In this document: positions 1-64,000 of the stretch, in pieces
Position numbering within the stretch: the stretch's first letter is position 1
Layout: the number at the start of each line of letters is the position of its first letter
Origin: Pseudarthrobacter siccitolerans
GTDB taxonomy: Bacteria; Actinomycetota; Actinomycetes; Actinomycetales; Micrococcaceae
Direction: 5' to 3'
DNA: 64,000 nucleotides
Assembly: GCF_030823375.1 (NCBI RefSeq)
Contig: NZ_JAUSXB010000001.1
Coordinates: 3,534,001-3,598,000, forward strand
Made by a program: the position numbers and the translations under genes
The notes under the pieces: generated by a model
Seen by the model: only the letters and a program-made list of their open reading frames with translations
Database searches by the model: none
Told to the model about the DNA's origin: nothing

Positions 1-577
1 TGAATTCGTCCCGGGTGACCAGGGCCGGTCCGAACGGCGTGGACTTCTCCCAGGTTTTGCCCTGCAGCCACTGGATGGTGCGGAACTGGTAGTCCCGCAT
101 GGATACGTCGTTCAGGACGGCGTAGCCGGCGATGTGCGCGGGCGCGTCTGCTTCACTGATACGGCGGCCCTGCTTGCCAATCACGACGGCGAGTTCGGCT
201 TCCCAGTCCACGGTGTCGGATTCCTGCGGCAGGGCCAGGTCATCGTTCGGGCCGATCAGGGACTCGGCGTACTTGGCGAACAGGGTGGGGTGGTCGGGGA
301 CTTCCCGGCCCATTTCCTTGATGTGGTTGCGGTAGTTGTGGCCCACGCAGATGATCTTCCCCGGGGCGGGGACGACGGCGGCGAGGTCCGCGCCGTCCAC
401 GGCGTGGGTTGCGCCGCTGGCTGCCTTCGCGGTGGTTTCCCAGTTGGGGTCCTGCAGCAGGGCGCCGACGTCGGCGAACCCGGGGATCTCGGTGAGCGTG
501 TCCCCGTCCTGACGGACCGCCACCGTGCTCTTGCCGTTGCCGGTGCTGTCGTTCAGGCGGAGGGTGAGGAGTTTCAT
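1..577 (-). CDS. Fumarylacetoacetate hydrolase family protein, probable fumarylpyruvate hydrolase (C-terminus outside window)
   Basis: The reading frame starts at the ATG at 577-575 and runs off the left edge still open, giving about 192 residues. The N-terminal part holds GKIICVGHNYRNH and, further on, DWEAELAVVIGKQGR, the usual FAH-fold sequences that supply metal ligands (the E-x-E pair) and substrate contacts. FAH-family hydrolases cleave the C-C bond of acylpyruvates. Beside gentisate dioxygenase the expected substrate is fumarylpyruvate (or maleylpyruvate), yielding fumarate plus pyruvate in the cytoplasm. Its start codon shares one base with the dioxygenase stop (TAATG), so the two are almost certainly translationally coupled. 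No maleylpyruvate isomerase is seen in the window; it may lie beyond the left edge. Family assignment is secure, substrate is inferred from the neighbours. Confidence 0.9.
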   Translation of the reverse strand, partial: MKLLTLRLNDSTGNGKSTVAVRQDGDTLTEIPGFADVGALLQDPNWETTAKAASGATHAVDGADLAAVVPAPGKIICVGHNYRNHIKEMGREVPDHPTLFAKYAESLIGPNDDLALPQESDTVDWEAELAVVIGKQGRRISEADAPAHIAGYAVLNDVSMRDYQFRTIQWLQGKTWEKSTPFGPALVTRDEF

Positions 578-1707
578 TACTTGGTGCGTCCTTCGGTGTA
601 GGTGCGGTTGAAGTTCAGACGCTCGAAGATCGGGGCGTCGCTGAAACGGAAGAGATCAAACCCGGTGTCGGCCTGGAGGGACCAGGCGGCCCAGGAGGGA
701 ACGACGAAGAGGTCGCCCTTGGCCAGGTGCTTTGTTTCGCCGTTCAGGACCACGGACCCCGTGCCTTCGAAGACCTGCCAGACGCTGGAGCCCACCTCGT
801 GAATGGTGTCCGTGGTGGCGCCGGCGCGGAGGCGGTGGAACTCGGCCCGGATGGTGGGCATCACGTCCCCGCCGGTGGTCGGGTTGGTGAACCGGACGGC
901 GGCGTGGCCTTGGGAGACGGTGGCGGGGTGGCCCTCGTCCTCCAGGAGCAGCTGCTCGGTCAGGGCGGCGTCGGTGTGCTTCCAGCGGTACGCGGCGATG
1001 GGGGAGCTGGTGGTGTCATCCAGGCCCGAGAGGGGGCGCAGGCCGGGGTGGGCCCAGAGCCGTTCGGAGCGGGAGATGTCCGGGGTCGCTTCGTCGGTGA
1101 CGCGTTCGGTGCCGAACTCGAAGAACCCGGCGTCGGCGTAGTGGACGAACGGGATGTCCAGCCCGTCGATCCAGGCCATCGGCTCATCGGTGTCGTTGTG
1201 GTGGCCGTGGAAGTTCCAGCCCGGGGTCAGCAGGAAATCCCCGCGGGACATCCGCACGGGGTCCCCGTTCACCACGGTCCACACACCCTCGCCTTCGACC
1301 ACGAACCGGAACGCGTTCTGTGAGTGCCGGTGCTCGGGGGCGGTTTCCCGACCGCCCAGGTACTGGATCGCGGCCCACAATGTCGGGGTGGCGTAGGGGG
1401 TGCCGGCCAGGCCGGGGTTCGCCAGGGCGATGGCCCGGCGTTCCCCGCCGCGGCCCACCGGCACCAGGTCACCGGCCCGGGCAGCCAACGGGTACAGGTC
1501 ATTCCACCGCCACACATGCGGCACGGCCTTCGGGCTTGGGACCATCGGCATCAAATCGCCGATTTCCGTCCACAACGGAACCAGGTTCTCCTTGCCGAAA
1601 TCCTTGTACAGCTGCTCCAGCTGTACAGCCTCCTCCGGTGTGGGCTCCGGCAGGGCATGGCTCGCGGCCACTGACTCATGGGTCGCGTTCTCGGCGCTGA
1701 TCGACAC
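577..1707 (-). CDS. Gentisate 1,2-dioxygenase
   Basis: This bicupin protein of 376 aa opens the gentisate (2,5-dihydroxybenzoate) ring between the carboxyl- and hydroxyl-bearing carbons to give maleylpyruvate, using Fe(II). The first cupin contains PEHRHSQNA (His126 and His128 of the chosen start), the histidine motif typical of gentisate dioxygenases, followed by FVVEGEG. A second, iron-free cupin is seen near HEVGSSVWQVFEG. I chose the GTG at 1707 because AGGAGG (1714-1719) sits 6 nt upstream; the frame is open further to 1770 but without a ribosome site there. It is downstream of the IclR gene on the same strand and overlaps the hydrolase start by one base. A palindrome at 1785-1801 lies in its promoter region. 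Confidence 0.95.
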   Translation of the reverse strand: MSISAENATHESVAASHALPEPTPEEAVQLEQLYKDFGKENLVPLWTEIGDLMPMVPSPKAVPHVWRWNDLYPLAARAGDLVPVGRGGERRAIALANPGLAGTPYATPTLWAAIQYLGGRETAPEHRHSQNAFRFVVEGEGVWTVVNGDPVRMSRGDFLLTPGWNFHGHHNDTDEPMAWIDGLDIPFVHYADAGFFEFGTERVTDEATPDISRSERLWAHPGLRPLSGLDDTTSSPIAAYRWKHTDAALTEQLLLEDEGHPATVSQGHAAVRFTNPTTGGDVMPTIRAEFHRLRAGATTDTIHEVGSSVWQVFEGTGSVVLNGETKHLAKGDLFVVPSWAAWSLQADTGFDLFRFSDAPIFERLNFNRTYTEGRTK

Positions 1708-1784
1708 GAAAGGCCTCCTGGATAGGTCCGAACAGTTTTGGCGTAGTTCGACCCTATGGAGGGACGGCATGTGATCGCGAGCAT

Positions 1785-1801
1785 ATTCTGCTCTACAGAA
1801 T
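1785..1801. promoter_or_regulatory. Palindrome, candidate IclR operator of the gentisate dioxygenase promoter
   Basis: ATTCTG-N5-CAGAAT is a perfect inverted repeat (6-bp arms, 5-bp spacer) about 80 bp upstream of the dioxygenase start, in the gap after the IclR gene. The same TTCTG-N5-CAGAA core recurs at 2661-2675 in the divergent IclR/transporter region. Two matching sites in the two promoter regions of one pathway suggest the binding site of the local regulator. This is an inference from pattern and position. Confidence 0.55.
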
Positions 1802-1819
1802 TAGCGGGGTTGGAAGTAA

Positions 1820-2668
1820 TCAGTCCGGCTCGGCCGGGTTTGCTGCAATGTCGATCTCCAGCTGCCGGCAGGTCTCGTGCAGGGCGGCCACCAGGCCGCG
1901 GTCGAACACTGTGCGGAACCGGGTGGCAGGAGTGGCGACGCTGATCGCCCCCACCACGTTGCCGTGCCGGTTGTGCAGTGCGATGCCGAGGGCGCTCACG
2001 CCGTCCTCGGTGCCTTCGAAATTGGCGGCGAAGCCGTTGCTGCGGACGGAATCAAGTTCGCGCAGGAAGGCCGGATAGTCCTCCTCGGCAATGGTGTCGC
2101 CGCTGATCTCGGCATTGTTGCTGCGAAAGAGCTGCTGGATCATGGACGGATCCAGCTCGGCGAGGATCGCCTTGCCGCCGGAGGTCCTGCTGGCTGGCAG
2201 CACCGTCCCCTGCCGGTCGCCTACCCGCAGCACGTTGTTTCCTTCCACCGTGGCGAGGAAACGCACTTTGGTGCCCACGCGCACCATGAGGTTGACGGTT
2301 TCGTTGAGCTGCGCCGAGAGCAGTTCCATGTGGGGCTGGGCCAGCGAACGCAGCAGCCGGGTCCAGCTCAATCCGGCCGGACCCACGCCCATGGCGGGGC
2401 CGGGGACGTAGCGCCGGGTTTCATCCTGGACTGCAAAACCCCGGTAGACCAGCATCGCCAGGAGCCGGTGGGCGGTGGAAGGCGCAACCTCCAGTTCCTC
2501 CGCCGCGTCCTTCAGCCGCAGCGTCCCGCCGTCGCGCAGCAGCTGGAGGAGTTGCAGCGCGTTGTCCACGGCCTCGATGGAGTACGTGGGCCGCTTCTGT
2601 ACGGGCTTTTTCTCCGCAGGCTTCCGCCGCGGACCCGCAGGAGGGGCGGGACTGGACTTTTTCTGCAC
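1820..2668 (-). CDS. IclR family transcriptional regulator
   Basis: A 282-aa protein with an N-terminal winged helix (TYSIEAVDNALQLLQLL, then APSTAHRLLAMLVYRGF as recognition helix) and a C-terminal IclR effector domain (LNETVNLMVRVG, GVSALGIALH, VVGAISVATP). The first about 25 residues are a Lys/Pro-rich tail. The GTG at 2668 was chosen because it starts just downstream of the divergent gene; the frame is open to 2749 but that would run into the transporter gene. Members of this family control aromatic-acid catabolic genes as activators or repressors bound to a pathway intermediate. Its position between the gentisate genes and the divergent transporter/hydroxylase pair argues that it controls both. 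The palindrome at 2661-2675 covers its own start codon, suggesting autoregulation. Confidence 0.92.
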   Translation of the reverse strand: MQKKSSPAPPAGPRRKPAEKKPVQKRPTYSIEAVDNALQLLQLLRDGGTLRLKDAAEELEVAPSTAHRLLAMLVYRGFAVQDETRRYVPGPAMGVGPAGLSWTRLLRSLAQPHMELLSAQLNETVNLMVRVGTKVRFLATVEGNNVLRVGDRQGTVLPASRTSGGKAILAELDPSMIQQLFRSNNAEISGDTIAEEDYPAFLRELDSVRSNGFAANFEGTEDGVSALGIALHNRHGNVVGAISVATPATRFRTVFDRGLVAALHETCRQLEIDIAANPAEPD

Positions 2669-2675
2669 ATCAGAA
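2661..2675. promoter_or_regulatory. Palindrome in divergent iclR/transporter region, candidate operator
   Basis: TTCTG-N5-CAGAA is an inverted repeat overlapping the IclR start codon and lying about 42 bp before the transporter ATG. Its arms match those of the palindrome at 1785-1801, including the extra T after the right arm. Inferred to be a binding site for the adjacent IclR protein. Confidence 0.5.
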
Positions 2676-2716
2676 TTGTATTGTGGTTCACCTTGCGCGG
2701 CCACGACAGTGGTGGG

Positions 2717-4069
2717 ATGAATCACACACTTCCCGCTGCAGAGACGCAATGGTCTTCACCCGGAGCACCTGGCACCCCGTCTGGCGACAGGCACGGCCGG
2801 TTCCCCAAAGCTTCGGCCCTGGCGGTCCTGGTCTGCTGGCTGCTGGTCGTCTTCGACGGCTATGACCTCATCGTCTACGGCACGGTCCAGTCCTCACTTA
2901 TTTCCGAGACCGGTTGGGGGCTGACCAAGGCCACTGCCGGAACCATTGGGTCGATGGCGTTCCTGGGCATGATGATTGGCGCCATCTTCGCCGGCCGCAT
3001 GGCCGACTCGTGGGGCCGCCGCCGCACCATCCTCGGTTGTGCCGTCGTCTTCTCCGTCTTCACTGTCCTGTGCGCCTTCGCCCCCAGCGCCGCCATTTTC
3101 GGCGTCCTTCGGCTCCTGGCAGGAATCGGGCTCGGCGGGCTGGTTCCCTCCGCGAACGCCCTGGTGGCTGAACTGGTTCCCACGAAGTGGCGGTCCACCA
3201 TTGCCACCTTGATGATGTCCGGTGTCCCGATCGGCGGCTCCATCGCTGCCCTCGTGGGTATCCAGCTGATCCCGGCCTTCGGCTGGCAGGCAATGTTCCT
3301 GGTGGCCGTGCTGGCACTGGTGGTTGTGGTGCCGCTCGGGCTGAAATTCCTGCCGGAGACGCTGGCTTCGGAACAGGACGCCCGGAAGCCGGAACAGGAC
3401 GCCCGTGATCGGCCCGCTGCCGCTGAACCCAGGGCCCGTGCCGGCTTCTCCTCGCTGCTCCGCGCCCCCTACCTCGGCATCAGTATGCTCTTCGCAGTTG
3501 CCACCATCGCCACGCTGTTCGCCTGGTATGGCCTGGGCACCTGGCTGCCCAACCTGATGCAGTTGGCCGGCTACAACCTCGGCTCCGCACTGACCTTCGC
3601 GCTGGCACTGAACCTGGGCGCGGTGGCAGGTTCGGTCATCACGGCATGGGCCGGCACCCGCTTTGGACCCGTTCCCACCGCCATCGCTGCGGCCGCCGTC
3701 GCCGCTGGTGCACTGGTGGTCCTCGTGACCGGACCCGCCGTGACGGTGGTGTACCTCATGCTGGTGCTTGCCGGGGTCGGAACCCACGGAACGCAGTGCC
3801 TCATCATCGCCGCCGTCGCCAACCACTATCCCGCGCACCTGCGGGGCACAGCGCTGGGCTGGGCACTGGGCACGGGACGGATCGGCGCCGTCATGGCACC
3901 CCAGGCGGGAGGCCTGCTACTGGCCGCTGGGCTGGGAGTCAGCTCCAATTTCCTGGCCTTCGCCGGGGCCGCCGCCATCGCCGCGGTGCTGCTGGCCGCC
4001 GTCGGCCTTCACCTCAAAGCCAAAACCACTTTCCCAACACCAACAACCACAGGAGCACACAATGTCTGA
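2717..4069 (+). CDS. MFS transporter, aromatic acid:H+ symporter (AAHS) family
   Basis: A 450-aa membrane protein with about 12 hydrophobic segments. Segment 1 carries LLVVFDGYDLIVYGTV, the DGYD signature of AAHS-type aromatic acid permeases, and the loop after segment 2 has GRMADSWGRRR, the major facilitator motif. A charged cytoplasmic loop (about residues 220-245) separates the two six-helix halves. It probably imports 3-hydroxybenzoate or gentisate by proton symport. The start is the ATG at 2717 with GGTGGG just before it. Its last 8 bases overlap the hydroxylase start (ATG at 4062), so the two genes form an operon. Substrate is inferred from the neighbours. Confidence 0.92.
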   Translation: MNHTLPAAETQWSSPGAPGTPSGDRHGRFPKASALAVLVCWLLVVFDGYDLIVYGTVQSSLISETGWGLTKATAGTIGSMAFLGMMIGAIFAGRMADSWGRRRTILGCAVVFSVFTVLCAFAPSAAIFGVLRLLAGIGLGGLVPSANALVAELVPTKWRSTIATLMMSGVPIGGSIAALVGIQLIPAFGWQAMFLVAVLALVVVVPLGLKFLPETLASEQDARKPEQDARDRPAAAEPRARAGFSSLLRAPYLGISMLFAVATIATLFAWYGLGTWLPNLMQLAGYNLGSALTFALALNLGAVAGSVITAWAGTRFGPVPTAIAAAAVAAGALVVLVTGPAVTVVYLMLVLAGVGTHGTQCLIIAAVANHYPAHLRGTALGWALGTGRIGAVMAPQAGGLLLAAGLGVSSNFLAFAGAAAIAAVLLAAVGLHLKAKTTFPTPTTTGAHNV

Positions 4070-5312
4070 GCACGCCACGTCCACCGATGTCCTGGTGATC
4101 GGAGGGGGCATGGCCGGACTGGCCGGAGCCCTCGCACTGCGGGAAAACGGCGCCAACGTGACCCTGGTGGAGCGGGCGCCGGAATTCGGCGAGGTGGGTG
4201 CCGGACTGCAGATGGCCCCCAATGCCTCCCGCGTGCTGAAGCGCTGGGGCCTGCTGGAAAAGGCGCTGGAGATCGGGGTGCAGCCCAAGCACCTTGTGTT
4301 CCGCGACGCCGTCACCGGCGAGGAGCTCACCCGTCAGACGCTTGGCGGGGAGTTCGCTGAGCGGTACGGCGCGCCCTACGTTGTGATCCACCGCAGCGAC
4401 CTGCACCGGGTCCTGCTCGAAGGCTGCGAAGCCGCTGGCGTCAAACTCGTCAACGACGTGATGGTCGAGAGCGTGGAAACCGTCAACGGCCGCGGTGTCG
4501 CACACACCGCCGCCGGCGTGGACTACGAGGCCGACGTGGTGATCGGTGCCGACGGACTCAAGTCCACGCTCCGCCCGCTCGTGGCCAAGGACGAGCCCGT
4601 TTCCTCCGCCTACGTGGCCTACCGCGGCACCGTCCCCATCACTGAAAACACCCCCAAGGCGGACCTCGAGGACGTCATCGTCTACCTGGGCCCGGACTGC
4701 CACCTGGTCCAGTACCCGCTGCGCAAGGGGGAACTGCTCAACACCGTGGCCGTCTTCAAGTCCGCCTCCTTTGAACGCGGCGAGGAGCAGTACGGGGGAG
4801 TGGACGAGCTCCAGGCCGCCTACAAGGACTGTGTCCCCGCGGTCCAGGAGGCGCTCAAGAACCTCGCCACCGGCATCCGCTGGCCCATGTACGACCGCGA
4901 CCCCATCGAGAACTGGGTTGCCGGCAGGATGGTGCTGATGGGCGACGCCGCACATCCCATGCTGCAGTACCTCGCCCAGGGCGCATGCCAGGCACTTGAG
5001 GACGCCGCCGCACTGCAGGACTCTTCGACCGGTACTGTGTTTACCGCCGAGGGAATTAATCCCGAGGCATGGGATGAGGCCATTCGCGAGTTCAACAGCG
5101 ACCGCGCCGCCCGTACCGCGCGTGTCCAGCGCACCGCACGTGTATGGGGTGAATCCTGGCACGTTTCGGGCCTGGCCCGGACGCTGCGGAACCTCCTGTT
5201 CAAGAGCCGTAAGGACAACAACTTCCAGTACAACGACTGGCTGTACGGGCAGGATGGCGACGGCGTCCCTGCCGTCACGCCCAAGAAGGTTACGGAGAGC
5301 GTGCCGGCGTAG
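4062..5312 (+). CDS. 3-hydroxybenzoate 6-hydroxylase (FAD monooxygenase)
   Basis: A 416-aa class A flavoprotein monooxygenase. It has the FAD dinucleotide motif VLVIGGGMAGLAG (residues 10-22), the DG motif VVIGADGLKS (159-168) and the GD motif VLMGDAAHPM (291-300). These enzymes use NADH and O2; in this setting the product would be gentisate, made from 3-hydroxybenzoate. Start ATG at 4062 follows AGGAG at a good distance and overlaps the transporter's 3' end. With the transporter, dioxygenase and hydrolase it makes a nearly complete route from 3-hydroxybenzoate to central metabolism. Salicylate 5- or 1-hydroxylase-type activity is the alternative, but the gentisate genes favour the 3-hydroxybenzoate assignment. 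Confidence 0.9.
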   Translation: MSEHATSTDVLVIGGGMAGLAGALALRENGANVTLVERAPEFGEVGAGLQMAPNASRVLKRWGLLEKALEIGVQPKHLVFRDAVTGEELTRQTLGGEFAERYGAPYVVIHRSDLHRVLLEGCEAAGVKLVNDVMVESVETVNGRGVAHTAAGVDYEADVVIGADGLKSTLRPLVAKDEPVSSAYVAYRGTVPITENTPKADLEDVIVYLGPDCHLVQYPLRKGELLNTVAVFKSASFERGEEQYGGVDELQAAYKDCVPAVQEALKNLATGIRWPMYDRDPIENWVAGRMVLMGDAAHPMLQYLAQGACQALEDAAALQDSSTGTVFTAEGINPEAWDEAIREFNSDRAARTARVQRTARVWGESWHVSGLARTLRNLLFKSRKDNNFQYNDWLYGQDGDGVPAVTPKKVTESVPA

Positions 5313-5330
5313 TCAGTCCCCACCCAACTA

Positions 5331-5368
5331 CAGCGGGCGACGGCGGGACCTCCCGCCGTCGTCCGCTG
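5331..5368 (+). terminator. Hairpin between convergent genes
   Basis: A 17-bp stem (CAGCGGGCGACGGCGGG with its near-perfect complement, loop ACCT) lies 18 nt after the hydroxylase stop. No clear U tract follows. It sits between convergent genes and may terminate from both sides. Confidence 0.7.
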
Positions 5369-5421
5369 CTGTCTGTTACTGCCCTGCTGAGTCCGCGCGG
5401 CTGCGGCGCGCCTCTTTTCCC

Positions 5422-7164
5422 TTAGTAGGCCTTCACGCGTTGCTCGACGATGAGGTGGATCAGGGCGAAGACGCCGTCCTGGTCGATGGCGGCGAACGCG
5501 GCATCAAGTGCGGCCGGAATCTCAGTGTCCTCAGTGACAGTGATGCCAAGACCGCCGAAGGCCCTGGCCATCAGGCCGAAGTCGGGATTCTTCAGCTGGG
5601 TGCCGGAGACGCGCGACGGATAGTGCCGCTCCTGGTGGGTTCGGATGGTGCCGTATTCCTGGTTGTCCATCACCACCACCAGGGGAGTGGCGCCGTACTG
5701 GGCAGCGGTGGCCAGCTCCTGCCCGTTCATCAGGAACTCCCCGTCGCCGGCGATGGTGACCACCCGGCGTGCGGGATCGGCCAGGGAAGCCGCGATGGCC
5801 GACGGCACTGAGTACCCCATGGAGCCGTTGCGGGCGCTGATCATGGAAGCGTAGCGGCGGGTGGGGAAGTAGCGGTGGGCCCAGTTGGTGTGTTCGCCTG
5901 CGCCGAAGGTCACCATGGCATCCTCGGGCAGCCTTGGCACAAGGTTCGCCATCAGGGTGTCCATCCTGGCCTGCCCCGCTGCCGGTGCGGCCGGGGGCAG
6001 CGCGGCGAACTCCTCCTGCTCGCCCCGCATCCGCGCCGTCCATGCCTTCCACTCTTCCTTCACCGGCAGGTCAATGCCGGCCAGGTCCCGCACAAAGGCC
6101 TCGGGCTTGGCCAGGATCTGCCGCGACACCGGACCCGACCGGCCGCGAAGCGAGGGGTCCACAGTGACCAGGAAGTTCTTTTTGTTCCAGTCCTGCCGGC
6201 AAACGAAGCCGTCTGTGATGACGTCCCCCGGGACTGTTCCCACGAATACCAGCAGGTCGGTTTCTTCAAGCAGGTCGTAGGTGGGCCGGGGCCGGCCGTA
6301 GCCAATGGGGCCCACGTAGGACGGTGAATCGAAGGACACCGTTCCCTGCGTCCGCCATTCAGCTGCTGCCGGTATCTGGTGGCGTTCCAGCCAGCCGGTG
6401 AGCTGGTCCGCTGCTGCCTGGGTCCAGTCATTGCCCCCGGTGACGAACAGCGGCTTGCTGGATTCTGCCAGTGCCGCCTGGAGTGCGGCTGCGTCCGTGC
6501 TGCTCATGCCGCCGGCTGCCACAGGAATGGCGGGATGCAGCGCGGGGTCGATCTGCTGGCGGATGATGTCCTCCGGCAGGCCCACTACCACCGGGCCGGG
6601 CCGTCCGCTCATGGCGGCAAATACCGCCTCGGCCACAATTTCGGACGCCCGCTCCGCATGGTCCAGGACCATCACGCGCTTGGCGCCGGTGTCGAACCAG
6701 GCTTTGATGTCGAACTCCTGGAATGCCTCGCGGTCCCGGTGGGCGAAGGGGATCAGGCCCACAAACAGCAGCATGGGAGTGGAGTCCTGCCATGCCGTGT
6801 GCAGGCCCACGTGGGCGTTGGCGGCACCGGGGCCGCGGGTCACCATGGCCACTCCGGGGCGCTGGTTCATCTTGCCGTCGGCTTCGGCCATGTAGGCGGC
6901 ACCGCCCTCATGCCTGCAGACAATGGTTTCGATATCAGAGGCGTGCAGGCCATCCAGCACGTCCAGGAAGCTCTCGCCCGGCACCACATACGTGCGTTCC
7001 ACGCCATGGGCCGCCAGCGAGTCAACAATGACGTGCCCCGCGGACCTGGTTGCTGGTTGGGGCTTCTGCGTATGGTTCGCCTGCGGGTTGTCCTGCTGGG
7101 AAAGTTCGACGGCGGCGGGCCGGGTGTGTGATGCGGTCAGGGTTGCTGCGGGTTCCGTTGTCAT
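5422..7164 (-). CDS. Thiamine diphosphate-dependent enzyme, acetolactate synthase-like large subunit
   Basis: A 580-aa protein with the three-domain layout of ThDP decarboxylases and synthases. The N-terminal domain has VVPGESFLDVLDGL and the activating glutamate in CRHEGGAAYMAEADGK; a central domain follows; the C-terminal ThDP-binding motif is AGDGEFLMNGQELATA ending in DNQEYGT. About 45 low-complexity residues precede the first domain. No regulatory small subunit gene is adjacent, which argues against a biosynthetic acetolactate synthase. It lies 36 bp downstream of an amino-acid permease on the same strand and so probably belongs to the glutaminase/permease group. It may act on an alpha-keto acid derived from amino acids. 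The exact substrate cannot be told. Confidence 0.85.
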   Translation of the reverse strand: MTTEPAATLTASHTRPAAVELSQQDNPQANHTQKPQPATRSAGHVIVDSLAAHGVERTYVVPGESFLDVLDGLHASDIETIVCRHEGGAAYMAEADGKMNQRPGVAMVTRGPGAANAHVGLHTAWQDSTPMLLFVGLIPFAHRDREAFQEFDIKAWFDTGAKRVMVLDHAERASEIVAEAVFAAMSGRPGPVVVGLPEDIIRQQIDPALHPAIPVAAGGMSSTDAAALQAALAESSKPLFVTGGNDWTQAAADQLTGWLERHQIPAAAEWRTQGTVSFDSPSYVGPIGYGRPRPTYDLLEETDLLVFVGTVPGDVITDGFVCRQDWNKKNFLVTVDPSLRGRSGPVSRQILAKPEAFVRDLAGIDLPVKEEWKAWTARMRGEQEEFAALPPAAPAAGQARMDTLMANLVPRLPEDAMVTFGAGEHTNWAHRYFPTRRYASMISARNGSMGYSVPSAIAASLADPARRVVTIAGDGEFLMNGQELATAAQYGATPLVVVMDNQEYGTIRTHQERHYPSRVSGTQLKNPDFGLMARAFGGLGITVTEDTEIPAALDAAFAAIDQDGVFALIHLIVEQRVKAY

Positions 7165-7200
7165 GGTCTTTCTTTGTTGTTCGGGCGTGCGTGGCGGTTG

Positions 7201-8724
7201 TTATCGGGAATACCTGATGGGTGTCCGGTTGGCGATGACCGGGGAGAGGCCGGTGTGGCCTTCGCGGGTTTCGGCGATTTCGTGGATGCGTTTGCGGCAG
7301 GCGTACCAGCCGAAGACCATGAGGACGGAGGCGATGGCGGTGACGAGCATGGTGAGGGGGGATTCGATGAACACCATGACCAGCACGCCGATGAGGAAGA
7401 GGAGGGAGAGGTAGCCGGTGTAGGGGGCGCCGAACATCCGGAAGGACGGGCGGGCCAGCCAGCCTTTGTCGGCCCAGCGTTTGAGCTGGATTTGGCAGAG
7501 GACGATGGTGGCCCAGGTCATGATGATGCCGACGGAGGCGACGTTGAGGACGATTTCGAAGGCCTCGGCCGGGACGAGGTAGTTCAGCGGGACGCCCAGG
7601 AGGGACACGCCGGCGGTGATGGCGATGCCGCCGTAGGGGACGCCGGCTTTGTTCATGCGGGAGGCGAATTTTGGTGCGGAGCCGTTGACGGACATGGAGC
7701 GGAGGATCCGGCCGGTGGAGTAGAGCCCGGCGTTCAGGGAGGACAGGGCGGCGGTGAGGACGACGAGGTTCATGATGACGTCCACGCCCTGGATGCCGAT
7801 GGAGCCGAAGAAGGTCACGAAGGGGCTGACGCCTTTGACGTAGGAGGTGTAGGGCAGGAGCAGGGCCAGGAGGATGACGGAGCCGACGTAGAACACGGCG
7901 ATGCGGAAGACCACGGAGTTGATGGCTTTGGGCATGATCTTTTCGGGGTTTTCGGTTTCGCCGGCGGCGGTGCCGACCAGTTCGATGGAGGCGTAGGCGA
8001 ACAGGACGCCCTGCATGAGGATGATCATGGGCAGCAGGCCGTTGGGGAAGATCCCGCCGTTGTCGGTCAGGAGGCTGATACCGACCGGTTGGCCGTCCAC
8101 GGGGGTGCCGAAGATGACGAAGTAGGTGCCGGCGATGAGGAAGATGACCAGGGCGGCGACCTTGATCAGGGCGAACCAGAATTCCATTTCGCCGAAGACC
8201 TTGACCGAGACGAGGTTCAGGGCGAGGACGACGACGAGGGCGGTCAGGGCCCAGGCCCACTGCGGGACGTCGGCCATCCAGGGGATGTAGTTGCCGAAGA
8301 AGTGCATGTAGAGGGCCGCGGCGGTGATGTCCACGATGGTGGTGGTGGCCCAGTTGATCCAGTAGAACCAGCCGGAGACGAACGCGGCTTTTTCGCCGAA
8401 GAATTCGCGGGCGTAGGAGACGAAGGAGCCTGAGGAGGGGCGGTGGAGGACGAGTTCGCCCAGGGCGCGGAGGATCAGGAACGCGAAGAATCCGCAGACG
8501 GCGTAGGCGATGACCAGGGACGGTCCGGCGGCGTTGAGCCGGCCGCCGGCGCCCAGGAACAGGCCGGTGCCGATCGCACCGCCGATCGCGATCATCTGGA
8601 TCTGCCGGGGCTTGAGGTTCTTGTGGTAGCCCTTGTCCTCCGCGTGCAGGGAAGTCTCGGACGCGTGCGCGTGCCCGCCGTCAATTTGGTCTGCTGCAAC
8701 CTCGTCATTGGGGTTGTTGGGCAT
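7201..8724 (-). CDS. Amino acid permease (APC superfamily, AAT type; asparagine permease-like)
   Basis: A 507-aa membrane protein with about 12 helices. The beginning of helix 1 reads [19 protein letters not shown], the hallmark of the AAT family (AnsP, GabP, CycA, AroP). The next segment has [15 protein letters not shown], the conserved loop after helix 2. The ATG at 8724 is preceded by AAAGGA. It would import an amino acid by proton symport. Lying between a glutaminase gene (73 bp upstream) and the ThDP enzyme (36 bp downstream), glutamine, glutamate or asparagine is the likely substrate. The sequence most resembles L-asparagine permeases, but specificity in this family is hard to read from sequence. 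Confidence 0.9.
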
Positions 8725-8797
8725 GGTTGATCCTTTCGATCCGGGGAAGATCTAACTGGGGTTGGGGGAAGTTGGGGATTCGGGAAATCCGGCAGCT

Positions 8798-9730
8798 TTA
8801 GAAGACGGACCAGCCGGTGCGGTCGGAAAGGTCAGCGAGCGCGGCAGTTCCTGCAACGGAATTACCTTTGGCGTCCAGCCGGGGGCTCCAGACGCAAATG
8901 GCGCACTCACCGGGCACAATGACCAGGATGCCGCCGCCCACACCGCTTTTACCGGGAAGGCCCACCCGGTACGCGAACTCTCCGGCGGCGTCGTACATGC
9001 CGCACGTCAGCATGATGGAACCGACGCGTTTGGCAGCGCTGGGCGACAGGACGGGGCCCAGCCTTCCGTGGCCTTCCCGGGCCAGGAAGAGCCCGGCTTT
9101 GGCGAGTTCAACGCAAGTCATCATGATGGAGCATTGGCGGACGTAGTTTTCCACCACTGATTCCGCCGGGCGCTTCAGGTTGCCAAAATCCTTGAGGAAG
9201 TGTGCCAGAGCCAGGTTCCGGCTGCTGCCCGAAAGCTCGCTGGACGCTGCCGCCTCATCGACGTACAACCCGCTGCTGCCCGCTTGTTCGGTCAGGAACC
9301 GCAAAACCCGAGTGGCGGCGTCGGACGTTTCTTCCATGAGGTGGTCCGTGACCACCAGGGCGCCGGCGTTGATGAAGGGGTTCCGCGGGATCCCGTGTTC
9401 CACCTCCAGCTGGACCAGCGAGTTGAACGCGGTCCCGGAGGGTTCACGGAGGACGCGGGTCCACAGTGTTCCCGCGGTGTCGCCTTGGAGCGCCATGGCC
9501 AGCGTGAACACCTTGGAAATGCTCTGGATGGAGAAGGGGATGTCGGCGTCACCGGAACTGAAGACCTGGCCTGACGTGGTGGCAACGGCTATCCCGAACT
9601 TGTCGAAGGGGACTTTTGCCAGGAACGGGATGTTCGCCGGCACGGACCCGGTTTCCCGCTGCGGCCGGTGGCTGCCGACGAGGTCGTCGAGGAGGGGACC
9701 GAGTGGTGGTGCCTCGAGTGTTGTGGTCAT
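8798..9730 (-). CDS. glsA: Glutaminase (serine-dependent, glsA type)
   Basis: A 310-aa protein, the normal size for this family, hydrolysing L-glutamine to L-glutamate and ammonia. The serine-lysine catalytic pair is in FSIQSISKVFTLA, with NPFINAGALV, ENYVRQCSIMM and the late GLPGKSGVGGGI motif also present. These belong to the beta-lactamase-like serine hydrolase fold. The start is the ATG at 9730, which overlaps the stop of the upstream PucR-type regulator (ATGA); the frame extends further up but inside that gene. Coupling to a PucR regulator, and an amino-acid permease downstream, suggest a glutamine scavenging operon rather than a housekeeping role. Confidence 0.95.
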   Translation of the reverse strand: MTTTLEAPPLGPLLDDLVGSHRPQRETGSVPANIPFLAKVPFDKFGIAVATTSGQVFSSGDADIPFSIQSISKVFTLAMALQGDTAGTLWTRVLREPSGTAFNSLVQLEVEHGIPRNPFINAGALVVTDHLMEETSDAATRVLRFLTEQAGSSGLYVDEAAASSELSGSSRNLALAHFLKDFGNLKRPAESVVENYVRQCSIMMTCVELAKAGLFLAREGHGRLGPVLSPSAAKRVGSIMLTCGMYDAAGEFAYRVGLPGKSGVGGGILVIVPGECAICVWSPRLDAKGNSVAGTAALADLSDRTGWSVF

Positions 9731-11322
9731 TTCCCGTCCGATTGTTGTATGGATGTTCCGGCCCGTTCCTGGATATGGAGCAAGGCCACCAGCGAGTCGC
9801 GGGGGTTGCCGAAGTCCAGGCCGGTCACCCTGGATGCCTTGCTGATCCGGTAGTAGACCGTGTTCTTGTGCAGCTTCATCCGCTGGGCGCATTCGGCAAC
9901 GTCAAGGGAAGATTCGAAGTAAATCCGCAGGGTTTCCGCGAGCTCAGCGTCCTCCTGCAGGAGGATCGAGAGGCCGCGGTGCCGGAAGGTCGAGGATGAG
10001 AAATTCTGGACTGCCTCGCGGAAGAGGATCTCTCCTTCGAAGTCGTCGACGGTGGCCACGGAGGTTTGCGACGACCTGCCCAGGCAGCTCAGGAGTGCTT
10101 CGGTGATGCGGGTGATGGAGTGGATGGACAGCAGGTCCGGGACTACCGGGCCTACGGCCGCAAACGGGGTAATGCCCAGGTGCTTGCGCGCATCCCGGGC
10201 GATGGATTCGGCCAGTCCACGGAGTCCCGGCTCTGCTGCTGCGGACTGCAGGCCGGGGACGATCACGGCGGTGTCCCCTTTGAATTGCCCCACGATTGCC
10301 GAGGCTTTGTAGGCGGCGGCATGGATGGAAGCCAGGTTGGCAAGCTCGCCATGCTTCAGCGCGGCGTCGTCGGCCTGTGCTTCGACGTCGGAAATTCCGA
10401 TCAGGATCAGCGCGGCCGGGCGGTCTGCGGGAATCTTTTCGCTGTGCGCGCTGGCTGCGGCCTCGGCCGGGCCGGAGAGGATCCGGGCAATGCGGTCTTC
10501 GCGCATGTGCACGGACTGCTGGTTGCGGTAACGGATCAGCTCGGCTGAGGTGCGGGCGGCCGAACCTTTCAACACGTGGTCAACGTCGGGGCCGAAGCCG
10601 TCGCCGGTTTCCTGCAGCCAGATGTAGCCCATGATCCGGTCCCCGGCGAAGAGGGTGATGGCCACCCGTTCCCGCAGCCCGTCCTGGGGCCTGGCCGGTA
10701 CGCGCACCGGGAGCCGTGTTCCGTGGAGTTCGCGGTAGGCGCCCAGGTCCTTCAACAGCAGCTCGTATTTCCGTGGACCCCGGCGGGCCAGAATGGAGGC
10801 TTTCCGAAGCTCGTCAATGTCGTTGGAGACGGTGGAGTAGGCCAGGACCTTGTTGGCAGCGTCCTCGATCACCACATGGCTCGACGTGAGCCGGGCCGTG
10901 GTTTGCGCGACGGCAAAGAGATCTTCTTCCAGTAGGGTGAGGACTTCACTCTGGTAGCTGCGCGGTTGGATCCTGTCCTTGGCGATGGACAACAGGCGGT
11001 CCCAGTCGGCGGCCGGGTTCACGAGGAGCAGGCCGGTCCCGGCGCCGCGGAGCAGCTCTTCGGCCTCGGAGAGCTCGTCGCGGCTGCCTTTAACTGCGAC
11101 CACGGGCGGCGGGTTCTGCAGGAGCCGCCGCAACGCGGGCAAAGCCGACCTCCCGCGGACGCCTATCAACAGGACAAAGGCGCCGTCGCCGTCGGGCGTC
11201 TCATCCTCAGCATCGGCGATAAGGAAGCGTTCGATCGTGGAACCGTTCGCCGGCCGGAGGATCAGGCTTGCGAACCCCAGGGGGAGATCCGAGAGGATGT
11301 CGTCCACCGTCACGGCAGTCAT
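9727..11322 (-). CDS. PucR/CdaR family transcriptional regulator
   Basis: A 531-aa protein. The N-terminal half resembles the PucR purine-catabolism regulator domain (TVDDILSDLPLGFASLI onward), and the end is the PucR-type helix-turn-helix (ESSLDVAECAQRMKLHKNTVYYRISKAS). Proteins of this class often control nitrogen-source genes next to them. The ATG at 11322 is preceded by AAGGA; upstream in-frame sequence to 11415 lacks a ribosome site. The stop overlaps the glutaminase start by four bases, so regulator and enzyme are co-transcribed and the regulator probably acts on its own promoter. The effector is unknown; glutamine or a purine-derived signal are possibilities. Confidence 0.9.
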   Translation of the reverse strand: MTAVTVDDILSDLPLGFASLILRPANGSTIERFLIADAEDETPDGDGAFVLLIGVRGRSALPALRRLLQNPPPVVAVKGSRDELSEAEELLRGAGTGLLLVNPAADWDRLLSIAKDRIQPRSYQSEVLTLLEEDLFAVAQTTARLTSSHVVIEDAANKVLAYSTVSNDIDELRKASILARRGPRKYELLLKDLGAYRELHGTRLPVRVPARPQDGLRERVAITLFAGDRIMGYIWLQETGDGFGPDVDHVLKGSAARTSAELIRYRNQQSVHMREDRIARILSGPAEAAASAHSEKIPADRPAALILIGISDVEAQADDAALKHGELANLASIHAAAYKASAIVGQFKGDTAVIVPGLQSAAAEPGLRGLAESIARDARKHLGITPFAAVGPVVPDLLSIHSITRITEALLSCLGRSSQTSVATVDDFEGEILFREAVQNFSSSTFRHRGLSILLQEDAELAETLRIYFESSLDVAECAQRMKLHKNTVYYRISKASRVTGLDFGNPRDSLVALLHIQERAGTSIQQSDGK

Positions 11323-11464
11323 GGGTTCCTTCTGGGTAGATCGGGCCGGACGGCTCTGTCCGGTCAGATCATGGTATCCAGCCTTGATTCCGCAAAATTT
11401 GTGAGGGAACCCCAATTCGATGGCGGTTTTTCGGGTCGTTGTCCAAGCCGGGAAGCTGGATCAT

Positions 11465-11496
11465 CCCCTATGCCACCGGCGCCGGTGGCATAGGGG
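11465..11496. terminator. Perfect 32-bp palindrome between pucR promoter and patatin gene end
   Basis: CCCCTATGCCACCGGC is followed directly by its exact reverse complement. It lies 21 bp beyond the patatin stop codon, on the side where that transcript would end. No T run follows, so it may be a factor-assisted terminator or an operator for the PucR promoter. Confidence 0.55.
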
Positions 11497-11517
11497 AGCC
11501 GATTGAATGAGTGAGCG

Positions 11518-12513
11518 TCAGCGCCAGAACTCCGCGAGCTGGCCTGCAAGGGCTTTGCCCTGCTCGAAGCCTGCCCGGGCGGCGCGCGGACGCAGCGAAA
11601 AATCCATCGCGTTGGCACCAAACATGTGCTCCGCGCTACTGTCCGGGAAGATCGTCTCCACTTTGCTGCCGTAGGCCCGCAGCTCGTCGACCTGCGCCGC
11701 GAGCTGTACGCCCCAATCCAGCGGCGCCAGTGATCTCCCACCGAACGGGGACAGCACCAGCACCCTCCCGTAGCCGGCTGCCAGATCCGCATTCTCGGCA
11801 TTGGAGCGGTAGCCGCCGTCGATATATTTGTTGTCCCCGATCCTGTAGGGGAGCCCGCTTGAGCAGCTGGCGGCTACGGCGTCCGCCAGGTCGATTCCGC
11901 TGCAGCGGTCGAATACTGCCGGTTGGCCGGTACGGGCGTCGACCGCCGTGATGAGCACTGTCCGCTGCGGCCAGTCTTGGTTGGGCAGCCGCGACGCGAC
12001 GGTGGCGCGCCACTGTGTTTGCCAGGAGCCGTCCGACGCCGCCTCCATGTCCAGTGCCGCTGCGCCCATTCTCCGGCGCATGTCAGCCGCATCCTCGGAG
12101 GAGGCGATGATTTTGTTGATCCTTTCCAGATGGTCCACCACCGGCTTGGTGCGCACGCCTCCGCGGTCGGATCCAACTGGAACGGGCCGCTGTTGGGGCG
12201 CAGCGGCAAGGATGGCGGCCAGCAGCTCCGTTGGTGTTGCGCCGGCTATCTGGGCTGCGGCGGTGGAGCCGGCCGACGTTCCGATGGTGAGGTCGGCTGT
12301 GGTGACGTCCAGCCCGGCGTCGTAGAGCCCGGCCACGACGCCGATCAGCCAGGCATTGCCTGTCGAGCCGCCGCCTCCGAGGACCAGCGCCCGTCCGCAC
12401 GCGGCGTGCGCCTGCTTTGCGGCGTCCGCCCGCGGCTGATCCTGGCCGGAGCCCGGCGGCTCGGAGGCCGTCGTCGAAATGGAGTGCAGGGGTGAAGAAG
12501 ATGATGAGTTCAT
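11518..12513 (-). CDS. Patatin-like phospholipase family protein
   Basis: A 331-aa protein with the complete patatin catalytic set: the oxyanion-hole glycines in ALVLGGGGSTGNAW, the nucleophile serine in TIGTSAGSTAAA (G-x-S-x-G) and the catalytic aspartate in YIDGGYRSN. Patatins are acyl hydrolases of phospholipids or other lipids. About 40 Ser/Pro/Ala-rich residues precede the domain and no clear secretion signal is seen, so it is probably cytoplasmic or membrane-associated. The ATG at 12513 follows AAAGGC. Upstream in-frame sequence to 12819 overlaps a small ORF and the promoter region and is probably not translated. It is divergent from the aminotransferase-like gene at 12790. The substrate is unknown. 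Confidence 0.9.
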   Translation of the reverse strand: MNSSSSSPLHSISTTASEPPGSGQDQPRADAAKQAHAACGRALVLGGGGSTGNAWLIGVVAGLYDAGLDVTTADLTIGTSAGSTAAAQIAGATPTELLAAILAAAPQQRPVPVGSDRGGVRTKPVVDHLERINKIIASSEDAADMRRRMGAAALDMEAASDGSWQTQWRATVASRLPNQDWPQRTVLITAVDARTGQPAVFDRCSGIDLADAVAASCSSGLPYRIGDNKYIDGGYRSNAENADLAAGYGRVLVLSPFGGRSLAPLDWGVQLAAQVDELRAYGSKVETIFPDSSAEHMFGANAMDFSLRPRAARAGFEQGKALAGQLAEFWR

Positions 12514-12560
12514 GGGAGTCGCCTTTCGCGAATTGCCTGTCGCGGCGCTCCCGGTCGCGA

Positions 12561-12620
12561 CTAGTTCTGTCGCGCGATCGTGGACTGCAGGGGAGCGCCC
12601 ATTGCGGGTACTGCGTTCAT
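12561..12620 (-). CDS. 19-codon small ORF or leader peptide upstream of the patatin gene
   Basis: A start ATG at 12620 is preceded by AGGAGGTGA at ideal spacing, one of the strongest ribosome sites in the window. It is followed by 19 codons and a TAG at 12563-12561, then 47 nt to the patatin ATG. The sequence just before and at the start (GAGTCCCATGAAC) is nearly repeated at the patatin start (GACTCCCATGAAC). It may be a leader peptide coupling translation or a relic of an earlier start. Function cannot be inferred from so short a peptide. Confidence 0.45.
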   Translation of the reverse strand: MNAVPAMGAPLQSTIARQN

Positions 12621-12789
12621 GGGACTCACCTCCTGCCGATAGGTCACGATCACCCGAAAAGTACCACGCCGACGAAGGGTGCACAACGGCATCCTGCCGG
12701 GGCCGCCATGCGGCGATAAAATGTGGGCACGTCATGCGCGTCATCACGCAAAGGTCTCGGCGGCTTTTCTGCGGTGATCGGAGCAAATC

Positions 12790-13962
12790 ATGAGGACCAG
12801 GCCAGCCCGCCTTGAGCACGTGGCCGGATTCAACATTGACGTCGTGGCTGCGGCTGCGGACCGGAACCCTGACATGCTCCGGCTTGAGAACCTCGACACG
12901 GACCTTCGGCCGCCCGCACCTGCCATTGCGGCGTCACGCGCCGCCGTCGGCCTCGACTCCGCCAATTCGTACCTGCCGTTCACCGGCCAGCTGGCTGCGA
13001 AGAAGGCGATCGCCAGCCGGGTTGCTGCACGGAGCGGTATCAACTATGACCCCGAAACGGAGGTCGTGGTCACAGCGAGCGACGGCGACTGCCTCCTGGA
13101 CGCGCTCCTGGCACTCAGCGATCCCGGCGACGAAGTCATCCTCACGGATCCCACCTACGCAGGCATGCTCAACCGTGTACGCCTGGCCGGTGGCGTGCCG
13201 CGGCTGGTCCCCATGGCGGTTCGGGACGGCGAATGGCGCATGGATCTCGATGCCCTGCGGAGGTCCGTCTCACCGCGCACGCGGGCCGTCTTCCTGCAGA
13301 ACCCGTCTTTCCCTTCCGGCTACGTCCTCAGTCACGAAGAATGGTCCGCTGTCACATCCCTCTGCATCGAGAATGACCTGTGGCTGCTGTACTGGTCGTA
13401 TATGGAGGGCATCCTGTACGACGGGCGGAAGGTGATCAGCCCGGCGTCGTTTCCGGGGATGCGGGAGCGGACAGTGATCATGGGAACTGCGTCGGTGGAG
13501 CAGCGGATGATCGGGTGGCGGGTTGGATGGATCGTGGCGCCTGCCGCCGTCATGCCCGACCTTTCAGTGGTGCATATCTACAACGGCATCACTGCGGGTG
13601 GAATTGCGCAGGCAGGACTGATCGCAGCGCTTGAGGCGGCCGACGACGGCCTGGCCGAATGCGTCCTTGAATGGCAGCATCGCCGAGACGCCGTCACTGC
13701 TGCCCTTGAGGGCTATGCAATGGTCCCGGCGGCCGGTGGCTGGTCCCAGATCGTGGATACGGTGCAGCACGGCGTGGAGCCGGCGGACGTTTCGCGGTCC
13801 CTGCTGCAGCACGGCGTCGCGGCGACAGCCATGACGGGCTGGGGCGGGGAAATCGCGAACCGTCACCTCCGTCTGGTTTTCAGCAATGAGCCGGTGGAAC
13901 GGCTGGAGCTGCTGGGTGACAGGTTCCGCGCCGCAATGACCGACCTCGGCGCCCGCGTCTAA
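12790..13962 (+). CDS. Aminotransferase class I/II-fold protein lacking the PLP-binding residues
   Basis: A 390-aa protein that aligns along its whole length with fold-type I aminotransferases: YLPFTGQLAAKKAIA (61-75), LSDPGDEVILTDPTYAGML (109-127), the NPxNPTG-like NPSFPSG (171-177), GWRVGW (242-247) and a late HLRLVFSN. The residues that hold or use pyridoxal phosphate are changed. The Schiff-base lysine (SK motif) is Val236, the aspartate that pairs with the pyridine nitrogen is Trp202, the following tyrosine is Met205, and the second Asn of NPxN is Phe174. The two substrate-carboxylate arginines appear kept. It is therefore unlikely to be a working aminotransferase and may be a ligand-binding or otherwise repurposed protein. 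It faces the patatin gene across a shared promoter region. Confidence 0.9.
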   Translation: MRTRPARLEHVAGFNIDVVAAAADRNPDMLRLENLDTDLRPPAPAIAASRAAVGLDSANSYLPFTGQLAAKKAIASRVAARSGINYDPETEVVVTASDGDCLLDALLALSDPGDEVILTDPTYAGMLNRVRLAGGVPRLVPMAVRDGEWRMDLDALRRSVSPRTRAVFLQNPSFPSGYVLSHEEWSAVTSLCIENDLWLLYWSYMEGILYDGRKVISPASFPGMRERTVIMGTASVEQRMIGWRVGWIVAPAAVMPDLSVVHIYNGITAGGIAQAGLIAALEAADDGLAECVLEWQHRRDAVTAALEGYAMVPAAGGWSQIVDTVQHGVEPADVSRSLLQHGVAATAMTGWGGEIANRHLRLVFSNEPVERLELLGDRFRAAMTDLGARV

Positions 13963-14010
13963 GCAGATCAGGGTCAAAGGTGCCGTCCATGTCTGCTGGG
14001 GGACATGGCA

Positions 14011-14052
14011 GAAGGCCCCTGTTTCCTTGTAAACAAGGGAACAGGGGCCTTC
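14011..14052 (+). terminator. Strong terminator after the aminotransferase-like gene; also end of the original tRNA-Ser unit
   Basis: A 19-bp stem (GAAGGCCCCTGTTTCCTTG and complement) with a TAAA loop and a T-rich stretch on the + side. It works for the + strand gene ending at 13962. Read on the - strand it lies directly after the duplicated tRNA-Ser 3' end at 14058-14083, so it was probably the original terminator of that tRNA before the island integrated. Confidence 0.85.
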
Positions 14053-14083
14053 TTATTTGGCGGTGACGGTGGGATTTGAACCC
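14045..14083. repeat. 39-bp direct repeat, distal attachment site copy of the tRNA-Ser island
   Basis: These 39 bases are identical to 15595-15633. They include the encoded CCA end, the acceptor 3' strand and part of the T arm of tRNA-Ser(CGA) plus a little downstream sequence. A partial tRNA copy at the distance of a small insert is the classic mark of site-specific integration into a tRNA gene. Confidence 0.9.
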
Positions 14084-14249
14084 TGCCTGCAGCCCGCGTC
14101 AATGCGGCAAAAGTCGCGGAATATAGCGGATTTTCATGGCCTGAGATAGCGCAATTTAACGCCTCTTCCGGGGTCAGTGTTGCCAAGATGTTGCCACGGA
14201 ATCTGCCACACGTTATGGCATTCTGCTGACACAGGGTTAGATAAGGGCA

Positions 14250-14828
14250 ATGGGGAGAATCTGGGGGACATTGGCGGTTGCCGCTTTGGCGTTGACGAGT
14301 TGCGGGACAGCGGCGTCGGATGCCACGCCAGCGCAAAGTTCGGGGCCACCTGCGGCGGCGGCATCACCGGCGCCCACGGCCAAAGCGAAAATCGGCGAGT
14401 CCGTCTGCAAGGACGTTGCAGGCGACTCCGCATCAAAAACCGTCGACCTGGACCAAGTGCGGCTGCTCAGTGACGGCAGCCTCATGTTCGTGACCTTCAC
14501 GACGGCCGCTAACGTTCCCACCACCGGCACCGTTCTCTACTCCGTGACCGCCTGGTCCTCGGAGGGGAAGACCGGCTACCAGCTTGGCTCCAAGTTCCAG
14601 AACGGCAAGGAAATCGCCAACTTTGTCTACAACCTCACGACGAACAAACAGGAGAACATCACCAACGGGGCCGTCGCCGCCGACAAGACGGTCAGCACCC
14701 GGTACCCGCTGGCCAAGCTCGCTGGACTGGGGGACACGTTCGGATGGTCCGGGACCGTGACGGTGGACGGCACGGACGTCGACCGCTGCCCTGACGGAAA
14801 TGCGAAGACTCAGTTCCCCAGCAGCTAA
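14250..14828 (+). CDS. Putative lipoprotein of the tRNA-Ser island
   Basis: A 192-aa protein with a signal peptide ending in a lipobox (LALTSCG, Cys at residue 18), then an Ala/Pro/Ser-rich linker to about residue 48 and a compact domain from IGESVCKDVAGD onward. Two further cysteines (in SVCKD and VDRCPDG) could form a disulfide. The predicted location is the outer face of the cytoplasmic membrane. The ATG at 14250 is preceded by AAGGG. I do not recognise the domain; it may be a DUF seen on mobile elements. It is 41 bp upstream of the next island gene. Confidence 0.75.
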   Translation: MGRIWGTLAVAALALTSCGTAASDATPAQSSGPPAAAASPAPTAKAKIGESVCKDVAGDSASKTVDLDQVRLLSDGSLMFVTFTTAANVPTTGTVLYSVTAWSSEGKTGYQLGSKFQNGKEIANFVYNLTTNKQENITNGAVAADKTVSTRYPLAKLAGLGDTFGWSGTVTVDGTDVDRCPDGNAKTQFPSS

Positions 14829-14869
14829 CCACCAGCGATTCCAACCTGGAAGGACGGGAAGGATAGCCT

Positions 14870-15376
14870 TTGAACACGCCGATGCTTCCACTCGCTCTCC
14901 AAGGTTTCCGCGAAGCGCACGCACGGCACGCGAGCCTTCGCCTGACCGGCGATCCCACGAGTTTGTATGTCTCGGCGGCTGAATGCGTCTACTGGGCCGC
15001 GACCATTGACGAGCAAATCCGGGGGCGGAAGGGCTACATGAAGTTCAAGGCCAACCACCCCTGCGGCCAGTTGCTGCCCGGAGTGCGATATGTGCGGAAC
15101 GCCAAGACCCATAGCCTGCCGATGACCATGCAGAAGATCGCAGGCAAGATCTACCCCATCGTGTATCCGCTGCCGGGCTTTGAGGTCGTTTGGCTTCCCC
15201 TTGATTCTTTGCCAAGGCCCAAAGCAAACCAACACACGCAAGAGCAAGCCGATTCCTACGCCCAGCTCATGGCGGGACAACCCACACGGCTGACTTTCCA
15301 GCGCCTAGCCGAGGGCTTCGCGTACTTGGAGACGGTTGAAGGCTCTCCGTTATCGGCGCTCATTCCTCCCACGTAG
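14870..15376 (+). CDS. Hypothetical protein of the tRNA-Ser island
   Basis: A 168-aa soluble protein with a TTG start at 14870 preceded by GGAAGGA. I do not recognise a family. Visible features are an aromatic-rich central part (YVSAAECVYWAATIDEQI), a basic stretch, and a Pro-rich core (YPIVYPLPGFEVVWLPLD). It follows the lipoprotein gene by 41 bp and ends before a hairpin, so the two probably share a transcript. Confidence 0.65.
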   Translation: MNTPMLPLALQGFREAHARHASLRLTGDPTSLYVSAAECVYWAATIDEQIRGRKGYMKFKANHPCGQLLPGVRYVRNAKTHSLPMTMQKIAGKIYPIVYPLPGFEVVWLPLDSLPRPKANQHTQEQADSYAQLMAGQPTRLTFQRLAEGFAYLETVEGSPLSALIPPT

Positions 15377-15381
15377 ACGTG

Positions 15382-15416
15382 CAACGGCCCGTCTACATGG
15401 CGGGGACGGACCGTTG
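15382..15416 (+). terminator. Hairpin after the island gene
   Basis: CAACGGCCCGTC pairs with GACGGACCGTTG across an 11-nt loop, with one G-T type mismatch, beginning 5 nt after the stop codon at 15376. No strong T run follows. Confidence 0.5.
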
Positions 15417-15422
15417 CCTCGT

Positions 15423-15629
15423 GTCGGACATTCCTCCGCCGCCATGACCCTGGACATCTACGCCGACCTCTTCGACGAGGACCTGGACGCTGTTGCCGAC
15501 GCCCTCGATGCTGTGGTTTCACAGATGAGTGTTGCCAAAGTGTTGCCACGGGAACAAGAAAGGCCCGTAATTCCGCGAAAACTAGCGGAATTACGGGCCT
15601 TCTTATTTGGCGGTGACGGTGGGATTTGA
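15423..15629 (+). pseudogene. Tyrosine recombinase (phage integrase) C-terminal remnant
   Basis: The frame contains VGHSSAAMTLDIYADLF followed by DLDAVADALD, the end of a phage-type integrase with the box II histidine region and the nucleophile tyrosine. The upstream part of the frame shows no integrase similarity, so the N-terminal and core-binding domains and most of the catalytic domain are gone. The frame reads through the attachment repeat and stops inside the tRNA gene. Its orientation toward the tRNA is as expected for an integrase next to its attachment site. Confidence 0.85.
15562..15599 (-). terminator. Terminator of tRNA-Ser(CGA) supplied by the island
   Basis: A 15-bp perfect stem (GGCCCGTAATTCCGC and complement) with an 8-nt loop lies 8 nt beyond the tRNA 3' end on the - strand, followed by TTTCTTGTT. 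It resembles in role the hairpin at 14011-14052, so the island brought a replacement terminator. Confidence 0.85.
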
Positions 15630-15633
15630 ACCC
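15595..15633. repeat. 39-bp direct repeat, tRNA-proximal attachment site copy
   Basis: Identical to 14045-14083; this copy is part of the complete tRNA-Ser gene. Confidence 0.9.
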
Positions 15634-15697
15634 ACGTTGGCTTTTACACCAAACAACATTTCGAGTGTTGCACCTTCGGCCGCTCGGACACGTCACC
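15608..15697 (-). tRNA. tRNA-Ser (anticodon CGA)
   Basis: A 90-nt class II tRNA with acceptor strand GGTGACG pairing with CGTCACC, a long variable arm, T arm GTGGG-TTCAAAT-CCCAC and anticodon loop CTCGAAA, which reads UCG codons. The CCA end is encoded. The gene is intact although it served as integration site. Confidence 0.96.
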
Positions 15698-15958
15698 AAC
15701 CTCAATAGGGTACCGGAGCGAGACGCCCATTCCCAAAACGGGACGGATGGCAGAGGACCCTATCCGATCTTCAGTCTTGCTCATGTTGCCTTTGCTGCTG
15801 GATTTTGACGGCTGTGAAGTGCCGCCGGCGCACCCATCACATATGTCTGGTGTGGCTGGCTATGTGGTTGAAAGAGCCGCCAAAAAAAGTTTGAAGAAAT
15901 TTTGCAAGGGCTGGTTCAGGGACCCTGTTTTGTCAGACCCCCTCACGATGATGGAGGT

Positions 15959-17671
15959 ATGGAAAAGAACCCGGCGGTGGTGCAGGCGGAGGAAGCGGTT
16001 GAGGCTGCTGTTGCTGCGTTCATGGCTGCGCTGGCGGGTAGTGAATCTGCCGGTTCCGGTGCTGCAGGCGCTGGTTCTGGCGAGCTGGATGATGATCCGG
16101 TGCAGCGGGTTGCTGATAGGGCGTTGGATGTTCTTGCCGTGGTGCGGCGGTCTGAAGCGAAAATCGCGGCGGTGAAGGCGGAGGCGGTGGCGGTGTTTGC
16201 TGCGGCCACTGCGGTTTTGAATGGTGCGGCTTCGTCGCCACAGGAGGCTACGGCGCAGGACCGGTCCCTGGTGGCTGAGGTCGGGTGTGTGCTGGCGATC
16301 GGCGACCGGGCCGCGGGGGCGCTGCTGGCCGAATCGCATGCTTTGACCACGTCGCTGCCGCGGTGCCTGGCGGCGCTGCAGTCCGGGACGATGTCCTGGG
16401 CGCATGCACGGACGATGGTGGAGCAGACCGCGAGCCTTGACCGGGCGGCAGCTGCCATCATGGAGGCGCATTTCCTGGACGCGGACGCGCCGGACGCGGC
16501 TCGCGGGTGCCCGGTGGGGGAGATGCCGGCGTACCGGTTCAAGGCCAAGGCCCGGGGATGGCGGGAACGCCACCACCCGGAGAGCCTGGAGAAGCGGCAT
16601 GCCAAGGGTGTGGCGGACCGGCGGGTGGAGTTCTGGCCGGACAGTGACGGGATGGCCTGGGTCGCCGGGTACCTGCCCGCGGCCCAGGCCTCCGCGATCC
16701 GCAACCGGCTCAGCGCGATCGCCCGGGGGATGCAGGGCCCGAACGAGCCCCGCACCATGCCCGAGTTGTGCGCCGACATCTTCTCCGACGGACTCCTGAA
16801 CAGCGGGGCCGGGATCAACCCTGGAAACAGTTCCAAAAGCGGCGAGCCACACAGTCCCGACGGCGGGGAGGGACCAGCGTCCGGTCCGTCTTCGTCGGGG
16901 ATTCGGGCGCAGGTGCTGGTGACCGTGCCCGTGTTCTCGCTGATGGGTCTGACGGAGGAGCCGGCGGTGCTGGACGGGTTCGGTCCGATCCCGCCGTCGA
17001 TGGCACGCAAACTCCTCGCTGAAGGTGCTGATTCGTTTTACCGCGTGCTGGTTGACCCCAGGGACGGGGCGCCGCTGGAAATCGGACGCACCAGCTACCG
17101 GGTGGGCAAGGCGATGCGGAACTGGCTCAGGTTGCGGGACGGCAAATGCCCGTTCCCGGGCTGCAACAACAGCTCCCTGGACAACGACGCAGACCACATC
17201 CTCGCCTGGCATCAGGGCGGCACCACCGGGGTATCGAACCTGGGACAGCCCTGCCCGAAACACCACAAGCTCCGGCACACCAGCGGCTGGAAACCCACCC
17301 CCGCCACCAAAACGGAACCACCCGGCTGGACCTCACCCACCGGACGGCACTACAAAAGCGAACACCAGGACTGGGAACCACCACACTGGCCAGACTCCGC
17401 CGTGCCCGAGAGCATCCGCGCCTTTGATGATCTCCTGGAATTGTGGCCATCGCCCGATGACCCTTCCGAGCTGTCGCTCCCGCACGGAGACGTTCCTGAT
17501 GGTTGGGCTCCGGCGGACGATTCGTCTCTTCAGGACCTATTCCCGCATGACGAGGTTCCCGAAGACACCTTTGCTGACTGGTTCGTGCCAGGATACCGCC
17601 AGCCCGAGGACCCACTTCCAGAAGAGCTCTGGCGGGAGGCGCCGTTCGACGCAAACGCCGGCATCACTTGA
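15959..17671 (+). CDS. DUF222 domain / HNH endonuclease protein (13E12 repeat family)
   Basis: A 570-aa protein with an N-terminal DUF222 region (from about residue 40 to 300) and a C-terminal HNH nuclease domain: CPFPGCNNSSLDNDADHI, then HQGGTTGVSNLGQPCPKHH. The zinc cysteines and the D-H-N/H residues are present. An acidic, Pro-rich tail of about 110 residues follows. These proteins are common and multi-copy in actinobacteria, often near mobile DNA, and their role is not established. The start is uncertain: ATG 15959 has GGAGG only one base before it, and TTG 15902 is the in-frame alternative. It lies just past the tRNA-Ser island but outside the repeats. Confidence 0.9.
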   Translation: MEKNPAVVQAEEAVEAAVAAFMAALAGSESAGSGAAGAGSGELDDDPVQRVADRALDVLAVVRRSEAKIAAVKAEAVAVFAAATAVLNGAASSPQEATAQDRSLVAEVGCVLAIGDRAAGALLAESHALTTSLPRCLAALQSGTMSWAHARTMVEQTASLDRAAAAIMEAHFLDADAPDAARGCPVGEMPAYRFKAKARGWRERHHPESLEKRHAKGVADRRVEFWPDSDGMAWVAGYLPAAQASAIRNRLSAIARGMQGPNEPRTMPELCADIFSDGLLNSGAGINPGNSSKSGEPHSPDGGEGPASGPSSSGIRAQVLVTVPVFSLMGLTEEPAVLDGFGPIPPSMARKLLAEGADSFYRVLVDPRDGAPLEIGRTSYRVGKAMRNWLRLRDGKCPFPGCNNSSLDNDADHILAWHQGGTTGVSNLGQPCPKHHKLRHTSGWKPTPATKTEPPGWTSPTGRHYKSEHQDWEPPHWPDSAVPESIRAFDDLLELWPSPDDPSELSLPHGDVPDGWAPADDSSLQDLFPHDEVPEDTFADWFVPGYRQPEDPLPEELWREAPFDANAGIT

Positions 17672-17878
17672 TGAAGCCCCTGATGACAGATGGAGACTGA
17701 GCGTGACGTGGGGGATCGATCGTGCCGCGGGAAACCTTTGTGGTGCCGATAGAACCTGCCGTGCGGATCAGTCTGACGGTGGGGGTCAAGCTTGCCGGAC
17801 AGATGAAGTGCCGCAGCGCGCCAAGAACCGCTCCCCAACTTTCCTCAGCGCACGCGGGCCGCTAGATTCATCAGCAAG

Positions 17879-18937
17879 ATGACTAATTCACGTGCGCCAA
17901 TTCATGCAACGGCTTACTGGACCACAGCCCGGGAGCACGGCGAGCTCCGGCCCGAGGAACTGCCCCTGCCCGGCAAGGGTGAGGCCCTGGTTCGCACCCT
18001 GTACTCCGGCATCAGCAAAGGGACCGAGATGGTGGTCCACCACGGCTCGGTTCCGCCCCGGGTTGCCGAAGAGATGCGGGCCCCGCACCAGGAGGGACAC
18101 TTCCCGGGCCCGGTGAAGTTCGGCTACCTTTCCGTAGGCGTTGTGGAACAGGGACCGGCGGAGTGGATAGGCCAGCGCGTGTTCTGCCTGAACCCGCATC
18201 AGGACCGGTACGTGGTGGAGTTGGCTGGGCTGACCAGAATTCCGGATGACGTACCTTCTCCGCGTGCAGTTCTCACCGGGACCGTGGAAACAGCGGTCAA
18301 TGCGCTCTGGGAGGCCGGCCCGCGCCTTGGTGATCGCGTCGCCGTTGTTGGTGCTGGCCTCGTTGGCGGCATGGTTGCCACCCTGCTGAGGACCTTCCCG
18401 CTGCAGCGCCTTCAACTCGTGGACCTGGATCCGGGACGGAAACAGCTGGCGGACACCGTGGGTGTTGAGTTCAGCCACCCGGATGACGCCCTCGCCGATT
18501 GCGACATCGTGTTTCACTGTTCGGCTTCGCAGGAGGGGCTGGAGCGCAGCTTGCAGCTCGTCGGCGATGAGGGAGACGTTATTGAGATGTCGTGGTACGC
18601 CAACCGGGAGGTCACGCTGCCGCTGGGTGAGGACTTCCACGCCCGCCGCCTGTCCATCAGGGCCAGTCAGGTAGGGGTAGTGGCGCGGGCGCGGCGGCAT
18701 CGCAGGACCAACGCCGACCGCCTGGACCTGGCCGTGTCGCTCCTGGCGGATCCGGTGTTCGATGCGTTCCTGACCGGATCCTCACCGTTCTCCGCACTGC
18801 CGCACGTGGTGCAGGAACTGGCAGACGGCAGCCTGGACGCACTGTGCCACGTCATTGAGTATCCCCAGGACGAAAACTCCCAGGAATCCAACCCCCAAAA
18901 CCAGAGCCGCAAAGCAGCCCCCGAAGACCAGAGGTAG
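17879..18937 (+). CDS. Zinc-independent MDR dehydrogenase (first gene of PTPS-like/GT4 operon)
   Basis: A 352-aa medium-chain dehydrogenase/reductase. The nucleotide-binding motif is VAVVGAGLVGGMVATLL and the N-terminal half has the GroES-like fold. The usual catalytic zinc ligands are absent: the CGxC position reads SGISKGTE and there is no GHE motif. This resembles the BchC-like branch rather than true alcohol dehydrogenases. A possible -10 (TAGATT, 17863-17868) lies 10 nt before the ATG. The last about 20 residues are hydrophilic and rich in Gln/Ser/Asn. The PTPS-like gene starts 4 bp after its stop, so they are co-transcribed. Substrate unknown; a pterin-like or sugar-like compound is an inference from the operon. 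Confidence 0.85.
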   Translation: MTNSRAPIHATAYWTTAREHGELRPEELPLPGKGEALVRTLYSGISKGTEMVVHHGSVPPRVAEEMRAPHQEGHFPGPVKFGYLSVGVVEQGPAEWIGQRVFCLNPHQDRYVVELAGLTRIPDDVPSPRAVLTGTVETAVNALWEAGPRLGDRVAVVGAGLVGGMVATLLRTFPLQRLQLVDLDPGRKQLADTVGVEFSHPDDALADCDIVFHCSASQEGLERSLQLVGDEGDVIEMSWYANREVTLPLGEDFHARRLSIRASQVGVVARARRHRRTNADRLDLAVSLLADPVFDAFLTGSSPFSALPHVVQELADGSLDALCHVIEYPQDENSQESNPQNQSRKAAPEDQR

Positions 18938-18941
18938 CCAA

Positions 18942-19340
18942 ATGTTCAGCCTGACCGTCCGCCGCCATTTTATGATCGCCCACAGCCTTCCCCGGGAGGC
19001 TTTCGGCCCGGCCCAGGCCCTGCACGGGGCCACGTTTGTCGCGGAGGTCGCGTTCCGCCGTCGGACCCTCAATGACAACGCGATTGTCCTGGACATCGGC
19101 GCCGCGGGAACCATCATCGAGGAGGTGTTGGCCGGCCTGAACTACCGCAACCTGGACGAACACCCGGATTTCGAAGGCAAGCTCAGCACCACCGAGGCGC
19201 TGGCGGAGTACATTGCACGGTCCGTGGCGGAAAAGGTGAAGGATGACCACGACGGCGGCCACTTGGCCGGTATCGACGTCACCTTGCGGGAGAACCCCGA
19301 CGCCTGGGCAACATACTCGTTGGACCTTACCGCCGCCTGA
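18942..19340 (+). CDS. 6-pyruvoyl-tetrahydropterin synthase / QueD-fold protein with altered active site
   Basis: A 132-aa protein of the tunnelling-fold PTPS family: MFSLTVRRHFMIAHSL, then ALHGATFVAEVAF, DIGAAG, LNYRNLDEHPDF, TTEALAEYIA and VTLRENPDAWATY. Two of three zinc histidines are in place (His14, His28) but the third position of HxH is Ala30. The catalytic cysteine position is Ala24 and the Asp-His pair is Asn67-Tyr68. The pterin-anchoring glutamate (Glu117) is kept. It therefore probably binds a pterin-like or purine-like ligand, but is not expected to carry out standard PTPS or 6-carboxytetrahydropterin synthase chemistry. It lies 4 bp after the MDR gene and 3 bp before the glycosyltransferase. 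Confidence 0.85.
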   Translation: MFSLTVRRHFMIAHSLPREAFGPAQALHGATFVAEVAFRRRTLNDNAIVLDIGAAGTIIEEVLAGLNYRNLDEHPDFEGKLSTTEALAEYIARSVAEKVKDDHDGGHLAGIDVTLRENPDAWATYSLDLTAA

Positions 19341-19343
19341 TCC

Positions 19344-20453
19344 ATGCGCCACCTTCGGCTGCTTGTGCCCGCCAACATCCGCCATAACTCCGGCGGCAAT
19401 GCCTACAACGCGCAGCTGGTGGCGGGACTGCGGGCTTTGGGTGCCGAAGTGGAAGTGCTTCCCGTCGAAGGTTCCTGGCCGGAGTCCACTGCAAAAGAAC
19501 GACGGCGGCTGGGCAGCCTCATCGGCGCCTGGGGACCGGAAGCGGGACCAGAGGCCGCAGTGGCCATGGTGGACGGGCTCGTCGCCGTGGCCGTCCCCGA
19601 CGAGCTGGAATTTGCGGCAAAGGCGGGGCAGGAAACGTGGGTGCTGGTCCACATGCCCGTGCCTGAAGAGTCGGGTGCCGAATCCTTGGAACGCGAGGCC
19701 CGGGCCCTTCGCGCGGCAGCGGGAGTGATCTGCACCAGCAGTTGGGCGGCCGACATCCTGGCAGCACGGCACGGGCTGCGGGGGCTTCGCGTCGCCCTGC
19801 CCGGGACTGACAGCGCGCGGCTGGCGCAAGGCTCGGCTCCGCCGCACATCCTTACCGTGGCCGCGCTCCTGCCGAACAAGGAGCAGGTGCTTGTGGTCGA
19901 AGCTTTGGCCCGCATCCAGGAACTCGCATGGTCGGCATCGCTGGTTGGATCAGACGAGGCGGACCCCGAATATGCAGGGCTTGTGCGCGCAGCTGTGGCC
20001 GCCCACGGGCTGGAAGGCCGGGTGCGCATAACCGGTGAACTGAAGGGCCAGGCTCTCGAAGACGAGTGGAACCGCGCAGACCTCAGCGTTCTGGTTTCCA
20101 GGGCTGAGGCCTTCGGCATGGTGGTCACGGAATCGCTGGCACACGGGATTCCGGTGGCGGTGCGGGCAGGGACCGGCGCTGTCGAGGCCCTGAGCTTTGC
20201 AGCACCGGACAAAGGCAACAGCGGACGGCTGCCCGGAACGGCAGTGCATTTTGCGGGAAGTGATGACCCGGAAAACCCCGCCTTGCTGGCTGGGGTGCTG
20301 CGGGACTGGCTGCAGGACGGCGGCACCAGGGACACGTGGCGGGCGGCAGCCCTACAAACAAGGAACAGACTGCCGGGGTGGGACCAGACGGCCGCGCTTG
20401 TGCTCGACGCAGTATCCAAACCCGCAAGCTCTAAGGACCCGGCGCAGGAGTGA
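19344..20453 (+). CDS. Glycosyltransferase family 4 protein
   Basis: A 369-aa GT-B glycosyltransferase. The N-terminal acceptor domain starts RLLVPANIRHNSGGNAYN and the C-terminal donor domain has ILTVAALLPNKEQ, GRVRITGEL and the E-x7-E motif EAFGMVVTESLAHGIPV. Retaining transfer from a nucleotide sugar is the family reaction. It is last in a three-gene operon with gaps of 4 and 3 bp. The combination with a PTPS-fold protein and a dehydrogenase suggests glycosylation of a small pterin-like product rather than of a polysaccharide, but no acceptor can be read from the sequence. Confidence 0.9.
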   Translation: MRHLRLLVPANIRHNSGGNAYNAQLVAGLRALGAEVEVLPVEGSWPESTAKERRRLGSLIGAWGPEAGPEAAVAMVDGLVAVAVPDELEFAAKAGQETWVLVHMPVPEESGAESLEREARALRAAAGVICTSSWAADILAARHGLRGLRVALPGTDSARLAQGSAPPHILTVAALLPNKEQVLVVEALARIQELAWSASLVGSDEADPEYAGLVRAAVAAHGLEGRVRITGELKGQALEDEWNRADLSVLVSRAEAFGMVVTESLAHGIPVAVRAGTGAVEALSFAAPDKGNSGRLPGTAVHFAGSDDPENPALLAGVLRDWLQDGGTRDTWRAAALQTRNRLPGWDQTAALVLDAVSKPASSKDPAQE

Positions 20454-20546
20454 TAACAGCGGGATGCCCGTGCCCGCACAGGAAGACAAGAGCAGCACGC
20501 ACTCAGTAACAGCGTGCGGAAAGCCAGCCCGACAAACAGCAGAGGC

Positions 20547-21053
20547 CTAAATCTGCGTGCGGTGCCCCATAAAAAAGTCCCGCAGCAGCCCGCCGCATTC
20601 GGCTTCGCGCACCCCGGCGTAAACCTCAACCCAGTGATTGAGCCGCCGCTCACGGAGGACGTCGAACACCGAGCCCGCGGCGCCGGCCTTCTCGTCCCAG
20701 GCCCCAAAAATTACGCGGGGGATCCTCGCCAGGACTATCGCGCCGGCACACATGGCGCATGGTTCCAGCGTCACCACCAAGGTACAGTCCGCCAGCCGCC
20801 AGCCGTCTCCGCTGCCGCCCTCGGCCATCCGCGTCTCCCGCAGCCGGGCAGCCGCCTCTCGGATGGCAACCACCTCGGCATGGGCGGTAGGGTCTCCCAG
20901 TTCCTCGCGCTGGTTCCGTCCCGAACCCAGCACGCCGCCGTCGGGCCCGATCACGACGGCGCCGATCGGCACATCCTCGGTCATCAGGGCACGGCGTGCC
21001 TCCGCCAGGGCAAGGCCCATCCACGCATCTTGATCCTTTTCTGCGGAGACCAT
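20547..21053 (-). CDS. tadA: tRNA adenosine(34) deaminase TadA
   Basis: A 168-aa zinc deaminase converting A34 to inosine in tRNA-Arg(ACG), the tRNA found at 36002-36075. The zinc and proton-shuttle motifs are HAE (58-60) and EPCAMC (97-102). The start at 21053 has a -10-like TATCAT (21060-21065) exactly 6 nt upstream and no Shine-Dalgarno, so it is probably leaderless. It is divergent from the PAP2 gene. The C-terminus ends MGHRTQI. Confidence 0.95.
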   Translation of the reverse strand: MVSAEKDQDAWMGLALAEARRALMTEDVPIGAVVIGPDGGVLGSGRNQREELGDPTAHAEVVAIREAAARLRETRMAEGGSGDGWRLADCTLVVTLEPCAMCAGAIVLARIPRVIFGAWDEKAGAAGSVFDVLRERRLNHWVEVYAGVREAECGGLLRDFFMGHRTQI

Positions 21054-21114
21054 GGCTCAATGATAGTTTCGAAGGATACCTTGAGCCCGTGACGTACATC
21101 CGCCGGGAGGCATA

Positions 21115-22059
21115 ATGAGCTCCGTCCGAGACCGCGTGGACCTGTGGATCAAGCCTTATGCCGCGCTGTGGCTGACCATGATCATCGGCGGGGCAGTGGT
21201 TCTCACCCTGGCCCTGCTGGGCGCCGAGGTGTATTCCAACGTGGTGGATGACGAAGGGCTGGCCAACCTGGATATTCCTGCCCTGGAATACTCACAAACC
21301 CTGCGGAGTCCGGACGTGGATGCCTTCGTCACCGGGTTCACCAACGTGGGCGGCGGAATCGGAATGCCCATCTTCGCCAGTATCCTCACCGCGTGGCTGA
21401 CATTCCTGAGCCGGACCTGGCGCCCCATCGTCCTGGTGGGCGGTGCAGCGCTGGTTTCCACCCTCGCCACGACGCTCGGCAAGCGGCTGGTAGGCAGGAC
21501 CCGTCCCGACCACTCAGAAGCAGTCCCGCCGTACGAGTCAACGCCATCCTTCCCGAGCGGCCACACCCTGAATACCACCGTGGTGATTGGTGTCCTGGTC
21601 TACATCACGTGCCTGCAGTTCCAGATCCTCTGGGCCAGGATCACGGCCATCACCGCCGGCGTCATCTTCATCATCGCGATGGGATTGAGCCGCGTCTTCC
21701 TGGGGCACCACTGGCTCACAGACGTGATGGCCGGGTGGTTCCTCGGGCTCGCCTGGGTGTGCATGGTGATCCTGGCCCACCGGCTGTTCCATCTCATCCG
21801 GAGGCGGGAGCACGCCGGGCCGGCCCCCACGTTCGAGCATCCCGTCATCCGCGAGGACCATACCGGCGAGACCCAGCAGGGCACGGACACTAGGGCAGGG
21901 TACGACGGCGGCACCTCAGGAAGGAGCGACGGCGGCACCTCAGGAAGGAGCGACGGCGGCACCTCAGGAAGGAGCGACGGCGGCACCTCAGGAAGGAGCG
22001 ACGGCGGCACCTCAGGAAGGAGCGACGGCGGCACCTCCCGGTCCGGCACAGGCGGTTGA
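21115..22059 (+). CDS. PAP2-family membrane phosphatase with tandem-repeat tail
   Basis: A 314-aa protein with about six transmembrane helices and the three PAP2 motifs: KRLVGRTRP, PSFPSGH and SRVFLGHHWLTDV. These phosphatases act on lipid phosphates such as phosphatidic acid or undecaprenyl pyrophosphate at the outer membrane face. GGGAGG precedes the ATG at a good distance. The last about 50 residues are an unusual hydrophilic tail made of the octapeptide DGGTSGRS repeated five times and a partial sixth, encoded by a 24-bp DNA repeat. The tail is not part of the PAP2 fold and is probably variable between strains. Confidence 0.93.
   Translation: MSSVRDRVDLWIKPYAALWLTMIIGGAVVLTLALLGAEVYSNVVDDEGLANLDIPALEYSQTLRSPDVDAFVTGFTNVGGGIGMPIFASILTAWLTFLSRTWRPIVLVGGAALVSTLATTLGKRLVGRTRPDHSEAVPPYESTPSFPSGHTLNTTVVIGVLVYITCLQFQILWARITAITAGVIFIIAMGLSRVFLGHHWLTDVMAGWFLGLAWVCMVILAHRLFHLIRRREHAGPAPTFEHPVIREDHTGETQQGTDTRAGYDGGTSGRSDGGTSGRSDGGTSGRSDGGTSGRSDGGTSGRSDGGTSRSGTGG
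21904..22037 (+). repeat. 24-bp tandem repeat inside the PAP2 gene
   Basis: Five identical 24-bp units plus 14 bp of a sixth, in frame with the PAP2 gene, each coding for DGGTSGRS. Identity between units is complete, which points to recent expansion or ongoing slippage. Confidence 0.95.
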
Positions 22060-22101
22060 CGGGCAGGCAAGTGCCCAACAACCGGGTGATAGTTTTGACC
22101 C

Positions 22102-22737
22102 ATGCGCACTCTCGTTGTGGACCACCCCCTGGTCGCCCATAAGCTCACCGTCCTCCGGGACAAAAACACTCCGTCCCCGGTCTTCCGGCAGTTGACGGAA
22201 GAGCTGGTCACCCTGCTCGCTTATGAGGCCACCCGCGAGGTCCGCACCGAACCCGTCACCATCGAAACTCCGGTCAGCACCACCGTGGGTACCGCATTCA
22301 CCAAGCCCACACCGCTGGTGGTCCCCATCCTGCGGGCCGGGCTGGGCATGCTCGAGGGCATGACCAAACTCGTTCCCACCGCGGAGGTCGGCTTTCTTGG
22401 CATGGCCCGGGACGAGGAGACCCTGGACATCATCACCTACGCCGAACGCCTTCCGGAGAACCTCACGGACCGGCAGATCTTCGTCCTGGACCCGATGCTG
22501 GCCACCGGCGGGACCCTGCGCGAAGCCATCAAGTTCCTCTTCAAGCGCGGCGCCTCCGACGTGACCTGCATCTGCCTCCTGGCCGCCCCGGAAGGCCTGG
22601 CCAAGCTGGAGGAAGAACTGTCCGGCGCGAACGTCACCATCGTCCTGGCTTCCATCGACGAAAAGCTGAACGAGAAGTCGTACATCGTTCCCGGCCTCGG
22701 GGACGCCGGCGACAGGCTTTACGGCATCGCAGGGTAG
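22102..22737 (+). CDS. upp: Uracil phosphoribosyltransferase
   Basis: A 211-aa enzyme of normal length, making UMP from uracil and PRPP in the pyrimidine salvage pathway. The PRPP-binding loop is [16 protein letters not shown] and the uracil-binding end is [15 protein letters not shown]. Other typical segments are [17 protein letters not shown] and LKRGA-type helices. The start ATG at 22102 follows a -10-like TAGTTT (22090-22095) by 6 nt with no ribosome site, so it is probably leaderless. Confidence 0.97.
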
Positions 22738-22782
22738 CGCTCAAGCCTTTTCCATTCCGCGTCCCGCCGCTAGCCTGTGCGG

Positions 22783-23157
22783 ATGGACTGGAAACTGGAA
22801 CTTGTGTTTGTCCCTGTGTCGGACGTGGACCGCGCCAAGGATTTCTACGTCAACAAGGTGGGATTCAATGCGGACTTCGATGAGCGTCCCTCTGACTCCA
22901 TCCGCTTTGTCCAGCTGACGCCCCGCGGCTCAGCCTGCTCGATCTGCATCGGGGAAGGGCTCACGGACGCGCCTCCCGGCACCGGTTCGAATCTCCAGCT
23001 GGTGGTCAGCGACATCCACGCCGCGCACCAGTACCTGAAAAACAACGGGGTGGACGTCAGCGACGTGGACGTGCAGGCCTGGGGCCACTTCGTGTACTTT
23101 GCTGATCCCGACGGGAACAGATGGGCGGTCCAGTACATCCCGGGCCGCGAAAGCTGA
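22783..23157 (+). CDS. VOC (glyoxalase-fold) family protein
   Basis: A 124-aa single-module VOC protein: WKLELVFVPVSDVDRAKDFY at the start, and ending FVYFADPDGNRWAVQYIP. The paired beta-alpha-beta-beta-beta units are typical of glyoxalase/bleomycin-resistance relatives. Candidate starts are ATG 22783 and GTG 22777. A -10-like TAGCCT (22771-22776) lies 6 nt before the ATG, which I prefer. Function is not predictable beyond metal-dependent lyase, isomerase or binding protein. Confidence 0.88.
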   Translation: MDWKLELVFVPVSDVDRAKDFYVNKVGFNADFDERPSDSIRFVQLTPRGSACSICIGEGLTDAPPGTGSNLQLVVSDIHAAHQYLKNNGVDVSDVDVQAWGHFVYFADPDGNRWAVQYIPGRES

Positions 23158-23245
23158 CCCACAGCGGGCCAGTACGGCTCAGGGGCGGCCTCCGGGATCC
23201 ACGGCCTAAGCTGGGACCCCCGGAGCCTGGGGCAGAATGTAAACC

Positions 23246-23926
23246 ATGGATGCTTCCACCCCTGCAGCAAATCGGACACTGACTTGCGGGGCCGTCCTCT
23301 TTGACATGGACGGCACCCTGGTCGATTCCACTGCAGTGGTGGAGCAGGTGTGGGGTGAGTTCGCGGCGCGCTACGGACTGGACCTCGGGGAAATTCTGCG
23401 GACCTCGCACGGCGTCCAGGCGCGCGATACAGTCACCCGGTTTGCGCCGGCCGGTGCCGACGTGACGGCCCTGACGGCGGAACTCGGGGCGATGGAGCGC
23501 GTCCGGACTCAAGGCATCGTGCCCTTGCCCGGCGCCGCGAGCCTGCTCGCAGCCCTGCCGCCGGACGCCGTCGCCCTGGTCACGTCCGCTGACCGCATCC
23601 TGGCCGACATCCGCATGAACGCCGCCGGCCTGCCGATGCCTGCCATTGCAGTGACAGCTGAACTGGTGACGCGCGGCAAGCCGGATCCCGAGGGATACCT
23701 GAAGGCGGCGGCCAACCTTGGCGTGGATCCTGCGGACGCAGTGGTGTTCGAAGACGCTCCGGCGGGAATCGCTGCAGGGGTGGCCGCTTGCATCCGGACG
23801 GTGGCCGTGGGGCCGAACACCGGCCCGCTGCCCGCCGGCGTGCTGCACATCCAGGACTACAGCGCAGTCGTCGTCGAAACCGGCAAGGACGACGACGGCA
23901 GGACGGTTATTTCTTTCCGGCTTTGA
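23246..23926 (+). CDS. HAD-superfamily phosphatase (sugar-phosphate type)
   Basis: A 226-aa HAD hydrolase with all four motifs: FDMDGTLVDST (motif I, nucleophile Asp), LVTSAD (motif II), RGKPDPEGY (motif III lysine) and VFEDAPAGIAAG (motif IV). The cap insertion type and the sequence pattern resemble beta-phosphoglucomutase-like and sugar-phosphate phosphatases. A physiological substrate cannot be given. Its 3' end overlaps the end of the convergent frameshifted DUF1905 gene by 20 bp. Confidence 0.92.
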   Translation: MDASTPAANRTLTCGAVLFDMDGTLVDSTAVVEQVWGEFAARYGLDLGEILRTSHGVQARDTVTRFAPAGADVTALTAELGAMERVRTQGIVPLPGAASLLAALPPDAVALVTSADRILADIRMNAAGLPMPAIAVTAELVTRGKPDPEGYLKAAANLGVDPADAVVFEDAPAGIAAGVAACIRTVAVGPNTGPLPAGVLHIQDYSAVVVETGKDDDGRTVISFRL

Positions 23927-24349
23927 GGTCCGCCACTACCTTGGCAATGCGGCGCGACCGGGTTTCGGGCGTCTTGGCATCGCCCAGCGGCTCAACGTAC
24001 CGGCGCTGGGCGCTGAAGCTCAGCGTCGCGTAGAACTTTTGGGCTGCCGGTTCGGCGGCCATCGCTGTCGCGAGGTCCTCGGGAACTTCCACAATCCGGG
24101 GTTGGGTTTCCAGTTCCACGTCCACGTCCACGGTGTCGCCAGCGGCTGCCCCGACGAAGTCCCGGTTGGCTGCGCTCAGCGAGATGAGGTTCTGCCCGCC
24201 CATCACCGCAATGCTGCTGCGATAGCTCTTGCCGTTGATGGTCACCACCACAGGCGGCGCTTGCCCGCATCCAAGGCCGCAAGAACCTCTTCGGGAACTT
24301 CGATGCCGGTCTTGTTTCCGCTGCCCTGGATGGTGGTGGTGAACCTCAT
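23907..24349 (-). pseudogene. DUF1905/YdeI-type protein gene broken by a frameshift
   Basis: An ATG at 24349 begins a frame reading MRFTTTIQGSGNKTG and on to ALDAGKR, the start of a DUF1905 protein. After 36 codons it hits a stop. The expected continuation (PPVVVTINGKSYRSSIA, then SFSAQRRYVEPLGDAKTPETRSRR) is in another frame running to the stop at 23907. A single missing base in the GC-rich run around 24253-24260 explains the break. The second half holds the YdeI-like C-terminal helix-rich region. Function of this family is not known to me. It is either a true pseudogene or a sequencing error. Confidence 0.85.
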
Positions 24350-24397
24350 GGATGACAGTATGCCGGGCAGCCCGCCGCTCCAAAAGGTTTTGTGTGC

Positions 24398-25129
24398 TCA
24401 GTACCAGTTGTTGGACAGGTGGAAGTTCAGGGCGCCACAAGGTGACTGGTAGCGCTCCTGGATGTAATTCAGGCCCCAGTTGATCTGCGTGCGGTAGTTG
24501 GTGAGATAGTCCGGGCCGGCGCTCGCCATCTTTTCAGCAGGCAGGGACTGGACGATGCCGTAGGCGCCGCTGCTTGAGTTGGTGGCCGTGGTGGTCCAGT
24601 CGGACTCCTTGGTCCACAGGGTCTGCAGGCACTGCATCTGGTCCGGAGCCCAGCCGTAGCTGGCAAGCTGGCCAGCGGCGTAAGCCTGGGCGCCGGCGGG
24701 GTCGTTGACCGCGACGACGAGTGCCGGCTCAGGAGCGGCGGTAGGCGCCGGGGCGGGCTCGGGAGCCGGGGCCGGTGCTGCTTCGGGGACGGGGACTGGT
24801 GCCGGTTCAGGGGCTGCCGCCGGTGCCGGCTCTGCCGCCTGCGGGGCCACTGCAATCTCCTCGGCCGCCGGGGCAGGCGCCGGGTTGGCCCGGATTTCGC
24901 TCTTCTCAATGCTGAGGTTGGACTGCGCTTCAGCGGCCTTGGTTTCGGTGGCAGCGACCCGGATGCTGGATTCGGTAGCCTGTCCGGCCGCTCCCACTCC
25001 TACGAGGAGTGCAGCGGATGCGGCAAGTACAGCCGCGCGCTTGCCGATGAAGGGGATTTTGCCGGCTTCGCGTCCGGCGTGCGGTGCAGACCCGGATTTC
25101 GGGCGCGGTTTAACCAGGAATTTGGACAT
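24398..25129 (-). CDS. Secreted lytic transglycosylase-like cell-wall protein
   Basis: A 243-aa protein with a basic N-terminus and a hydrophobic signal segment (AAVLAASAALLVGVGAAG, residues 32-49), an Ala/Pro/Glu repeat-rich linker (about 83-140), and a C-terminal lysozyme-like domain: LASYGWAPDQMQCLQTLWTKE, the serine-rich NSSSGAYGIVQSLP and INWGLNYIQERY. The glutamate in TKESDW is the likely catalytic acid. Two cysteines in the domain probably pair. It would cleave or remodel peptidoglycan outside the membrane. A c-di-AMP riboswitch lies in its 5' leader, as for many actinobacterial wall hydrolases and resuscitation factors. GAGAGG precedes the ATG. Confidence 0.9.
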   Translation of the reverse strand: MSKFLVKPRPKSGSAPHAGREAGKIPFIGKRAAVLAASAALLVGVGAAGQATESSIRVAATETKAAEAQSNLSIEKSEIRANPAPAPAAEEIAVAPQAAEPAPAAAPEPAPVPVPEAAPAPAPEPAPAPTAAPEPALVVAVNDPAGAQAYAAGQLASYGWAPDQMQCLQTLWTKESDWTTTATNSSSGAYGIVQSLPAEKMASAGPDYLTNYRTQINWGLNYIQERYQSPCGALNFHLSNNWY

Positions 25130-25140
25130 GATGAATCGCC

Positions 25141-25300
25141 TCTCACACCTGCGGAGTTAGCTGTCGGGTTCGGATGAGGGCATCCGGCCACACGGAAAGA
25201 ATCACGTGTTGGCTTAACCCCAAGGGCAATAGTGCCCGGGACGGTGGGTCCCCCGCCTCTGCCTTGGTTCAAGAGAAATCCGGGAAGTGGCAGAGCTTGG
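25141..25300 (-). ncRNA. Cyclic di-AMP riboswitch (ydaO/yuaA type)
   Basis: Read on the - strand the leader contains, in order, the conserved blocks of the ydaO riboswitch: GGCGGGGGACCCA (25256-25244), GGGGTTAAGCCAACACG (25222-25206), and CCGAACCCGACAGCTAAC followed by TCCGCAGGT near 25173-25149. The order and spacing fit the two-ligand fold. It ends about 12 nt before the lytic transglycosylase start codon. c-di-AMP binding normally turns expression off. Boundaries are approximate. Confidence 0.9.
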
Positions 25301-25412
25301 CGTCATCCGGATATACGGCCCGAACGGGAACCGTACCTAAACGACGGTACAGGAATTCGGAGCACAAGTCACATTTTGGTAACAGAGATCACGACGGCGG
25401 CGCGTCGCCTTG

Positions 25413-26912
25413 CTACGCCTGCGGAAGTGGGAGTTGCAGGGCGAACTGCGTGCGTCCCGGCTGTGACGTCACCGTTACCCTTCCGCCGTGCGCCTCAACA
25501 ATGGATTCCACGATGGAGAGGCCCAGACCGCTGGTACCTTCGGCAACGGAGGCTCCAGCCTGGTCTCCCGCTCCCTTTCGTGCCGCGTCTGCGCGGGCGA
25601 AGCGTGAGAAGACATGGTCCACGAACTCGGCAGGGATGCCGCCGCCGTCGTCCGTTACGGTTACTACCGCCGCCCCTTCAGGTGACTTTCCAACCCCTGT
25701 GACCACTGTGGTCCCCGGGGGAGTGTGCTTGCGTGCGTTCGAGAGCAGGTTCATCAGGACCTGGCGCAGCTGGGAGGCGTCGCCGTTGACCACGACGGGC
25801 TCGTCCGGAAGCTCCAGCCGCCAGTTATGGCCCGGCGCCATCACCTTTTCGTCGCTGACTCCCTCAATCACCAGTTGCGTAAGGTCCACCTCGGTGAGCT
25901 TGAGCGGCTGGCCCTCATCGAGCCGGGCCAGCAGCAGCAGGTCTTCCACCAGGGCGGTCATCCGCTCAGACTGGCTCTGCACGCGGGCCAACGATTTTTC
26001 GCCGTCGGGAGTGAAATTCTCCGTCATCCGCATCAGCTCCGTGTAGCCCCGGATGGCGGTCAGGGGAGTGCGCAGCTCGTGCGAGGCGTCGGCCACAAAC
26101 TGCCGCACCTTGGTTTCGCTCCTCTGCCGCGCCTGCAGCGCGTTGGCCACGTTGTCCAGCATGAGGTTGAGCGCGTGGCCTACGCTGCCCACTTCCGTTC
26201 CCGGATTTGAGTTCGACGGCGGCACCCGCACCGCAAGTGCCACTTCACCGGCGTCCAACGGCAGCTGTGAAACGCGGGTTGCCACCTCTGACAGCTGCTC
26301 CAGGGGCTTCATGGTGCGGCGGATCAGCACCGTTCCCACCAGCCCGATGAGCAGCAGGCCGCCCAAGGAGACGAACACAAAAGTCCACACCAGGGACGTA
26401 AGCGTGCTCTCCTTGGTGGCGAGGGGGAGTCCGGTCACCAGCACATCCCCGTAATTCGTTTTCACGGCTATCAACCGGTAATCACCGTTGGAGAGGGTGC
26501 GGTCCACCGGCTGCGCGTCCGTGGCAAGGTCCAGCAGCGCCTGCTTGTCCTCGGCGGACAGCGGCGAGCGGGTGGTGTCCGAGGCGAGGAAGCCGGCGCT
26601 GTTGACCTGCCCGTTGAGCACGCGGGCGTTCAGGGTTCCCACGCTCTGGCCACGGGCGTCCAGCGGGTCCCTTCCATTGAAGCCGCCCATGGGCGGGCGG
26701 CCCGGATCGTTCGACCGGTCCGCGGCCTGGCTGAGCTGTTCGTCGAGCTGCCGGGTGAGGAAGGCGTCCATCGAGGCATAGCTGGCCACGCCCACTGCAC
26801 CGCAGATGGCGATCAGCAGAGTCATGGCAAGGAGGATGAGGCGGGTCCGCAAATGCCAGGTATTGGGCTTGAGCCAGCTCCGGCGGTGCGGCGCAGCCTG
26901 TTGCGAGGCCAT
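25413..26912 (-). CDS. Two-component sensor histidine kinase
   Basis: A 499-aa membrane kinase. Helices at about 24-46 and 173-197 flank an extracellular domain, followed by a HAMP linker (RRTMKPLEQLSEVATRVS), a HisKA domain with the phospho-acceptor in FVADASHELRTPLTAIRGY, and a HATPase domain (N box LMNLLSNARKHTP, G1 VTDDGGGIP, G2 GTSGLGLSIV). It resembles the TcrY/TrcS branch of actinobacterial OmpR-linked kinases. The gene starts 7 bp after the response regulator stop. The signal sensed is unknown. Downstream is the c-di-AMP-controlled wall hydrolase, which may or may not be a target. Confidence 0.95.
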   Translation of the reverse strand: MASQQAAPHRRSWLKPNTWHLRTRLILLAMTLLIAICGAVGVASYASMDAFLTRQLDEQLSQAADRSNDPGRPPMGGFNGRDPLDARGQSVGTLNARVLNGQVNSAGFLASDTTRSPLSAEDKQALLDLATDAQPVDRTLSNGDYRLIAVKTNYGDVLVTGLPLATKESTLTSLVWTFVFVSLGGLLLIGLVGTVLIRRTMKPLEQLSEVATRVSQLPLDAGEVALAVRVPPSNSNPGTEVGSVGHALNLMLDNVANALQARQRSETKVRQFVADASHELRTPLTAIRGYTELMRMTENFTPDGEKSLARVQSQSERMTALVEDLLLLARLDEGQPLKLTEVDLTQLVIEGVSDEKVMAPGHNWRLELPDEPVVVNGDASQLRQVLMNLLSNARKHTPPGTTVVTGVGKSPEGAAVVTVTDDGGGIPAEFVDHVFSRFARADAARKGAGDQAGASVAEGTSGLGLSIVESIVEAHGGRVTVTSQPGRTQFALQLPLPQA

Positions 26913-26919
26913 GGTGCGC

Positions 26920-27660
26920 CTACTCGGCAGGCTTGATGACGTATCCGGCCCCGCGCACGGTGTGGATCATGGGCGGGTGCACGGCATCCACCTTCTTGCG
27001 CAGGTAGGAGATGTACAGCTCCACGATGTTGGCCTGGCCGCCGAAGTCGTAGTCCCAGACGCGGTCCAGGATCTGCGCCTTGCTGATTACCCGCTTGGGG
27101 TTCTCCATGAGGTAGCGGAGCAATTCGAACTGGGTAGCCGTGAGCTGGAGTTCCTCGCCCGCCCGGGTCACCTCGCGGGTATCGACGTTCAGGACCAGGT
27201 CACCCACCACCAGCTCAGCCGTATCCATGGCGGCCACCCCCGATCGCTGGACCAGGCGGTGCAGCCGCAGGAGGACTTCCTCCATGCTGAACGGCTTGGT
27301 GACGTAATCGTCGCCGCCGGCCGCCAGGCCCACGATCCGGTCCTGCACAGCGTCCTTGGCTGTCAGGAACAACGCCGGGACCTCGGGCGCGAAGGCGCGG
27401 ATCCTTCCCAGCAGCTCAACGCCGTCGAACCCGGGCAGCATGACGTCGAGAACCAGGACGTCCGGGCGGAAGTCCTTGGCGAGCTTCACAGCCTCCGGCC
27501 CGTCGGCCGCTACGGCGACAGACCAGCCGGCCATCCGCAGGCCCATGCTCATGAGTTCTGAGAGGCTTGGCTCGTCGTCCACCACCAGGGCGCGGATGGG
27601 GGATCCGTCCGGGTGGGTGAGCTGGGGAAGGTTGTTTGTCATGGAGTGCGGTGTGGCCAT
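26920..27660 (-). CDS. OmpR/PhoB-family response regulator
   Basis: A 246-aa regulator with a receiver domain (acidic pocket VVDDEPS, phospho-acceptor Asp in VLVLDVMLPGFDG, Thr in FLTAKD and Lys in YVTKPFS) and a C-terminal winged helix (LQLTATQFELLRYLMENP, then VELYISYLRKKVD and RGAGYVIKP). It is the partner of the kinase downstream. Two ATGs are possible (27660 and 27642); GGAGAG precedes the first. It resembles TcrX/TrcR/PrrA-type proteins, without a specific assignment. Confidence 0.95.
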   Translation of the reverse strand: MATPHSMTNNLPQLTHPDGSPIRALVVDDEPSLSELMSMGLRMAGWSVAVAADGPEAVKLAKDFRPDVLVLDVMLPGFDGVELLGRIRAFAPEVPALFLTAKDAVQDRIVGLAAGGDDYVTKPFSMEEVLLRLHRLVQRSGVAAMDTAELVVGDLVLNVDTREVTRAGEELQLTATQFELLRYLMENPKRVISKAQILDRVWDYDFGGQANIVELYISYLRKKVDAVHPPMIHTVRGAGYVIKPAE

Positions 27661-28350
27661 GGAACAACTCTCCGATCACTCGTTTAGCCCGGGCTTTGGG
27701 ATTCCTGTGTCCCGGCTGTGAGTCCCAGCCGAGCCAGCTGGATGCGAAAAGCGGATGTGGCGCAAGGCAGCGGGTGCGGCGGAGGGAAAGCCTAGCGCCC
27801 TTCCTGCCCCCGCTGCTGCTCATCGGGTGCAAAACCGGGGCTGAATTCTCGCTGTGACGTCGGCGTGCCGCTGGACAGCGACGCACTCCGGGAAGGGGAT
27901 TTTGGTATTCCACACGCATTTGAAGAAAAAGACGCAAAGCAAGCCCCTGGCCGAATTAAGTTCCCTTTGCGGGCTTTCTGGGCCCCAGAAGCAGGATAAT
28001 GAACGCCGTTCTGGCCGCACTCAAGAATCGTGATCTACACCACAAAAGCTGATTTTGTCTCATTATGCGGACTAAATGGTCCATTGTTACTTGCAAGTTA
28101 GCATTGTTACGCTGCACACTTCCATTGTGAACAAGAACTCAACAGCACCTGCAGCCGCAGACTATTGGCCCAGCACATCCGCTGCTGCCGACATGCGCTG
28201 TTGTCGAATGTACGCCTGATCTTCCCACCCCTCGAAGTTCTCCAGGCATTCGCCCCCAGCCCAGCGTCGGGCGTCCCTCCCCAGTTTTCCATTGCGGGGA
28301 ACCCAGCATTCGAGCCGCGATGACGGCCATTCACATTGAGGTAACCAAAC
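27661..28350. other. 690-bp divergent intergenic region
   Basis: No gene-like frame is visible on either strand. The region separates the two-component operon from the winged-helix gene. Its central part (about 27900-28130) is more AT-rich than its surroundings, as expected for promoters, and it holds three spaced copies of CATTGT(G/T)A (see 28082-28130). The stretch from 28131 to 28330 shows no feature I can support and would form a long 5' leader for the winged-helix gene if the promoter is near 28100. Confidence 0.6.
28082..28130 (+). promoter_or_regulatory. Three direct repeats of CATTGTTAC / CATTGTGA spaced two helical turns apart
   Basis: CATTGTTAC occurs at 28082-28090 and 28102-28110, and CATTGTGA at 28123-28130, giving spacings of 20 and 21 bp. 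Direct repeats on one face of the helix are typical for winged-helix (OmpR-type) DNA-binding domains, and the downstream gene encodes one. Inferred operator. Confidence 0.4.
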
Positions 28351-29217
28351 ATGACAGTTGCATCCGGATACGTCCACATTTCGGTCCGTAACGCCGCCAA
28401 GGCTGGACAGCCTTCCGGCCTCCGCCCCGGCTTCGCGCCGCGCCCGTCGCTTGCGCCCTCCGCTCCCGGAAGCAGCTTCCCCGCCTCTGGATACGCACCC
28501 CAGGGCTACAACCCCAACTCTTACGGCCAGCTCCGTGCCGTCACTCCGGCTGAATCCGCGCCCGTGACTGCTCCCACGCCCGTCGTGGCCGGGCCCAGCA
28601 CTGTCCGCCCGGTGGCCAACGACAACGTGGCGCGCGGCTTTGTCCTCTACATGGGCATCGATGAGGAAACTGCGGCTGCCGCAGGGACCTCCATCGCCAA
28701 GCTCGCCCAGGAGATCCGCGCCTACGCCCAGTCCCTGGTGACGGGCGCCGAGAGCTACGCCGCTGTGGCAGTGGCTCCCGCCGGCACGCCCGGCTCAGCG
28801 CTCGACGTCGTCCGGTCCACCTTCGGGGACCCCACCGTCAACACCCGGCAGCGCACTGAGACCCCCCGGCCGCAGCAGCCGCAGGAACCGCGCCCCTCCG
28901 GCGTCCTGATCGACCTTGCACGCCGCGAAGTGCACCTCGACGGCGAATCCCTGAACCTGACCTTCAAAGAGTTCGAACTGCTGAACTACCTCGTGGAAAA
29001 CGGCACCCGCACTGTGGGCCGCGACGAACTGCTCGAAGGCCTGTGGCGCAACGCCGAAGAAGTGCCCAACGAGCGCACCATCGACGTCCACATCCGCCGC
29101 CTCCGCTCCAAGCTTGGCCGCCTCGCCAACACCGTGCGCACCGTCCGCGGCCAGGGCTACCGCTTCTACGAGCACCCCGAAGTCGTTGTCTGGGCCGCTC
29201 CGGAATACTCGATCTAG
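28351..29217 (+). CDS. Winged-helix transcriptional regulator without receiver domain
   Basis: A 288-aa protein. The C-terminal domain (about residues 183-280) is an OmpR-type winged helix: LNLTFKEFELLNYLVENGTR, then RTIDVHIRRLRSKLGR and RTVRGQGYRFYEHP. The middle (about 90-150) holds a small folded segment (FVLYMGIDEETAAAAG). The N-terminal 80 residues and a second linker are rich in Pro, Ala, Ser and Tyr and look disordered. There is no receiver domain or phospho-acceptor. GAGGTAA precedes the ATG. It may act as a phosphorylation-independent regulator. Targets are unknown. Confidence 0.88.
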   Translation: MTVASGYVHISVRNAAKAGQPSGLRPGFAPRPSLAPSAPGSSFPASGYAPQGYNPNSYGQLRAVTPAESAPVTAPTPVVAGPSTVRPVANDNVARGFVLYMGIDEETAAAAGTSIAKLAQEIRAYAQSLVTGAESYAAVAVAPAGTPGSALDVVRSTFGDPTVNTRQRTETPRPQQPQEPRPSGVLIDLARREVHLDGESLNLTFKEFELLNYLVENGTRTVGRDELLEGLWRNAEEVPNERTIDVHIRRLRSKLGRLANTVRTVRGQGYRFYEHPEVVVWAAPEYSI

Positions 29218-29592
29218 CACTTAGCGAAGGCGCCTATCCCATTCGGGGCGGGCGCTTTCGCTTTCGCGGGCCATCCTTCGGCGCCTGCGCTCGTACCTCC
29301 CCACCGCCGCCCTCGCCTCGCAAGCTCGGCCAGGGAACCCTGGCGGCGTGGGCCCAGCGACAACGGCGCTTTCGGGATGTGCCGCCTTTGGCGTTTACCC
29401 AGCCTCTCCGAGCATTTGCCTCCGCGGCTGGTTGAAGGCCGGGGCTGCGTCACTCGGAGCTTGCTTTTGGAGTCTTGGACTTGGCAGAGGCCTGATACGC
29501 CCGGTTCTTGCTCTCCTTCGCTCGCGAATGCATGCTGGGCGTGACGCTCTTGGCCGCGCCTGCGTTCCTTTCGCGGGTTATAGGCTTGGGCC
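29218..29592. other. 375-bp intergenic region with a terminator-like hairpin
   Basis: A hairpin at 29223-29262 (AGCGAAGGCGCC pairing with GGCGCTTTCGCT, one G-T type mismatch) starts 6 nt after the winged-helix gene and is a plausible terminator. The rest has scattered frames but none with a ribosome site or recognisable protein. A -10-like TAGGCT at 29581-29586 belongs to the next gene. Confidence 0.6.
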
Positions 29593-30120
29593 ATGAGTGA
29601 GCACCATCTTCGACGCCTTGTGATCATGCGCCATTCAAAGGCGGATTGGCCGGGTGGGGTGGCTGACCATGATCGTCCGCTGGAAGAACGCGGCCACCGT
29701 GAGGCACCGTTGGCCGGGCGGTGGCTCCTCAAACACAAGATCGTGCCCGACTTCATCCTGTGCTCCAGCGCCCTTCGCACCCGGCAGACCTGCACCTGGG
29801 TGTGCTCGGAACTGGGGGATAAAGCGCCCACGCCCAAGCTGGAAGACGGCCTTTACGCAGCCTCCGCGCTCCGCATGCTCGCCGTGGTCAACCACGTCCC
29901 GGACACGGTCACAACACTCATGCTGATTGCGCACCTGCCCGGCGTGCAGGATCTTGCCATGCACCTGGCCTCACGCGACTCCGACCACGACGCCTACATG
30001 GACGCCGCCACGAGATACCCCACCAGCGCCCTCACCGTCCTCGAAACCGAGAAATCGTGGGCGGAACTGGACGGACAGGACGCTCGGATCACCAAATTCA
30101 AGGTCCCGCGGGCGCACTAA
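29593..30120 (+). CDS. sixA: SixA-type histidine phosphatase
   Basis: A 175-aa member of the RHG phosphatase superfamily. The catalytic motif is LVIMRHSKADWP (residues 9-20), and the later histidine is in LIAHLPGVQDLA. SixA acts on phosphohistidine domains in E. coli; actinobacterial relatives are less studied. The start has TAGGCT exactly 6 nt upstream and no ribosome site, so it is probably leaderless. It is convergent with the membrane-protein gene, with a tandem repeat between the stops. Confidence 0.88.
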   Translation: MSEHHLRRLVIMRHSKADWPGGVADHDRPLEERGHREAPLAGRWLLKHKIVPDFILCSSALRTRQTCTWVCSELGDKAPTPKLEDGLYAASALRMLAVVNHVPDTVTTLMLIAHLPGVQDLAMHLASRDSDHDAYMDAATRYPTSALTVLETEKSWAELDGQDARITKFKVPRAH

Positions 30121-30126
30121 GGCCGG

Positions 30127-30189
30127 TTACTTCTTCGGCGCCGGACCCTACTTCTTCGGGGCCGGACCCTACTTCTTCGGGGCCGGACG
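30127..30189 (-). repeat. 21-bp tandem triplication covering the stop codon of the membrane-protein gene
   Basis: Three 21-bp units (30127-30147, 30148-30168, 30169-30189) nearly identical to each other. Read on the - strand each encodes PAPKK followed by a stop, so the gene ends at the first copy and two untranslated copies follow in frame. Confidence 0.9.
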
Positions 30190-30897
30190 CCGCGGAGGCT
30201 GCTGTGCATTCTGCCCTGCCGCGCTCTGCCGCAAGGAACTCTGGCCTGCCGCGCTCTGCCGCGGGGGAGTCTGCCGGGCGGCACTTTGTGTTTGGGGCAC
30301 CTGCCGGGCGGACGACGTCGGCTGCCGCACCTGCGCGCGTCCGGCCGAGGAGGTGCGCTGCTGCGAAGTTCCCGCCCCGCCCTGGCGCCGCACGGGCGCC
30401 TCTCCACGCGCACCGTTTCCGCTCCGGGAGGAGGCCCGCGCAAGAGCAGCCCGCCCAGGAGCAGCACGTCCAGGAGCAACCCGCGCGATCGGGCGCTGGC
30501 GGCCCGGCCAGGCGGCGCCGAGGAAGAGCGAGGTGAGCGCAGCCAGCAGCGAGAGTGCGGCCAGGAAGAAGTAGTTATCGGGGTCGTCGGTGGGCAGCGG
30601 CGTGCCGAAGAGCGACGACTGGTCGGTGAACGCCAGCTCCCAGGTACTCAGGAACGCCAGCGATCCCGCAAGGGCGAGGCTTGTGGAAATGCCGGCGATC
30701 GCCAGCATCACATACCGCCGCCGCCGCAGGACCTCCACGATGCAGGCAACATAGGCCAGCGCCAGCACACCCAGGAACGCCACGAATACAGGCTCTGCGA
30801 GCGTCATGCCCGTGAGGATCAGGAGCCCCGCAGCCACCATGCCGGTGATGACGGCAAACTTTCCGCTGTTCCCCATATGACGCATGTGCACAATCAT
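30169..30897 (-). CDS. Membrane protein with low-complexity C-terminal tail
   Basis: A 242-aa protein with four hydrophobic helices in the first 130 residues (for example AVITGMVAAGLLILTG and VFVAFLGVLALAYVACIV), then a 110-residue basic tail rich in Ala, Arg, Gln, Ser and Pro. The family is not one I can name. The ATG at 30897 overlaps the TetR stop (ATGA), so it is the fourth gene of the ABC-like/YhgE/TetR operon. A later in-frame ATG (30885) is possible. The tail is probably cytoplasmic and disordered. Confidence 0.78.
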   Translation of the reverse strand: MIVHMRHMGNSGKFAVITGMVAAGLLILTGMTLAEPVFVAFLGVLALAYVACIVEVLRRRRYVMLAIAGISTSLALAGSLAFLSTWELAFTDQSSLFGTPLPTDDPDNYFFLAALSLLAALTSLFLGAAWPGRQRPIARVAPGRAAPGRAALARASSRSGNGARGEAPVRRQGGAGTSQQRTSSAGRAQVRQPTSSARQVPQTQSAARQTPPRQSAAGQSSLRQSAAGQNAQQPPRRPAPKK

Positions 30898-31565
30898 CCC
30901 CGAGGAGGGGCATCCTTCAGGACGTAGCCGCGCATGATCGCCATGATTGCTGCAACACTTTGGTCACGGGTCCGCTCGGGGTTGTACGTCTGCCGGTCCA
31001 GCCCCACCACAAAGCAGGCGCCAAAGATCGCTGTCTCCAGGCTGCCGCGCGCGACGGACTGGTCCACCGGGTAAGCCCTGGCAACCTTTTCAACAGCATC
31101 CCCGATGACTTCCAGGAGCTCTGCGCGCAGGAGGGTGAACGTTCCCTGCCATTCGCTGGGCGTCCGCCAGTTCTCGCTCATCCACAGCCGGGCGAAGGAA
31201 GGGTATTCCGCCATGAAGTCCATGGCCTGCCCAATCATGCCTTCCATGGCCAGCAAGGGATCGGCGGCAGGGGCTGCAGTGCCGGCCTCATCCGGTGCAT
31301 CCAGCAGCCGCCCTTTGAGGATATCGACGCCGTGCCGCAGCAGCTGCGCAATCAGGTCCGATTTGCTGCCGAAGTTGTAGTAGACAGTCCCCTTGGATAC
31401 GCCTGCAGCTGCCGCAATCTCATCAACGGTCACACCGGCCGCGCCCCGCTCACCAATCAGCTCCATGGAAGCGTCGAACAGCTTCTGCCGGGTGGCTGTG
31501 GTCCGGGCAGGGCGCAGTTTTTTAGCCTGCTCCGGATCCGCGGGGTCCGGCTGGGTGGAAGTCAT
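30894..31565 (-). CDS. TetR/AcrR family transcriptional regulator
   Basis: A 223-aa protein with the TetR helix-turn-helix (TRQKLFDASMELIGERGAAG, then VDEIAAAAGVSKGTVYYNFG) and an all-helical ligand domain. Its start overlaps the YhgE stop (ATGA) and its stop overlaps the next start (ATGA). Co-transcription with the YhgE-type gene suggests it represses its own operon and senses a toxic or membrane-active compound. The ligand is unknown. Confidence 0.93.
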   Translation of the reverse strand: MTSTQPDPADPEQAKKLRPARTTATRQKLFDASMELIGERGAAGVTVDEIAAAAGVSKGTVYYNFGSKSDLIAQLLRHGVDILKGRLLDAPDEAGTAAPAADPLLAMEGMIGQAMDFMAEYPSFARLWMSENWRTPSEWQGTFTLLRAELLEVIGDAVEKVARAYPVDQSVARGSLETAIFGACFVVGLDRQTYNPERTRDQSVAAIMAIMRGYVLKDAPPRG

Positions 31566-33598
31566 ACTGCGATCTCCGGCTGCAGCGTCTTCAGCGTCCA
31601 GAACTTCCCCTTGCGGACCGCGAGTGTGGACATCGCCAGCCCCAGGGCCGTGTAACCCAGGAGACCGACCACTGTGGGGACGATCATGGACAGGTCCGCG
31701 CCATAGATCAGATGCCGCATCCCGGTGACCACGTAGCCCATCGGCAGGATCTCGTGGACTACATGCAAGGGCTGCGGCGTGGTCTGCCAGGGGAACGTGC
31801 CGCCGGAGGAAACCAGTTGCAAGACCAGCAGGATCAGCACCACCAGCTTGCCGGGGGAGCCCAGCAGCGCCACGATTCCCTGGATGATGGCGCTGAAGGC
31901 CATGGCCGCGGCCAGCATAAAGAGCCACATCAGGACCGGATGGGCGGCATCCAGGCCCAACGCGAGGTTAACCACCAGGGTGAGGAGGGTCGCCTGTGCC
32001 ACGGAGACCGCGAAGAAGGGTAACCAGCCTCCGGCGGCGATCTTCCAGGACCGGGCATTGGAGGACAGAGCCCGCTGCGTAAGGGGCCGCATGGCCTGGA
32101 CCAGCATAAAGACGCCGATCCACAGCGCGAGGGTGAGGAAGAACGGTGCCAGTCCGGCGCCGTAGGAGCCGGCTTTTGCCTGCGAAACGTTGCTGACCGC
32201 CACCGGATCGGCCATCACCCGTGACAGGTTGCTCTTCTGGGCGTCGTCCGGGTTCGGAACCTGCCCCGCGCCCTTGCCGATCTCGTCCGCCAGCGTCCGT
32301 GAACCTTCGGCAGCCGTGCCCGCACCCTGTTCGAGCTGGGCCGTGCCGTCGTCCACCTGGTGTGCCCCCTGGGCCAGGGCGGCGGCGCCGTCCACGGCTG
32401 CCTGCTCGCCGGTGGCCAGCGTTGCCGCACCCGTATGAAGCTGGTCAGCGCCCCCGGAAGCCTGCACAATGGCTTCCTTCAGTGCAGGGGTGCTGGCGGC
32501 AACCTGGGCCGCGCCCACGCTGACGGCCTCGGAGCCGTCCGCCAGTTGCTGGATCTGGGCAGAGTCGGTCTGGATCTTCGTTTTGGCGGCTGCTAAGGGG
32601 CTTGAGGCAGCCACTGCGTCGAAGTCAGCCAGGATGCTGTCCGCCTGGGCCTGGGTGAGGACGCCGCTGGCGATGAGCCTGGCGTTTGACTCCACCACGC
32701 GCGTGCGGAGGCCCTGGTCGGCTGCCTCCAGTTGGGCAGCCACGTCCTGGACTTTGGTGTTCAGCTGGGCGTTGCCGGCAGCCACCTGCGCGGCGCCTGC
32801 TGCCAGGGTCTGCGAATCGCTGGGCAGGGTGGCAGTCTTGTCCTTCAGGACGGACAGCCCGCTGCTCAGCTGGCCCGCGCCGCCGGTCAGCTGGTTGGCG
32901 CCATCCCGCAGCTTCAGTTGCCCGGCGTAGAGCTCGTCGGCGCCGCCGGCCACGCTGGTGGTTCCGACATGCAGGGTGGCTGTCCCGTCCCGAAGCGCGG
33001 CCACTCCCTCGGCAACCTTGCCGGCGCCGTCGGCTGCCTTGACCATCTGCGTGTGGACGGTGCCAAAGCCGGTGAGCAGCTGGTTGGCGGTCTCTTCGCC
33101 CACGTCTGCGGCGACGGTGCTGTGTACGGCGGTGGTCAGCTTGTCCACAATGGTGCTCAGGAGGTAGTTGTTCGCGTCGTTGGTGGTCACGTTGAGCATC
33201 GCCTGGCTGGCGGAGTCAAAGCTGCCGGGGGAGACAAGGTGGGCGGAAAAGTCCTCCGGGATCTTCAATGCGAAGGCGTACTTGCCGCTGCTGACCCCCT
33301 CGTCGGCCTCCTGCCCGCTGGCCACCGGGATCCAGTGAAAGACGTTGCCCTCCACCAGGCTGTCGGCAACCTTCGAGCCGGCCTGGAGTCCGGTGCCGTC
33401 GCTGGCGGTGGCCCCGGCGTCATCAACCACCAGGGCTGCGTCGATCTGGTCCAGGTTGCCGTAGGGATCCCAGTTGGCGTAGAGGTACACCGCGCCGTAC
33501 AGCAGGGGGACCATGGCGAGTGCGATGATGGTCAGCTTCGGCAGCAGCCCGCCGGTCATCCGCTTGAGTTCTGAGCGGGCCAGCCGCAGTACAGTCAC
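31562..33598 (-). CDS. YhgE/Pip domain membrane protein
   Basis: A 678-aa protein with one N-terminal helix (LTIIALAMVPLLYGAVYLY), a roughly 430-residue extracytoplasmic region, and about five C-terminal helices. The outer region has runs of GA-containing heptad-like sequence (VAALRDGTATLHVGTTSV, GANQLTGGAGQLSSGLSVL) typical of the YhgE/Pip family, where they form a long helical stalk. Family members are linked to phage receptor function and to ABC-2-like export. It is coupled by ATGA overlaps to a degenerate ABC ATPase upstream and TetR downstream, so an export system is plausible. The substrate is unknown. Confidence 0.92.
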   Translation of the reverse strand: MTVLRLARSELKRMTGGLLPKLTIIALAMVPLLYGAVYLYANWDPYGNLDQIDAALVVDDAGATASDGTGLQAGSKVADSLVEGNVFHWIPVASGQEADEGVSSGKYAFALKIPEDFSAHLVSPGSFDSASQAMLNVTTNDANNYLLSTIVDKLTTAVHSTVAADVGEETANQLLTGFGTVHTQMVKAADGAGKVAEGVAALRDGTATLHVGTTSVAGGADELYAGQLKLRDGANQLTGGAGQLSSGLSVLKDKTATLPSDSQTLAAGAAQVAAGNAQLNTKVQDVAAQLEAADQGLRTRVVESNARLIASGVLTQAQADSILADFDAVAASSPLAAAKTKIQTDSAQIQQLADGSEAVSVGAAQVAASTPALKEAIVQASGGADQLHTGAATLATGEQAAVDGAAALAQGAHQVDDGTAQLEQGAGTAAEGSRTLADEIGKGAGQVPNPDDAQKSNLSRVMADPVAVSNVSQAKAGSYGAGLAPFFLTLALWIGVFMLVQAMRPLTQRALSSNARSWKIAAGGWLPFFAVSVAQATLLTLVVNLALGLDAAHPVLMWLFMLAAAMAFSAIIQGIVALLGSPGKLVVLILLVLQLVSSGGTFPWQTTPQPLHVVHEILPMGYVVTGMRHLIYGADLSMIVPTVVGLLGYTALGLAMSTLAVRKGKFWTLKTLQPEIAV

Positions 33599-34296
33599 TT
33601 GGCATCCTCGGTCTCGACTTCAAATTCCTGGGCATCCACGGGGCTCTCCGGCACGGCGCGGGCTTCGGTGGGGGCTTCCGCATTGCCAATGTTGGCGAAG
33701 GAGCCTGACCACGACGGCGGCAGGGAACCCACGGTGGCCACGACGGCGAGCGGCCTCCCGGCGTCGGACGCAAGCTGCTCCAGAAGGGGCAGCCAATTGG
33801 CGGCGTCGGCGCTGTGCCGGTCGGGGGAGTCCACCACCAGCAGGTCCGTGTGCGGGTTGGCCAGCGCCAGGGCCGCCAGGAGCTCCAGCCTGCGCAAGGG
33901 GTCCAGCTGCTCGATCCACTGGTCCGCGATGTCCTCGAAGCTGTTCACCTTGAGCCACGGGTTGCTGAGCAGGGCTCCACGGTAACGGCGGGGAATCAGG
34001 GCCAGGTCCTCCGTTACCAGATCCCGGACGCTGAGGTGCCGCTCGGGCTCATTGACGCCGGGAGCATCCACGAGGGCACTGGCCATCCGTACCCTCCTGA
34101 TCCCGCGGTTGCCGTCCCAGCTGACGGATCCACTGGTGGCCTTCATCCGGCCGCTGAGAACCAGTGCCAGCGCTGTGCGGTGCTCCTGGCGTTCCCCGGC
34201 TACCAGCATCAGTTCGCCCCGGCTGACCTGGAGCGAAGTGCCCGGTAGCAGGGGGTCGCGGCGGCCGCGGACATGGAGCTGCTGAGCTAAGAGCAA
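33595..34296 (-). CDS. Degenerate ABC-type ATP-binding protein paired with YhgE
   Basis: A 233-aa protein with the length and layout of an ABC nucleotide-binding domain, but weak motifs. The Walker A position reads GERQEHRT (residues 34-41), so two glycines and the lysine of GxxGxGKT are replaced by Gln, His and Arg. The Walker B aspartate is kept (LLVVDSPDR) but the catalytic glutamate is serine, and no LSGGQ signature is seen. ATP hydrolysis is doubtful. A TTG start at 34296 follows AAAGGA, and its 3' end overlaps the YhgE start by four bases. Acidic residues dominate the C-terminal 30 residues. It is the first gene of the operon. Confidence 0.8.
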   Translation of the reverse strand: MLLAQQLHVRGRRDPLLPGTSLQVSRGELMLVAGERQEHRTALALVLSGRMKATSGSVSWDGNRGIRRVRMASALVDAPGVNEPERHLSVRDLVTEDLALIPRRYRGALLSNPWLKVNSFEDIADQWIEQLDPLRRLELLAALALANPHTDLLVVDSPDRHSADAANWLPLLEQLASDAGRPLAVVATVGSLPPSWSGSFANIGNAEAPTEARAVPESPVDAQEFEVETEDAK

Positions 34297-34362
34297 GAAG
34301 GTCCTTTCGCGGAAGATTGCTCCACCCAGTGTATCTAAACTGACCAGTCAGTTCAAATAACG

Positions 34363-35817
34363 CTACAATCCATACTTCTCGAGGAGGCGGAGCCAGACTT
34401 CGCTGATGGTGGGATACGAAGGAACGGCATGCCACAGCCGGTCCAGTGGCACTTCGCCCACCACTGCAATGGTCGCTGCATGCAGCAGTTCTGCCACATC
34501 CGGCCCGGCGAAGGTGGCTCCCAGCAGGACTCTGCGGTCCTCATCGATAACCAGCTGCGCCCAGCCCTCGTAATTCTCGGAATGAAGTGAGGACCCCGAT
34601 ACCTGGATAGGCAGTTCCACGGAGGAGGCGTTGTAGCCGTCCTTTTGCGCAGTCTCCAGCGTGCGGCCCACCGCGGCGAGTTCGGGATCTGTGAAAACAA
34701 CACCCGGCACGGCGTGCTCGTTGGCGGTCTGGGCGAAGCGGCTCCAATCCTGCGCGACGCCGGCCAGTTCCCCCTTGGCGCGGGCGGCGATAGCGTCTCC
34801 GGTGGCCCGTGCCTCGTACTTTCCCTGGTGCGTGTACAGGTTCTTGCCGGCTGCATCGCCCACGGCATAGAGCCAGGGTTCCTCTCCCCAGGCCCCTTCG
34901 ACCAGGCCAGAATTATCCGCCGTGAGTGTCAGGTGCCCTGCCTCGTCCGGCTCGAAGCCCACGCTCTCCAGCCCGAGCCCTTCCAGCGCGGGATGGCGGC
35001 CTGTGGCGACCAGGACTTTGTCCGCTGCCACGCTCGTACCGTCACCAAGCTGCAGGCTGAAGGTGCCGTCGTCGTTCTCGCTGATGCTGTCCGTGACCGT
35101 GTGGAGCCGGAGCTCCACGCCGTCCGCGCGCAGGCCTGCCGCGACGAGCCCGGCAGCCTCCGCCGGGAAGCTTCGCAGCAGCCCGCTGCGCGCCACGAGC
35201 GTCACGGTGGAACCCAGCCGGGCGAAGGCCTGAGCCAGTTCCGTCCCGGCGACGCCGCCGCCGAGTACCACCAGGCGGTCCGGAACCTCCTTTGCGGAAG
35301 TGGCCTCGCGGGTACTCCATACCTGGACGTCCTGAAGTCCCTCAATGGGGGGAGTGTTGGGGGCGGAACCGGTGGCCAGCACCACCGCGTGCCGGGCCTG
35401 GAGCTGGTAGGAGTTGCCGTCCAGCCCGGTTACCTCCACTGACTTGGGCGCCGTGAGCCAGGCATGGCCGCGGATGAGTTCGATGCCCGTATCCTCCAGC
35501 CACTTCACCTGGCCGTCGTCCTGCCAGTTGGACGTCATGTAGTCCCGGAACTTCAGGACCGCTGCAGCATCGAGGGTACGGGTCACTGCTTCCTTGGCCC
35601 CTGGCAACGTCTGCGCCCCATGGAGGGCCGTGCCGGGGCGGAGGAGGGCCTTTGACGGCATGCAGGCCCAGTAGGAGCACTCGCCGCCCACCAGTTCCGC
35701 TTCCACCACCACCGCTGTAAGCCCGCCCTGGACCACCCTGTCTGCTACGTTTTCCCCTACGGCGCCTGCGCCGATCACCACAACATCAAATTCACGCAAA
35801 ACTGCCTCGGGCATCAT
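34363..35817 (-). CDS. FAD-dependent pyridine nucleotide-disulfide oxidoreductase
   Basis: A 484-aa class I flavoprotein disulfide reductase. It has the FAD motif VVVIGAGAVGENVAD, the redox disulfide ECSYWACMPSK (C-x4-C), the NAD(P) motif LVVLGGGVAGTELA, the second FAD motif LYAVGDAAGKN, and a C-terminal dimerisation domain. The active-site histidine of the HPTxxE motif is Tyr here (YPTISE), so it differs from lipoamide dehydrogenase and mycothione reductase. A -10-like TAGGCT (35824-35829) lies 6 nt before the first ATG, suggesting a leaderless transcript. The substrate is uncertain: a low-molecular-weight disulfide or a quinone. Confidence 0.9.
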   Translation of the reverse strand: MMPEAVLREFDVVVIGAGAVGENVADRVVQGGLTAVVVEAELVGGECSYWACMPSKALLRPGTALHGAQTLPGAKEAVTRTLDAAAVLKFRDYMTSNWQDDGQVKWLEDTGIELIRGHAWLTAPKSVEVTGLDGNSYQLQARHAVVLATGSAPNTPPIEGLQDVQVWSTREATSAKEVPDRLVVLGGGVAGTELAQAFARLGSTVTLVARSGLLRSFPAEAAGLVAAGLRADGVELRLHTVTDSISENDDGTFSLQLGDGTSVAADKVLVATGRHPALEGLGLESVGFEPDEAGHLTLTADNSGLVEGAWGEEPWLYAVGDAAGKNLYTHQGKYEARATGDAIAARAKGELAGVAQDWSRFAQTANEHAVPGVVFTDPELAAVGRTLETAQKDGYNASSVELPIQVSGSSLHSENYEGWAQLVIDEDRRVLLGATFAGPDVAELLHAATIAVVGEVPLDRLWHAVPSYPTISEVWLRLLEKYGL

Positions 35818-35966
35818 GGGGAAAGCCTACGCCGGGCGGGCGGCGGGAAACGTGCGGTGAGGCAGGGCGGCGGGCAGGCCACGGCAGGGCAATCTGGCGG
35901 CGGGCAAGTCGGGGCTGAACCTAAACCAGGCCGGAGCGCACCCCGATCCCGTGGTGCAACGCAAAA

Positions 35967-35994
35967 GGTCCGCACCGGCGAACCGGTGCGGACC
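35967..35994 (-). terminator. Terminator of tRNA-Arg
   Basis: A perfect 12-bp stem (GGTCCGCACCGG and complement) with a 4-nt loop begins 7 nt past the tRNA 3' end on the - strand and is followed by TTTTGC. Confidence 0.9.
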
Positions 35995-36001
35995 TTGTTT
36001 G

Positions 36002-36075
<74 letters not shown>

Positions 36076-36189
36076 ATCTTGTGTTCCGGGGGAAGAACCG
36101 CTCTCCCTGAACCTCGAATTACTTTACGCGAGGGTTGGCGGTGATGCCAAATCGGGAGGCATGTAATCTCTGCAACTAGACCGGTATAG

Positions 36190-36203
36190 GTGACCTTCGT
36201 CAC
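36190..36203 (+). promoter_or_regulatory. CRP/GlxR-like palindrome upstream of pckG
   Basis: GTGA-N6-TCAC matches the core of the CRP/GlxR consensus (TGTGA-N6-TCACA). It lies about 150 bp upstream of the pckG start in an AT-rich promoter region. Control of PEP carboxykinase by cAMP receptor proteins is known in several bacteria. This is inference by motif. Confidence 0.45.
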
Positions 36204-36352
36204 TTATTGACGGATAATTGGAGTGAAATTCCTTGATTTGGCGCGGAACTGCGTTTCGGCGGTCCTAAAACGTCAGCATACGTTCAAAAAACTCCAGTGG
36301 TCCGGACCATAGCATTTAGCTCACACCGATGAACCCGAGGAAGGGAACCGAA

Positions 36353-38179
36353 ATGGGCGATCTGGCGCAGAAGCCGCTGCTTGACAACGCACCCACCACA
36401 CATGCCGGCCTGCTGGCATGGGTCGAAGAGGTTGCTGAGCTTACGCAGCCGGACCGTATCTACTGGGTCGACGGCTCCGAAGAGGAGAACACCCGCCTCA
36501 CGGACGAACTGGTGGCTGCGGGAACGCTGACCCGGCTCAACCAGGACCTTTTCCCCAACTCCTTTGCCGCCTTCTCTGATCCCGCGGACGTAGCCCGGGT
36601 GGAGGAGCAGACCTTCATCTGCTCCGAAAACAAGCACGACGCCGGTTTCACGAACAACTGGATGGCGCCGGCCGAGATGAAGGAGAAGCTCCGCGGCCTG
36701 TTCGCCGGCTCCATGCGCGGCCGCACCATGTACGTCATTCCCTTCGTCATGGGCCACCTTGACGCCGAGGACCCGAAGTTCGGCGTCGAGATCACGGACA
36801 GCGCCTACGTCGTCGCCTCGATGCGCATCATGGCCCGCATTGGCACCGATGTCCTGAACCGCATCACTGAAACAAATGCCTTCTTCGTTCCCGCCCTGCA
36901 CTCCCTGGGCGCCCCGCTGGAAGCCGGCCAGGCCGATGTCTCCTGGCCCTGCAACCCGGACAAGTGGATTGTCCACTTCCCCGAAGAGCGGTCCATCTGG
37001 TCCTTCGGCTCGGGCTACGGCGGCAACGCCCTCCTGGGCAAGAAGTGCTACGCCCTCCGTATCGCGTCCGTCATGGCACGCGATGAGGGCTGGCTGGCCG
37101 AGCACATGCTCATCCTCAAGCTCACCTCGCCGGAACAGAAGACGTACTACGTCTCCGCCGCGTTCCCGTCCGCCTGCGGCAAGACCAACCTTGCCTTGCT
37201 TGATCCCACCATCAAGGGCTGGAAGGTCGAAACCCTTGGCGACGACATCACCTGGATGCGGTTCGGCAAGGAAGGCGAGCTGCGCGCCGTCAACCCGGAA
37301 GCAGGCCTCTTCGGCGTCGCTCCCGGCACGGGCTGGGGAACCAACCCCAACGCCATGCGTGCCATCGCCAAGGGCAACAGCATCTTCACCAACGTGGCAT
37401 TGACCGATGACGGCGGTGTCTGGTGGGAGGGCATGACGGAGGAAACCCCGGCACACCTGACCGACTGGCAGGGCAACTCCTGGACGCCGGATTCGGACAA
37501 GCCGGCTGCCCACCCGAACTCCCGCTTCTGCACGCCTATCGACCAGATCGACATGCTGGCCGAGGAGTACCACAGCCCCAACGGTGTTGAACTGTCCGCC
37601 ATCCTGTTCGGCGGCCGGCGCAAGACCACCATCCCGCTGGTCACCGAGGCCCGCAGCTGGTCCAACGGCATCTTCATGGGCGCCACCCTTTCCTCGGAAA
37701 CCACTGCTGCCGCAGCGGGTGCCGTGGGTGTGGTCCGCCGCGATCCCATGGCCATGCTGCCCTTCATCGGGTACGACGCCGGCGACTACCTGAACCACTG
37801 GGTCAACCTGTCCGCGAAGGCCAACCCGGAGCGGCTGCCCAAGATCTTCCTGGTCAACTGGTTCCGCCGGAACTCCGAGGGCGGCTTCGCGTGGCCTGGA
37901 TTCGGCGACAACGCCCGCGTCCTGAAGTGGGCCATCGAGCGCCTCGAGGGCAAGGCTGATGCCGTGGAGACCCCTATCGGCTTCGTCCCCACCGGCGACT
38001 CCATCGACCTCGAAGGCCTGGACATGACCCCGGCCCAGGTGGAGGAAGCCGTCAAGGTGGACCCCACCGAATGGGCTGCGGAACTCGCCTCCATCGAGGA
38101 CTGGTTCGCCAACTTCGGCGGCTCACTGCCAGACGCGCTCCAGTCGGAGCTCGCCACCCTGAAGTCCCGGCTGGGCTAA
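36353..38179 (+). CDS. pckG: Phosphoenolpyruvate carboxykinase (GTP)
   Basis: A 608-aa enzyme converting oxaloacetate and GTP to phosphoenolpyruvate, CO2 and GDP, the entry step of gluconeogenesis. The P-loop and catalytic cysteine are in [37 protein letters not shown] and FVNWF-type (FLVNWFRRN) segments are also in place. The ATG at 36353 follows AAGGGA by 5 nt; another ATG at 36329 is less likely. The 277-bp upstream region is AT-rich and holds a CRP-like site. A strong hairpin follows the gene. Use of aromatic acids (genes at the left end) feeds the TCA cycle and would require this enzyme. Confidence 0.98.
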
Positions 38180-38215
38180 CCCTCATAGGTACAACGGCGT
38201 ATTAAGAACAGCGGC

Positions 38216-38249
38216 GGCCCCGCACCTTTCAATCGAAAGGTGCGGGGCC
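38216..38249. terminator. Hairpin terminator between pckG and hmp
   Basis: A 15-bp perfect stem (GGCCCCGCACCTTTC and complement) with an AATC loop between the convergent pckG and hmp genes. It probably serves both directions; T runs are weak. Confidence 0.85.
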
Positions 38250-38276
38250 GTGGTCGTTGTGTCTCCTACTAAATCA

Positions 38277-39437
38277 TCAGGAAGCCAGCCAGATGTCCGG
38301 GCCGAATACCTCGTAGTGGATCCGCGTAGCCGGGATGCCGGCGTTGATGGCCTCATTGCGGATGTTCTTCATAAACGGCAACGGGCCGCACAGGTACAGG
38401 GACGCATTGGCCGGAAGGTCCACCTCGCGCAGCGACATGAATCCTTCCCGCGCGCCCGCCTCCGGCTGTTCCAGCCAGAGCTGCAGCTCGGCACCGTCCA
38501 GGCTTTCGACGTCGTCCGTCATCTGGCTGCGCAGCGCCCAGTTGTCCAGGGTGCTTTCCGCGTGGAGCACCAGCACCTGCCGGTCAGAACCGGCCTCCGC
38601 CAGTGCGCGAAGGATCGAGGCCGTGGGAGTGCATCCGATGCCTGCGGAGGCAAGCACCACCGGGCCGTCGCCGTCCTTGAGGGCGATTTCACCGTACGGG
38701 TTGGAAATCTCCAGGATGTCGCCCACCTGCACGTCGTTGTGAAGTACAGGCGACACTTCACCGCCGTCGTCCAGTTTGGTGGTGAAGCTGCGGCTGGTCC
38801 CGGCCTCCCCGGACAGGGAGTACTGGCGCACCTGGCGCAGGCCCTCGGGCAGGACCACCTTGACGCTGATGTACTGGCCCGGGAGGGCCGGCGTCACCGG
38901 GGTCCCGTCCGCCGGCTCAAGGGTGAAGGTCATGGATCCGGCCCCGGCGGCGGTCTTTGCGGCCACGCGCCACGGCATCCACATCTTGTCGTTCGCCTGG
39001 CCTGCGTAGAGGGCCTTTTCGAGCTTGATCAAGGCGTCGGCCATGAGCCAGTACACCTCAGTCCACGCTTCGGCGATCTCGGCCGTGATGACCTCCGCCA
39101 GGTCTTCGGCGATGGCCGCGAACAGGTGCTCGTACACCACCTGGTACTGCGGCTCCGCGATACCCAGCGAGGCGTGGCGGTGGGCGATGCGCGACAGGAC
39201 CGTCTCGGGGAGGGTGCCCGGGTTGTTGACGAGGTGCGTGGCGAAGGCCGCGATGCTGCCTGCCAGCGCCTGCTGCTGGTTGCCTGAGCGCTGGTTGGAA
39301 CGGCTGAAGACACCGTCCAGGAGTTCGGGGTGCGCGGCGAAGAGCCGCTGGTAGAACTTGGGCGTGATGGCGCCGATGCGGGAACCGACGAGCGGCAGCG
39401 TGGCCTCGATGACAGGGCGGGATTTGTCCGAGAGCAT
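38277..39437 (-). CDS. hmp: Flavohemoprotein (nitric oxide dioxygenase)
   Basis: A 386-aa three-domain protein: globin (heme-ligand histidine in RIAHRHASLGI, His88), FAD domain (VRQYSLSGEAG) and NAD domain (ASAGIGCTPTASILRAL, then YLCGPLPFMKNI). It oxidises nitric oxide to nitrate with NAD(P)H and O2. The Rrf2/NsrR-type regulator gene lies just upstream on the same strand, and two palindromes sit in the 184-bp gap, so induction by nitric oxide is likely. GGAGTTCC precedes the ATG. Confidence 0.97.
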   Translation of the reverse strand: MLSDKSRPVIEATLPLVGSRIGAITPKFYQRLFAAHPELLDGVFSRSNQRSGNQQQALAGSIAAFATHLVNNPGTLPETVLSRIAHRHASLGIAEPQYQVVYEHLFAAIAEDLAEVITAEIAEAWTEVYWLMADALIKLEKALYAGQANDKMWMPWRVAAKTAAGAGSMTFTLEPADGTPVTPALPGQYISVKVVLPEGLRQVRQYSLSGEAGTSRSFTTKLDDGGEVSPVLHNDVQVGDILEISNPYGEIALKDGDGPVVLASAGIGCTPTASILRALAEAGSDRQVLVLHAESTLDNWALRSQMTDDVESLDGAELQLWLEQPEAGAREGFMSLREVDLPANASLYLCGPLPFMKNIRNEAINAGIPATRIHYEVFGPDIWLAS

Positions 39438-39481
39438 AGGAACTCCTGAGGTAGCGGCCGGGGCCTTCGTCCGGCCTTATT

Positions 39482-39510
39482 GAATACCTGCATTAGAAAT
39501 GCGTGTATTC
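39482..39510. promoter_or_regulatory. 29-bp palindrome upstream of hmp, candidate NsrR operator
   Basis: The arms GAATAC..GCATT and AATGC..GTATTC are inverted about a short centre, with 12 of 14 positions paired. GCATT and AATGC match the half sites of NsrR operators in other bacteria. It lies about 45-73 bp before the hmp start. Confidence 0.6.
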
Positions 39511-39520
39511 ATATCCAATG

Positions 39521-39537
39521 TTCTACACGTTGTAGAA
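39521..39537. promoter_or_regulatory. Second palindrome upstream of hmp
   Basis: TTCTACA-CGT-TGTAGAA is a perfect 7+3+7 inverted repeat, 11 bp beyond the first palindrome. It may be a second regulator site or overlap the promoter. Confidence 0.45.
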
Positions 39538-39621
39538 GTTGCAATCAAATCACGCGGCGGCGCGGCGACATTCGGGTTCTGTGCAGGGAATTCTGCGGAC
39601 AGGAGCCTGTGGGACCAGAGG

Positions 39622-40071
39622 CTACAGCCCGGGCCGGAGGCCGATCATTTCGAAGACGGGTTCCATTTGCCGGGAGACCGGAAGGTCCGCGATCATCACG
39701 CTGTCGAGCTCGCGGTAGAAGGCCTCGCGCGCCCGTGACAGGGCGGAGCGGAGCTTGCATTCATTGATGAGCGGGCAGTTGCCGCCCGGGGCCATGCACT
39801 CTGCCGCGTCCGTCCTGGTGTCGAGCTGCCGGAGGATTTGTCCCACGGTGGCAACCCGGCCGGCATGGCTTAGCCGGGAGCCGCCGGTCCGACCGCGCTC
39901 CACCTCAATCAGCCCGAGGTTCCTCAGCTTTGCCATCGCCTTGCTGACGTGGTTGTAAGGGGTTCCCACGGTATCGGCGATGTTTTGTGTGGTGAGCAGC
40001 GTGCCGCCGGGAGCGGCGGCCAGCACCATTAGCGCCCTCAGACTCACGTCGGCAAAAGCGTTGATTTTCAT
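39622..40071 (-). CDS. nsrR: Rrf2 family regulator, NsrR-type nitric oxide sensor
   Basis: A 149-aa protein with an Rrf2 winged helix (ADVSLRALMVLAAAPGG, NIADTVGTPYNHVSKAMAKL) and three cysteines at 92, 99 and 105 (C-x6-C-x5-C), the ligands of an iron-sulfur cluster. NsrR represses hmp and loses repression on reaction with nitric oxide. The gene is immediately upstream of hmp, which supports the assignment over IscR or RirA. The spacing of the first two cysteines is one residue longer than in some NsrR proteins. Confidence 0.88.
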   Translation of the reverse strand: MKINAFADVSLRALMVLAAAPGGTLLTTQNIADTVGTPYNHVSKAMAKLRNLGLIEVERGRTGGSRLSHAGRVATVGQILRQLDTRTDAAECMAPGGNCPLINECKLRSALSRAREAFYRELDSVMIADLPVSRQMEPVFEMIGLRPGL

Positions 40072-40083
40072 GGGCAGTCCGGT

Positions 40084-40584
40084 CTAGTCCACCCAGATGG
40101 TTGGCTCGCTGGCATCAGCCGCAAGCTCGCCGAACTCCCACGCCCGGGTCACCGCGTCCGCTGAGTAGGGCAGCACCGCCGCGAAGACTTGGCCTTCGCG
40201 GTGCTCCGTTGCCACATGGATGGCATCCGACTCTTCCTCCACAAGGAGGATGTCACAGACCACGGCCGCAGCCCGGAAGTCATTCCGGTTCTGCCGCAGC
40301 AGGGCGGTGAGGTCGCTGATCATGCCATCGGCGTCGAAATCGCCGTCCGAGCCTTCTTCCGCATCCGCGGGCGTCACGGCAACCAGGCGGACTTCGCCGT
40401 CGTTTTGCACCGTCAGGGCAAAGGGCAGGAAGCCGCCGTTGCGTTGGAGCTGCTCCTGGGCGGCACTGATACCCGTCCCCAGCAGGTTCTCAAGATCGGT
40501 GGCAGTGCTTTCCGGGACGGAATCCCGCCAGGACCCCGTCCCGCCGGCAGCTGATCCGGAGTCCAGCCTGTTGTCCTCAGCCAT
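40084..40584 (-). CDS. Conserved hypothetical protein between manB and nsrR
   Basis: A 166-aa acidic soluble protein that I do not recognise. A disordered Ser/Gly-rich start is followed by a folded region (LENLLGTGISAAQEQLQRNG, FALTVQNDGEVRLVAV, FRAAAVVCDILLVEEESDAIHVATEHREG). The pattern of alternating strands suggests an alpha/beta stress- or housekeeping-type domain. The ATG at 40584 lies 7 bp after the manB stop, so it is probably co-transcribed with manB. Upstream in-frame sequence (to 40755) overlaps manB and is not needed. Confidence 0.8.
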   Translation of the reverse strand: MAEDNRLDSGSAAGGTGSWRDSVPESTATDLENLLGTGISAAQEQLQRNGGFLPFALTVQNDGEVRLVAVTPADAEEGSDGDFDADGMISDLTALLRQNRNDFRAAAVVCDILLVEEESDAIHVATEHREGQVFAAVLPYSADAVTRAWEFGELAADASEPTIWVD

Positions 40585-40591
40585 GCGGGGG

Positions 40592-42010
40592 CTAGGCCCG
40601 CACGAGGGACAGGACGCTGTCGCGGACCCGCTCCATGCTCGTACGGTTCGTGGCTTCAACGTTGAGGCGGAGGAATGGTTCGGTGTTTGACGGGCGCAGG
40701 TTGAACCAGTAGCTGCCGTCGTTGGCTGTGAAGGTGCTGCCGTCCATCTTGTCAATGGTCAGGTCTTCGCCGGCAAAAGCGACGCGCACGCGCTCCACGG
40801 CTGCTGCCTTGTCCTCCACCTCGGAATTGATTTCGCCGGACGATACGTACGGTTCGTACTCGCGGCCCAGCTCTGACAACGGCCCGTCCTGCTCGCCCAA
40901 GGCTGCCAGGACGTGCATCGCCGCCAGCATGCCCGTGTCCGCGTTCCAGAAGTCGCGGAAGTAGAAGTGGGCTGAGTGCTCGCCGCCGAACACCGCTCCT
41001 TCGTCCGCCATGACTGCCTTGATGAAGGAGTGGCCAACGCGCGTGCGTACGGCCCGGCCGCCGTCGTTCTCCACCAGCTCGGGCACGGCACGCGAAGTGA
41101 GGAGGTTGTGGATGATCGTTGGCCTTGCTTCGCCCATCGCCTTGGCGCGGGCAATTTCGCGGCGGGCAACCATGCCGGTGATTGCCGACGGCGAGACGGG
41201 CTCGCCCTTCTCGTCAATCACGAAGCAGCGGTCGGCGTCGCCGTCGAAGGCAAGGCCGATGTCCGCACCATGCTGGAGTACCGCGGCCTGCAGGTCGCGA
41301 AGGTTTTCCGGCTCCAGCGGGTTGGCCGGGTGGTTGGGGAACGAGCCGTCCAGCTCGAAATACAGCGGAACGATGTCCAGGGGCAGCTTGGGCAGCAGGG
41401 CGTCACCAAGGACTGCCGGGGTGGTCAGGCCGGCCATGCCGTTGCCGGCATCCACCACCACCTTCAACGGGCGTGAGCCGGACAGGTCCACGAGTTTGCG
41501 GAGGTACTCGGCGTAATCCTGGAGCACGTCGCGGACGCTGATCTGCCCGCGCTGGCCCACCTCCGGGATGGAGCCCGTGTTGAGATACTGCTCGGCAAGG
41601 GCCTGAATATCTTTAAGGCCGGTTTCGGAAGAGATGGGGACGGCGCCGGCTTTGGACATCTTGATGCCGTTGTAACCGGCAGGGTTGTGACTGGCGGTGA
41701 AGGTGGCACCGGCGCGGTTCAGGAAACCGCAGGCGAAGTAGAGCTCGTCGGTGGAGATCAGGTCCAGGAGTTCGACGTCGGCACCGCGGGCTGCCGCACC
41801 GCTGGCGAACGCTTTGCTGAACTCGGGGGAGGAGGGGCGCATGTCCCCGCCCACCAGGATCGTCTGGCCCTGGAGCTGCAGGACATCCACGAACGCTGCA
41901 CCCACGGCTTCGACGATCTCGGCTGTTATCGACTCGCCCACGATGCCGCGGACGTCGTACGCCTTGAAGGAAGCCGACAGGTCAAAAGTCGTTGTCTTTT
42001 CGCTAGTCAC
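40592..42010 (-). CDS. manB: Phosphomannomutase / phosphoglucomutase
   Basis: A 472-aa alpha-D-phosphohexomutase: KAYDVRGIVGE at the start, the phosphoserine loop TFTASHNPAGYNGIK, the metal loop AFDGDADRCF, the sugar-binding GEHSAHFYF and the C-terminal phosphate loop RPSNTEPFLRLNVEA. It interconverts hexose 1- and 6-phosphates for cell-wall sugars and glycans. The GTG at 42010 has a -10-like TAAGAT (42018-42023) 7 nt upstream and no Shine-Dalgarno, so it is probably leaderless. It is divergent from recQ. Whether mannose or glucose phosphate is preferred cannot be told. Confidence 0.94.
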   Translation of the reverse strand: MTSEKTTTFDLSASFKAYDVRGIVGESITAEIVEAVGAAFVDVLQLQGQTILVGGDMRPSSPEFSKAFASGAAARGADVELLDLISTDELYFACGFLNRAGATFTASHNPAGYNGIKMSKAGAVPISSETGLKDIQALAEQYLNTGSIPEVGQRGQISVRDVLQDYAEYLRKLVDLSGSRPLKVVVDAGNGMAGLTTPAVLGDALLPKLPLDIVPLYFELDGSFPNHPANPLEPENLRDLQAAVLQHGADIGLAFDGDADRCFVIDEKGEPVSPSAITGMVARREIARAKAMGEARPTIIHNLLTSRAVPELVENDGGRAVRTRVGHSFIKAVMADEGAVFGGEHSAHFYFRDFWNADTGMLAAMHVLAALGEQDGPLSELGREYEPYVSSGEINSEVEDKAAAVERVRVAFAGEDLTIDKMDGSTFTANDGSYWFNLRPSNTEPFLRLNVEATNRTSMERVRDSVLSLVRA

Positions 42011-42129
42011 GGGCTTTATCTTACGTGGACCGTCGAAATGGCGGTGGATGAGGCGCCTAAGCCCTGTGCGTTTCCACATAGCAGCTGCTCGTGTGGGCGG
42101 GTGTCAGGGGCGGCTGGGATACTGAATCA

Positions 42130-44358
42130 ATGGTCGATAACCAGTACGCCACAGCAACTTCTGAGCCTGCCCGTGATTTTGAAGAGCCCTTGCCGGGCGC
42201 GGCGCGGTCCGGCGGCCCCGTCTCTGCCACTGCAACCTCCCGGGAGGCACTTGAGGTTCTCCGCGAACTCGTGGGGCATCCGGAGGCTGCCTTCCATGAG
42301 GGTCAGTTCGAGGCCATTGAGGCACTGGTCGACGGCGGCCGGCGGGCTTTGGTGGTCCAGCGCACCGGCTGGGGCAAGTCCGCCGTCTATTTTGTGGCCT
42401 CCCTGCTGTTGCGCCGCCGGGGTGCCGGGCCCACGCTCATCGTCTCACCCCTCCTGGCATTGATGCGGGACCAGGTGGCTGCCGCTGCCCGTGCGGGGGT
42501 CCGTGCCGTTGCCATCAACTCCGCCAACCAGCTGGAGTGGGACACCGTCCGTGAACAGCTCGCCGCGGACCAGGTGGACGTCCTGCTGGTTTCCCCGGAG
42601 CGGCTCACCAATCCGTCCTTCCGGGAAACCCAGTTGCCGGAGCTCATCCGGCGGACCGGCCTGCTGGTGATCGACGAAGCGCACTGCATCTCCGACTGGG
42701 GCCACGACTTCCGCCCTGATTACCGCCGCATCGCGGACCTGATCACCCAGCTGCCGGATACCGTTCCGGTGCTGGCCACCACGGCCACGGCCAACTCCCG
42801 GGTGGTGCATGACATCGAGGAGCAGCTCGGGGACGCGGTGCTCACCATCCGCGGTGCCCTGGGGCGTGATTCCCTGCGGCTGGGCGTCCTGTCTTTGCCC
42901 GACTCGAAGCAGCGCCTGGGCTGGCTCCTGACGCATCTGGCCGATCTTCCCGGCAGCGGCATCATCTATACCTTGACCGTGTCTGCTGCCGAGGACACTG
43001 CACGGCTCCTCGCGGAAGCCGGCCACCACGTGCTGGCCTATACCGGCCGTACGGACCCGGCGGACAGGGAGCGTGCCGAGCAGCTGCTGAAGGACAACCA
43101 GGTCAAGGCCCTGGTGGCCACCTCCGCACTCGGCATGGGCTTCGACAAACCGGACCTGGGCTTTGTGGTCCACCTTGGGGCGCCGTCGTCCCCGGTGGCG
43201 TACTACCAGCAGGTGGGCCGTGCCGGCCGAGGCGCAGCCAATGCGGACGTCCTGCTGCTCCCCGGCGCGGAGGACCGGGACATCTGGCAGTACTTTGCCA
43301 CCGCCTCCATGCCCTCTGAAGAGAAGGCCGCGGCGGTCCTTAATGTCTTGGGTGAGGCCGGAACAGCGCTCTCCACTGTCGCCCTGGAAGCGCGGGTTGA
43401 CCTGCGCCGCACCCCTCTGGAACTGCTGCTCAAAGTCCTGTCCGTTGACGGTGCCGTGGAACGGGTGGGGGGCGGATGGCTGGCCACCGGGCAGCCATGG
43501 ATCTATGACGCCGAGCGGTACCGGCGAATCGCCGAGGCACGGGTGGACGAACAGGACTCCATGGTGATCTACCAGGACACCGCGGGCTGCCGGATGGAAT
43601 ACATTACCTCCGTCCTCGATGACGAAACCGCCAGGCCCTGCGGCCGGTGCGACAACTGCGCCGGCCGGTGGTTCCCGTCCGAAATCGCGGATGCTGCCAC
43701 ACAGGCGGCCAGCCAGACGCTCAGCAGGGCCGGCGGTGTCCTGGAGGCCCGCCTGCAGTGGCCCAGCGGCATGGACCGGCTGGGCGTTCCGGTCAAGGGA
43801 AAGCTCAAGCCGGGGGAGGGTCTCGCCGAGGGTCGCGTCCTGGCCAGGCTGACCGACCTTGGCTGGGGCGGCGCGCTGCGTGAACTCTTCGCCGCCGGAG
43901 CGGAGGACCGGTCCGTGGATCCGGGCATGCTGCAGGCCTGCGTGCAGGTCCTGCGCGAATGGGGTACCGGCGACGCCCGCACGCCGGGCTGGAGCGGAGC
44001 CGGGAGGCCGGCTGCCATCGTCAGTATCCCGTCCCGAAGCAAACCGCAACTGGTGGAGTCCCTGGCCCGGGGAATCTCAGAGATCGGGCGAATCCCCTAC
44101 CTCGGCGGGCTGCAGCTGGCGCACGGCGGCCCCACCGGGAGCCGCGGAGGCAACAGCGCCTACCGGCTGGCGGGAGTCTGGGACCGGCTGGTGGTGGGGC
44201 CTGAGCTCGATGCTGCACTGGAAGGCCTCAACGGCCAGTCCGTGATGCTGATTGATGACCTGGCGGACAGCCGGTGGACCCTGACGGTCGCCGGGCGTGC
44301 CCTTCGGCAGGCCGGTGCGGGAGCCGTCCTGCCGCTGGTGCTGGCCCAGGCAGGCTGA
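42130..44358 (+). CDS. recQ: RecQ-family DNA helicase with C-terminal phosphoribosyltransferase-like domain
   Basis: A 742-aa protein. The helicase core has VVQRTGWGKSAVYF (Walker A), VIDEAHCISDWGHDFRPDY (DEAH), ATTATAN (motif III), GMGFDKPDLGFVVH and QVGRAGRG (motif VI). A RecQ zinc region follows (CRMEYI ... CGRCDNC). The last about 200 residues are unusual: they end in VMLIDDLADSRWT, which matches the PRPP-binding motif of type I phosphoribosyltransferases (ComF-like). The likely start is ATG 42130, with GATACT 6 nt upstream, so it is probably leaderless. It unwinds DNA in recombination and repair; the extra domain's role is unknown. Confidence 0.93.
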   Translation: MVDNQYATATSEPARDFEEPLPGAARSGGPVSATATSREALEVLRELVGHPEAAFHEGQFEAIEALVDGGRRALVVQRTGWGKSAVYFVASLLLRRRGAGPTLIVSPLLALMRDQVAAAARAGVRAVAINSANQLEWDTVREQLAADQVDVLLVSPERLTNPSFRETQLPELIRRTGLLVIDEAHCISDWGHDFRPDYRRIADLITQLPDTVPVLATTATANSRVVHDIEEQLGDAVLTIRGALGRDSLRLGVLSLPDSKQRLGWLLTHLADLPGSGIIYTLTVSAAEDTARLLAEAGHHVLAYTGRTDPADRERAEQLLKDNQVKALVATSALGMGFDKPDLGFVVHLGAPSSPVAYYQQVGRAGRGAANADVLLLPGAEDRDIWQYFATASMPSEEKAAAVLNVLGEAGTALSTVALEARVDLRRTPLELLLKVLSVDGAVERVGGGWLATGQPWIYDAERYRRIAEARVDEQDSMVIYQDTAGCRMEYITSVLDDETARPCGRCDNCAGRWFPSEIADAATQAASQTLSRAGGVLEARLQWPSGMDRLGVPVKGKLKPGEGLAEGRVLARLTDLGWGGALRELFAAGAEDRSVDPGMLQACVQVLREWGTGDARTPGWSGAGRPAAIVSIPSRSKPQLVESLARGISEIGRIPYLGGLQLAHGGPTGSRGGNSAYRLAGVWDRLVVGPELDAALEGLNGQSVMLIDDLADSRWTLTVAGRALRQAGAGAVLPLVLAQAG

Positions 44359-44570
44359 CACGCGGCCGGCTGACGCAACGGCAGCGGACGCAAGGGCAGC
44401 GGACGCGCTGGGCGTGCTGACACGCGGCCGGCTGACACGAGGCAGGCTGGCCAAGGCGCGCTGACGCAAGGGCAGCGGACGCGCCGGGCGTGCTGACACG
44501 AGGCGGCTGACATGAGCCGGCTGACGCAGCGGATGCGCCGGGCGGGCTGAGACGGGAGGGGCGGTGAGGC
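44359..44570. repeat. Imperfect repeats after recQ
   Basis: A G-C rich stretch of about 210 bp made of recurring words such as GCAGCGGACGC, GGGCGTGCTGACACG and CGGCTGAC. Two longer copies start near 44371 and 44462 and share most of a 45-60-bp unit. It separates the convergent recQ and MFS genes. No gene or hairpin terminator stands out. Confidence 0.7.
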
Positions 44571-44595
44571 GGGAGCCCTGCCGATACAGCCTGGC

Positions 44596-46029
44596 TTAGG
44601 CCCGCTGGCCCTTGCGCTGGCTGACTTCGGCCCCGGCGTGGCGCGGCAGGAAGAGGCTGTCCGCCGTGCTGGCGAGCATCAGCACCGCCATCGCGAGGAA
44701 AGCCCCGCGGAAAGGTCCGGCAGTGTCGTCAGGAAACGTGCCCAGTCCGTCGAACACCCGGATCAGCAGGGCGCCCACCGCAATGCCGGTGCCCGTGGCG
44801 AGCTGAACCAGGGTGGCAGACACTGTATTCGCCGAGGTCATCTGCGCCGGCGCGATGTCGGCGTACTGCACGGAGGCGTAGGCCGAGAATCCGATGGAGC
44901 GGAACGCTCCGCTGCAAACCAGCAGGGCAAACGTCAGCGCCTGTGGCGTTTCCGCCGTGAGCAGGGCGCAGACTGCGAAGGTAACTGCCGAAGCAAGCGA
45001 AGCGAATACCAGCATCGCCCGGAAGCCGAAGCGCCGGATCAGCGGTGTTGTGGCCGGTTTGATGCCGATGTTGCCGATAAAGACTGCCGCCACCATCGCA
45101 CCCGCGTGCAGCGGTGACCAGCCGAACCCGGCCTGGAACATCAGCGGCAGCAGGAAGGGAACCGAGCTGATGGTCAACCGGTAAACGAACCCGCCTGTTG
45201 CCATGGCCCGGAACGTGCGGGTGCTGAACACCCCGAGGTCAAAAAGCGGTCGGCGGGCCCGGCGCATCCACAGGACGGCGCAGACCAGGAACACCGCACC
45301 GGATCCGGCGCTCAGGGCAGCCCAGGGGGCCGCAGGGTGGGTGCTCACCAGTTCGAGTCCCACCACCAAAGCACCCACGCCAAGCGTGGTGAGGGACAGC
45401 CCCAGCCAGTCCAGCCGCCGGCCGGGATCACCGGCCGCTGCCGGAACCAGCCGCAGGGCGGCAATGAACGCGGCAGCTCCCAGCGGAAGATTGATCAGGA
45501 AGATCCAGTGCCAGGACAAGTAGGTGGTCAGTGCCCCGCCCACCAGCGGGGCCAGGACAGGTGCCAGGAGGCCGGGCCACACCAGGAATGCCGTTGCGCG
45601 GAGCAGGTCCGCCTTGGGTGTCCCGCGAAGGACCAAGAGGGTGCCGACAGGCACCATCATGGCGCCGCCGAGCCCCTGGGCCACCCGGCTGAGGGTGAGC
45701 GTGGTCAGGTCCTGGCTCAATGAACATGCCAGGGACGCCACGGTGAAAATGGCGATGGCCAGGCAGAAAACGCGGCGGGCGCCGAAGCGCTCCGCCAGCC
45801 AGCCGCTGAGCGGGATGCCCATGGCAACGGTCAGAAGGTAGGCAGTCATGGTGATGTTGACGTTCGGGGCCGGGACGCGAAAGTCCGCCGCGATGTTGGG
45901 GATGGCCGTGGTGAGGACCGTGCCGTCCAGGAACTCCATAAAGAACGTGGCGGCCACCAGCAGTGCCAGGCGCGGACTCCATGCCGGCTTGGTGACTGCC
46001 GCTGAATCCACGGTGTTGCTTGCTGCCAT
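44596..46029 (-). CDS. MFS drug transporter (DHA2, EmrB/MdtD-like)
   Basis: A 477-aa membrane protein with about 14 hydrophobic segments. Helix 1 has FFMEFLDGTVLTTAIPNIA, typical of the DHA2 14-helix family, and helix 4-5 has LSRVAQGLGGAMMVPVGTL (motif C-like). GWLAERFGARRV is the MFS loop motif. It is expected to export a toxic compound by proton antiport. The substrate is not predictable. No regulator gene is adjacent. Confidence 0.9.
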   Translation of the reverse strand: MAASNTVDSAAVTKPAWSPRLALLVAATFFMEFLDGTVLTTAIPNIAADFRVPAPNVNITMTAYLLTVAMGIPLSGWLAERFGARRVFCLAIAIFTVASLACSLSQDLTTLTLSRVAQGLGGAMMVPVGTLLVLRGTPKADLLRATAFLVWPGLLAPVLAPLVGGALTTYLSWHWIFLINLPLGAAAFIAALRLVPAAAGDPGRRLDWLGLSLTTLGVGALVVGLELVSTHPAAPWAALSAGSGAVFLVCAVLWMRRARRPLFDLGVFSTRTFRAMATGGFVYRLTISSVPFLLPLMFQAGFGWSPLHAGAMVAAVFIGNIGIKPATTPLIRRFGFRAMLVFASLASAVTFAVCALLTAETPQALTFALLVCSGAFRSIGFSAYASVQYADIAPAQMTSANTVSATLVQLATGTGIAVGALLIRVFDGLGTFPDDTAGPFRGAFLAMAVLMLASTADSLFLPRHAGAEVSQRKGQRA

Positions 46030-46120
46030 CTTTCCATCCTGCCATCGGGCGGCCTGTGGAACTTCAGGTGTCCGTACCCCGGACGGGAGCGGGCCGCAAT
46101 CCCTGGGACCAAGCGGGCCC

Positions 46121-46196
46121 CTAACCCCGGGATCACAGGGCAGGCGCTAACCCCGGGATCACGGGCAGGCGCTAACCCCGGGATCAAAGGGAAGGG
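46121..46196. repeat. Three tandem copies of a 25-bp unit
   Basis: CTAACCCCGGGATCA begins units at 46121, 46147 and 46172, each about 25 bp. They lie between the MFS gene's promoter and tRNA-Ser(GCT). The core is CCCGGG-centred. Confidence 0.85.
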
Positions 46197-46235
46197 GGTT
46201 AGTGGGTTAGTGGCCCTACCCCCGGGTACGCAAAA

Positions 46236-46258
46236 GGCCCCGGTCCAGGACCGGGGCC
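46236..46258 (-). terminator. Terminator of tRNA-Ser(GCT)
   Basis: An 11-bp perfect stem (GGCCCCGGTCC and complement) around a single A lies 5 nt past the tRNA 3' end on the - strand and is followed by TTTTGCG. Confidence 0.88.
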
Positions 46259-46263
46259 AAACG

Positions 46264-46351
46264 CGGAGACGGGGGGATTTGAACCCCCGGTGGAGTTGTG
46301 CCCCACACTTCATTAGCAGTGAAGCCCATTCGGCCGCTCTGGCACGTCTCC
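46264..46351 (-). tRNA. tRNA-Ser (anticodon GCT)
   Basis: An 88-nt class II tRNA with acceptor GGAGACG/CGTCTCC, long variable arm, T arm with GGTTCAAATCC and anticodon loop CTGCTAA, reading AGU/AGC. CCA is not encoded. Confidence 0.96.
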
Positions 46352-46461
46352 AATTGCTATTCCTAGCCCACCAAGGATACGCAGAAGCAGGCACGCAGTG
46401 CAAAACGGGTCCCCGGGACTGCACCGCACCCGCCACGGCGCGCCGACGGACGCCGTGGGGA

Positions 46462-46986
46462 CTAGCGAAGCGCAGCCTGCTCTGGCCGGACCATCCTGAT
46501 TTCACGAAGGTTTTCCCACTCGGGGATGACATCCGCGGCGCCGTCGGGAGCAAAACCGAAGTGCCCGTAAAAACCGATGGCCCGCGCATTGTGCGCTGCC
46601 ACCCACAGGCTCGCCGCTTCACCACCCAGCGCGGCTTCAAGGAGCCGGCGCCCCAGGCCCAGCCCCTGGTGCGAGGCCAGCAGGTACAGCCCCCACAGCT
46701 CCAGGTCGCCGGAGGACGGCGGCTCGAAGCCATGCGAGGAAGCGCCTGGCTCCCTGCGGATGCCGGCAAATCCCACTATGGTGCCGCCGTCGGAGGCCAC
46801 CCAGGCCTCAGCCGGTTCAGCAGACTCCAGCAAGTGGCGCCAAAGCGGCAGCCGGCTGCCGGAACTCTGTGCCGCGAGGAACTCCTGCGACAGCATTCCC
46901 CGGTAGGTCTCCTGCCAGCAGCGCACATGCACTTCCGCCAGGGCTTCCACGTCGCCCGGCACAGCCCGCCGCACCGTCAGGGCCAA
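46462..46986 (-). CDS. GNAT family N-acetyltransferase
   Basis: A 174-aa acetyltransferase of the RimI-like group: VRRAVPGDVEALAEVHVRCWQ at the start, LWGLYLLASHQGLGLGRRLLEAAL holding the acetyl-CoA pyrophosphate loop (Q-x-x-G-x-G), and ARAIGFYGHFGFAPDGA near the end. The start is unclear: TTG 46986 just after the upstream stop, or GTG 47019 overlapping it. It follows the S9 peptidase gene and is probably co-transcribed. The acetyl acceptor is unknown. Confidence 0.88.
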   Translation of the reverse strand: MALTVRRAVPGDVEALAEVHVRCWQETYRGMLSQEFLAAQSSGSRLPLWRHLLESAEPAEAWVASDGGTIVGFAGIRREPGASSHGFEPPSSGDLELWGLYLLASHQGLGLGRRLLEAALGGEAASLWVAAHNARAIGFYGHFGFAPDGAADVIPEWENLREIRMVRPEQAALR

Positions 46987-46988
46987 GG

Positions 46989-49247
46989 CTACGCGGCCCC
47001 GCCGGCCAGCGCCTTCCACAGGAAATGTTGGCTCCGGGCCTGAAGCGCCGCGGCCTGACGGTTATCCGATGCCCCTGCGTGGCCGCCCTCAAGCGCCTCG
47101 TGGAACCAGACATTGGGAATCCCCATGGCGAGCATCCGGGCAGCCATCTTCCGCGCCTGCACCGGGCCCACCCTGTCGTCCGAAGTGGCCGTCCAGATAA
47201 ACGTCTCGGGGTACTCCACCCCGTCCTTGAGCAGGTGGTACGGAGAAAAGGTGCGGATGTACTCCCACTGCTCCGGCACGTCCGGATCACCGTACTCGGC
47301 AATCCAGGAGTGGCCGGCCGAAAGCCTGGTGTAGCGGCGCATGTCCAGCAGCGGCACGCCGCAGGAGACGGCTCCGAACAGTTCCGGGTACTGCGTCAGC
47401 ATGTTTCCCACCAGCAGGCCGCCGTTGGACCCGCCCACGCAGCCGAGCCGCTCGGGGGAGCTGACTCCCCGGGAGATGAGGTGCCGTGCCACGGCCGCGA
47501 AGTCCTGGTACGCCTTGTGCCGGTTTTCCTGCAGCGCCGCCCGGTGCCATGCCGGCCCGTATTCACCACCGCCCCGGATGTTCGCCACCACGTACACTCC
47601 GCCCCGGGAATGGGGCGTGTCTCCGTTGGCGCCGGCGGACAGGGACGTGCGGCGTTCCAGCCAGGCCCTGCCCACGGTGCCGCTGTAGGCCGGAGTGCGG
47701 GAGACCTCGAAACCGCCGTAGCCGGACAGCTGCGTCGGGTTCTGCCCGTCCAGGGCCAGGTCCCGCGAGGCCACCTGGAAGTAGGGAACCCGGGTGCCGT
47801 CGTCGGATACGGCGAAGTGCTGCTGCACTTCATAGTCTTCGTCGGCAAAGAACGACGGCGACGTCTTCACCACCTCGTGCCGGCTCACCACGCCGCCGGT
47901 ACCGTCAGCCGCGCGCTCCAGAGTGCCCCGCATCAGCGTGCTGGGGGTGGTGAAACCGGTGGCGACGAGCCAGAAGTCGTCGCCGGCACCGCCGCCGGCC
48001 TCGTCGTCATCGGCCTCGTCTTCATCGTCCACGGCATAAGCGTTGACGTCGTGCAGCGGCGGGCAGGCGTCCAGGAGGGAAGATGCCCAAGCCGCCTCCC
48101 CGGCCCCGCCGGGACGCGAAGGGTCGAGCACCCGGATCTCGGAGGACACGTCCTTCAGGAGGTTCAGGAGCAGGAAGTTCCGGGTCCAGCTCCAGGACTG
48201 CAAGGAGGTATGGGCGTCCGGGGTGAACAGCACGGAAACCTTCCGCGAGCCCGCCAGGTAGTCCTCGAACGGCGCGGCAAGGAGTGAGCCCGCCGGATAC
48301 GTTGACCCGTTGAGTGCCCAGTCCTGCTGGGGCCGGAACAGCAGCCACTCGCGGTGTGCGCTGACGTTGACGTCGGTGGGAACATCAATCCCTACCCAGG
48401 AGCCATCCCGCAGGACGGCGTTGCTGCGGTTGTAGAAATCGATGTAGTCAACGGCGAACGTCCGTTCGAAGCCGGGCGTTGAATCGTGCGCCACCACGGC
48501 CATCATGTGGTTCTCGGGCACCTCAAACAGGAGGGGCGCCGCCGGCAGGGACCCGCCCCGCTTGAGGGTGACGGCGGTTCGGGCGTAAGAGGAGGCCGTC
48601 CGCGGAAGCCCCTCGGCGGTGGAAGCCACCAACAGGGTGTCCTCATCCAGCCACGAAACGTGACCCTTCGCCGTCGGCAGGTCAAAGCCGCCCTGCGCCG
48701 GGTCCACGAAGGTCCGCGTTTCGACGTCGAATTCCCGGTACCGGTTGGCGTCGCCGCCGTCCGGGGACAGTGCCAGCAGCGCGTGCCGGTAAGGCTTGCC
48801 GGCGGCCGGGCGGAGGAAAGTTGCGCCGTGGAAGACCCATTCGGCGCCTTCAGCGGTGGACAGGGCGTCGACGTCCAGCAGGACATCCCAGTCCGGCGTC
48901 CCGGTGCAGTAGCTCTCCCACGTGGTGCGGCGCCAGAGGCCCTTGGGGTTCTGCTGGTCTTTCCAGAAGTTGTAGTACCACTCGCCGCGCTTGCCCACCA
49001 TGGCGATCCGGTCCGTGGAGTCGAGCACCTCCAGGATGCTGCCCTCGAGCTGCACGTAATCGGCGTCCTCCAGCAGGTCCTCCGTGCGGGAGTTCTGCTC
49101 CTTCACCCAGGCAAGCTGCTCCTCGCCGTAGATGTCCTCAAGCCAGACGTTCTCGTCGGTGGGCTCGGGCGCGATGCCCTGCGGGCCGGTGCCGGGGGTG
49201 TTGCCGAAACCGGGGGCGGGGGCTGGATCAGCTGCAGTGGTGGTCAT
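46989..49247 (-). CDS. S9 family peptidase (prolyl oligopeptidase type)
   Basis: A 752-aa enzyme with an N-terminal beta-propeller and a C-terminal alpha/beta hydrolase domain. The nucleophile serine is in GCVGGSNGGLLVG, the catalytic Asp in TSDDRVGP and His in EGGHAGAS; NIRGGGEYGPAWH is the conserved loop before them. It hydrolyses short peptides, mostly after proline. No signal peptide is visible, so it is probably cytoplasmic. A strongly acidic insertion (VDDEDEADDDEAGGG) sits in the propeller. The ATG at 49247 is preferred; ATG 49256 three codons upstream is possible. Divergent from the FAD-protein gene. Confidence 0.93.
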   Translation of the reverse strand: MTTTAADPAPAPGFGNTPGTGPQGIAPEPTDENVWLEDIYGEEQLAWVKEQNSRTEDLLEDADYVQLEGSILEVLDSTDRIAMVGKRGEWYYNFWKDQQNPKGLWRRTTWESYCTGTPDWDVLLDVDALSTAEGAEWVFHGATFLRPAAGKPYRHALLALSPDGGDANRYREFDVETRTFVDPAQGGFDLPTAKGHVSWLDEDTLLVASTAEGLPRTASSYARTAVTLKRGGSLPAAPLLFEVPENHMMAVVAHDSTPGFERTFAVDYIDFYNRSNAVLRDGSWVGIDVPTDVNVSAHREWLLFRPQQDWALNGSTYPAGSLLAAPFEDYLAGSRKVSVLFTPDAHTSLQSWSWTRNFLLLNLLKDVSSEIRVLDPSRPGGAGEAAWASSLLDACPPLHDVNAYAVDDEDEADDDEAGGGAGDDFWLVATGFTTPSTLMRGTLERAADGTGGVVSRHEVVKTSPSFFADEDYEVQQHFAVSDDGTRVPYFQVASRDLALDGQNPTQLSGYGGFEVSRTPAYSGTVGRAWLERRTSLSAGANGDTPHSRGGVYVVANIRGGGEYGPAWHRAALQENRHKAYQDFAAVARHLISRGVSSPERLGCVGGSNGGLLVGNMLTQYPELFGAVSCGVPLLDMRRYTRLSAGHSWIAEYGDPDVPEQWEYIRTFSPYHLLKDGVEYPETFIWTATSDDRVGPVQARKMAARMLAMGIPNVWFHEALEGGHAGASDNRQAAALQARSQHFLWKALAGGAA

Positions 49248-49332
49248 GCGCCCCATCCAAACAACATCCGCGGACGGCTGGCAAGTCAAGCGCCCGGCGC
49301 ACACTTTGTTTTCAGCCCGTACGCTGGATGCC

Positions 49333-51273
49333 GTGGAAATAACGCAAAGCATCCGGACCGCCATCATCGGGGCAGGTCCGCGGGGCACCAGCGTCCTGGA
49401 ACGACTGCTCGCCCGCTGTGCCGCGCAGATCGCTTCCGGTTCCGGCCCGGTGCGTCTCCACATCGATGTGATCGATCCCTATCCCGCCGGCCCCGGCCAC
49501 GTATGGCAGCCGCAGCAGTCCCGGCTGTTCCTGATGAACACGCAGTCCTTCTATCCCACCCTGATTCCCGAGGACCCTGCCCTGGCGCCGCCAATCGCCG
49601 GCAGCACCTTTGACCAGTGGCGGGCCCGGCAGCAGCACAACCCGTCGCCGTCCCTGACCGGGGAGGAACGCGCAGAGCTTGCCGTCCTGGCAGCCACCGA
49701 TTTCCCCAGCCGTGCCCTGTACGGCCGCTACCTTGGAAACATCGTGGAGGAGCTGACCTGCAATATGCCCGACGGCGTCACGATCGACTTCCACGAAACG
49801 TCCGCACTGTCGGTGCGCCCCTCAGGGGACGGAACGTTCGACGTCGGCCTGGCCACCGGAGCGACGCTGCGCACCGGATCCGTGGTGCTGGCGCTGGGCC
49901 ACATCCCGTCCCGGCTGAACCCCGAACAACGGGAGCTGCAGGCTTCGGCGGAGCAGCTGGACCTGCAATACCTGCCGCCCGCGGTGCCGGCGGACGTGGA
50001 CTGGTCCCGGATACCGGCCGGGGAACCCGTCCTGGTCCGGGGCATGGGCCTGAACTTCTTCGACACCATGGTCCAGCTGACCGAGGGCCGGGGCGGCAAG
50101 TTCATCAGCAACGGCACGGCGTTGCGCTACGAACCGTCGGGCCAGGAACCCCACATCATTGCGGCCTCCCGGCGGGGAACGCCCTACCGCGCCAAAGCGG
50201 CGCTGAACGGCTACTATCCGGCGTCGGTCACGCTGCGCTACTTCACCGAGGCTGCGCTGGAACGCTTCCGCACCGCCGGCATCCGGCCGGCGTTCGACCA
50301 CGACTTCTGGCCGCTCCTGCACCGCGACGCGCTCTGGGCGTACTACTCCACCCTGGTGCGCTCGCAGCCGAACGCCGTCCCTGACCCCGCGGCCTTCCTC
50401 GCCGCACTGGACGAGGCCCTTCATCCGCACGCCCACAGCGCGGCGAACTGGGAGGACAGCGTGGAAAGCGTGCTCGCCGTCCATGTCGGCCCCCGGCACC
50501 GGCTGGACCTGCCGGGGCTGGCGGGGCCGCTGGCCGGGCGCTCCTTTTCCTCGCGCACCGAACTCGACGCCGCCGTCGTGGACTACTTGCTGGATGATGC
50601 CCGCCGGTCCGGGCTCGGCGAGGACGATCCCGTGAAGATGGCCATCGGGGCACTCCACCACGGCCGCGCCGTCCTGAAAACAGCAGTGGCCGACGGCGGC
50701 ATCACCGATGAATCCTGGGTGGCGGGACTGCGTGGCTGGTTCGAATCGTTTGTGGAAGGACTCGCCAGCGGGCCGCCCGCGCTGCGCGCGGAGCAGTTGG
50801 CGGCACTGGCCACGGCAGGCGTTGTGAGCTTCGTGGGGCCCGATCCGAAGTTCGCGGTGGACCGCCGCAACCGCGTTTTCACCGCTGCCTCGCCCTGGGT
50901 GGATGATGCCCCGGTGACGGCAAGGACCATGGTGGAGGCGTTGGCGCCCGGCAACAGGATCTCCGCCAACGATTCTCCAGTCCTGGGGCAACTGCTGGCG
51001 GACGGGTTGGTTCGTCCGCGCCTCATGATGACCGTGGAGGGCGCCCCGGTGCAGTCCACCGGCCTGGATGTGGAGCCGCACCCTTACCGCCCCCTGGCAG
51101 CCAACGGTTCCGTGACCGAAGGACTGTACGTGTTGGGACTGCAGCTTTCCTCCGTCCAGTGGGGGACGGCCATCGCAGCGGAGGCCTTACAGCCCGGCGG
51201 CCCGAACTACCACAGCGGCCAGCGGACCCTGCGCGACGCCGACGAGATTGCCGGCGCCATCCTGGGAGCCTGA
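49333..51273 (+). CDS. FAD/NAD(P)-binding protein (FAD-NAD(P) domain of unknown function)
   Basis: A 646-aa protein. The first motif TAIIGAGPRGTSVLERLL is a Rossmann-type FAD site; VVLALGHIP and GMGLNFFDTMVQLTEGRGG are typical of the large family of actinobacterial 'FAD/NAD(P)-binding' proteins of unknown activity. There is no obvious disulfide or monooxygenase motif. The GTG at 49333 follows TACGCT by 7 nt without a ribosome site, suggesting a leaderless transcript. The TauD-type relic lies downstream. An oxidoreductase role is likely; the substrate is unknown. Confidence 0.85.
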   Translation: MEITQSIRTAIIGAGPRGTSVLERLLARCAAQIASGSGPVRLHIDVIDPYPAGPGHVWQPQQSRLFLMNTQSFYPTLIPEDPALAPPIAGSTFDQWRARQQHNPSPSLTGEERAELAVLAATDFPSRALYGRYLGNIVEELTCNMPDGVTIDFHETSALSVRPSGDGTFDVGLATGATLRTGSVVLALGHIPSRLNPEQRELQASAEQLDLQYLPPAVPADVDWSRIPAGEPVLVRGMGLNFFDTMVQLTEGRGGKFISNGTALRYEPSGQEPHIIAASRRGTPYRAKAALNGYYPASVTLRYFTEAALERFRTAGIRPAFDHDFWPLLHRDALWAYYSTLVRSQPNAVPDPAAFLAALDEALHPHAHSAANWEDSVESVLAVHVGPRHRLDLPGLAGPLAGRSFSSRTELDAAVVDYLLDDARRSGLGEDDPVKMAIGALHHGRAVLKTAVADGGITDESWVAGLRGWFESFVEGLASGPPALRAEQLAALATAGVVSFVGPDPKFAVDRRNRVFTAASPWVDDAPVTARTMVEALAPGNRISANDSPVLGQLLADGLVRPRLMMTVEGAPVQSTGLDVEPHPYRPLAANGSVTEGLYVLGLQLSSVQWGTAIAAEALQPGGPNYHSGQRTLRDADEIAGAILGA

Positions 51274-51378
51274 CTTTCCCCGGTGATCGGCGGCCGCCCA
51301 CCGAAATATTCAGACGTTTAGCGCAGAAATATTCGGGCCTTTCGGCAGGGTCGCTGGCGCCACGCTCAACGTGACTTG

Positions 51379-51951
51379 CGCTGCCGGCGTACGGCGAGGA
51401 AACGCTGATCGCATCGTCTGCCGGCCCCTACCAGGACCTGCTTCGATGAGCTGCGCAACTTCGCTGACACCCTCTGGGCCATCCACACCAACGGCTACGA
51501 CTACTCCGTACCGAAAAACCTGGAGCACACTAACGCCGAGGAGCGGCGCAAGGAGTTCACCCGGATCCACTTCGAAACCGCCCACCCCGTGGTCCGCGTA
51601 CACCCGCTGACGGGGGAGCGTGGGCTCTTCATTGGCGGCTTCGCCCAGCGGCTGAGGATCGCAGGGGTCTCCAACACCGAGTCCAAGGACATCCTCCGCA
51701 TCCTGCAGGCCTACATCACCCGCCCGGAAAACGTGGTGCGCGTGAACTGGGAGCCGGACCAGCTGGTGCTGTTCGACAACCGCATCAACCAGCACTACGC
51801 CCCGGACAACTACGACCGCCAGCCCCGCAAGCTGAACCGGGTGACCATCGCCGGCGACGTCCCGCTGGGTGTGGGAAGGGTCACCTTTTTGCTGATACTG
51901 CATTACCAGCCGCGCAGGCAGTGCTGGTACTGCAGCCAGGCGATGCCGTAG
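51379..51951 (+). pseudogene. Decayed TauD/TfdA-family 2-oxoglutarate-dependent dioxygenase
   Basis: The C-terminal half of a TauD-type dioxygenase can be read in pieces. LALPAYGEETLIASSAGPYQDLL is in one frame, followed by a stop, and DELRNFADTLWAIHTNGYDY through ETAHPVVRVHPLTGERGLF to NWEPDQLVLFDNRINQHYA and LNRVTIAGDVPLG is in another. The distal histidine (NQHYA) and the arginine region are recognisable. The N-terminal half with the HxD motif is absent and the end is replaced by unrelated sequence. At least one frameshift and one stop are present. It is not functional. Confidence 0.85.
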
Positions 51952-52005
51952 CGGAGCCAGCCGAGGGCGTCGGTTCCACGTGGCCGGCGGCCCGGGAGCG
52001 GCGGA

Positions 52006-52785
52006 TCAGGCGGACGGGCTTGAGATCACCTTGAAGACGCCACCCATGGGATCGGCCAGCTGCGCCACCCGGCCGAAGTCGCTGTCCGCCGGTCCGTCAA
52101 GGAGGCTGCCACCCATGGTCAGGGCGCCCTCCACTGCGGCATCGGTGTCCTCCACCGCGAAGTACACCTGCCAGTGGGAAGGGACTTCGTTGGGCAGGTA
52201 GCCGGAAGCGTCCATGATCCCGGCCTGCGCCGTTTCACCCGAGCCCAGGGTGGTGTACCGGAATTCGGGAGCATCACTCATAACGCTCGTCTGCCAGCCG
52301 AAGACCTTTTCGTAGAACGTCACGGCGCCCTGGTAATCCTTGGCGTGCAGCTCGTGCCAGGCGGGTGTCCCCGGTTCTCCCGCGACTTCGTACCCGCGCA
52401 TCTCCCGGCGCTGCCACGCACCAACGGACGCGCCGCTGGGGTCGCCGAACATGGCCATGATTCCCTGCGCGGGGACGTCCATGGGCTCCATGTAAACCTG
52501 GCCGCCATTCGCGGCCACCGAAGCTGCCGTGGCGGCGGCATCGTCGGTACACAGGTAGGTGGACCACATGTCCGGGAATCCGGCCTGGTCCTCCTGCTTC
52601 TGCATGATGCCGGCCACCATCTTTCCGTTGCGTGACGCCGTGGTGTAGCCGCCATAGAGCTCCTGGTCGCCGGACTGGAACTGCCAGCCAAAGAGCCCGC
52701 CATAGAATTCGCGGGCTTTGGCGGCATCCGAGGTGATCAGGTCAATCCAGCAGGGGGAACCGGGCTTGATGTCGGGACTGGGCAT
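52006..52785 (-). CDS. VOC family protein with two glyoxalase modules
   Basis: A 259-aa protein with two VOC modules: PCWIDLITSDAAKAREFYGG (residues 11-30) and AWHELHAKDYQGAVTFYEKV (about 141-160), each ending in a GDP- or DPMGG-type strand (FGDPSGASVGAWQ; LADPMGGVFKVI). Such two-module proteins are common in actinobacteria and are often called hydroxylases or glyoxalases; activity is not known. AGGAGATTCC precedes the ATG. Confidence 0.9.
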   Translation of the reverse strand: MPSPDIKPGSPCWIDLITSDAAKAREFYGGLFGWQFQSGDQELYGGYTTASRNGKMVAGIMQKQEDQAGFPDMWSTYLCTDDAAATAASVAANGGQVYMEPMDVPAQGIMAMFGDPSGASVGAWQRREMRGYEVAGEPGTPAWHELHAKDYQGAVTFYEKVFGWQTSVMSDAPEFRYTTLGSGETAQAGIMDASGYLPNEVPSHWQVYFAVEDTDAAVEGALTMGGSLLDGPADSDFGRVAQLADPMGGVFKVISSPSA

Positions 52786-52949
52786 AGGAATCTCCTGGTG
52801 AGGTGAGTGCTCTTTGCGGCGGCGGGCCGGAGCGGTCGGCGTTCCGGACGGGACACCACGAGGCTATGCGCCGGGTCTGACAGTTTCAACGGTTCCCGCA
52901 GTTCCTGGCCGGTGGAGGGCGTTTCGGGCCGTTGCAGGAGGAAAACGAA

Positions 52950-52988
52950 GGACCCCCGCCCGGCCAGCATGCTGGCGGACAGGGGTCC
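52950..52988 (-). terminator. Terminator of tRNA-Ser(TGA)
   Basis: GGACCCC pairs with GGGGTCC around an inner palindrome CCAGCATGCTGG. It starts 6 nt after the tRNA 3' end on the - strand and TTCGTTTTCC follows. Confidence 0.8.
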
Positions 52989-52994
52989 CAATCG

Positions 52995-53082
52995 CGGAAG
53001 GTAAGAGATTCGAACTCTTGGTACGGGGTTACCGCACACTAGTTTTCAAGACTAGCTCCTTCGGCCGCTCGGACAACCTTCC
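52995..53082 (-). tRNA. tRNA-Ser (anticodon TGA)
   Basis: An 88-nt class II tRNA with acceptor GGAAGGT/ACCTTCC, long variable arm, T arm with AGTTCGAATCT and anticodon loop CTTGAAA, reading UCA. CCA is not encoded. Confidence 0.96.
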
Positions 53083-53189
53083 TCGACTAGTAGTGTTTCA
53101 TAGGCACTTGCCTGCAACAAAACAGAGACCGGAAGGTGCCCGGTGCACACTGGTTGCAACGAGTATTCAGTCAGAAACGGGAGTGTTCC

Positions 53190-54173
53190 ATGAAAGCCGT
53201 CTACATTTCGGAACCAGGCGGCCCGGAGGTGCTGGAGGTCCGCGAGGCGGACGCCCCGGTACCCGGACCGGGGGAGGTGCTGATCGACGTCGTCGCCGCC
53301 GGCCTGAACCGGGCGGACGTGCAGCAGCGCAGGGGCTTCTACCCGCCGCCGCCCGGCGCCTCGGAAATCCCCGGGCTGGAAGTGTCCGGCCGGATCGCCG
53401 GATTTGGCCCGGGCGTCAGCAAACCTTTCTCCCTTGGTGACAAAGTGGTGGCGCTGCTGGCCGGCGGAGGGTACGCCCAGCAGGTGGCCGTGCCGGCCGA
53501 ACAGGTCCTCCGGGTGCCCGAGGGCGTGGACCTGGTCACGGCGGCGTCCCTGCCGGAGGTGGCCGCCACGGTGTATTCCAACCTGGTGATGACCGCCCAG
53601 CTCCAGCCGGGCGAAACCGTCCTGATCCACGGTGCCACCGGCGGGATCGGCACCATGGCCATCCAGCTGGCCAAGGCCCTGGGCGCGAAAGTGGCCACCA
53701 CGGCGGGGACGGACGAAAAAGTGGGAACGGCGAAGGCCTTCCTCGGCGCGGATATCGCCATCAACTACACCGAGGAGGATTTCCCCGCGAGCCTTCGCGA
53801 GCAGAACGGCGGCCGCGGCGCAGACGTGATCCTCGACGTCGTGGGCGCCAAGTACCTCGCGCAGAACGTGGATGCCCTCGCCGATTACGGCCGGCTGGTG
53901 GTGATCGGCCTGCAGGGCGGCACCAAAGGTGAACTGGACCTCGGCCAACTGCTGAGGAAGCGCGCCGCAGTTGTGGCGACGGCATTGCGTCCCAGGCCGG
54001 TCGAGGAAAAAGGCGCCATCATGAACGCCGTCCGCGACGCCGTCTGGCCCATGGTCACCGACGGGCGGATCCGCCCGCTCGTGGCGAAAACCTTCCCGCT
54101 CGAGCAGGTCCAGGCCGCCCACACCTACTTCGACAGCGGGGACCACGTAGGAAAGATCCTCCTGTTGCTCTAG
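53190..54173 (+). CDS. NAD(P)H-quinone oxidoreductase (zinc-independent MDR, PIG3-like)
   Basis: A 327-aa MDR protein of the quinone oxidoreductase group: MKAVYISEPGGPEVLEV at the start, GLNRADVQQRRGFYPPPPGAS (the PIG3-type loop), and the NADPH motif VLIHGATGGIGTMAIQLAKALG. No zinc ligands are present. It reduces quinones with NADPH. ACGGGAG precedes the ATG. It stands alone between tRNA-Ser and the PadR operon. Confidence 0.93.
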   Translation: MKAVYISEPGGPEVLEVREADAPVPGPGEVLIDVVAAGLNRADVQQRRGFYPPPPGASEIPGLEVSGRIAGFGPGVSKPFSLGDKVVALLAGGGYAQQVAVPAEQVLRVPEGVDLVTAASLPEVAATVYSNLVMTAQLQPGETVLIHGATGGIGTMAIQLAKALGAKVATTAGTDEKVGTAKAFLGADIAINYTEEDFPASLREQNGGRGADVILDVVGAKYLAQNVDALADYGRLVVIGLQGGTKGELDLGQLLRKRAAVVATALRPRPVEEKGAIMNAVRDAVWPMVTDGRIRPLVAKTFPLEQVQAAHTYFDSGDHVGKILLLL

Positions 54174-54196
54174 CCGCGCGCCTGCAAAGAAGCGGT

Positions 54197-54207
54197 AGAT
54201 ACTCAGT
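54197..54207. promoter_or_regulatory. ATACT-C-AGTAT palindrome, candidate PadR site
   Basis: A perfect 5+1+5 palindrome about 100 bp upstream of the PadR gene. ATAC/GTAT arms resemble PadR-family operators. It may also overlap the promoter. Confidence 0.4.
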
Positions 54208-54250
54208 ATTGCCAGCGGGGGATTACTCCACTAGGCTCAGGGCTATACGC

Positions 54251-54284
54251 GGTATGCACGGGCCGTTGGGGGACCGTGCATACC
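54251..54284. promoter_or_regulatory. GGTATGCACGG inverted repeat upstream of PadR gene
   Basis: Eleven-base arms (54251-54261 and 54274-54284) are perfect inverted repeats 12 bp apart, ending 23 bp before the PadR start. The position between promoter and start suggests an autoregulatory operator; a leader-RNA hairpin is the alternative. Confidence 0.55.
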
Positions 54285-54307
54285 AATGCCCTAGCGCAAG
54301 GAGCACC

Positions 54308-54916
54308 ATGTCCATCCGCCACAGCCTCCTGGCCCTGCTGCAGGACCAGCCGCGGTATGGCTACCAGCTGCGGGTCGAATTCGAGAGCCGCACCGGGGCC
54401 ACCTGGCCGCTGAACATCGGGCAGGTGTACACCACCCTGGACCGGCTGGAGCGCGACGCCCTGGTCACCAAGGAAGGCGACGACGGCGACGGCCACGTGG
54501 TCTACAGCATCACCGCCGCCGGAAAAACCGAGGTAAAAAACTGGTTCGCGGCCCCGGTGGAACGGAACAACCCGCCCCGGAACGAGCTCGCCATCAAGCT
54601 GGCGCTCGCCGTCACGTTGCCGGGCGTGGACGTCCAGGCGATCATCCAGGACCAGCGTGCAGCGTCGATGCGGGCGCTGCAGGACTACACGAAGGCACGC
54701 CGGGACACTACCGGCAATCAGCGTTCAGGCGATACTGCCTGGCTGCTGGTCCTTGATTCCCTGATCTTCCAGACCGAAGCGGAGGTCCGGTGGCTGGACC
54801 TCTGTGAGGCCAGGATGGTCCAGCAGGCGCAGTCCGCCGGCCCGGGCCAGGCACGCAAAACGTCCAACGGGGTCACGGAAGATGCCACCCCGCTCAACGC
54901 GGACAGCCGCCGGTGA
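54308..54916 (+). CDS. PadR family transcriptional regulator
   Basis: A 202-aa PadR protein: MSIRHSLLALLQDQPRYGYQL, then WPLNIGQVYTTLDRLERDALV (recognition helix) and a helical C-terminal domain. AAGGAGCACC precedes the ATG. Its last bases overlap the GTG start of the ABC ATPase gene, so it is the first gene of a PadR-controlled exporter operon, the common arrangement for sensing drugs or antimicrobial peptides. The C-terminal about 25 residues are disordered. Confidence 0.93.
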   Translation: MSIRHSLLALLQDQPRYGYQLRVEFESRTGATWPLNIGQVYTTLDRLERDALVTKEGDDGDGHVVYSITAAGKTEVKNWFAAPVERNNPPRNELAIKLALAVTLPGVDVQAIIQDQRAASMRALQDYTKARRDTTGNQRSGDTAWLLVLDSLIFQTEAEVRWLDLCEARMVQQAQSAGPGQARKTSNGVTEDATPLNADSRR

Positions 54917-55650
54917 GCGTCCAGGGGCCGCAACAGGTCCTCGAACTTTCCAAGGTCAGCAAAACGTTCGGGGAAGGCGCGACGGCGGTCGCCGCCCTCC
55001 GTGACATTGACCTCACCGTGGCGGCAGGTGAGTTTGTTGCGGTGATGGGGCCGTCCGGGTCCGGTAAGTCATCCCTCCTGGCGCTGGCCGGGGGACTGGA
55101 CCGCCCGACGTCCGGCGGTGTCTTTGTGGAATCCACGCCCCTGGCGGGATTGGGGCTGAACGAACTTGCGCGCCTGCGCCGCCGGGCCGTGGGCTACGTC
55201 TTCCAGGACTTCAACCTCGTGCCTACCCTGACGGCGGCCGAGAATGTGGCGCTGCCGCTTGAACTGGACGGCACAGCGTGGAAAAAGGCCCGCCGGCAGG
55301 CGCTGGATGCCCTCCGGCAGGTGGGGATCCCGGAACTCGCGGACCGCTTTATGGACCAGATGTCCGGCGGCCAGCAGCAGCGGGTGGCCATCGCCCGGGC
55401 GGTAGTGGGGCAGCGGCGCCTGATCCTCGCCGACGAGCCCACGGGGGCACTTGACTCCACCACCGGCCAAGGGGTGATGGAAGTACTGCGTTCCCGGGCT
55501 GATGCCGGCGCCGCCGTGATGCTCGTGACCCACGAGGCGCGGCACGCAGCCTGGGCGGACCGGGTGGTGTTCCTGCGCGACGGCCGGATTGTGGACCAGG
55601 CAACTGCCCTGCATGATCCTGCGGTGCTCCTGGCCCAGGCAGGGCTTTGA
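54913..55650 (+). CDS. ABC transporter ATP-binding protein (MacB/LolD type)
   Basis: A 245-aa ATPase with all motifs intact: GPSGSGKSSLLALAG (Walker A), YVFQDFNLVPTLTAAENV (Q loop), MSGGQQQRVAIARA (signature), LILADEPTGALD (Walker B) and the H loop in LVTHEARHA. It is the partner of the FtsX-type permease downstream, whose start overlaps its stop (TGATG). The GTG start overlaps the PadR stop. Export of a lipid, peptide or drug is likely. Confidence 0.95.
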   Translation: MSVQGPQQVLELSKVSKTFGEGATAVAALRDIDLTVAAGEFVAVMGPSGSGKSSLLALAGGLDRPTSGGVFVESTPLAGLGLNELARLRRRAVGYVFQDFNLVPTLTAAENVALPLELDGTAWKKARRQALDALRQVGIPELADRFMDQMSGGQQQRVAIARAVVGQRRLILADEPTGALDSTTGQGVMEVLRSRADAGAAVMLVTHEARHAAWADRVVFLRDGRIVDQATALHDPAVLLAQAGL

Positions 55651-58509
55651 TGCGGCTCGATCTCACTCCGGCCCCCAACGGGCGCCGGAGCAGCTTCCGG
55701 GTGGCACTGCGCATGGCCCGCCGCGATATCGGGCGGCACAAAGGCCGCTCGCTGCTCATCGTCCTGCTGATCATGCTTCCGGTTGCCGGCATGACCGGGG
55801 CTGCCACCCTGTTCCAGAGCAGCCAAAGGACGCCCGAAGAAATTGTCGAACACGAGCTGGGCGGAACGCAGGCCCTGGTTCAGCGTACTGCCGGCTCCCA
55901 ACGGCGATTCGGTCCAGGACCCGCTCAATGACGCCATGGTGGCTTCCAGTACGGGCATCCATGATCCTGGCTTTGTTCCTGCCGACCCGCAGGAGCTGCT
56001 CCCGCCTGGTTATGAGGTCCTGCCGTTGCGGCAGCTCAACCTGTCCACCGGGATCGGGGCGGCGCTGGTGTCCCTGGAGGGCAGAATCGCGGACGCGCTC
56101 CATCCGGCCTTCGCCGGGAAGTTCACCCTCCTTGCGGGAAGGGCTCCACGCTCTCCCGGAGAAGCCCTGGTTTCACCGGGGCTTCTCGAGCGGTTCAGCC
56201 TTCGGCTCGGCGACGCAATCACGACGTCGGCCGGCACCTTTGTGCCCGTGGGCACCATGCGGGATGCGGACGCCTCGGACCGGAGCTCCGTCATCTTCCT
56301 GCAGCAGGCACAGGTGCCGGAGGCAGTCCTGCATCAAGGACCCCCGCACTCGGTCTCCTACTACCTTGTTGGCCCTGAACCTGTGACGTGGCAGCAGATC
56401 CGGGAGGCCAACCGGCAGGGCGTCAGTGTGCTCTCCCGCAGCGTAGTCCTTAATCCGCCGTCCCTGGCGGAGCGCACCTTCGACGGGGTCCCGCCTCAGC
56501 AGCCACCGCAGAATTCCCTGGCCCTCTTCGCTACGTTCGGCCTGGTCGCTGCCCTTGCGCTCCTGGAGGTGGGCCTCCTGGCGGGAGCCGCTTTCGCCGT
56601 CGGCGCCAAAAGGCAGGTCCGTGAACTGGCCCTGCTGGCAGCCTCAGGAGCCGATGCTCCCACTGTCCGCTCGGTGGTGACCTCAGCCGGACTCTGGCTC
56701 GGCAGCATTGCTGTCCTCTCGGGCGCAGCCCTGGGCCTCTGCTCGGCGGCAGCGGTGGTCCACTGGGTCCGCTCCATCGGCTCGGCCCGCTTTCCCGGCA
56801 TCCACCCGGATGTGCCGTTGACGCTGGTGGCCATGGTCCTTGGCCTGGTGTGCTGCCTGCTCGCAGCCATGGCTCCGGCGAATCATGTCGCCAGGCAGTC
56901 CGCCCTGGGCGCCCTTAAGTCCGGCCGGGCACCTGCGGGCAAGGGGAAGAGGACCACCGTGGCCGGTGCTGCGCTGCTGCTGGTGGCCGGGGCGCTGCTG
57001 GCCGGGGGCTGGTTGCTGGGGGAGTCGGCCACCGACCCCGACCGGAAGGCCGGGCAACTGCCGCTGGTTACCTCGTTGCTGATTGCCGGCGCCGTGCTCG
57101 CCGTCGTCGCGCTCGTGCTGCTGGCCGGATACGTCGTTAACCTCCTGACAGCCCGGACGGGGACGCTGCCACTGTCCCTGCGGATGGCTGCGCGGGATTC
57201 GGCCAGGAACCGTGGCCGGACGGTCCCGGCGGTGGCAGCCGTTCTCGCTGCCGCTACCCTGGCCAGCGCCGCCCTGGTCCTTTCGGCCAGCCAGCAAGCA
57301 GTGATGCGGGAGAACCACCCATGGAATGCCCTGGAAAACCAGGCCTTCCTGCCGCTGTCCCTGGAACAGCCCCTCCTGCCGGACGGCAGCACCCAGCCGG
57401 CGGTCGACGTCGATCCCGCCGAACTCACTTCGGCTTTGGAAGTCGGACTCGGCAATGTTGCCTGGACCCAGGTGGTTACCGCGCCGGCGTATGTTGAAAA
57501 CTGTGCTTTTGGGCCGGGCGTCGAGCTGTCAGGGCCGGCGCGCACTGCCACCTCCAACTGCCTCCAATACTCGCTGGCCAGGCCCGCGGGCAACGAGTGT
57601 CCGGTGACACCGGAGCGGAGGGTGGTGGATCCCGAGGACTGGCGTTGCCGGGGTTCGCTGGCCCAGTCGCCTGCCTCCCAGCGTGGCATCCTGGTGGGCG
57701 GCGCGAACGAGATCAGTGCCGTACTCGGCCGTGAAGCCGGTCCCGAAGCCCTGGCAGTGCTGGAAGCCGGCGGGATGGTGGTGACCAACCCTGTCTTCGT
57801 CCGGGACGGGATGGCGGTGCTCGAGGGCCAGGATGTGCGCACGCAGACCCAGGACCCGGCAGAGCCTTTCCGCATGCACGAGACGGTGACCAGCAGCACG
57901 CTGCCCGCGGTGGTGGTTGAACCGGCCGAAGCCCTTCCTTACTACGGAGTCATTTCGCCGGACACGGCCCGGCGCCTGGACCTGCGTCCGGAGGCGGCCG
58001 AACTCCTGGTGCAGCTCAGCAGGTTCCCCTCGGCGGCTGAGAGGGATGCGGCGTCGGGAGCGATCGCCGCCGTCTACCAGCGGCCCGACGTCGGTTTTTG
58101 GGCCGAACCCGGCATCACGCAGGGCGACTCGTGGATGTCCTGGTCCATCGTGGCCGTCAGCGCACTGATCACCTTCAGCGCCGCAGGCATCACCACAGGC
58201 CTGTCCCTCGCGGATGCCCGTGCGGACCACACAACGCTCGCCGAAATTGGCGCATCACCCCGGCTGCGGAAGAGCCTGGCCGGCTCCCAGGCGCTTCTGA
58301 CCGCCGGGCTGGGGACCGTGCTCGGAAGCCTCGCGGGGACTGTGCCGGCGGTGCTCATTGCAGGTTCCACCGAGCTGCGCACCGCCGTCGATGTGCCTTG
58401 GCTGCACCTCGTGGCACTCCTGGTTGCGGTACCCCTGGCCGGCGCCCTCCTGGCCTGGTTCTTCACCCGCGCCCGGCTGCCGGCCTCCCGCCGCACGCTC
58501 GGTACCTGA
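55650..58509 (+). pseudogene. FtsX-like ABC permease gene interrupted by a +1 frameshift
   Basis: The ATG at 55650 opens a frame with FRVALRMARRDIGRHKGRSL and a transmembrane helix, but it ends at 55931. The rest of the protein is in a different frame, readable from about 55885 (LPAPNGDSVQDPLND) to the stop at 58509. One extra base near 55884-55890 explains the break. Joined, the product is about 953 aa with one N-terminal helix, FtsX domains near 510-640 of the joined protein and at the C-terminus, and about eight more helices. It would be the membrane partner of the upstream ATPase. It is either a true frameshift or a sequencing error; re-initiation at 55936 would give only a truncated form. 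Confidence 0.85.
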
Positions 58510-58785
58510 GCCTTCCGTCCCGCACCTTGAGCTGGGCCCTTGAACGTAGCGCGGGGGTCTTTCTGAATGGCGCCGACAGGCTTACCGTGGGGATAAGGAG
58601 CTGCCCTCCGGGCAGCCGCGCAAGGGACCCGCAGCACCTTCGACGGCGGCGCGGCCCGACGCTCGTCGACGAGTGCCGGCCGTTCGGCGCAGGCGGGTCC
58701 TCCAGGCGGCCAAATCCAGTCCGGTGCCGGTTCCTCATTGGTAGGGTGCCTGTCAGCAGATGCGAAAGACTCTCAAGGAGGAGAC
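58510..58785. other. 276-bp region upstream of cstA
   Basis: No gene or hairpin is visible. It must hold the cstA promoter. I see no good CRP-like palindrome. Confidence 0.5.
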
Positions 58786-61086
58786 ATGGCCGGAACGCCT
58801 GATCATCGACGAAGCACAGCCCGGGGCGAAGGCGCGGTGGCCACCGCTACGGAACTCCCGCCGTCGGCTGTGGACCGCAACGTCCGTGAGGCCGAAGAGA
58901 AGAAGTGGACACCCGGAAAAATCGCCCTCTGGGCAGCGATTGCCCTGCTGGGTGGCGTGGCCTGGTTCATGCTCGCGATCATCCGCGGCGAAACGGTGAA
59001 TGCGATCTGGTTCGTTTTTGCTTCGGTCTGTACCTATCTCATCGGTTACCGCTTCTACTCCAAGGTCATCGAGCGCTACATCACCAAACCGGATGACCTC
59101 CGGGCCACCCCGGCCGAGTACAAAGCGGACGGCAAGGACTACGTGCGGACGGACCGGAATGTCCTGTTCGGCCACCACTTTGCCGCCATCGCCGGCGCTG
59201 GCCCGCTGGTGGGCCCCGTCCTTGCCGCCCAGATGGGCTACCTGCCGGGCACTATCTGGATCATCATCGGCGTCGTGCTTGCAGGCGCCGTGCAGGACTA
59301 CCTGGTGATGTTCTTCTCGATGCGGCGCGGCGGGCGTTCGCTCGGACAGATGGCACGCGAGGAGCTCGGAGTCATCGGGGGCACGGCGGCCCTCGTCGCC
59401 ACCCTGCTCATCATGGTCATCATCGTGGCAATCCTCGCCCTGGTGGTGGTCAATGCTTTGGCTGAAAGCCCGTGGGGCGTCTTCTCGGTAGGCATGACCA
59501 TCCCCATCGCGCTGTTCATGGGCGTCTACCTCCGGTTCCTGCGGCCCGGCAAGGTCATGGAAGTCTCGGTGATTGGTTTTGTCCTGCTGCTCGCGGCCAT
59601 CATCGGCGGCGGCATGGTGGCTGACACCCCGTGGGGCACCGACATCTTCACGCTGGACAAGGTGACCATCGCCTGGGGGCTCATCGTTTACGGCTTCATC
59701 GCGGCGATCCTGCCGGTCTGGCTGCTCCTGGCACCCCGGGACTACCTCTCCACGTTTATGAAGATCGGCGTGATCGTGATGCTCGCGCTGGCCATCATTG
59801 TGGTCCGCCCGGAGATCAGTGTTCCGGCGTTCAGCGAATTCGCCAGCAGGGAGAACGGGCCTGTGTTCCCCGGCGCGCTGTTCCCCTTCCTGTTCGTTAC
59901 CATCGCGTGCGGCGCCCTGTCCGGCTTCCACGCGCTGATTTCCTCAGGCACCACCCCCAAAATGGTGGAAAAGGAACGGCAAACCCGCTACATCGGCTAC
60001 GGCGGCATGCTGATGGAGTCCTTCGTGGCCATCATGGCCCTCCTGGCAGCAATCTCCATCGACCGCGGCCTGTACTTCGCCATGAACGCTCCCGCGGCCC
60101 TGACCGGCGGAACAGCCGAAACAGCCGCCACCTGGGTCAACAGCCTTGGCCTGTCCGGCGTCAACCTCAGCCCCGGCGTGCTCTCGGAAACTGCGGCGAA
60201 CGTGGGCGAGGCGAGCATCGTCTCCCGTACCGGCGGCGCGCCTACGCTGGCGGTGGGCCTCGCCCACATCATGCAGCAGTTCATCGGCGGCACAGCCATG
60301 ATGGCCTTCTGGTACCACTTCGCCATCATGTTTGAGGCCCTCTTTATCCTCACGGCCGTTGACGCCGGAACCCGCGTTGCCCGGTTCATGCTGCAGGATT
60401 CCATCGGCAACTTCATTCCGAAGTTCAAGGAAGCTTCCTGGCGGCCCGGCGCCTGGCTCTGCACAGCGGTCATGGTGGGAGCCTGGGGCGCGGTGCTGTT
60501 GATGGGTGTGACTGATCCGCTGGGCGGCATCAACACGCTGTTCCCGCTGTTCGGCATCGCCAACCAGCTGCTGGCGGCCATAGCCCTGGCTGTCTGCCTG
60601 GCCATCGTGGCAAAGCAAGGCACGTTCAAGTACCTCTGGATCGTGGCGCTGCCGCTGGCGTTTGCCGCCGTTGTCACCATCACCGCGAGCTACCAGAAGA
60701 TCTTCTCGCCCACCCCGGCTGTGGGGTACTTCGCCAACAACGCGGCCTTCAGTAAAGCACTCGCTGACGGGAAGACGGAGTTTGGCACGGCGAAATCCGT
60801 GGCAGCAATGGAAGCCGTGGTGCGCAACACCGCCATCCAGGGCTGGCTCTCAGTGATCTTTGTGGTGCTCAGCATCATCGTGATCGCGACGGCGGTGCTC
60901 GCCACCGTCAATGCGTTCCGTAACCACGCAGACGGGAAAGCTGTGGAGGACAACGAGGACCCCGCGCATCCTTCGCGGGTCTTTGCCCCGGCAGGGCTGA
61001 TTCCCACTCCGGCGGAGCGGGAGCTGATGGCTGCGTGGGACAAAGTCCCGGCCGAGCTGAGGTTCGAGCGGGCAGGGCATCACTGA
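58786..61086 (+). CDS. cstA: Carbon starvation protein CstA family transporter
   Basis: A 766-aa membrane protein with about 16 helices. Recognisable CstA segments are RNVLFGHHFAAIAGAGPLVGP, QDYLVMFFSMRRGGRSLG, GALSGFHALISSGTTPKM and FWYHFAIMFEALFILTAVDAGTR. Family members take up pyruvate or peptides when carbon is scarce. AAGGAGG sits 5 nt before the ATG at 58786. Its stop overlaps the start of ybdD (TGATG), the usual partner gene. Confidence 0.95.
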   Translation: MAGTPDHRRSTARGEGAVATATELPPSAVDRNVREAEEKKWTPGKIALWAAIALLGGVAWFMLAIIRGETVNAIWFVFASVCTYLIGYRFYSKVIERYITKPDDLRATPAEYKADGKDYVRTDRNVLFGHHFAAIAGAGPLVGPVLAAQMGYLPGTIWIIIGVVLAGAVQDYLVMFFSMRRGGRSLGQMAREELGVIGGTAALVATLLIMVIIVAILALVVVNALAESPWGVFSVGMTIPIALFMGVYLRFLRPGKVMEVSVIGFVLLLAAIIGGGMVADTPWGTDIFTLDKVTIAWGLIVYGFIAAILPVWLLLAPRDYLSTFMKIGVIVMLALAIIVVRPEISVPAFSEFASRENGPVFPGALFPFLFVTIACGALSGFHALISSGTTPKMVEKERQTRYIGYGGMLMESFVAIMALLAAISIDRGLYFAMNAPAALTGGTAETAATWVNSLGLSGVNLSPGVLSETAANVGEASIVSRTGGAPTLAVGLAHIMQQFIGGTAMMAFWYHFAIMFEALFILTAVDAGTRVARFMLQDSIGNFIPKFKEASWRPGAWLCTAVMVGAWGAVLLMGVTDPLGGINTLFPLFGIANQLLAAIALAVCLAIVAKQGTFKYLWIVALPLAFAAVVTITASYQKIFSPTPAVGYFANNAAFSKALADGKTEFGTAKSVAAMEAVVRNTAIQGWLSVIFVVLSIIVIATAVLATVNAFRNHADGKAVEDNEDPAHPSRVFAPAGLIPTPAERELMAAWDKVPAELRFERAGHH

Positions 61087-61289
61087 TGAGCGCCGGACTC
61101 GCTGCCGTCACCCGGGGCTTCCGGGGGTTTGCGCGCTACCTGGGAGGTGTCCTGGGAGCCGATGCCTACACGAAGTACCTGGAGCACCACCAGGCCGCGG
61201 GCCACAGCACGCCGCCGTTGAGTGAGCGGGAGTTCTGGCGGGACCGGGCGGACCGCCAGGACTCCAATCCGCAGGGCCGGTGCTGCTGA
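61086..61289 (+). CDS. ybdD: YbdD/YjiX family small protein
   Basis: A 67-aa protein of the family always found next to cstA: GVLGADAYTKYLEHHQAAG, then PLSEREFWRDRADRQ and a C-terminal RCC. The start overlaps the cstA stop. In E. coli the partner protein is needed for pyruvate uptake. Confidence 0.93.
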   Translation: MSAGLAAVTRGFRGFARYLGGVLGADAYTKYLEHHQAAGHSTPPLSEREFWRDRADRQDSNPQGRCC

Positions 61290-61367
61290 TTGAGCCTGTA
61301 GCGTACAGGGCGTCAGCTGGGTTCATGGAGTGGACCTCGGGCGGATCGCTCATGAGAGTATGAACCC

Positions 61368-61997
61368 ATGAGCGATCCGAACGACACTCAGGCACCTGAG
61401 GACCTCCCGGTAGAGGGCACCACCATCGATGACAGCCAGCCGGCGCCTGCCCAGGCTGGTCCGGGCAACGATGGCAAACCCAAAGGCAGCAAGCTCCAGG
61501 ACCTGGTGGATGAGCCGGCCAAGGTGATGCGGATCGGCACCATGATCAGGCAGCTCCTCGAGGAGGTGAAGTCTGCCCCGCTGGATGATGCTGCACGGGG
61601 GAGGCTCGCCGAAATCCACGAGCGCTCCATCAAAGAGCTGGAGGACGGGCTGGCGCCTGAACTGGTGGAGGAACTGGACAGGATCAGCCTGCCGTTCTCC
61701 GATAACACCACCCCCTCCGACGCCGAACTGCGCATAGCCCAGGCCCAGCTGGTGGGTTGGCTGGAGGGGCTGTTCCACGGCATCCAGACCGCCATCGCCG
61801 CCCAGCACGCCGCCCGCGAGCACGCCGCCGCGCAGATGCAGCTCCGCCAGCTTCCGCCCGGCACCGTCATCGCCCCCGGCGTAGTGATTGGGGAAAACGG
61901 CGAGCCGCAACGGGCCCCGGCCGGCCCCCGCCCCGGTGCTCCGGCGCGCCCGGGCCAGCCGAACGACCCGGACCACGGTCCCGGACAGTACCTCTAG
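61368..61997 (+). CDS. bpa: Bacterial proteasome activator Bpa (PafE)
   Basis: A 209-aa protein with the DUF2587 helical core (DLVDEPAKVMRIGTMIRQLL, ELEDGLAPELVEELDRISLPF, ELRIAQAQLVGWLEGLFHGI) and a Gly/Pro-rich tail ending GPGQYL, which supplies the penultimate tyrosine of the HbYX motif that opens the 20S proteasome gate. Bpa forms a ring that lets the proteasome degrade loosely folded proteins without ATP. Its presence implies the organism has a 20S proteasome elsewhere. A hexamer GAGTAT 6 nt before the start fits a leaderless transcript. Confidence 0.95.
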   Translation: MSDPNDTQAPEDLPVEGTTIDDSQPAPAQAGPGNDGKPKGSKLQDLVDEPAKVMRIGTMIRQLLEEVKSAPLDDAARGRLAEIHERSIKELEDGLAPELVEELDRISLPFSDNTTPSDAELRIAQAQLVGWLEGLFHGIQTAIAAQHAAREHAAAQMQLRQLPPGTVIAPGVVIGENGEPQRAPAGPRPGAPARPGQPNDPDHGPGQYL

Positions 61998-62002
61998 GTT
62001 CA

Positions 62003-62479
62003 TTGGGCTTTTTCAGCGCCGCCAGGCAGGGGCGCAAAGACGACGCGGAATTGGGGCAGGGGTTGTGGCGCCGCGCCCACGACCGTTTCCACCGGGGGCT
62101 GGACCGGTTCCACCAGGTCCTCGAGGGCGTGGAGGACGACCAGCTCTACGGCGAACTGGTGGAGATCGCCAATGAGCTCGCCGGCCTGCTGGAACGCGTC
62201 AGGGCCGTCTGCATGGAAGCGCAGCGGCGGTCGCCCAGCGAAGGATTGGACATTCCGGTGGGCCTGGCAGGGGTCCACCGTGCACTGTCCAAAGCGGGCA
62301 ATTCCCTGGCCACCACCTCGGAAGCCGCGGCCATGCTCCGCCTTGCCGTTGGTCCGGTCCCCGTGGGCGCCGTGTCCGTACGACGGCGCGCCGAGGCGGT
62401 GTTCCAGCAGGTGGCCGACGCCGAGAGGCACCTCGCGGAGGAACGTACTGGTTCCGGGCGGGAAGATATTCCCGGTTAA
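62003..62479 (+). CDS. Hypothetical helical protein downstream of bpa
   Basis: A 158-aa, mostly helical soluble protein with a TTG start at 62003, 5 bp after the bpa stop. Segments are RRAHDRFHRGLDRFHQVLEG, LYGELVEIANELAGLLERVRA and AGVHRALSKAGNSLATTSEA. I do not recognise the family. Close spacing suggests co-transcription with bpa, so a link to protein turnover is possible but unsupported. Confidence 0.75.
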   Translation: MGFFSAARQGRKDDAELGQGLWRRAHDRFHRGLDRFHQVLEGVEDDQLYGELVEIANELAGLLERVRAVCMEAQRRSPSEGLDIPVGLAGVHRALSKAGNSLATTSEAAAMLRLAVGPVPVGAVSVRRRAEAVFQQVADAERHLAEERTGSGREDIPG

Positions 62480-62541
62480 GCGTGTGGCTTACCGCTGGTA
62501 TTTCTGCTTGCCTGCGCCGGTTCGTTTGGCAGGATAAAAGG

Positions 62542-63387
62542 ATGACTCTTTCACCCACATTGACTTTCAACGACGGAAACCAGGTCCCCCAGCTCGGCTA
62601 TGGTGTGTGGCAAGTTGAGGACGGAGTGGCGGAAAAGGTTGTCCGCCAGGCCTTCGAAGCGGGCTACCGCCACATCGACACTGCCAAGATCTATGGCAAC
62701 GAGGCCGGCGTTGGCCGGGCCATCGCCAGCTCCGGGCTGTCACCGGAGCAGCTTTTTATCACCACCAAGCTGTGGAATGCCGACCAGGGCTACGAGTCCA
62801 CCCTCGCCGCATTCGAGGAGTCGATGGACCGGCTCGGCCTTGAGACGCTGGACCTGTACCTGATCCACTGGATGCAGCCCAAGCAGGACAAGTACGTGGA
62901 CACCTGGAAGGCACTGATCGAGCTGCAGAAGCGCGGCCGGGTCAAGTCCATCGGTGTTTCAAACTTTACGGTTGATGGCCTGCAGCGGCTCATCGACGAA
63001 ACGGGCGTAGTCCCGGCCATCCACCAGATCGAGCTGCACCCGTACTTCAGCCAGCGGGAACTGCGCGAGTTCGGTGCCTCGAAGGGGATCCTGACCCAGG
63101 CCTGGTCCCCGCTGGGCCAGGGCGGCGAGCTCCTCGAGGATCCGGCAGTGGCCGCCATTGCTGCCAAGCACGGCGCTACGCCTGCCCAGGTTGTTATCGC
63201 CTGGCACCTTGCCATTGGCAACGTGGTGATCCCCAAGTCCGTCACCGAGTCCCGGATCCGCGAGAACTTCGCAGCGCTGGAGGTCTCCCTGGCCGCCGAC
63301 GACGTCGAGGCCATCAATGCGCTGGACCGCACCGCGAACGGCGAAGGCCGGATCGGGCCCGACCCCGCAGTTTCCGACTTCGCGTAG
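62542..63387 (+). CDS. Aldo/keto reductase (AKR5-like)
   Basis: A 281-aa TIM-barrel reductase with the catalytic tetrad in GYRHIDTAKIYGNE (Asp, Tyr), FITTKLW (Lys) and LYLIHWMQP (His). The cofactor segment IPKSVTESRIRENF and GVSNFTVDGLQRLI are typical. It resembles 2,5-diketo-D-gluconate reductases. It reduces aldehydes or ketones with NADPH. The ATG at 62542 has AAAGG close upstream. Confidence 0.95.
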   Translation: MTLSPTLTFNDGNQVPQLGYGVWQVEDGVAEKVVRQAFEAGYRHIDTAKIYGNEAGVGRAIASSGLSPEQLFITTKLWNADQGYESTLAAFEESMDRLGLETLDLYLIHWMQPKQDKYVDTWKALIELQKRGRVKSIGVSNFTVDGLQRLIDETGVVPAIHQIELHPYFSQRELREFGASKGILTQAWSPLGQGGELLEDPAVAAIAAKHGATPAQVVIAWHLAIGNVVIPKSVTESRIRENFAALEVSLAADDVEAINALDRTANGEGRIGPDPAVSDFA

Positions 63388-63477
63388 TTCCGGCGGAGCT
63401 TCCAACCCGTGCTGCCAGGGCTTTTGCCCGGGCGGCGCGGGTTGCTGCTTTAAGCCGCTTTGAGCAGCGCCAGAGAC

Positions 63478-63663
63478 TTAGGCGGCGATGCGGACCTGCT
63501 GGACGGGAACGGCGTCCACAACCGCCCAGCTGTCCTCGCCGTGGCAGTGCCGGCTGGCGAAGCGCTCTGCCTCTGCGAGGGTGTCAAAGACTTCGGCCCG
63601 GGCACGGCCGCAGTCAGCGTCGAAGTAGGTGACCTGAAATTCCTGTACGGGCTGATTTTCCAT
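63478..63663 (-). CDS. Small hypothetical protein
   Basis: A 61-aa protein (MENQPVQEFQVTYFDADCGRA onward) with a conserved-looking core of alternating strands, ending VVDAVPVQQVRIAA. It resembles small actinobacterial proteins of unknown function. The ATG at 63663 was chosen over 63678. Confidence 0.6.
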   Translation of the reverse strand: MENQPVQEFQVTYFDADCGRARAEVFDTLAEAERFASRHCHGEDSWAVVDAVPVQQVRIAA

Positions 63664-63701
63664 AAATCCAGTGTGCAACCGGGGTCTGACATTCTTTGGA
63701 A

Positions 63702-64000
63702 TCAGGACGGCGTGTCTGTGCTGCCCAGCCGGAGGACCCGTTCCTGCGCCAGCCTGGCCGCCCGCTCGGCCTTGTCCGCAGCCCGCATGGCCTGCTTTGC
63801 CTCGGCGGTTGTGGCGGCCACGCTTCTCCGCGAGCGCTCCAGCCGGTCCTCGGCCGCTTTGAGGCGTGCCCGGAGGTCTGCCGTCTCCTCGAGGAGCTCA
63901 GTGATCTGGGTGCGTGTCTCATCCGCCTGGTCCTGCAGGTCCCGGGCCAGCCGTGCGGTTTCTGCATGTGCCGCCTCCGCTTCTGCGAAGGCGGCTTTTG
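63702..64000 (-). CDS. Coiled-coil protein, C-terminal part (start beyond window)
   Basis: From the right edge the - strand is open with no stop until TGA at 63704-63702, coding for about 98 residues rich in Ala, Glu, Arg and Leu (ETARLARDLQDQADETRTQ, LEETADLRARLKAAEDRLER, EAKQAMRAADKAERAARLAQ). Long heptad patterns indicate a coiled coil. The start lies outside the window. Function unknown. Confidence 0.75.
   Translation of the reverse strand, partial: KAAFAEAEAAHAETARLARDLQDQADETRTQITELLEETADLRARLKAAEDRLERSRRSVAATTAEAKQAMRAADKAERAARLAQERVLRLGSTDTPS

Follow-up and report, generated by a model that had tools for sequence, protein, structure and literature searches.

What does a protein do when it keeps the fold of an aminotransferase and lacks the residues that hold the PLP cofactor? 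This question is raised by a gene of Pseudarthrobacter siccitolerans, located in the stretch of 64,000 nucleotides analyzed here (the window; contig NZ_JAUSXB010000001.1, positions 3,534,001 to 3,598,000). Its product has no Lys at the Schiff-base position, a residue described in a review as absolutely conserved in all active aminotransferases (PMC9309667). It probably binds or transforms its target by a route that has yet to be described. The features of the gene are as follows, in window coordinates.

12780..12783, + strand: GGAG, likely ribosome-binding site judging from the sequence, 6 bases 5' of the ATG
12790..13962, + strand: Lys-less aminotransferase-fold gene, 390 amino acids plus stop (Pfam match and structure model)
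12880..12903, + strand: RLENLDTD motif, residues 31-38, family marker (conserved columns)
13081..13089, + strand: acidic loop D98-G99-D100, a phosphate-binding Gly/Ala loop in relatives; first turn of model helix 98-109
13309..13311, + strand: F174, replacing the NPxN Asn (alignments, homologue columns)
13393..13395, + strand: W202, replacing the pyridine-N Asp (alignments, homologue columns)
13399..13401, + strand: residue 204, Tyr here, Trp in Leu202 relatives and Ala in 83/85 Lys-bearing rows
13402..13404, + strand: M205, replacing the Tyr three residues past the Asp (alignments, homologue columns)
13495..13497, + strand: V236, replacing the Schiff-base Lys (alignments, homologue columns)
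13501..13503, + strand: Q238, switched position beside the Lys loop (column counts, 256 vs 85 rows)
13519..13521, + strand: R244, kept; aligned to the PLP-phosphate Arg of active enzymes (alignments; PMC9309667)
13870..13872, + strand: R361, kept; aligned to the alpha-carboxylate Arg (alignments, column counts; PMC9309667)

Gene and fold

The reading frame, the coordinates and the four replaced residues were confirmed against the sequence. The protein matched PF00155 over residues 47-368 (108.2 bits, E 6.5e-31), and this match, together with a confident structure model, is that of the fold type I architecture; the initial annotation had already regarded the motifs of the fold as kept. It had also placed Val236, Trp202, Met205 and Phe174 at the four PLP-contact positions, and alignment to solved aminotransferases agreed, with V236, W202, M205 and F174 at the Lys, Asp, Tyr and Asn positions, respectively. 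According to the same review (PMC9309667), class III is the only exception to the conservation of the Asp and of the carboxylate Arg among aminotransferases, E. coli residues N183, Y214 and R254 hold the cofactor, and R254 is assigned to the PLP phosphate.

A MocR-type regulator was considered and discarded: there is no N-terminal GntR DNA-binding domain, and Pfam matches along the 390 residues were to two aminotransferase families only. No PADLOC family matched the protein at E 0.001. A divergent patatin-like ORF lies at 11518-12819 (- strand; PF01734, 44.1 bits). In its longest form this ORF runs into the beginning of the studied gene, and its translation therefore probably starts at a more internal position; in PADLOC it gave a weak match to a phospholipase effector (18.2 bits), with no stretch significant alone. 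Elsewhere in the window, the ORF at 21115-22059 (+ strand) carries a C-terminal run of SGRSDGGT repeats.

Homologues with and without the lysine

Homologue searches were limited to scoring the 8000 candidates that had the most words in common with the query, of which the best 120 were listed. In the set formed by the window protein and its 120 best listed homologues (at least 57% identity), position 174 was Phe in 120/121 and position 202 was Trp in 118/121, and Lys was found at 236 in none (P0028 is gapped there). Close homologues with Lys236, the first finding that could have told against the initial annotation, were thus not seen among the 120 best listed. Lys236 did appear in more distant family members, at about 45-57% identity (85 rows), and its loss is therefore derived within a family. 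When L036, a Lys-less protein from the Nitriliruptorales, was used as query, the 120 proteins listed, L036 included, also lacked Lys236, and most of them carried Leu202, Met236 and Met174. The replacements are conserved across a large family, which supports this part of the initial annotation. One nearly identical relative, P0029 (99% over 73% of the query), switches reading frame towards its C-terminus, through either a genuine frameshift or an error in sequencing.

Family loci were further collected from contigs of one genome per species by pattern searches near ENLDTD and the 202 strand (240 loci, 80 of them kept). Lys236 is encoded at many of these loci; identical copies of a locus were discarded (121 reduced to 104). 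The final rows, 256 Lys-less and 85 Lys-bearing, are a sample and are not independent, since the searches scored 8000 candidates, listed 120 and kept 80/240 loci. P0028 (gap at 236), P0029 (shifted frame), P0122 (same as L036) and L001 (own copy) were left out, as was L042, a gene in two frames that fell below the score limit.

Positions that switched with the lysine

A position was defined as switched when no residue exceeding 3% in one group also exceeded 3% in the other. With the 256 and 85 rows unthinned, seven of the 390 positions were switched (98, 99, 100, 202, 204, 236 and 238), with a few rows breaking the rule (e.g. Glu100 in 6 Lys-less and 27 Lys-bearing rows). The list varied with the sequence set used, and a smaller set (137 and 85 rows, reduced at 90% identity to 90 and 57) yielded positions 98, 99, 174, 202, 207, 236 and 359. 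Residue counts in the larger set were the following.

Position 98: E162 D93 Q1 in Lys-less rows; G65 A20 in Lys-bearing rows
Position 99: G256; L57 T26 M1 C1
Position 100: D250 E6; A35 E27 N16 S6 T1
Position 202: W134 L118 F2 G1 V1; D59 N26
Position 204: mostly W, L, F, G or I; A83 S1 V1
Position 238: Q223 W31 K1 L1; Y67 L10 F4 H2 Q2

Judging from the alignments and the review, positions 98 and 99 would belong to the phosphate loop, 202 and 204 to the strand contacting the ring, and 236 and 238 to the Lys loop, with 100 as a neighbour. Helix 98-109 of the predicted structure begins at residue 98, which is probably the location taken by the phosphate in active enzymes. The initial annotation mentioned neither the acidic 98-100 loop nor the alternative Trp204 of relatives. 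Enrichment of switched sites at the cofactor site gave p 1.5e-5 (4/6 sites, 236 left out), a value that is only illustrative because the contact list, drawn from general knowledge, was compiled with the first switched list already known.

Trp was present at 202 or 204 in 254/256 Lys-less rows vs. 0/85 Lys-bearing ones. It occupied 202 only in 130 rows, 204 only in 120, both in 4 and neither in 2 (P0073 and P0108); that two positions are able to supply it suggests that a Trp is required in that place. Position 359 was a conserved His in most Trp202 rows and Tyr or Phe in most Leu202 rows, and the position of Tyr61 was Trp in 142/256 Lys-less rows.

All four PLP contacts are replaced in the window protein, as initially annotated, and they did not disappear in a single step, since most Lys-bearing relatives already lack Tyr and Asn. 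Position 205 was Met in 84/85 of the latter and position 174 was Met in 82/85 (Ile in 3/85), which indicates that the loss of Asn and Tyr mostly preceded that of Lys; Tyr205 remained in 6/256 Lys-less rows. Separately, the position of the pyridine Asp was Asn in 26/85 Lys-bearing rows (e.g. L034, L038, L048 and L055). A Schiff-base Lys that had migrated elsewhere was ruled out: the highest Lys frequency in any column of the 256 Lys-less rows was 0.55, and no replacement was conserved enough, so that another Lys serving the Schiff base, the second finding that could have told against the initial annotation, was not seen in these rows. Both the loss of the PLP-site residues and its conservation are much firmer than any functional reading.

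Selection on the gene

NG86 dN/dS values between the window gene and nine relatives ranged from 0.08 to 0.23, vs. 0.09 to 0.16 for eight pairs of Lys-bearing genes. These substitution rates support purifying selection on the window gene and, with the conserved residues at 174, 202 and 236, make chance or decay an unlikely source of its replacements. An origin as a degenerating or non-functional copy, an explanation already disfavoured, is hardly credible: the different C-terminal frame of P0029 and two stop-flagged Lys-bearing copies, one of which (L116) showed a stop inside the gene, could be cited for it, against an open frame, low dN/dS, the same replacements across a large sequence set and a confident model. 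Decay and misalignment were both rejected on the conserved replacements, dN/dS and the structure model. The initial view of an intact frame with selected changes agrees with the open frame, with Phe174 and Trp202 in the closest set and with these dN/dS values.

History and distribution

With the key columns excluded, trees were computed from 88 rows (quick tree, which returned a long-outgroup-branch warning) and from 71 rows (careful tree). The Lys state changed once on both, with support for the Lys-less branch of SH-aLRT 98 in the quick tree and only 89/92.9 in the careful one; on these grounds a single origin of the Lys loss is likely, yet not firmly shown. Trp202 rows did not form one clade in the careful tree, although a single clade was not rejected (p-AU 0.5); Asn202 rows did not form one clade either (p-AU 0.045).

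Within the genus, matches at E 1e-80 were found in 21/206 genomes, one in each, 7 being Lys-less (that of the window included) and 14 Lys-bearing. No Lys-bearing member accompanied the Lys-less form in any of the 7 genomes; with 7 and 14 of 206, zero overlap is expected by chance too, so this count does not show mutual exclusion. Typing by Lys-loop motif gave no call for 6/34 loci (L117, L118, L122, L126, L140 and L141). In the class sample (394 genomes), 8 genomes matched besides that of the window, and in the phylum sample (396 genomes), 2 did; a class-level search around the genome of a Lys-less relative gave a match in 3/66 genomes. A Lys-less copy with 76% identity was located on the 1 Mb plasmid StoSoilB13-2 of Arthrobacter sp. 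StoSoilB13 (L142, 5001-6170). This patchy spread, together with changing neighbours, suggests transfer of a single gene.

Genomic context

When ORFs were compared by eye, no neighbouring gene was common to the window and all six Arthrobacter contexts (L127-L132), among which G099 and G016 share one site and G108 and G210 another. Likewise, no adjacent aminotransferase was recognized from the first residues of the ORFs in the window region or in the six contexts. The genome of the window gave four hits, three of them ordinary aminotransferases at 28-29% identity, and none of the four was a Lys-bearing paralogue of the family. The gene seems to stand alone.

Among 79 family loci, an ornithine aminotransferase gene (above the TIGR01885 cut-off) lay upstream of the Lys-less L036 and of the Lys-bearing L050. 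A proC gene was found near L039, and genes resembling gamma-glutamyltransferase near L045 and, scoring below the cut-off of the model, near L031. These neighbours could hint at a link of the family to ornithine/proline metabolism, although too sparsely for a claim to be made. A divergent GntR/FCD regulator gene adjoins the Lys-bearing gene at 18 Burkholderiales loci (e.g. L061, 9303-9959, - strand), and a gene similar to this regulator occurred in 20/79 family loci. The GntR-type regulator and the amino-acid genes, found near some Lys-bearing relatives, say nothing direct on the Lys-less gene.

This context bears on whether the protein might be a non-catalytic subunit paired with an active aminotransferase, by analogy with SPT1-SPT2 of serine palmitoyltransferase, where SPT1 offers a fold-type I precedent without the Lys (PMC6148460). 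The three ordinary aminotransferase hits of the genome and the upstream gene at L036 would fit, and a partner encoded elsewhere may exist; but the lack of an adjacent aminotransferase and of a Lys-bearing family member in the 7 genus genomes, along with the replacement by Trp of Tyr61, which reaches the phosphate of the other subunit in active dimers, makes such a pairing quite improbable.

Conserved sites and possible functions

Despite the switch, 58 sites were more than 95% identical in both groups (90 Lys-less and 57 Lys-bearing rows, thinned at 90% identity), including R31, E33, N34, D36, D38, Y123, R239, R244, N265, W318, W351 and R361; the first five were identical in 85/85 rows. The LRLENLDTD motif and the shared sites are present in the window protein, which is thus a member of this family. 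R361 was Arg in 255/256 Lys-less and 84/85 Lys-bearing rows. The initial annotation had counted two Arg as binding the substrate carboxylate: R361 stands, while R244 aligns with the Arg of the PLP phosphate and no second carboxylate Arg was identified.

Non-covalent binding of B6, put to some unusual use, might be expected from the retention of R244, Y123 and R361, and B6 enzymes with His in place of Lys do exist (ColD). It is nevertheless very unlikely, as almost every Lys-less row has a bulky hydrophobic residue instead of the Asp, and 255/256 carry an acid in the phosphate loop.

The reading we favour, with a probability of roughly 0.45, is that the window protein would be a PLP-free, stand-alone ligand binder, sensing or sequestering its ligand, rather than a transaminase, the last step of this reading being the weakest. 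A class I aminotransferase would have given rise to a PLP-free descendant, in which Trp at 202/204 may stand in for the pyridine ring and the acid opening helix 98-109, near R244, for the phosphate, allowing the fold to stand without vitamin B6. The retained R361, N34, Y123, W318 and W351, with the RLENLDTD loop, could then bind a small carboxylate, for instance an amino acid or a keto acid. A cofactor side that was rebuilt and a substrate side that was kept fit carboxylate binding without B6. The fold, the 256-vs-85 switch, the distribution of Trp and the single change of Lys state would all point to such a binder; the 58 shared sites, purifying selection, and the lack of a replacement Lys, of shared neighbours and of a Lys-bearing paralogue in the searches above are further points in its favour, as is the absolute conservation of the Lys in active aminotransferases stated in PMC9309667. 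Against it would count 50 polar or aromatic sites conserved above 97% in the 256 Lys-less rows, a level also suiting an enzyme, as well as the 6 rows keeping Tyr205, the 2 rows without the Trp and the modest branch support in the careful tree.

The same conservation raises the possibility, with the odds against it, of an enzyme with cofactor-free chemistry acting on an amino-acid-like substrate, its site formed by the acidic 98/100, the Trp, E237, R239, R244 and R361. Several of these polar residues are strongly conserved in the 256 Lys-less rows (E237 in 253, R239 in 256, D100 in 250 and an acid at 98 in 255), and a gene that stands alone and is patchy in the genus (7/206 genomes) would suit an enzyme. 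Yet R239 and R244 are equally conserved in Lys-bearing relatives, and E237 largely so (72/85), and they are therefore no marker of a new site; His359, moreover, gives way to Tyr or Phe in most Leu202 rows. A fuller version, rather unlikely, would have a B6 lineage turn into a cofactor-free enzyme whose own Trp and acidic loop replace the ring and phosphate of PLP, with the substrate side serving a new reaction; Lys/Asp, Lys/Asn, no-Lys/Leu202+Trp204 and no-Lys/Trp202 would then be surviving stages of that change.

Comparison with known systems

No paper describing the LRLENLDTD family was recognized among the matches listed, a search mostly outside subscription journals. GntC, gamma-hydroxyarginine cyclodehydratase (NF041364), was the best or second-best NCBIfam match of the window protein (189.6 bits) and of five relatives (194-243 bits); this assignment was rejected, as the scores are far below the curated 415-bit cut-off and the window protein lacks the PLP Lys. 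Compared with class I aminotransferases of PLP fold type I (PF00155; e.g. P. horikoshii 1gd9 and M. tuberculosis Rv0858c 2o0r), it shares the fold and the alpha-carboxylate Arg (R361), but it has neither the Schiff-base Lys nor the pyridine Asp, Asn and Tyr contacts, and its phosphate loop is acidic. With the Lys-bearing LRLENLDTD relatives (e.g. L049, L038 and L085) it has in common the motif, the 58 sites and mostly Met205, whereas these carry Lys236, Asp/Asn202, Gly/Ala98, mostly Ala204 and, in most cases, Met174. Automatic aminotransferase names on such sequences are probably wrong.

Among fold-type I proteins, absence of the PLP Lys has a precedent in a partner subunit, SPT1/LCB1 (PMC6148460), compared here by description. 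SPT1 occurs in eukaryotes as a subunit whose catalytic partner is known, whereas no partner was found for the window protein among family paralogues or adjacent genes. The present case is instead an apparently stand-alone bacterial gene, in a family showing natural stages of cofactor-site loss, among them Lys-bearing members with Asn at an Asp that, according to PMC9309667, is conserved except in class III. With such stages at hand, how an enzyme leaves its cofactor becomes directly testable.
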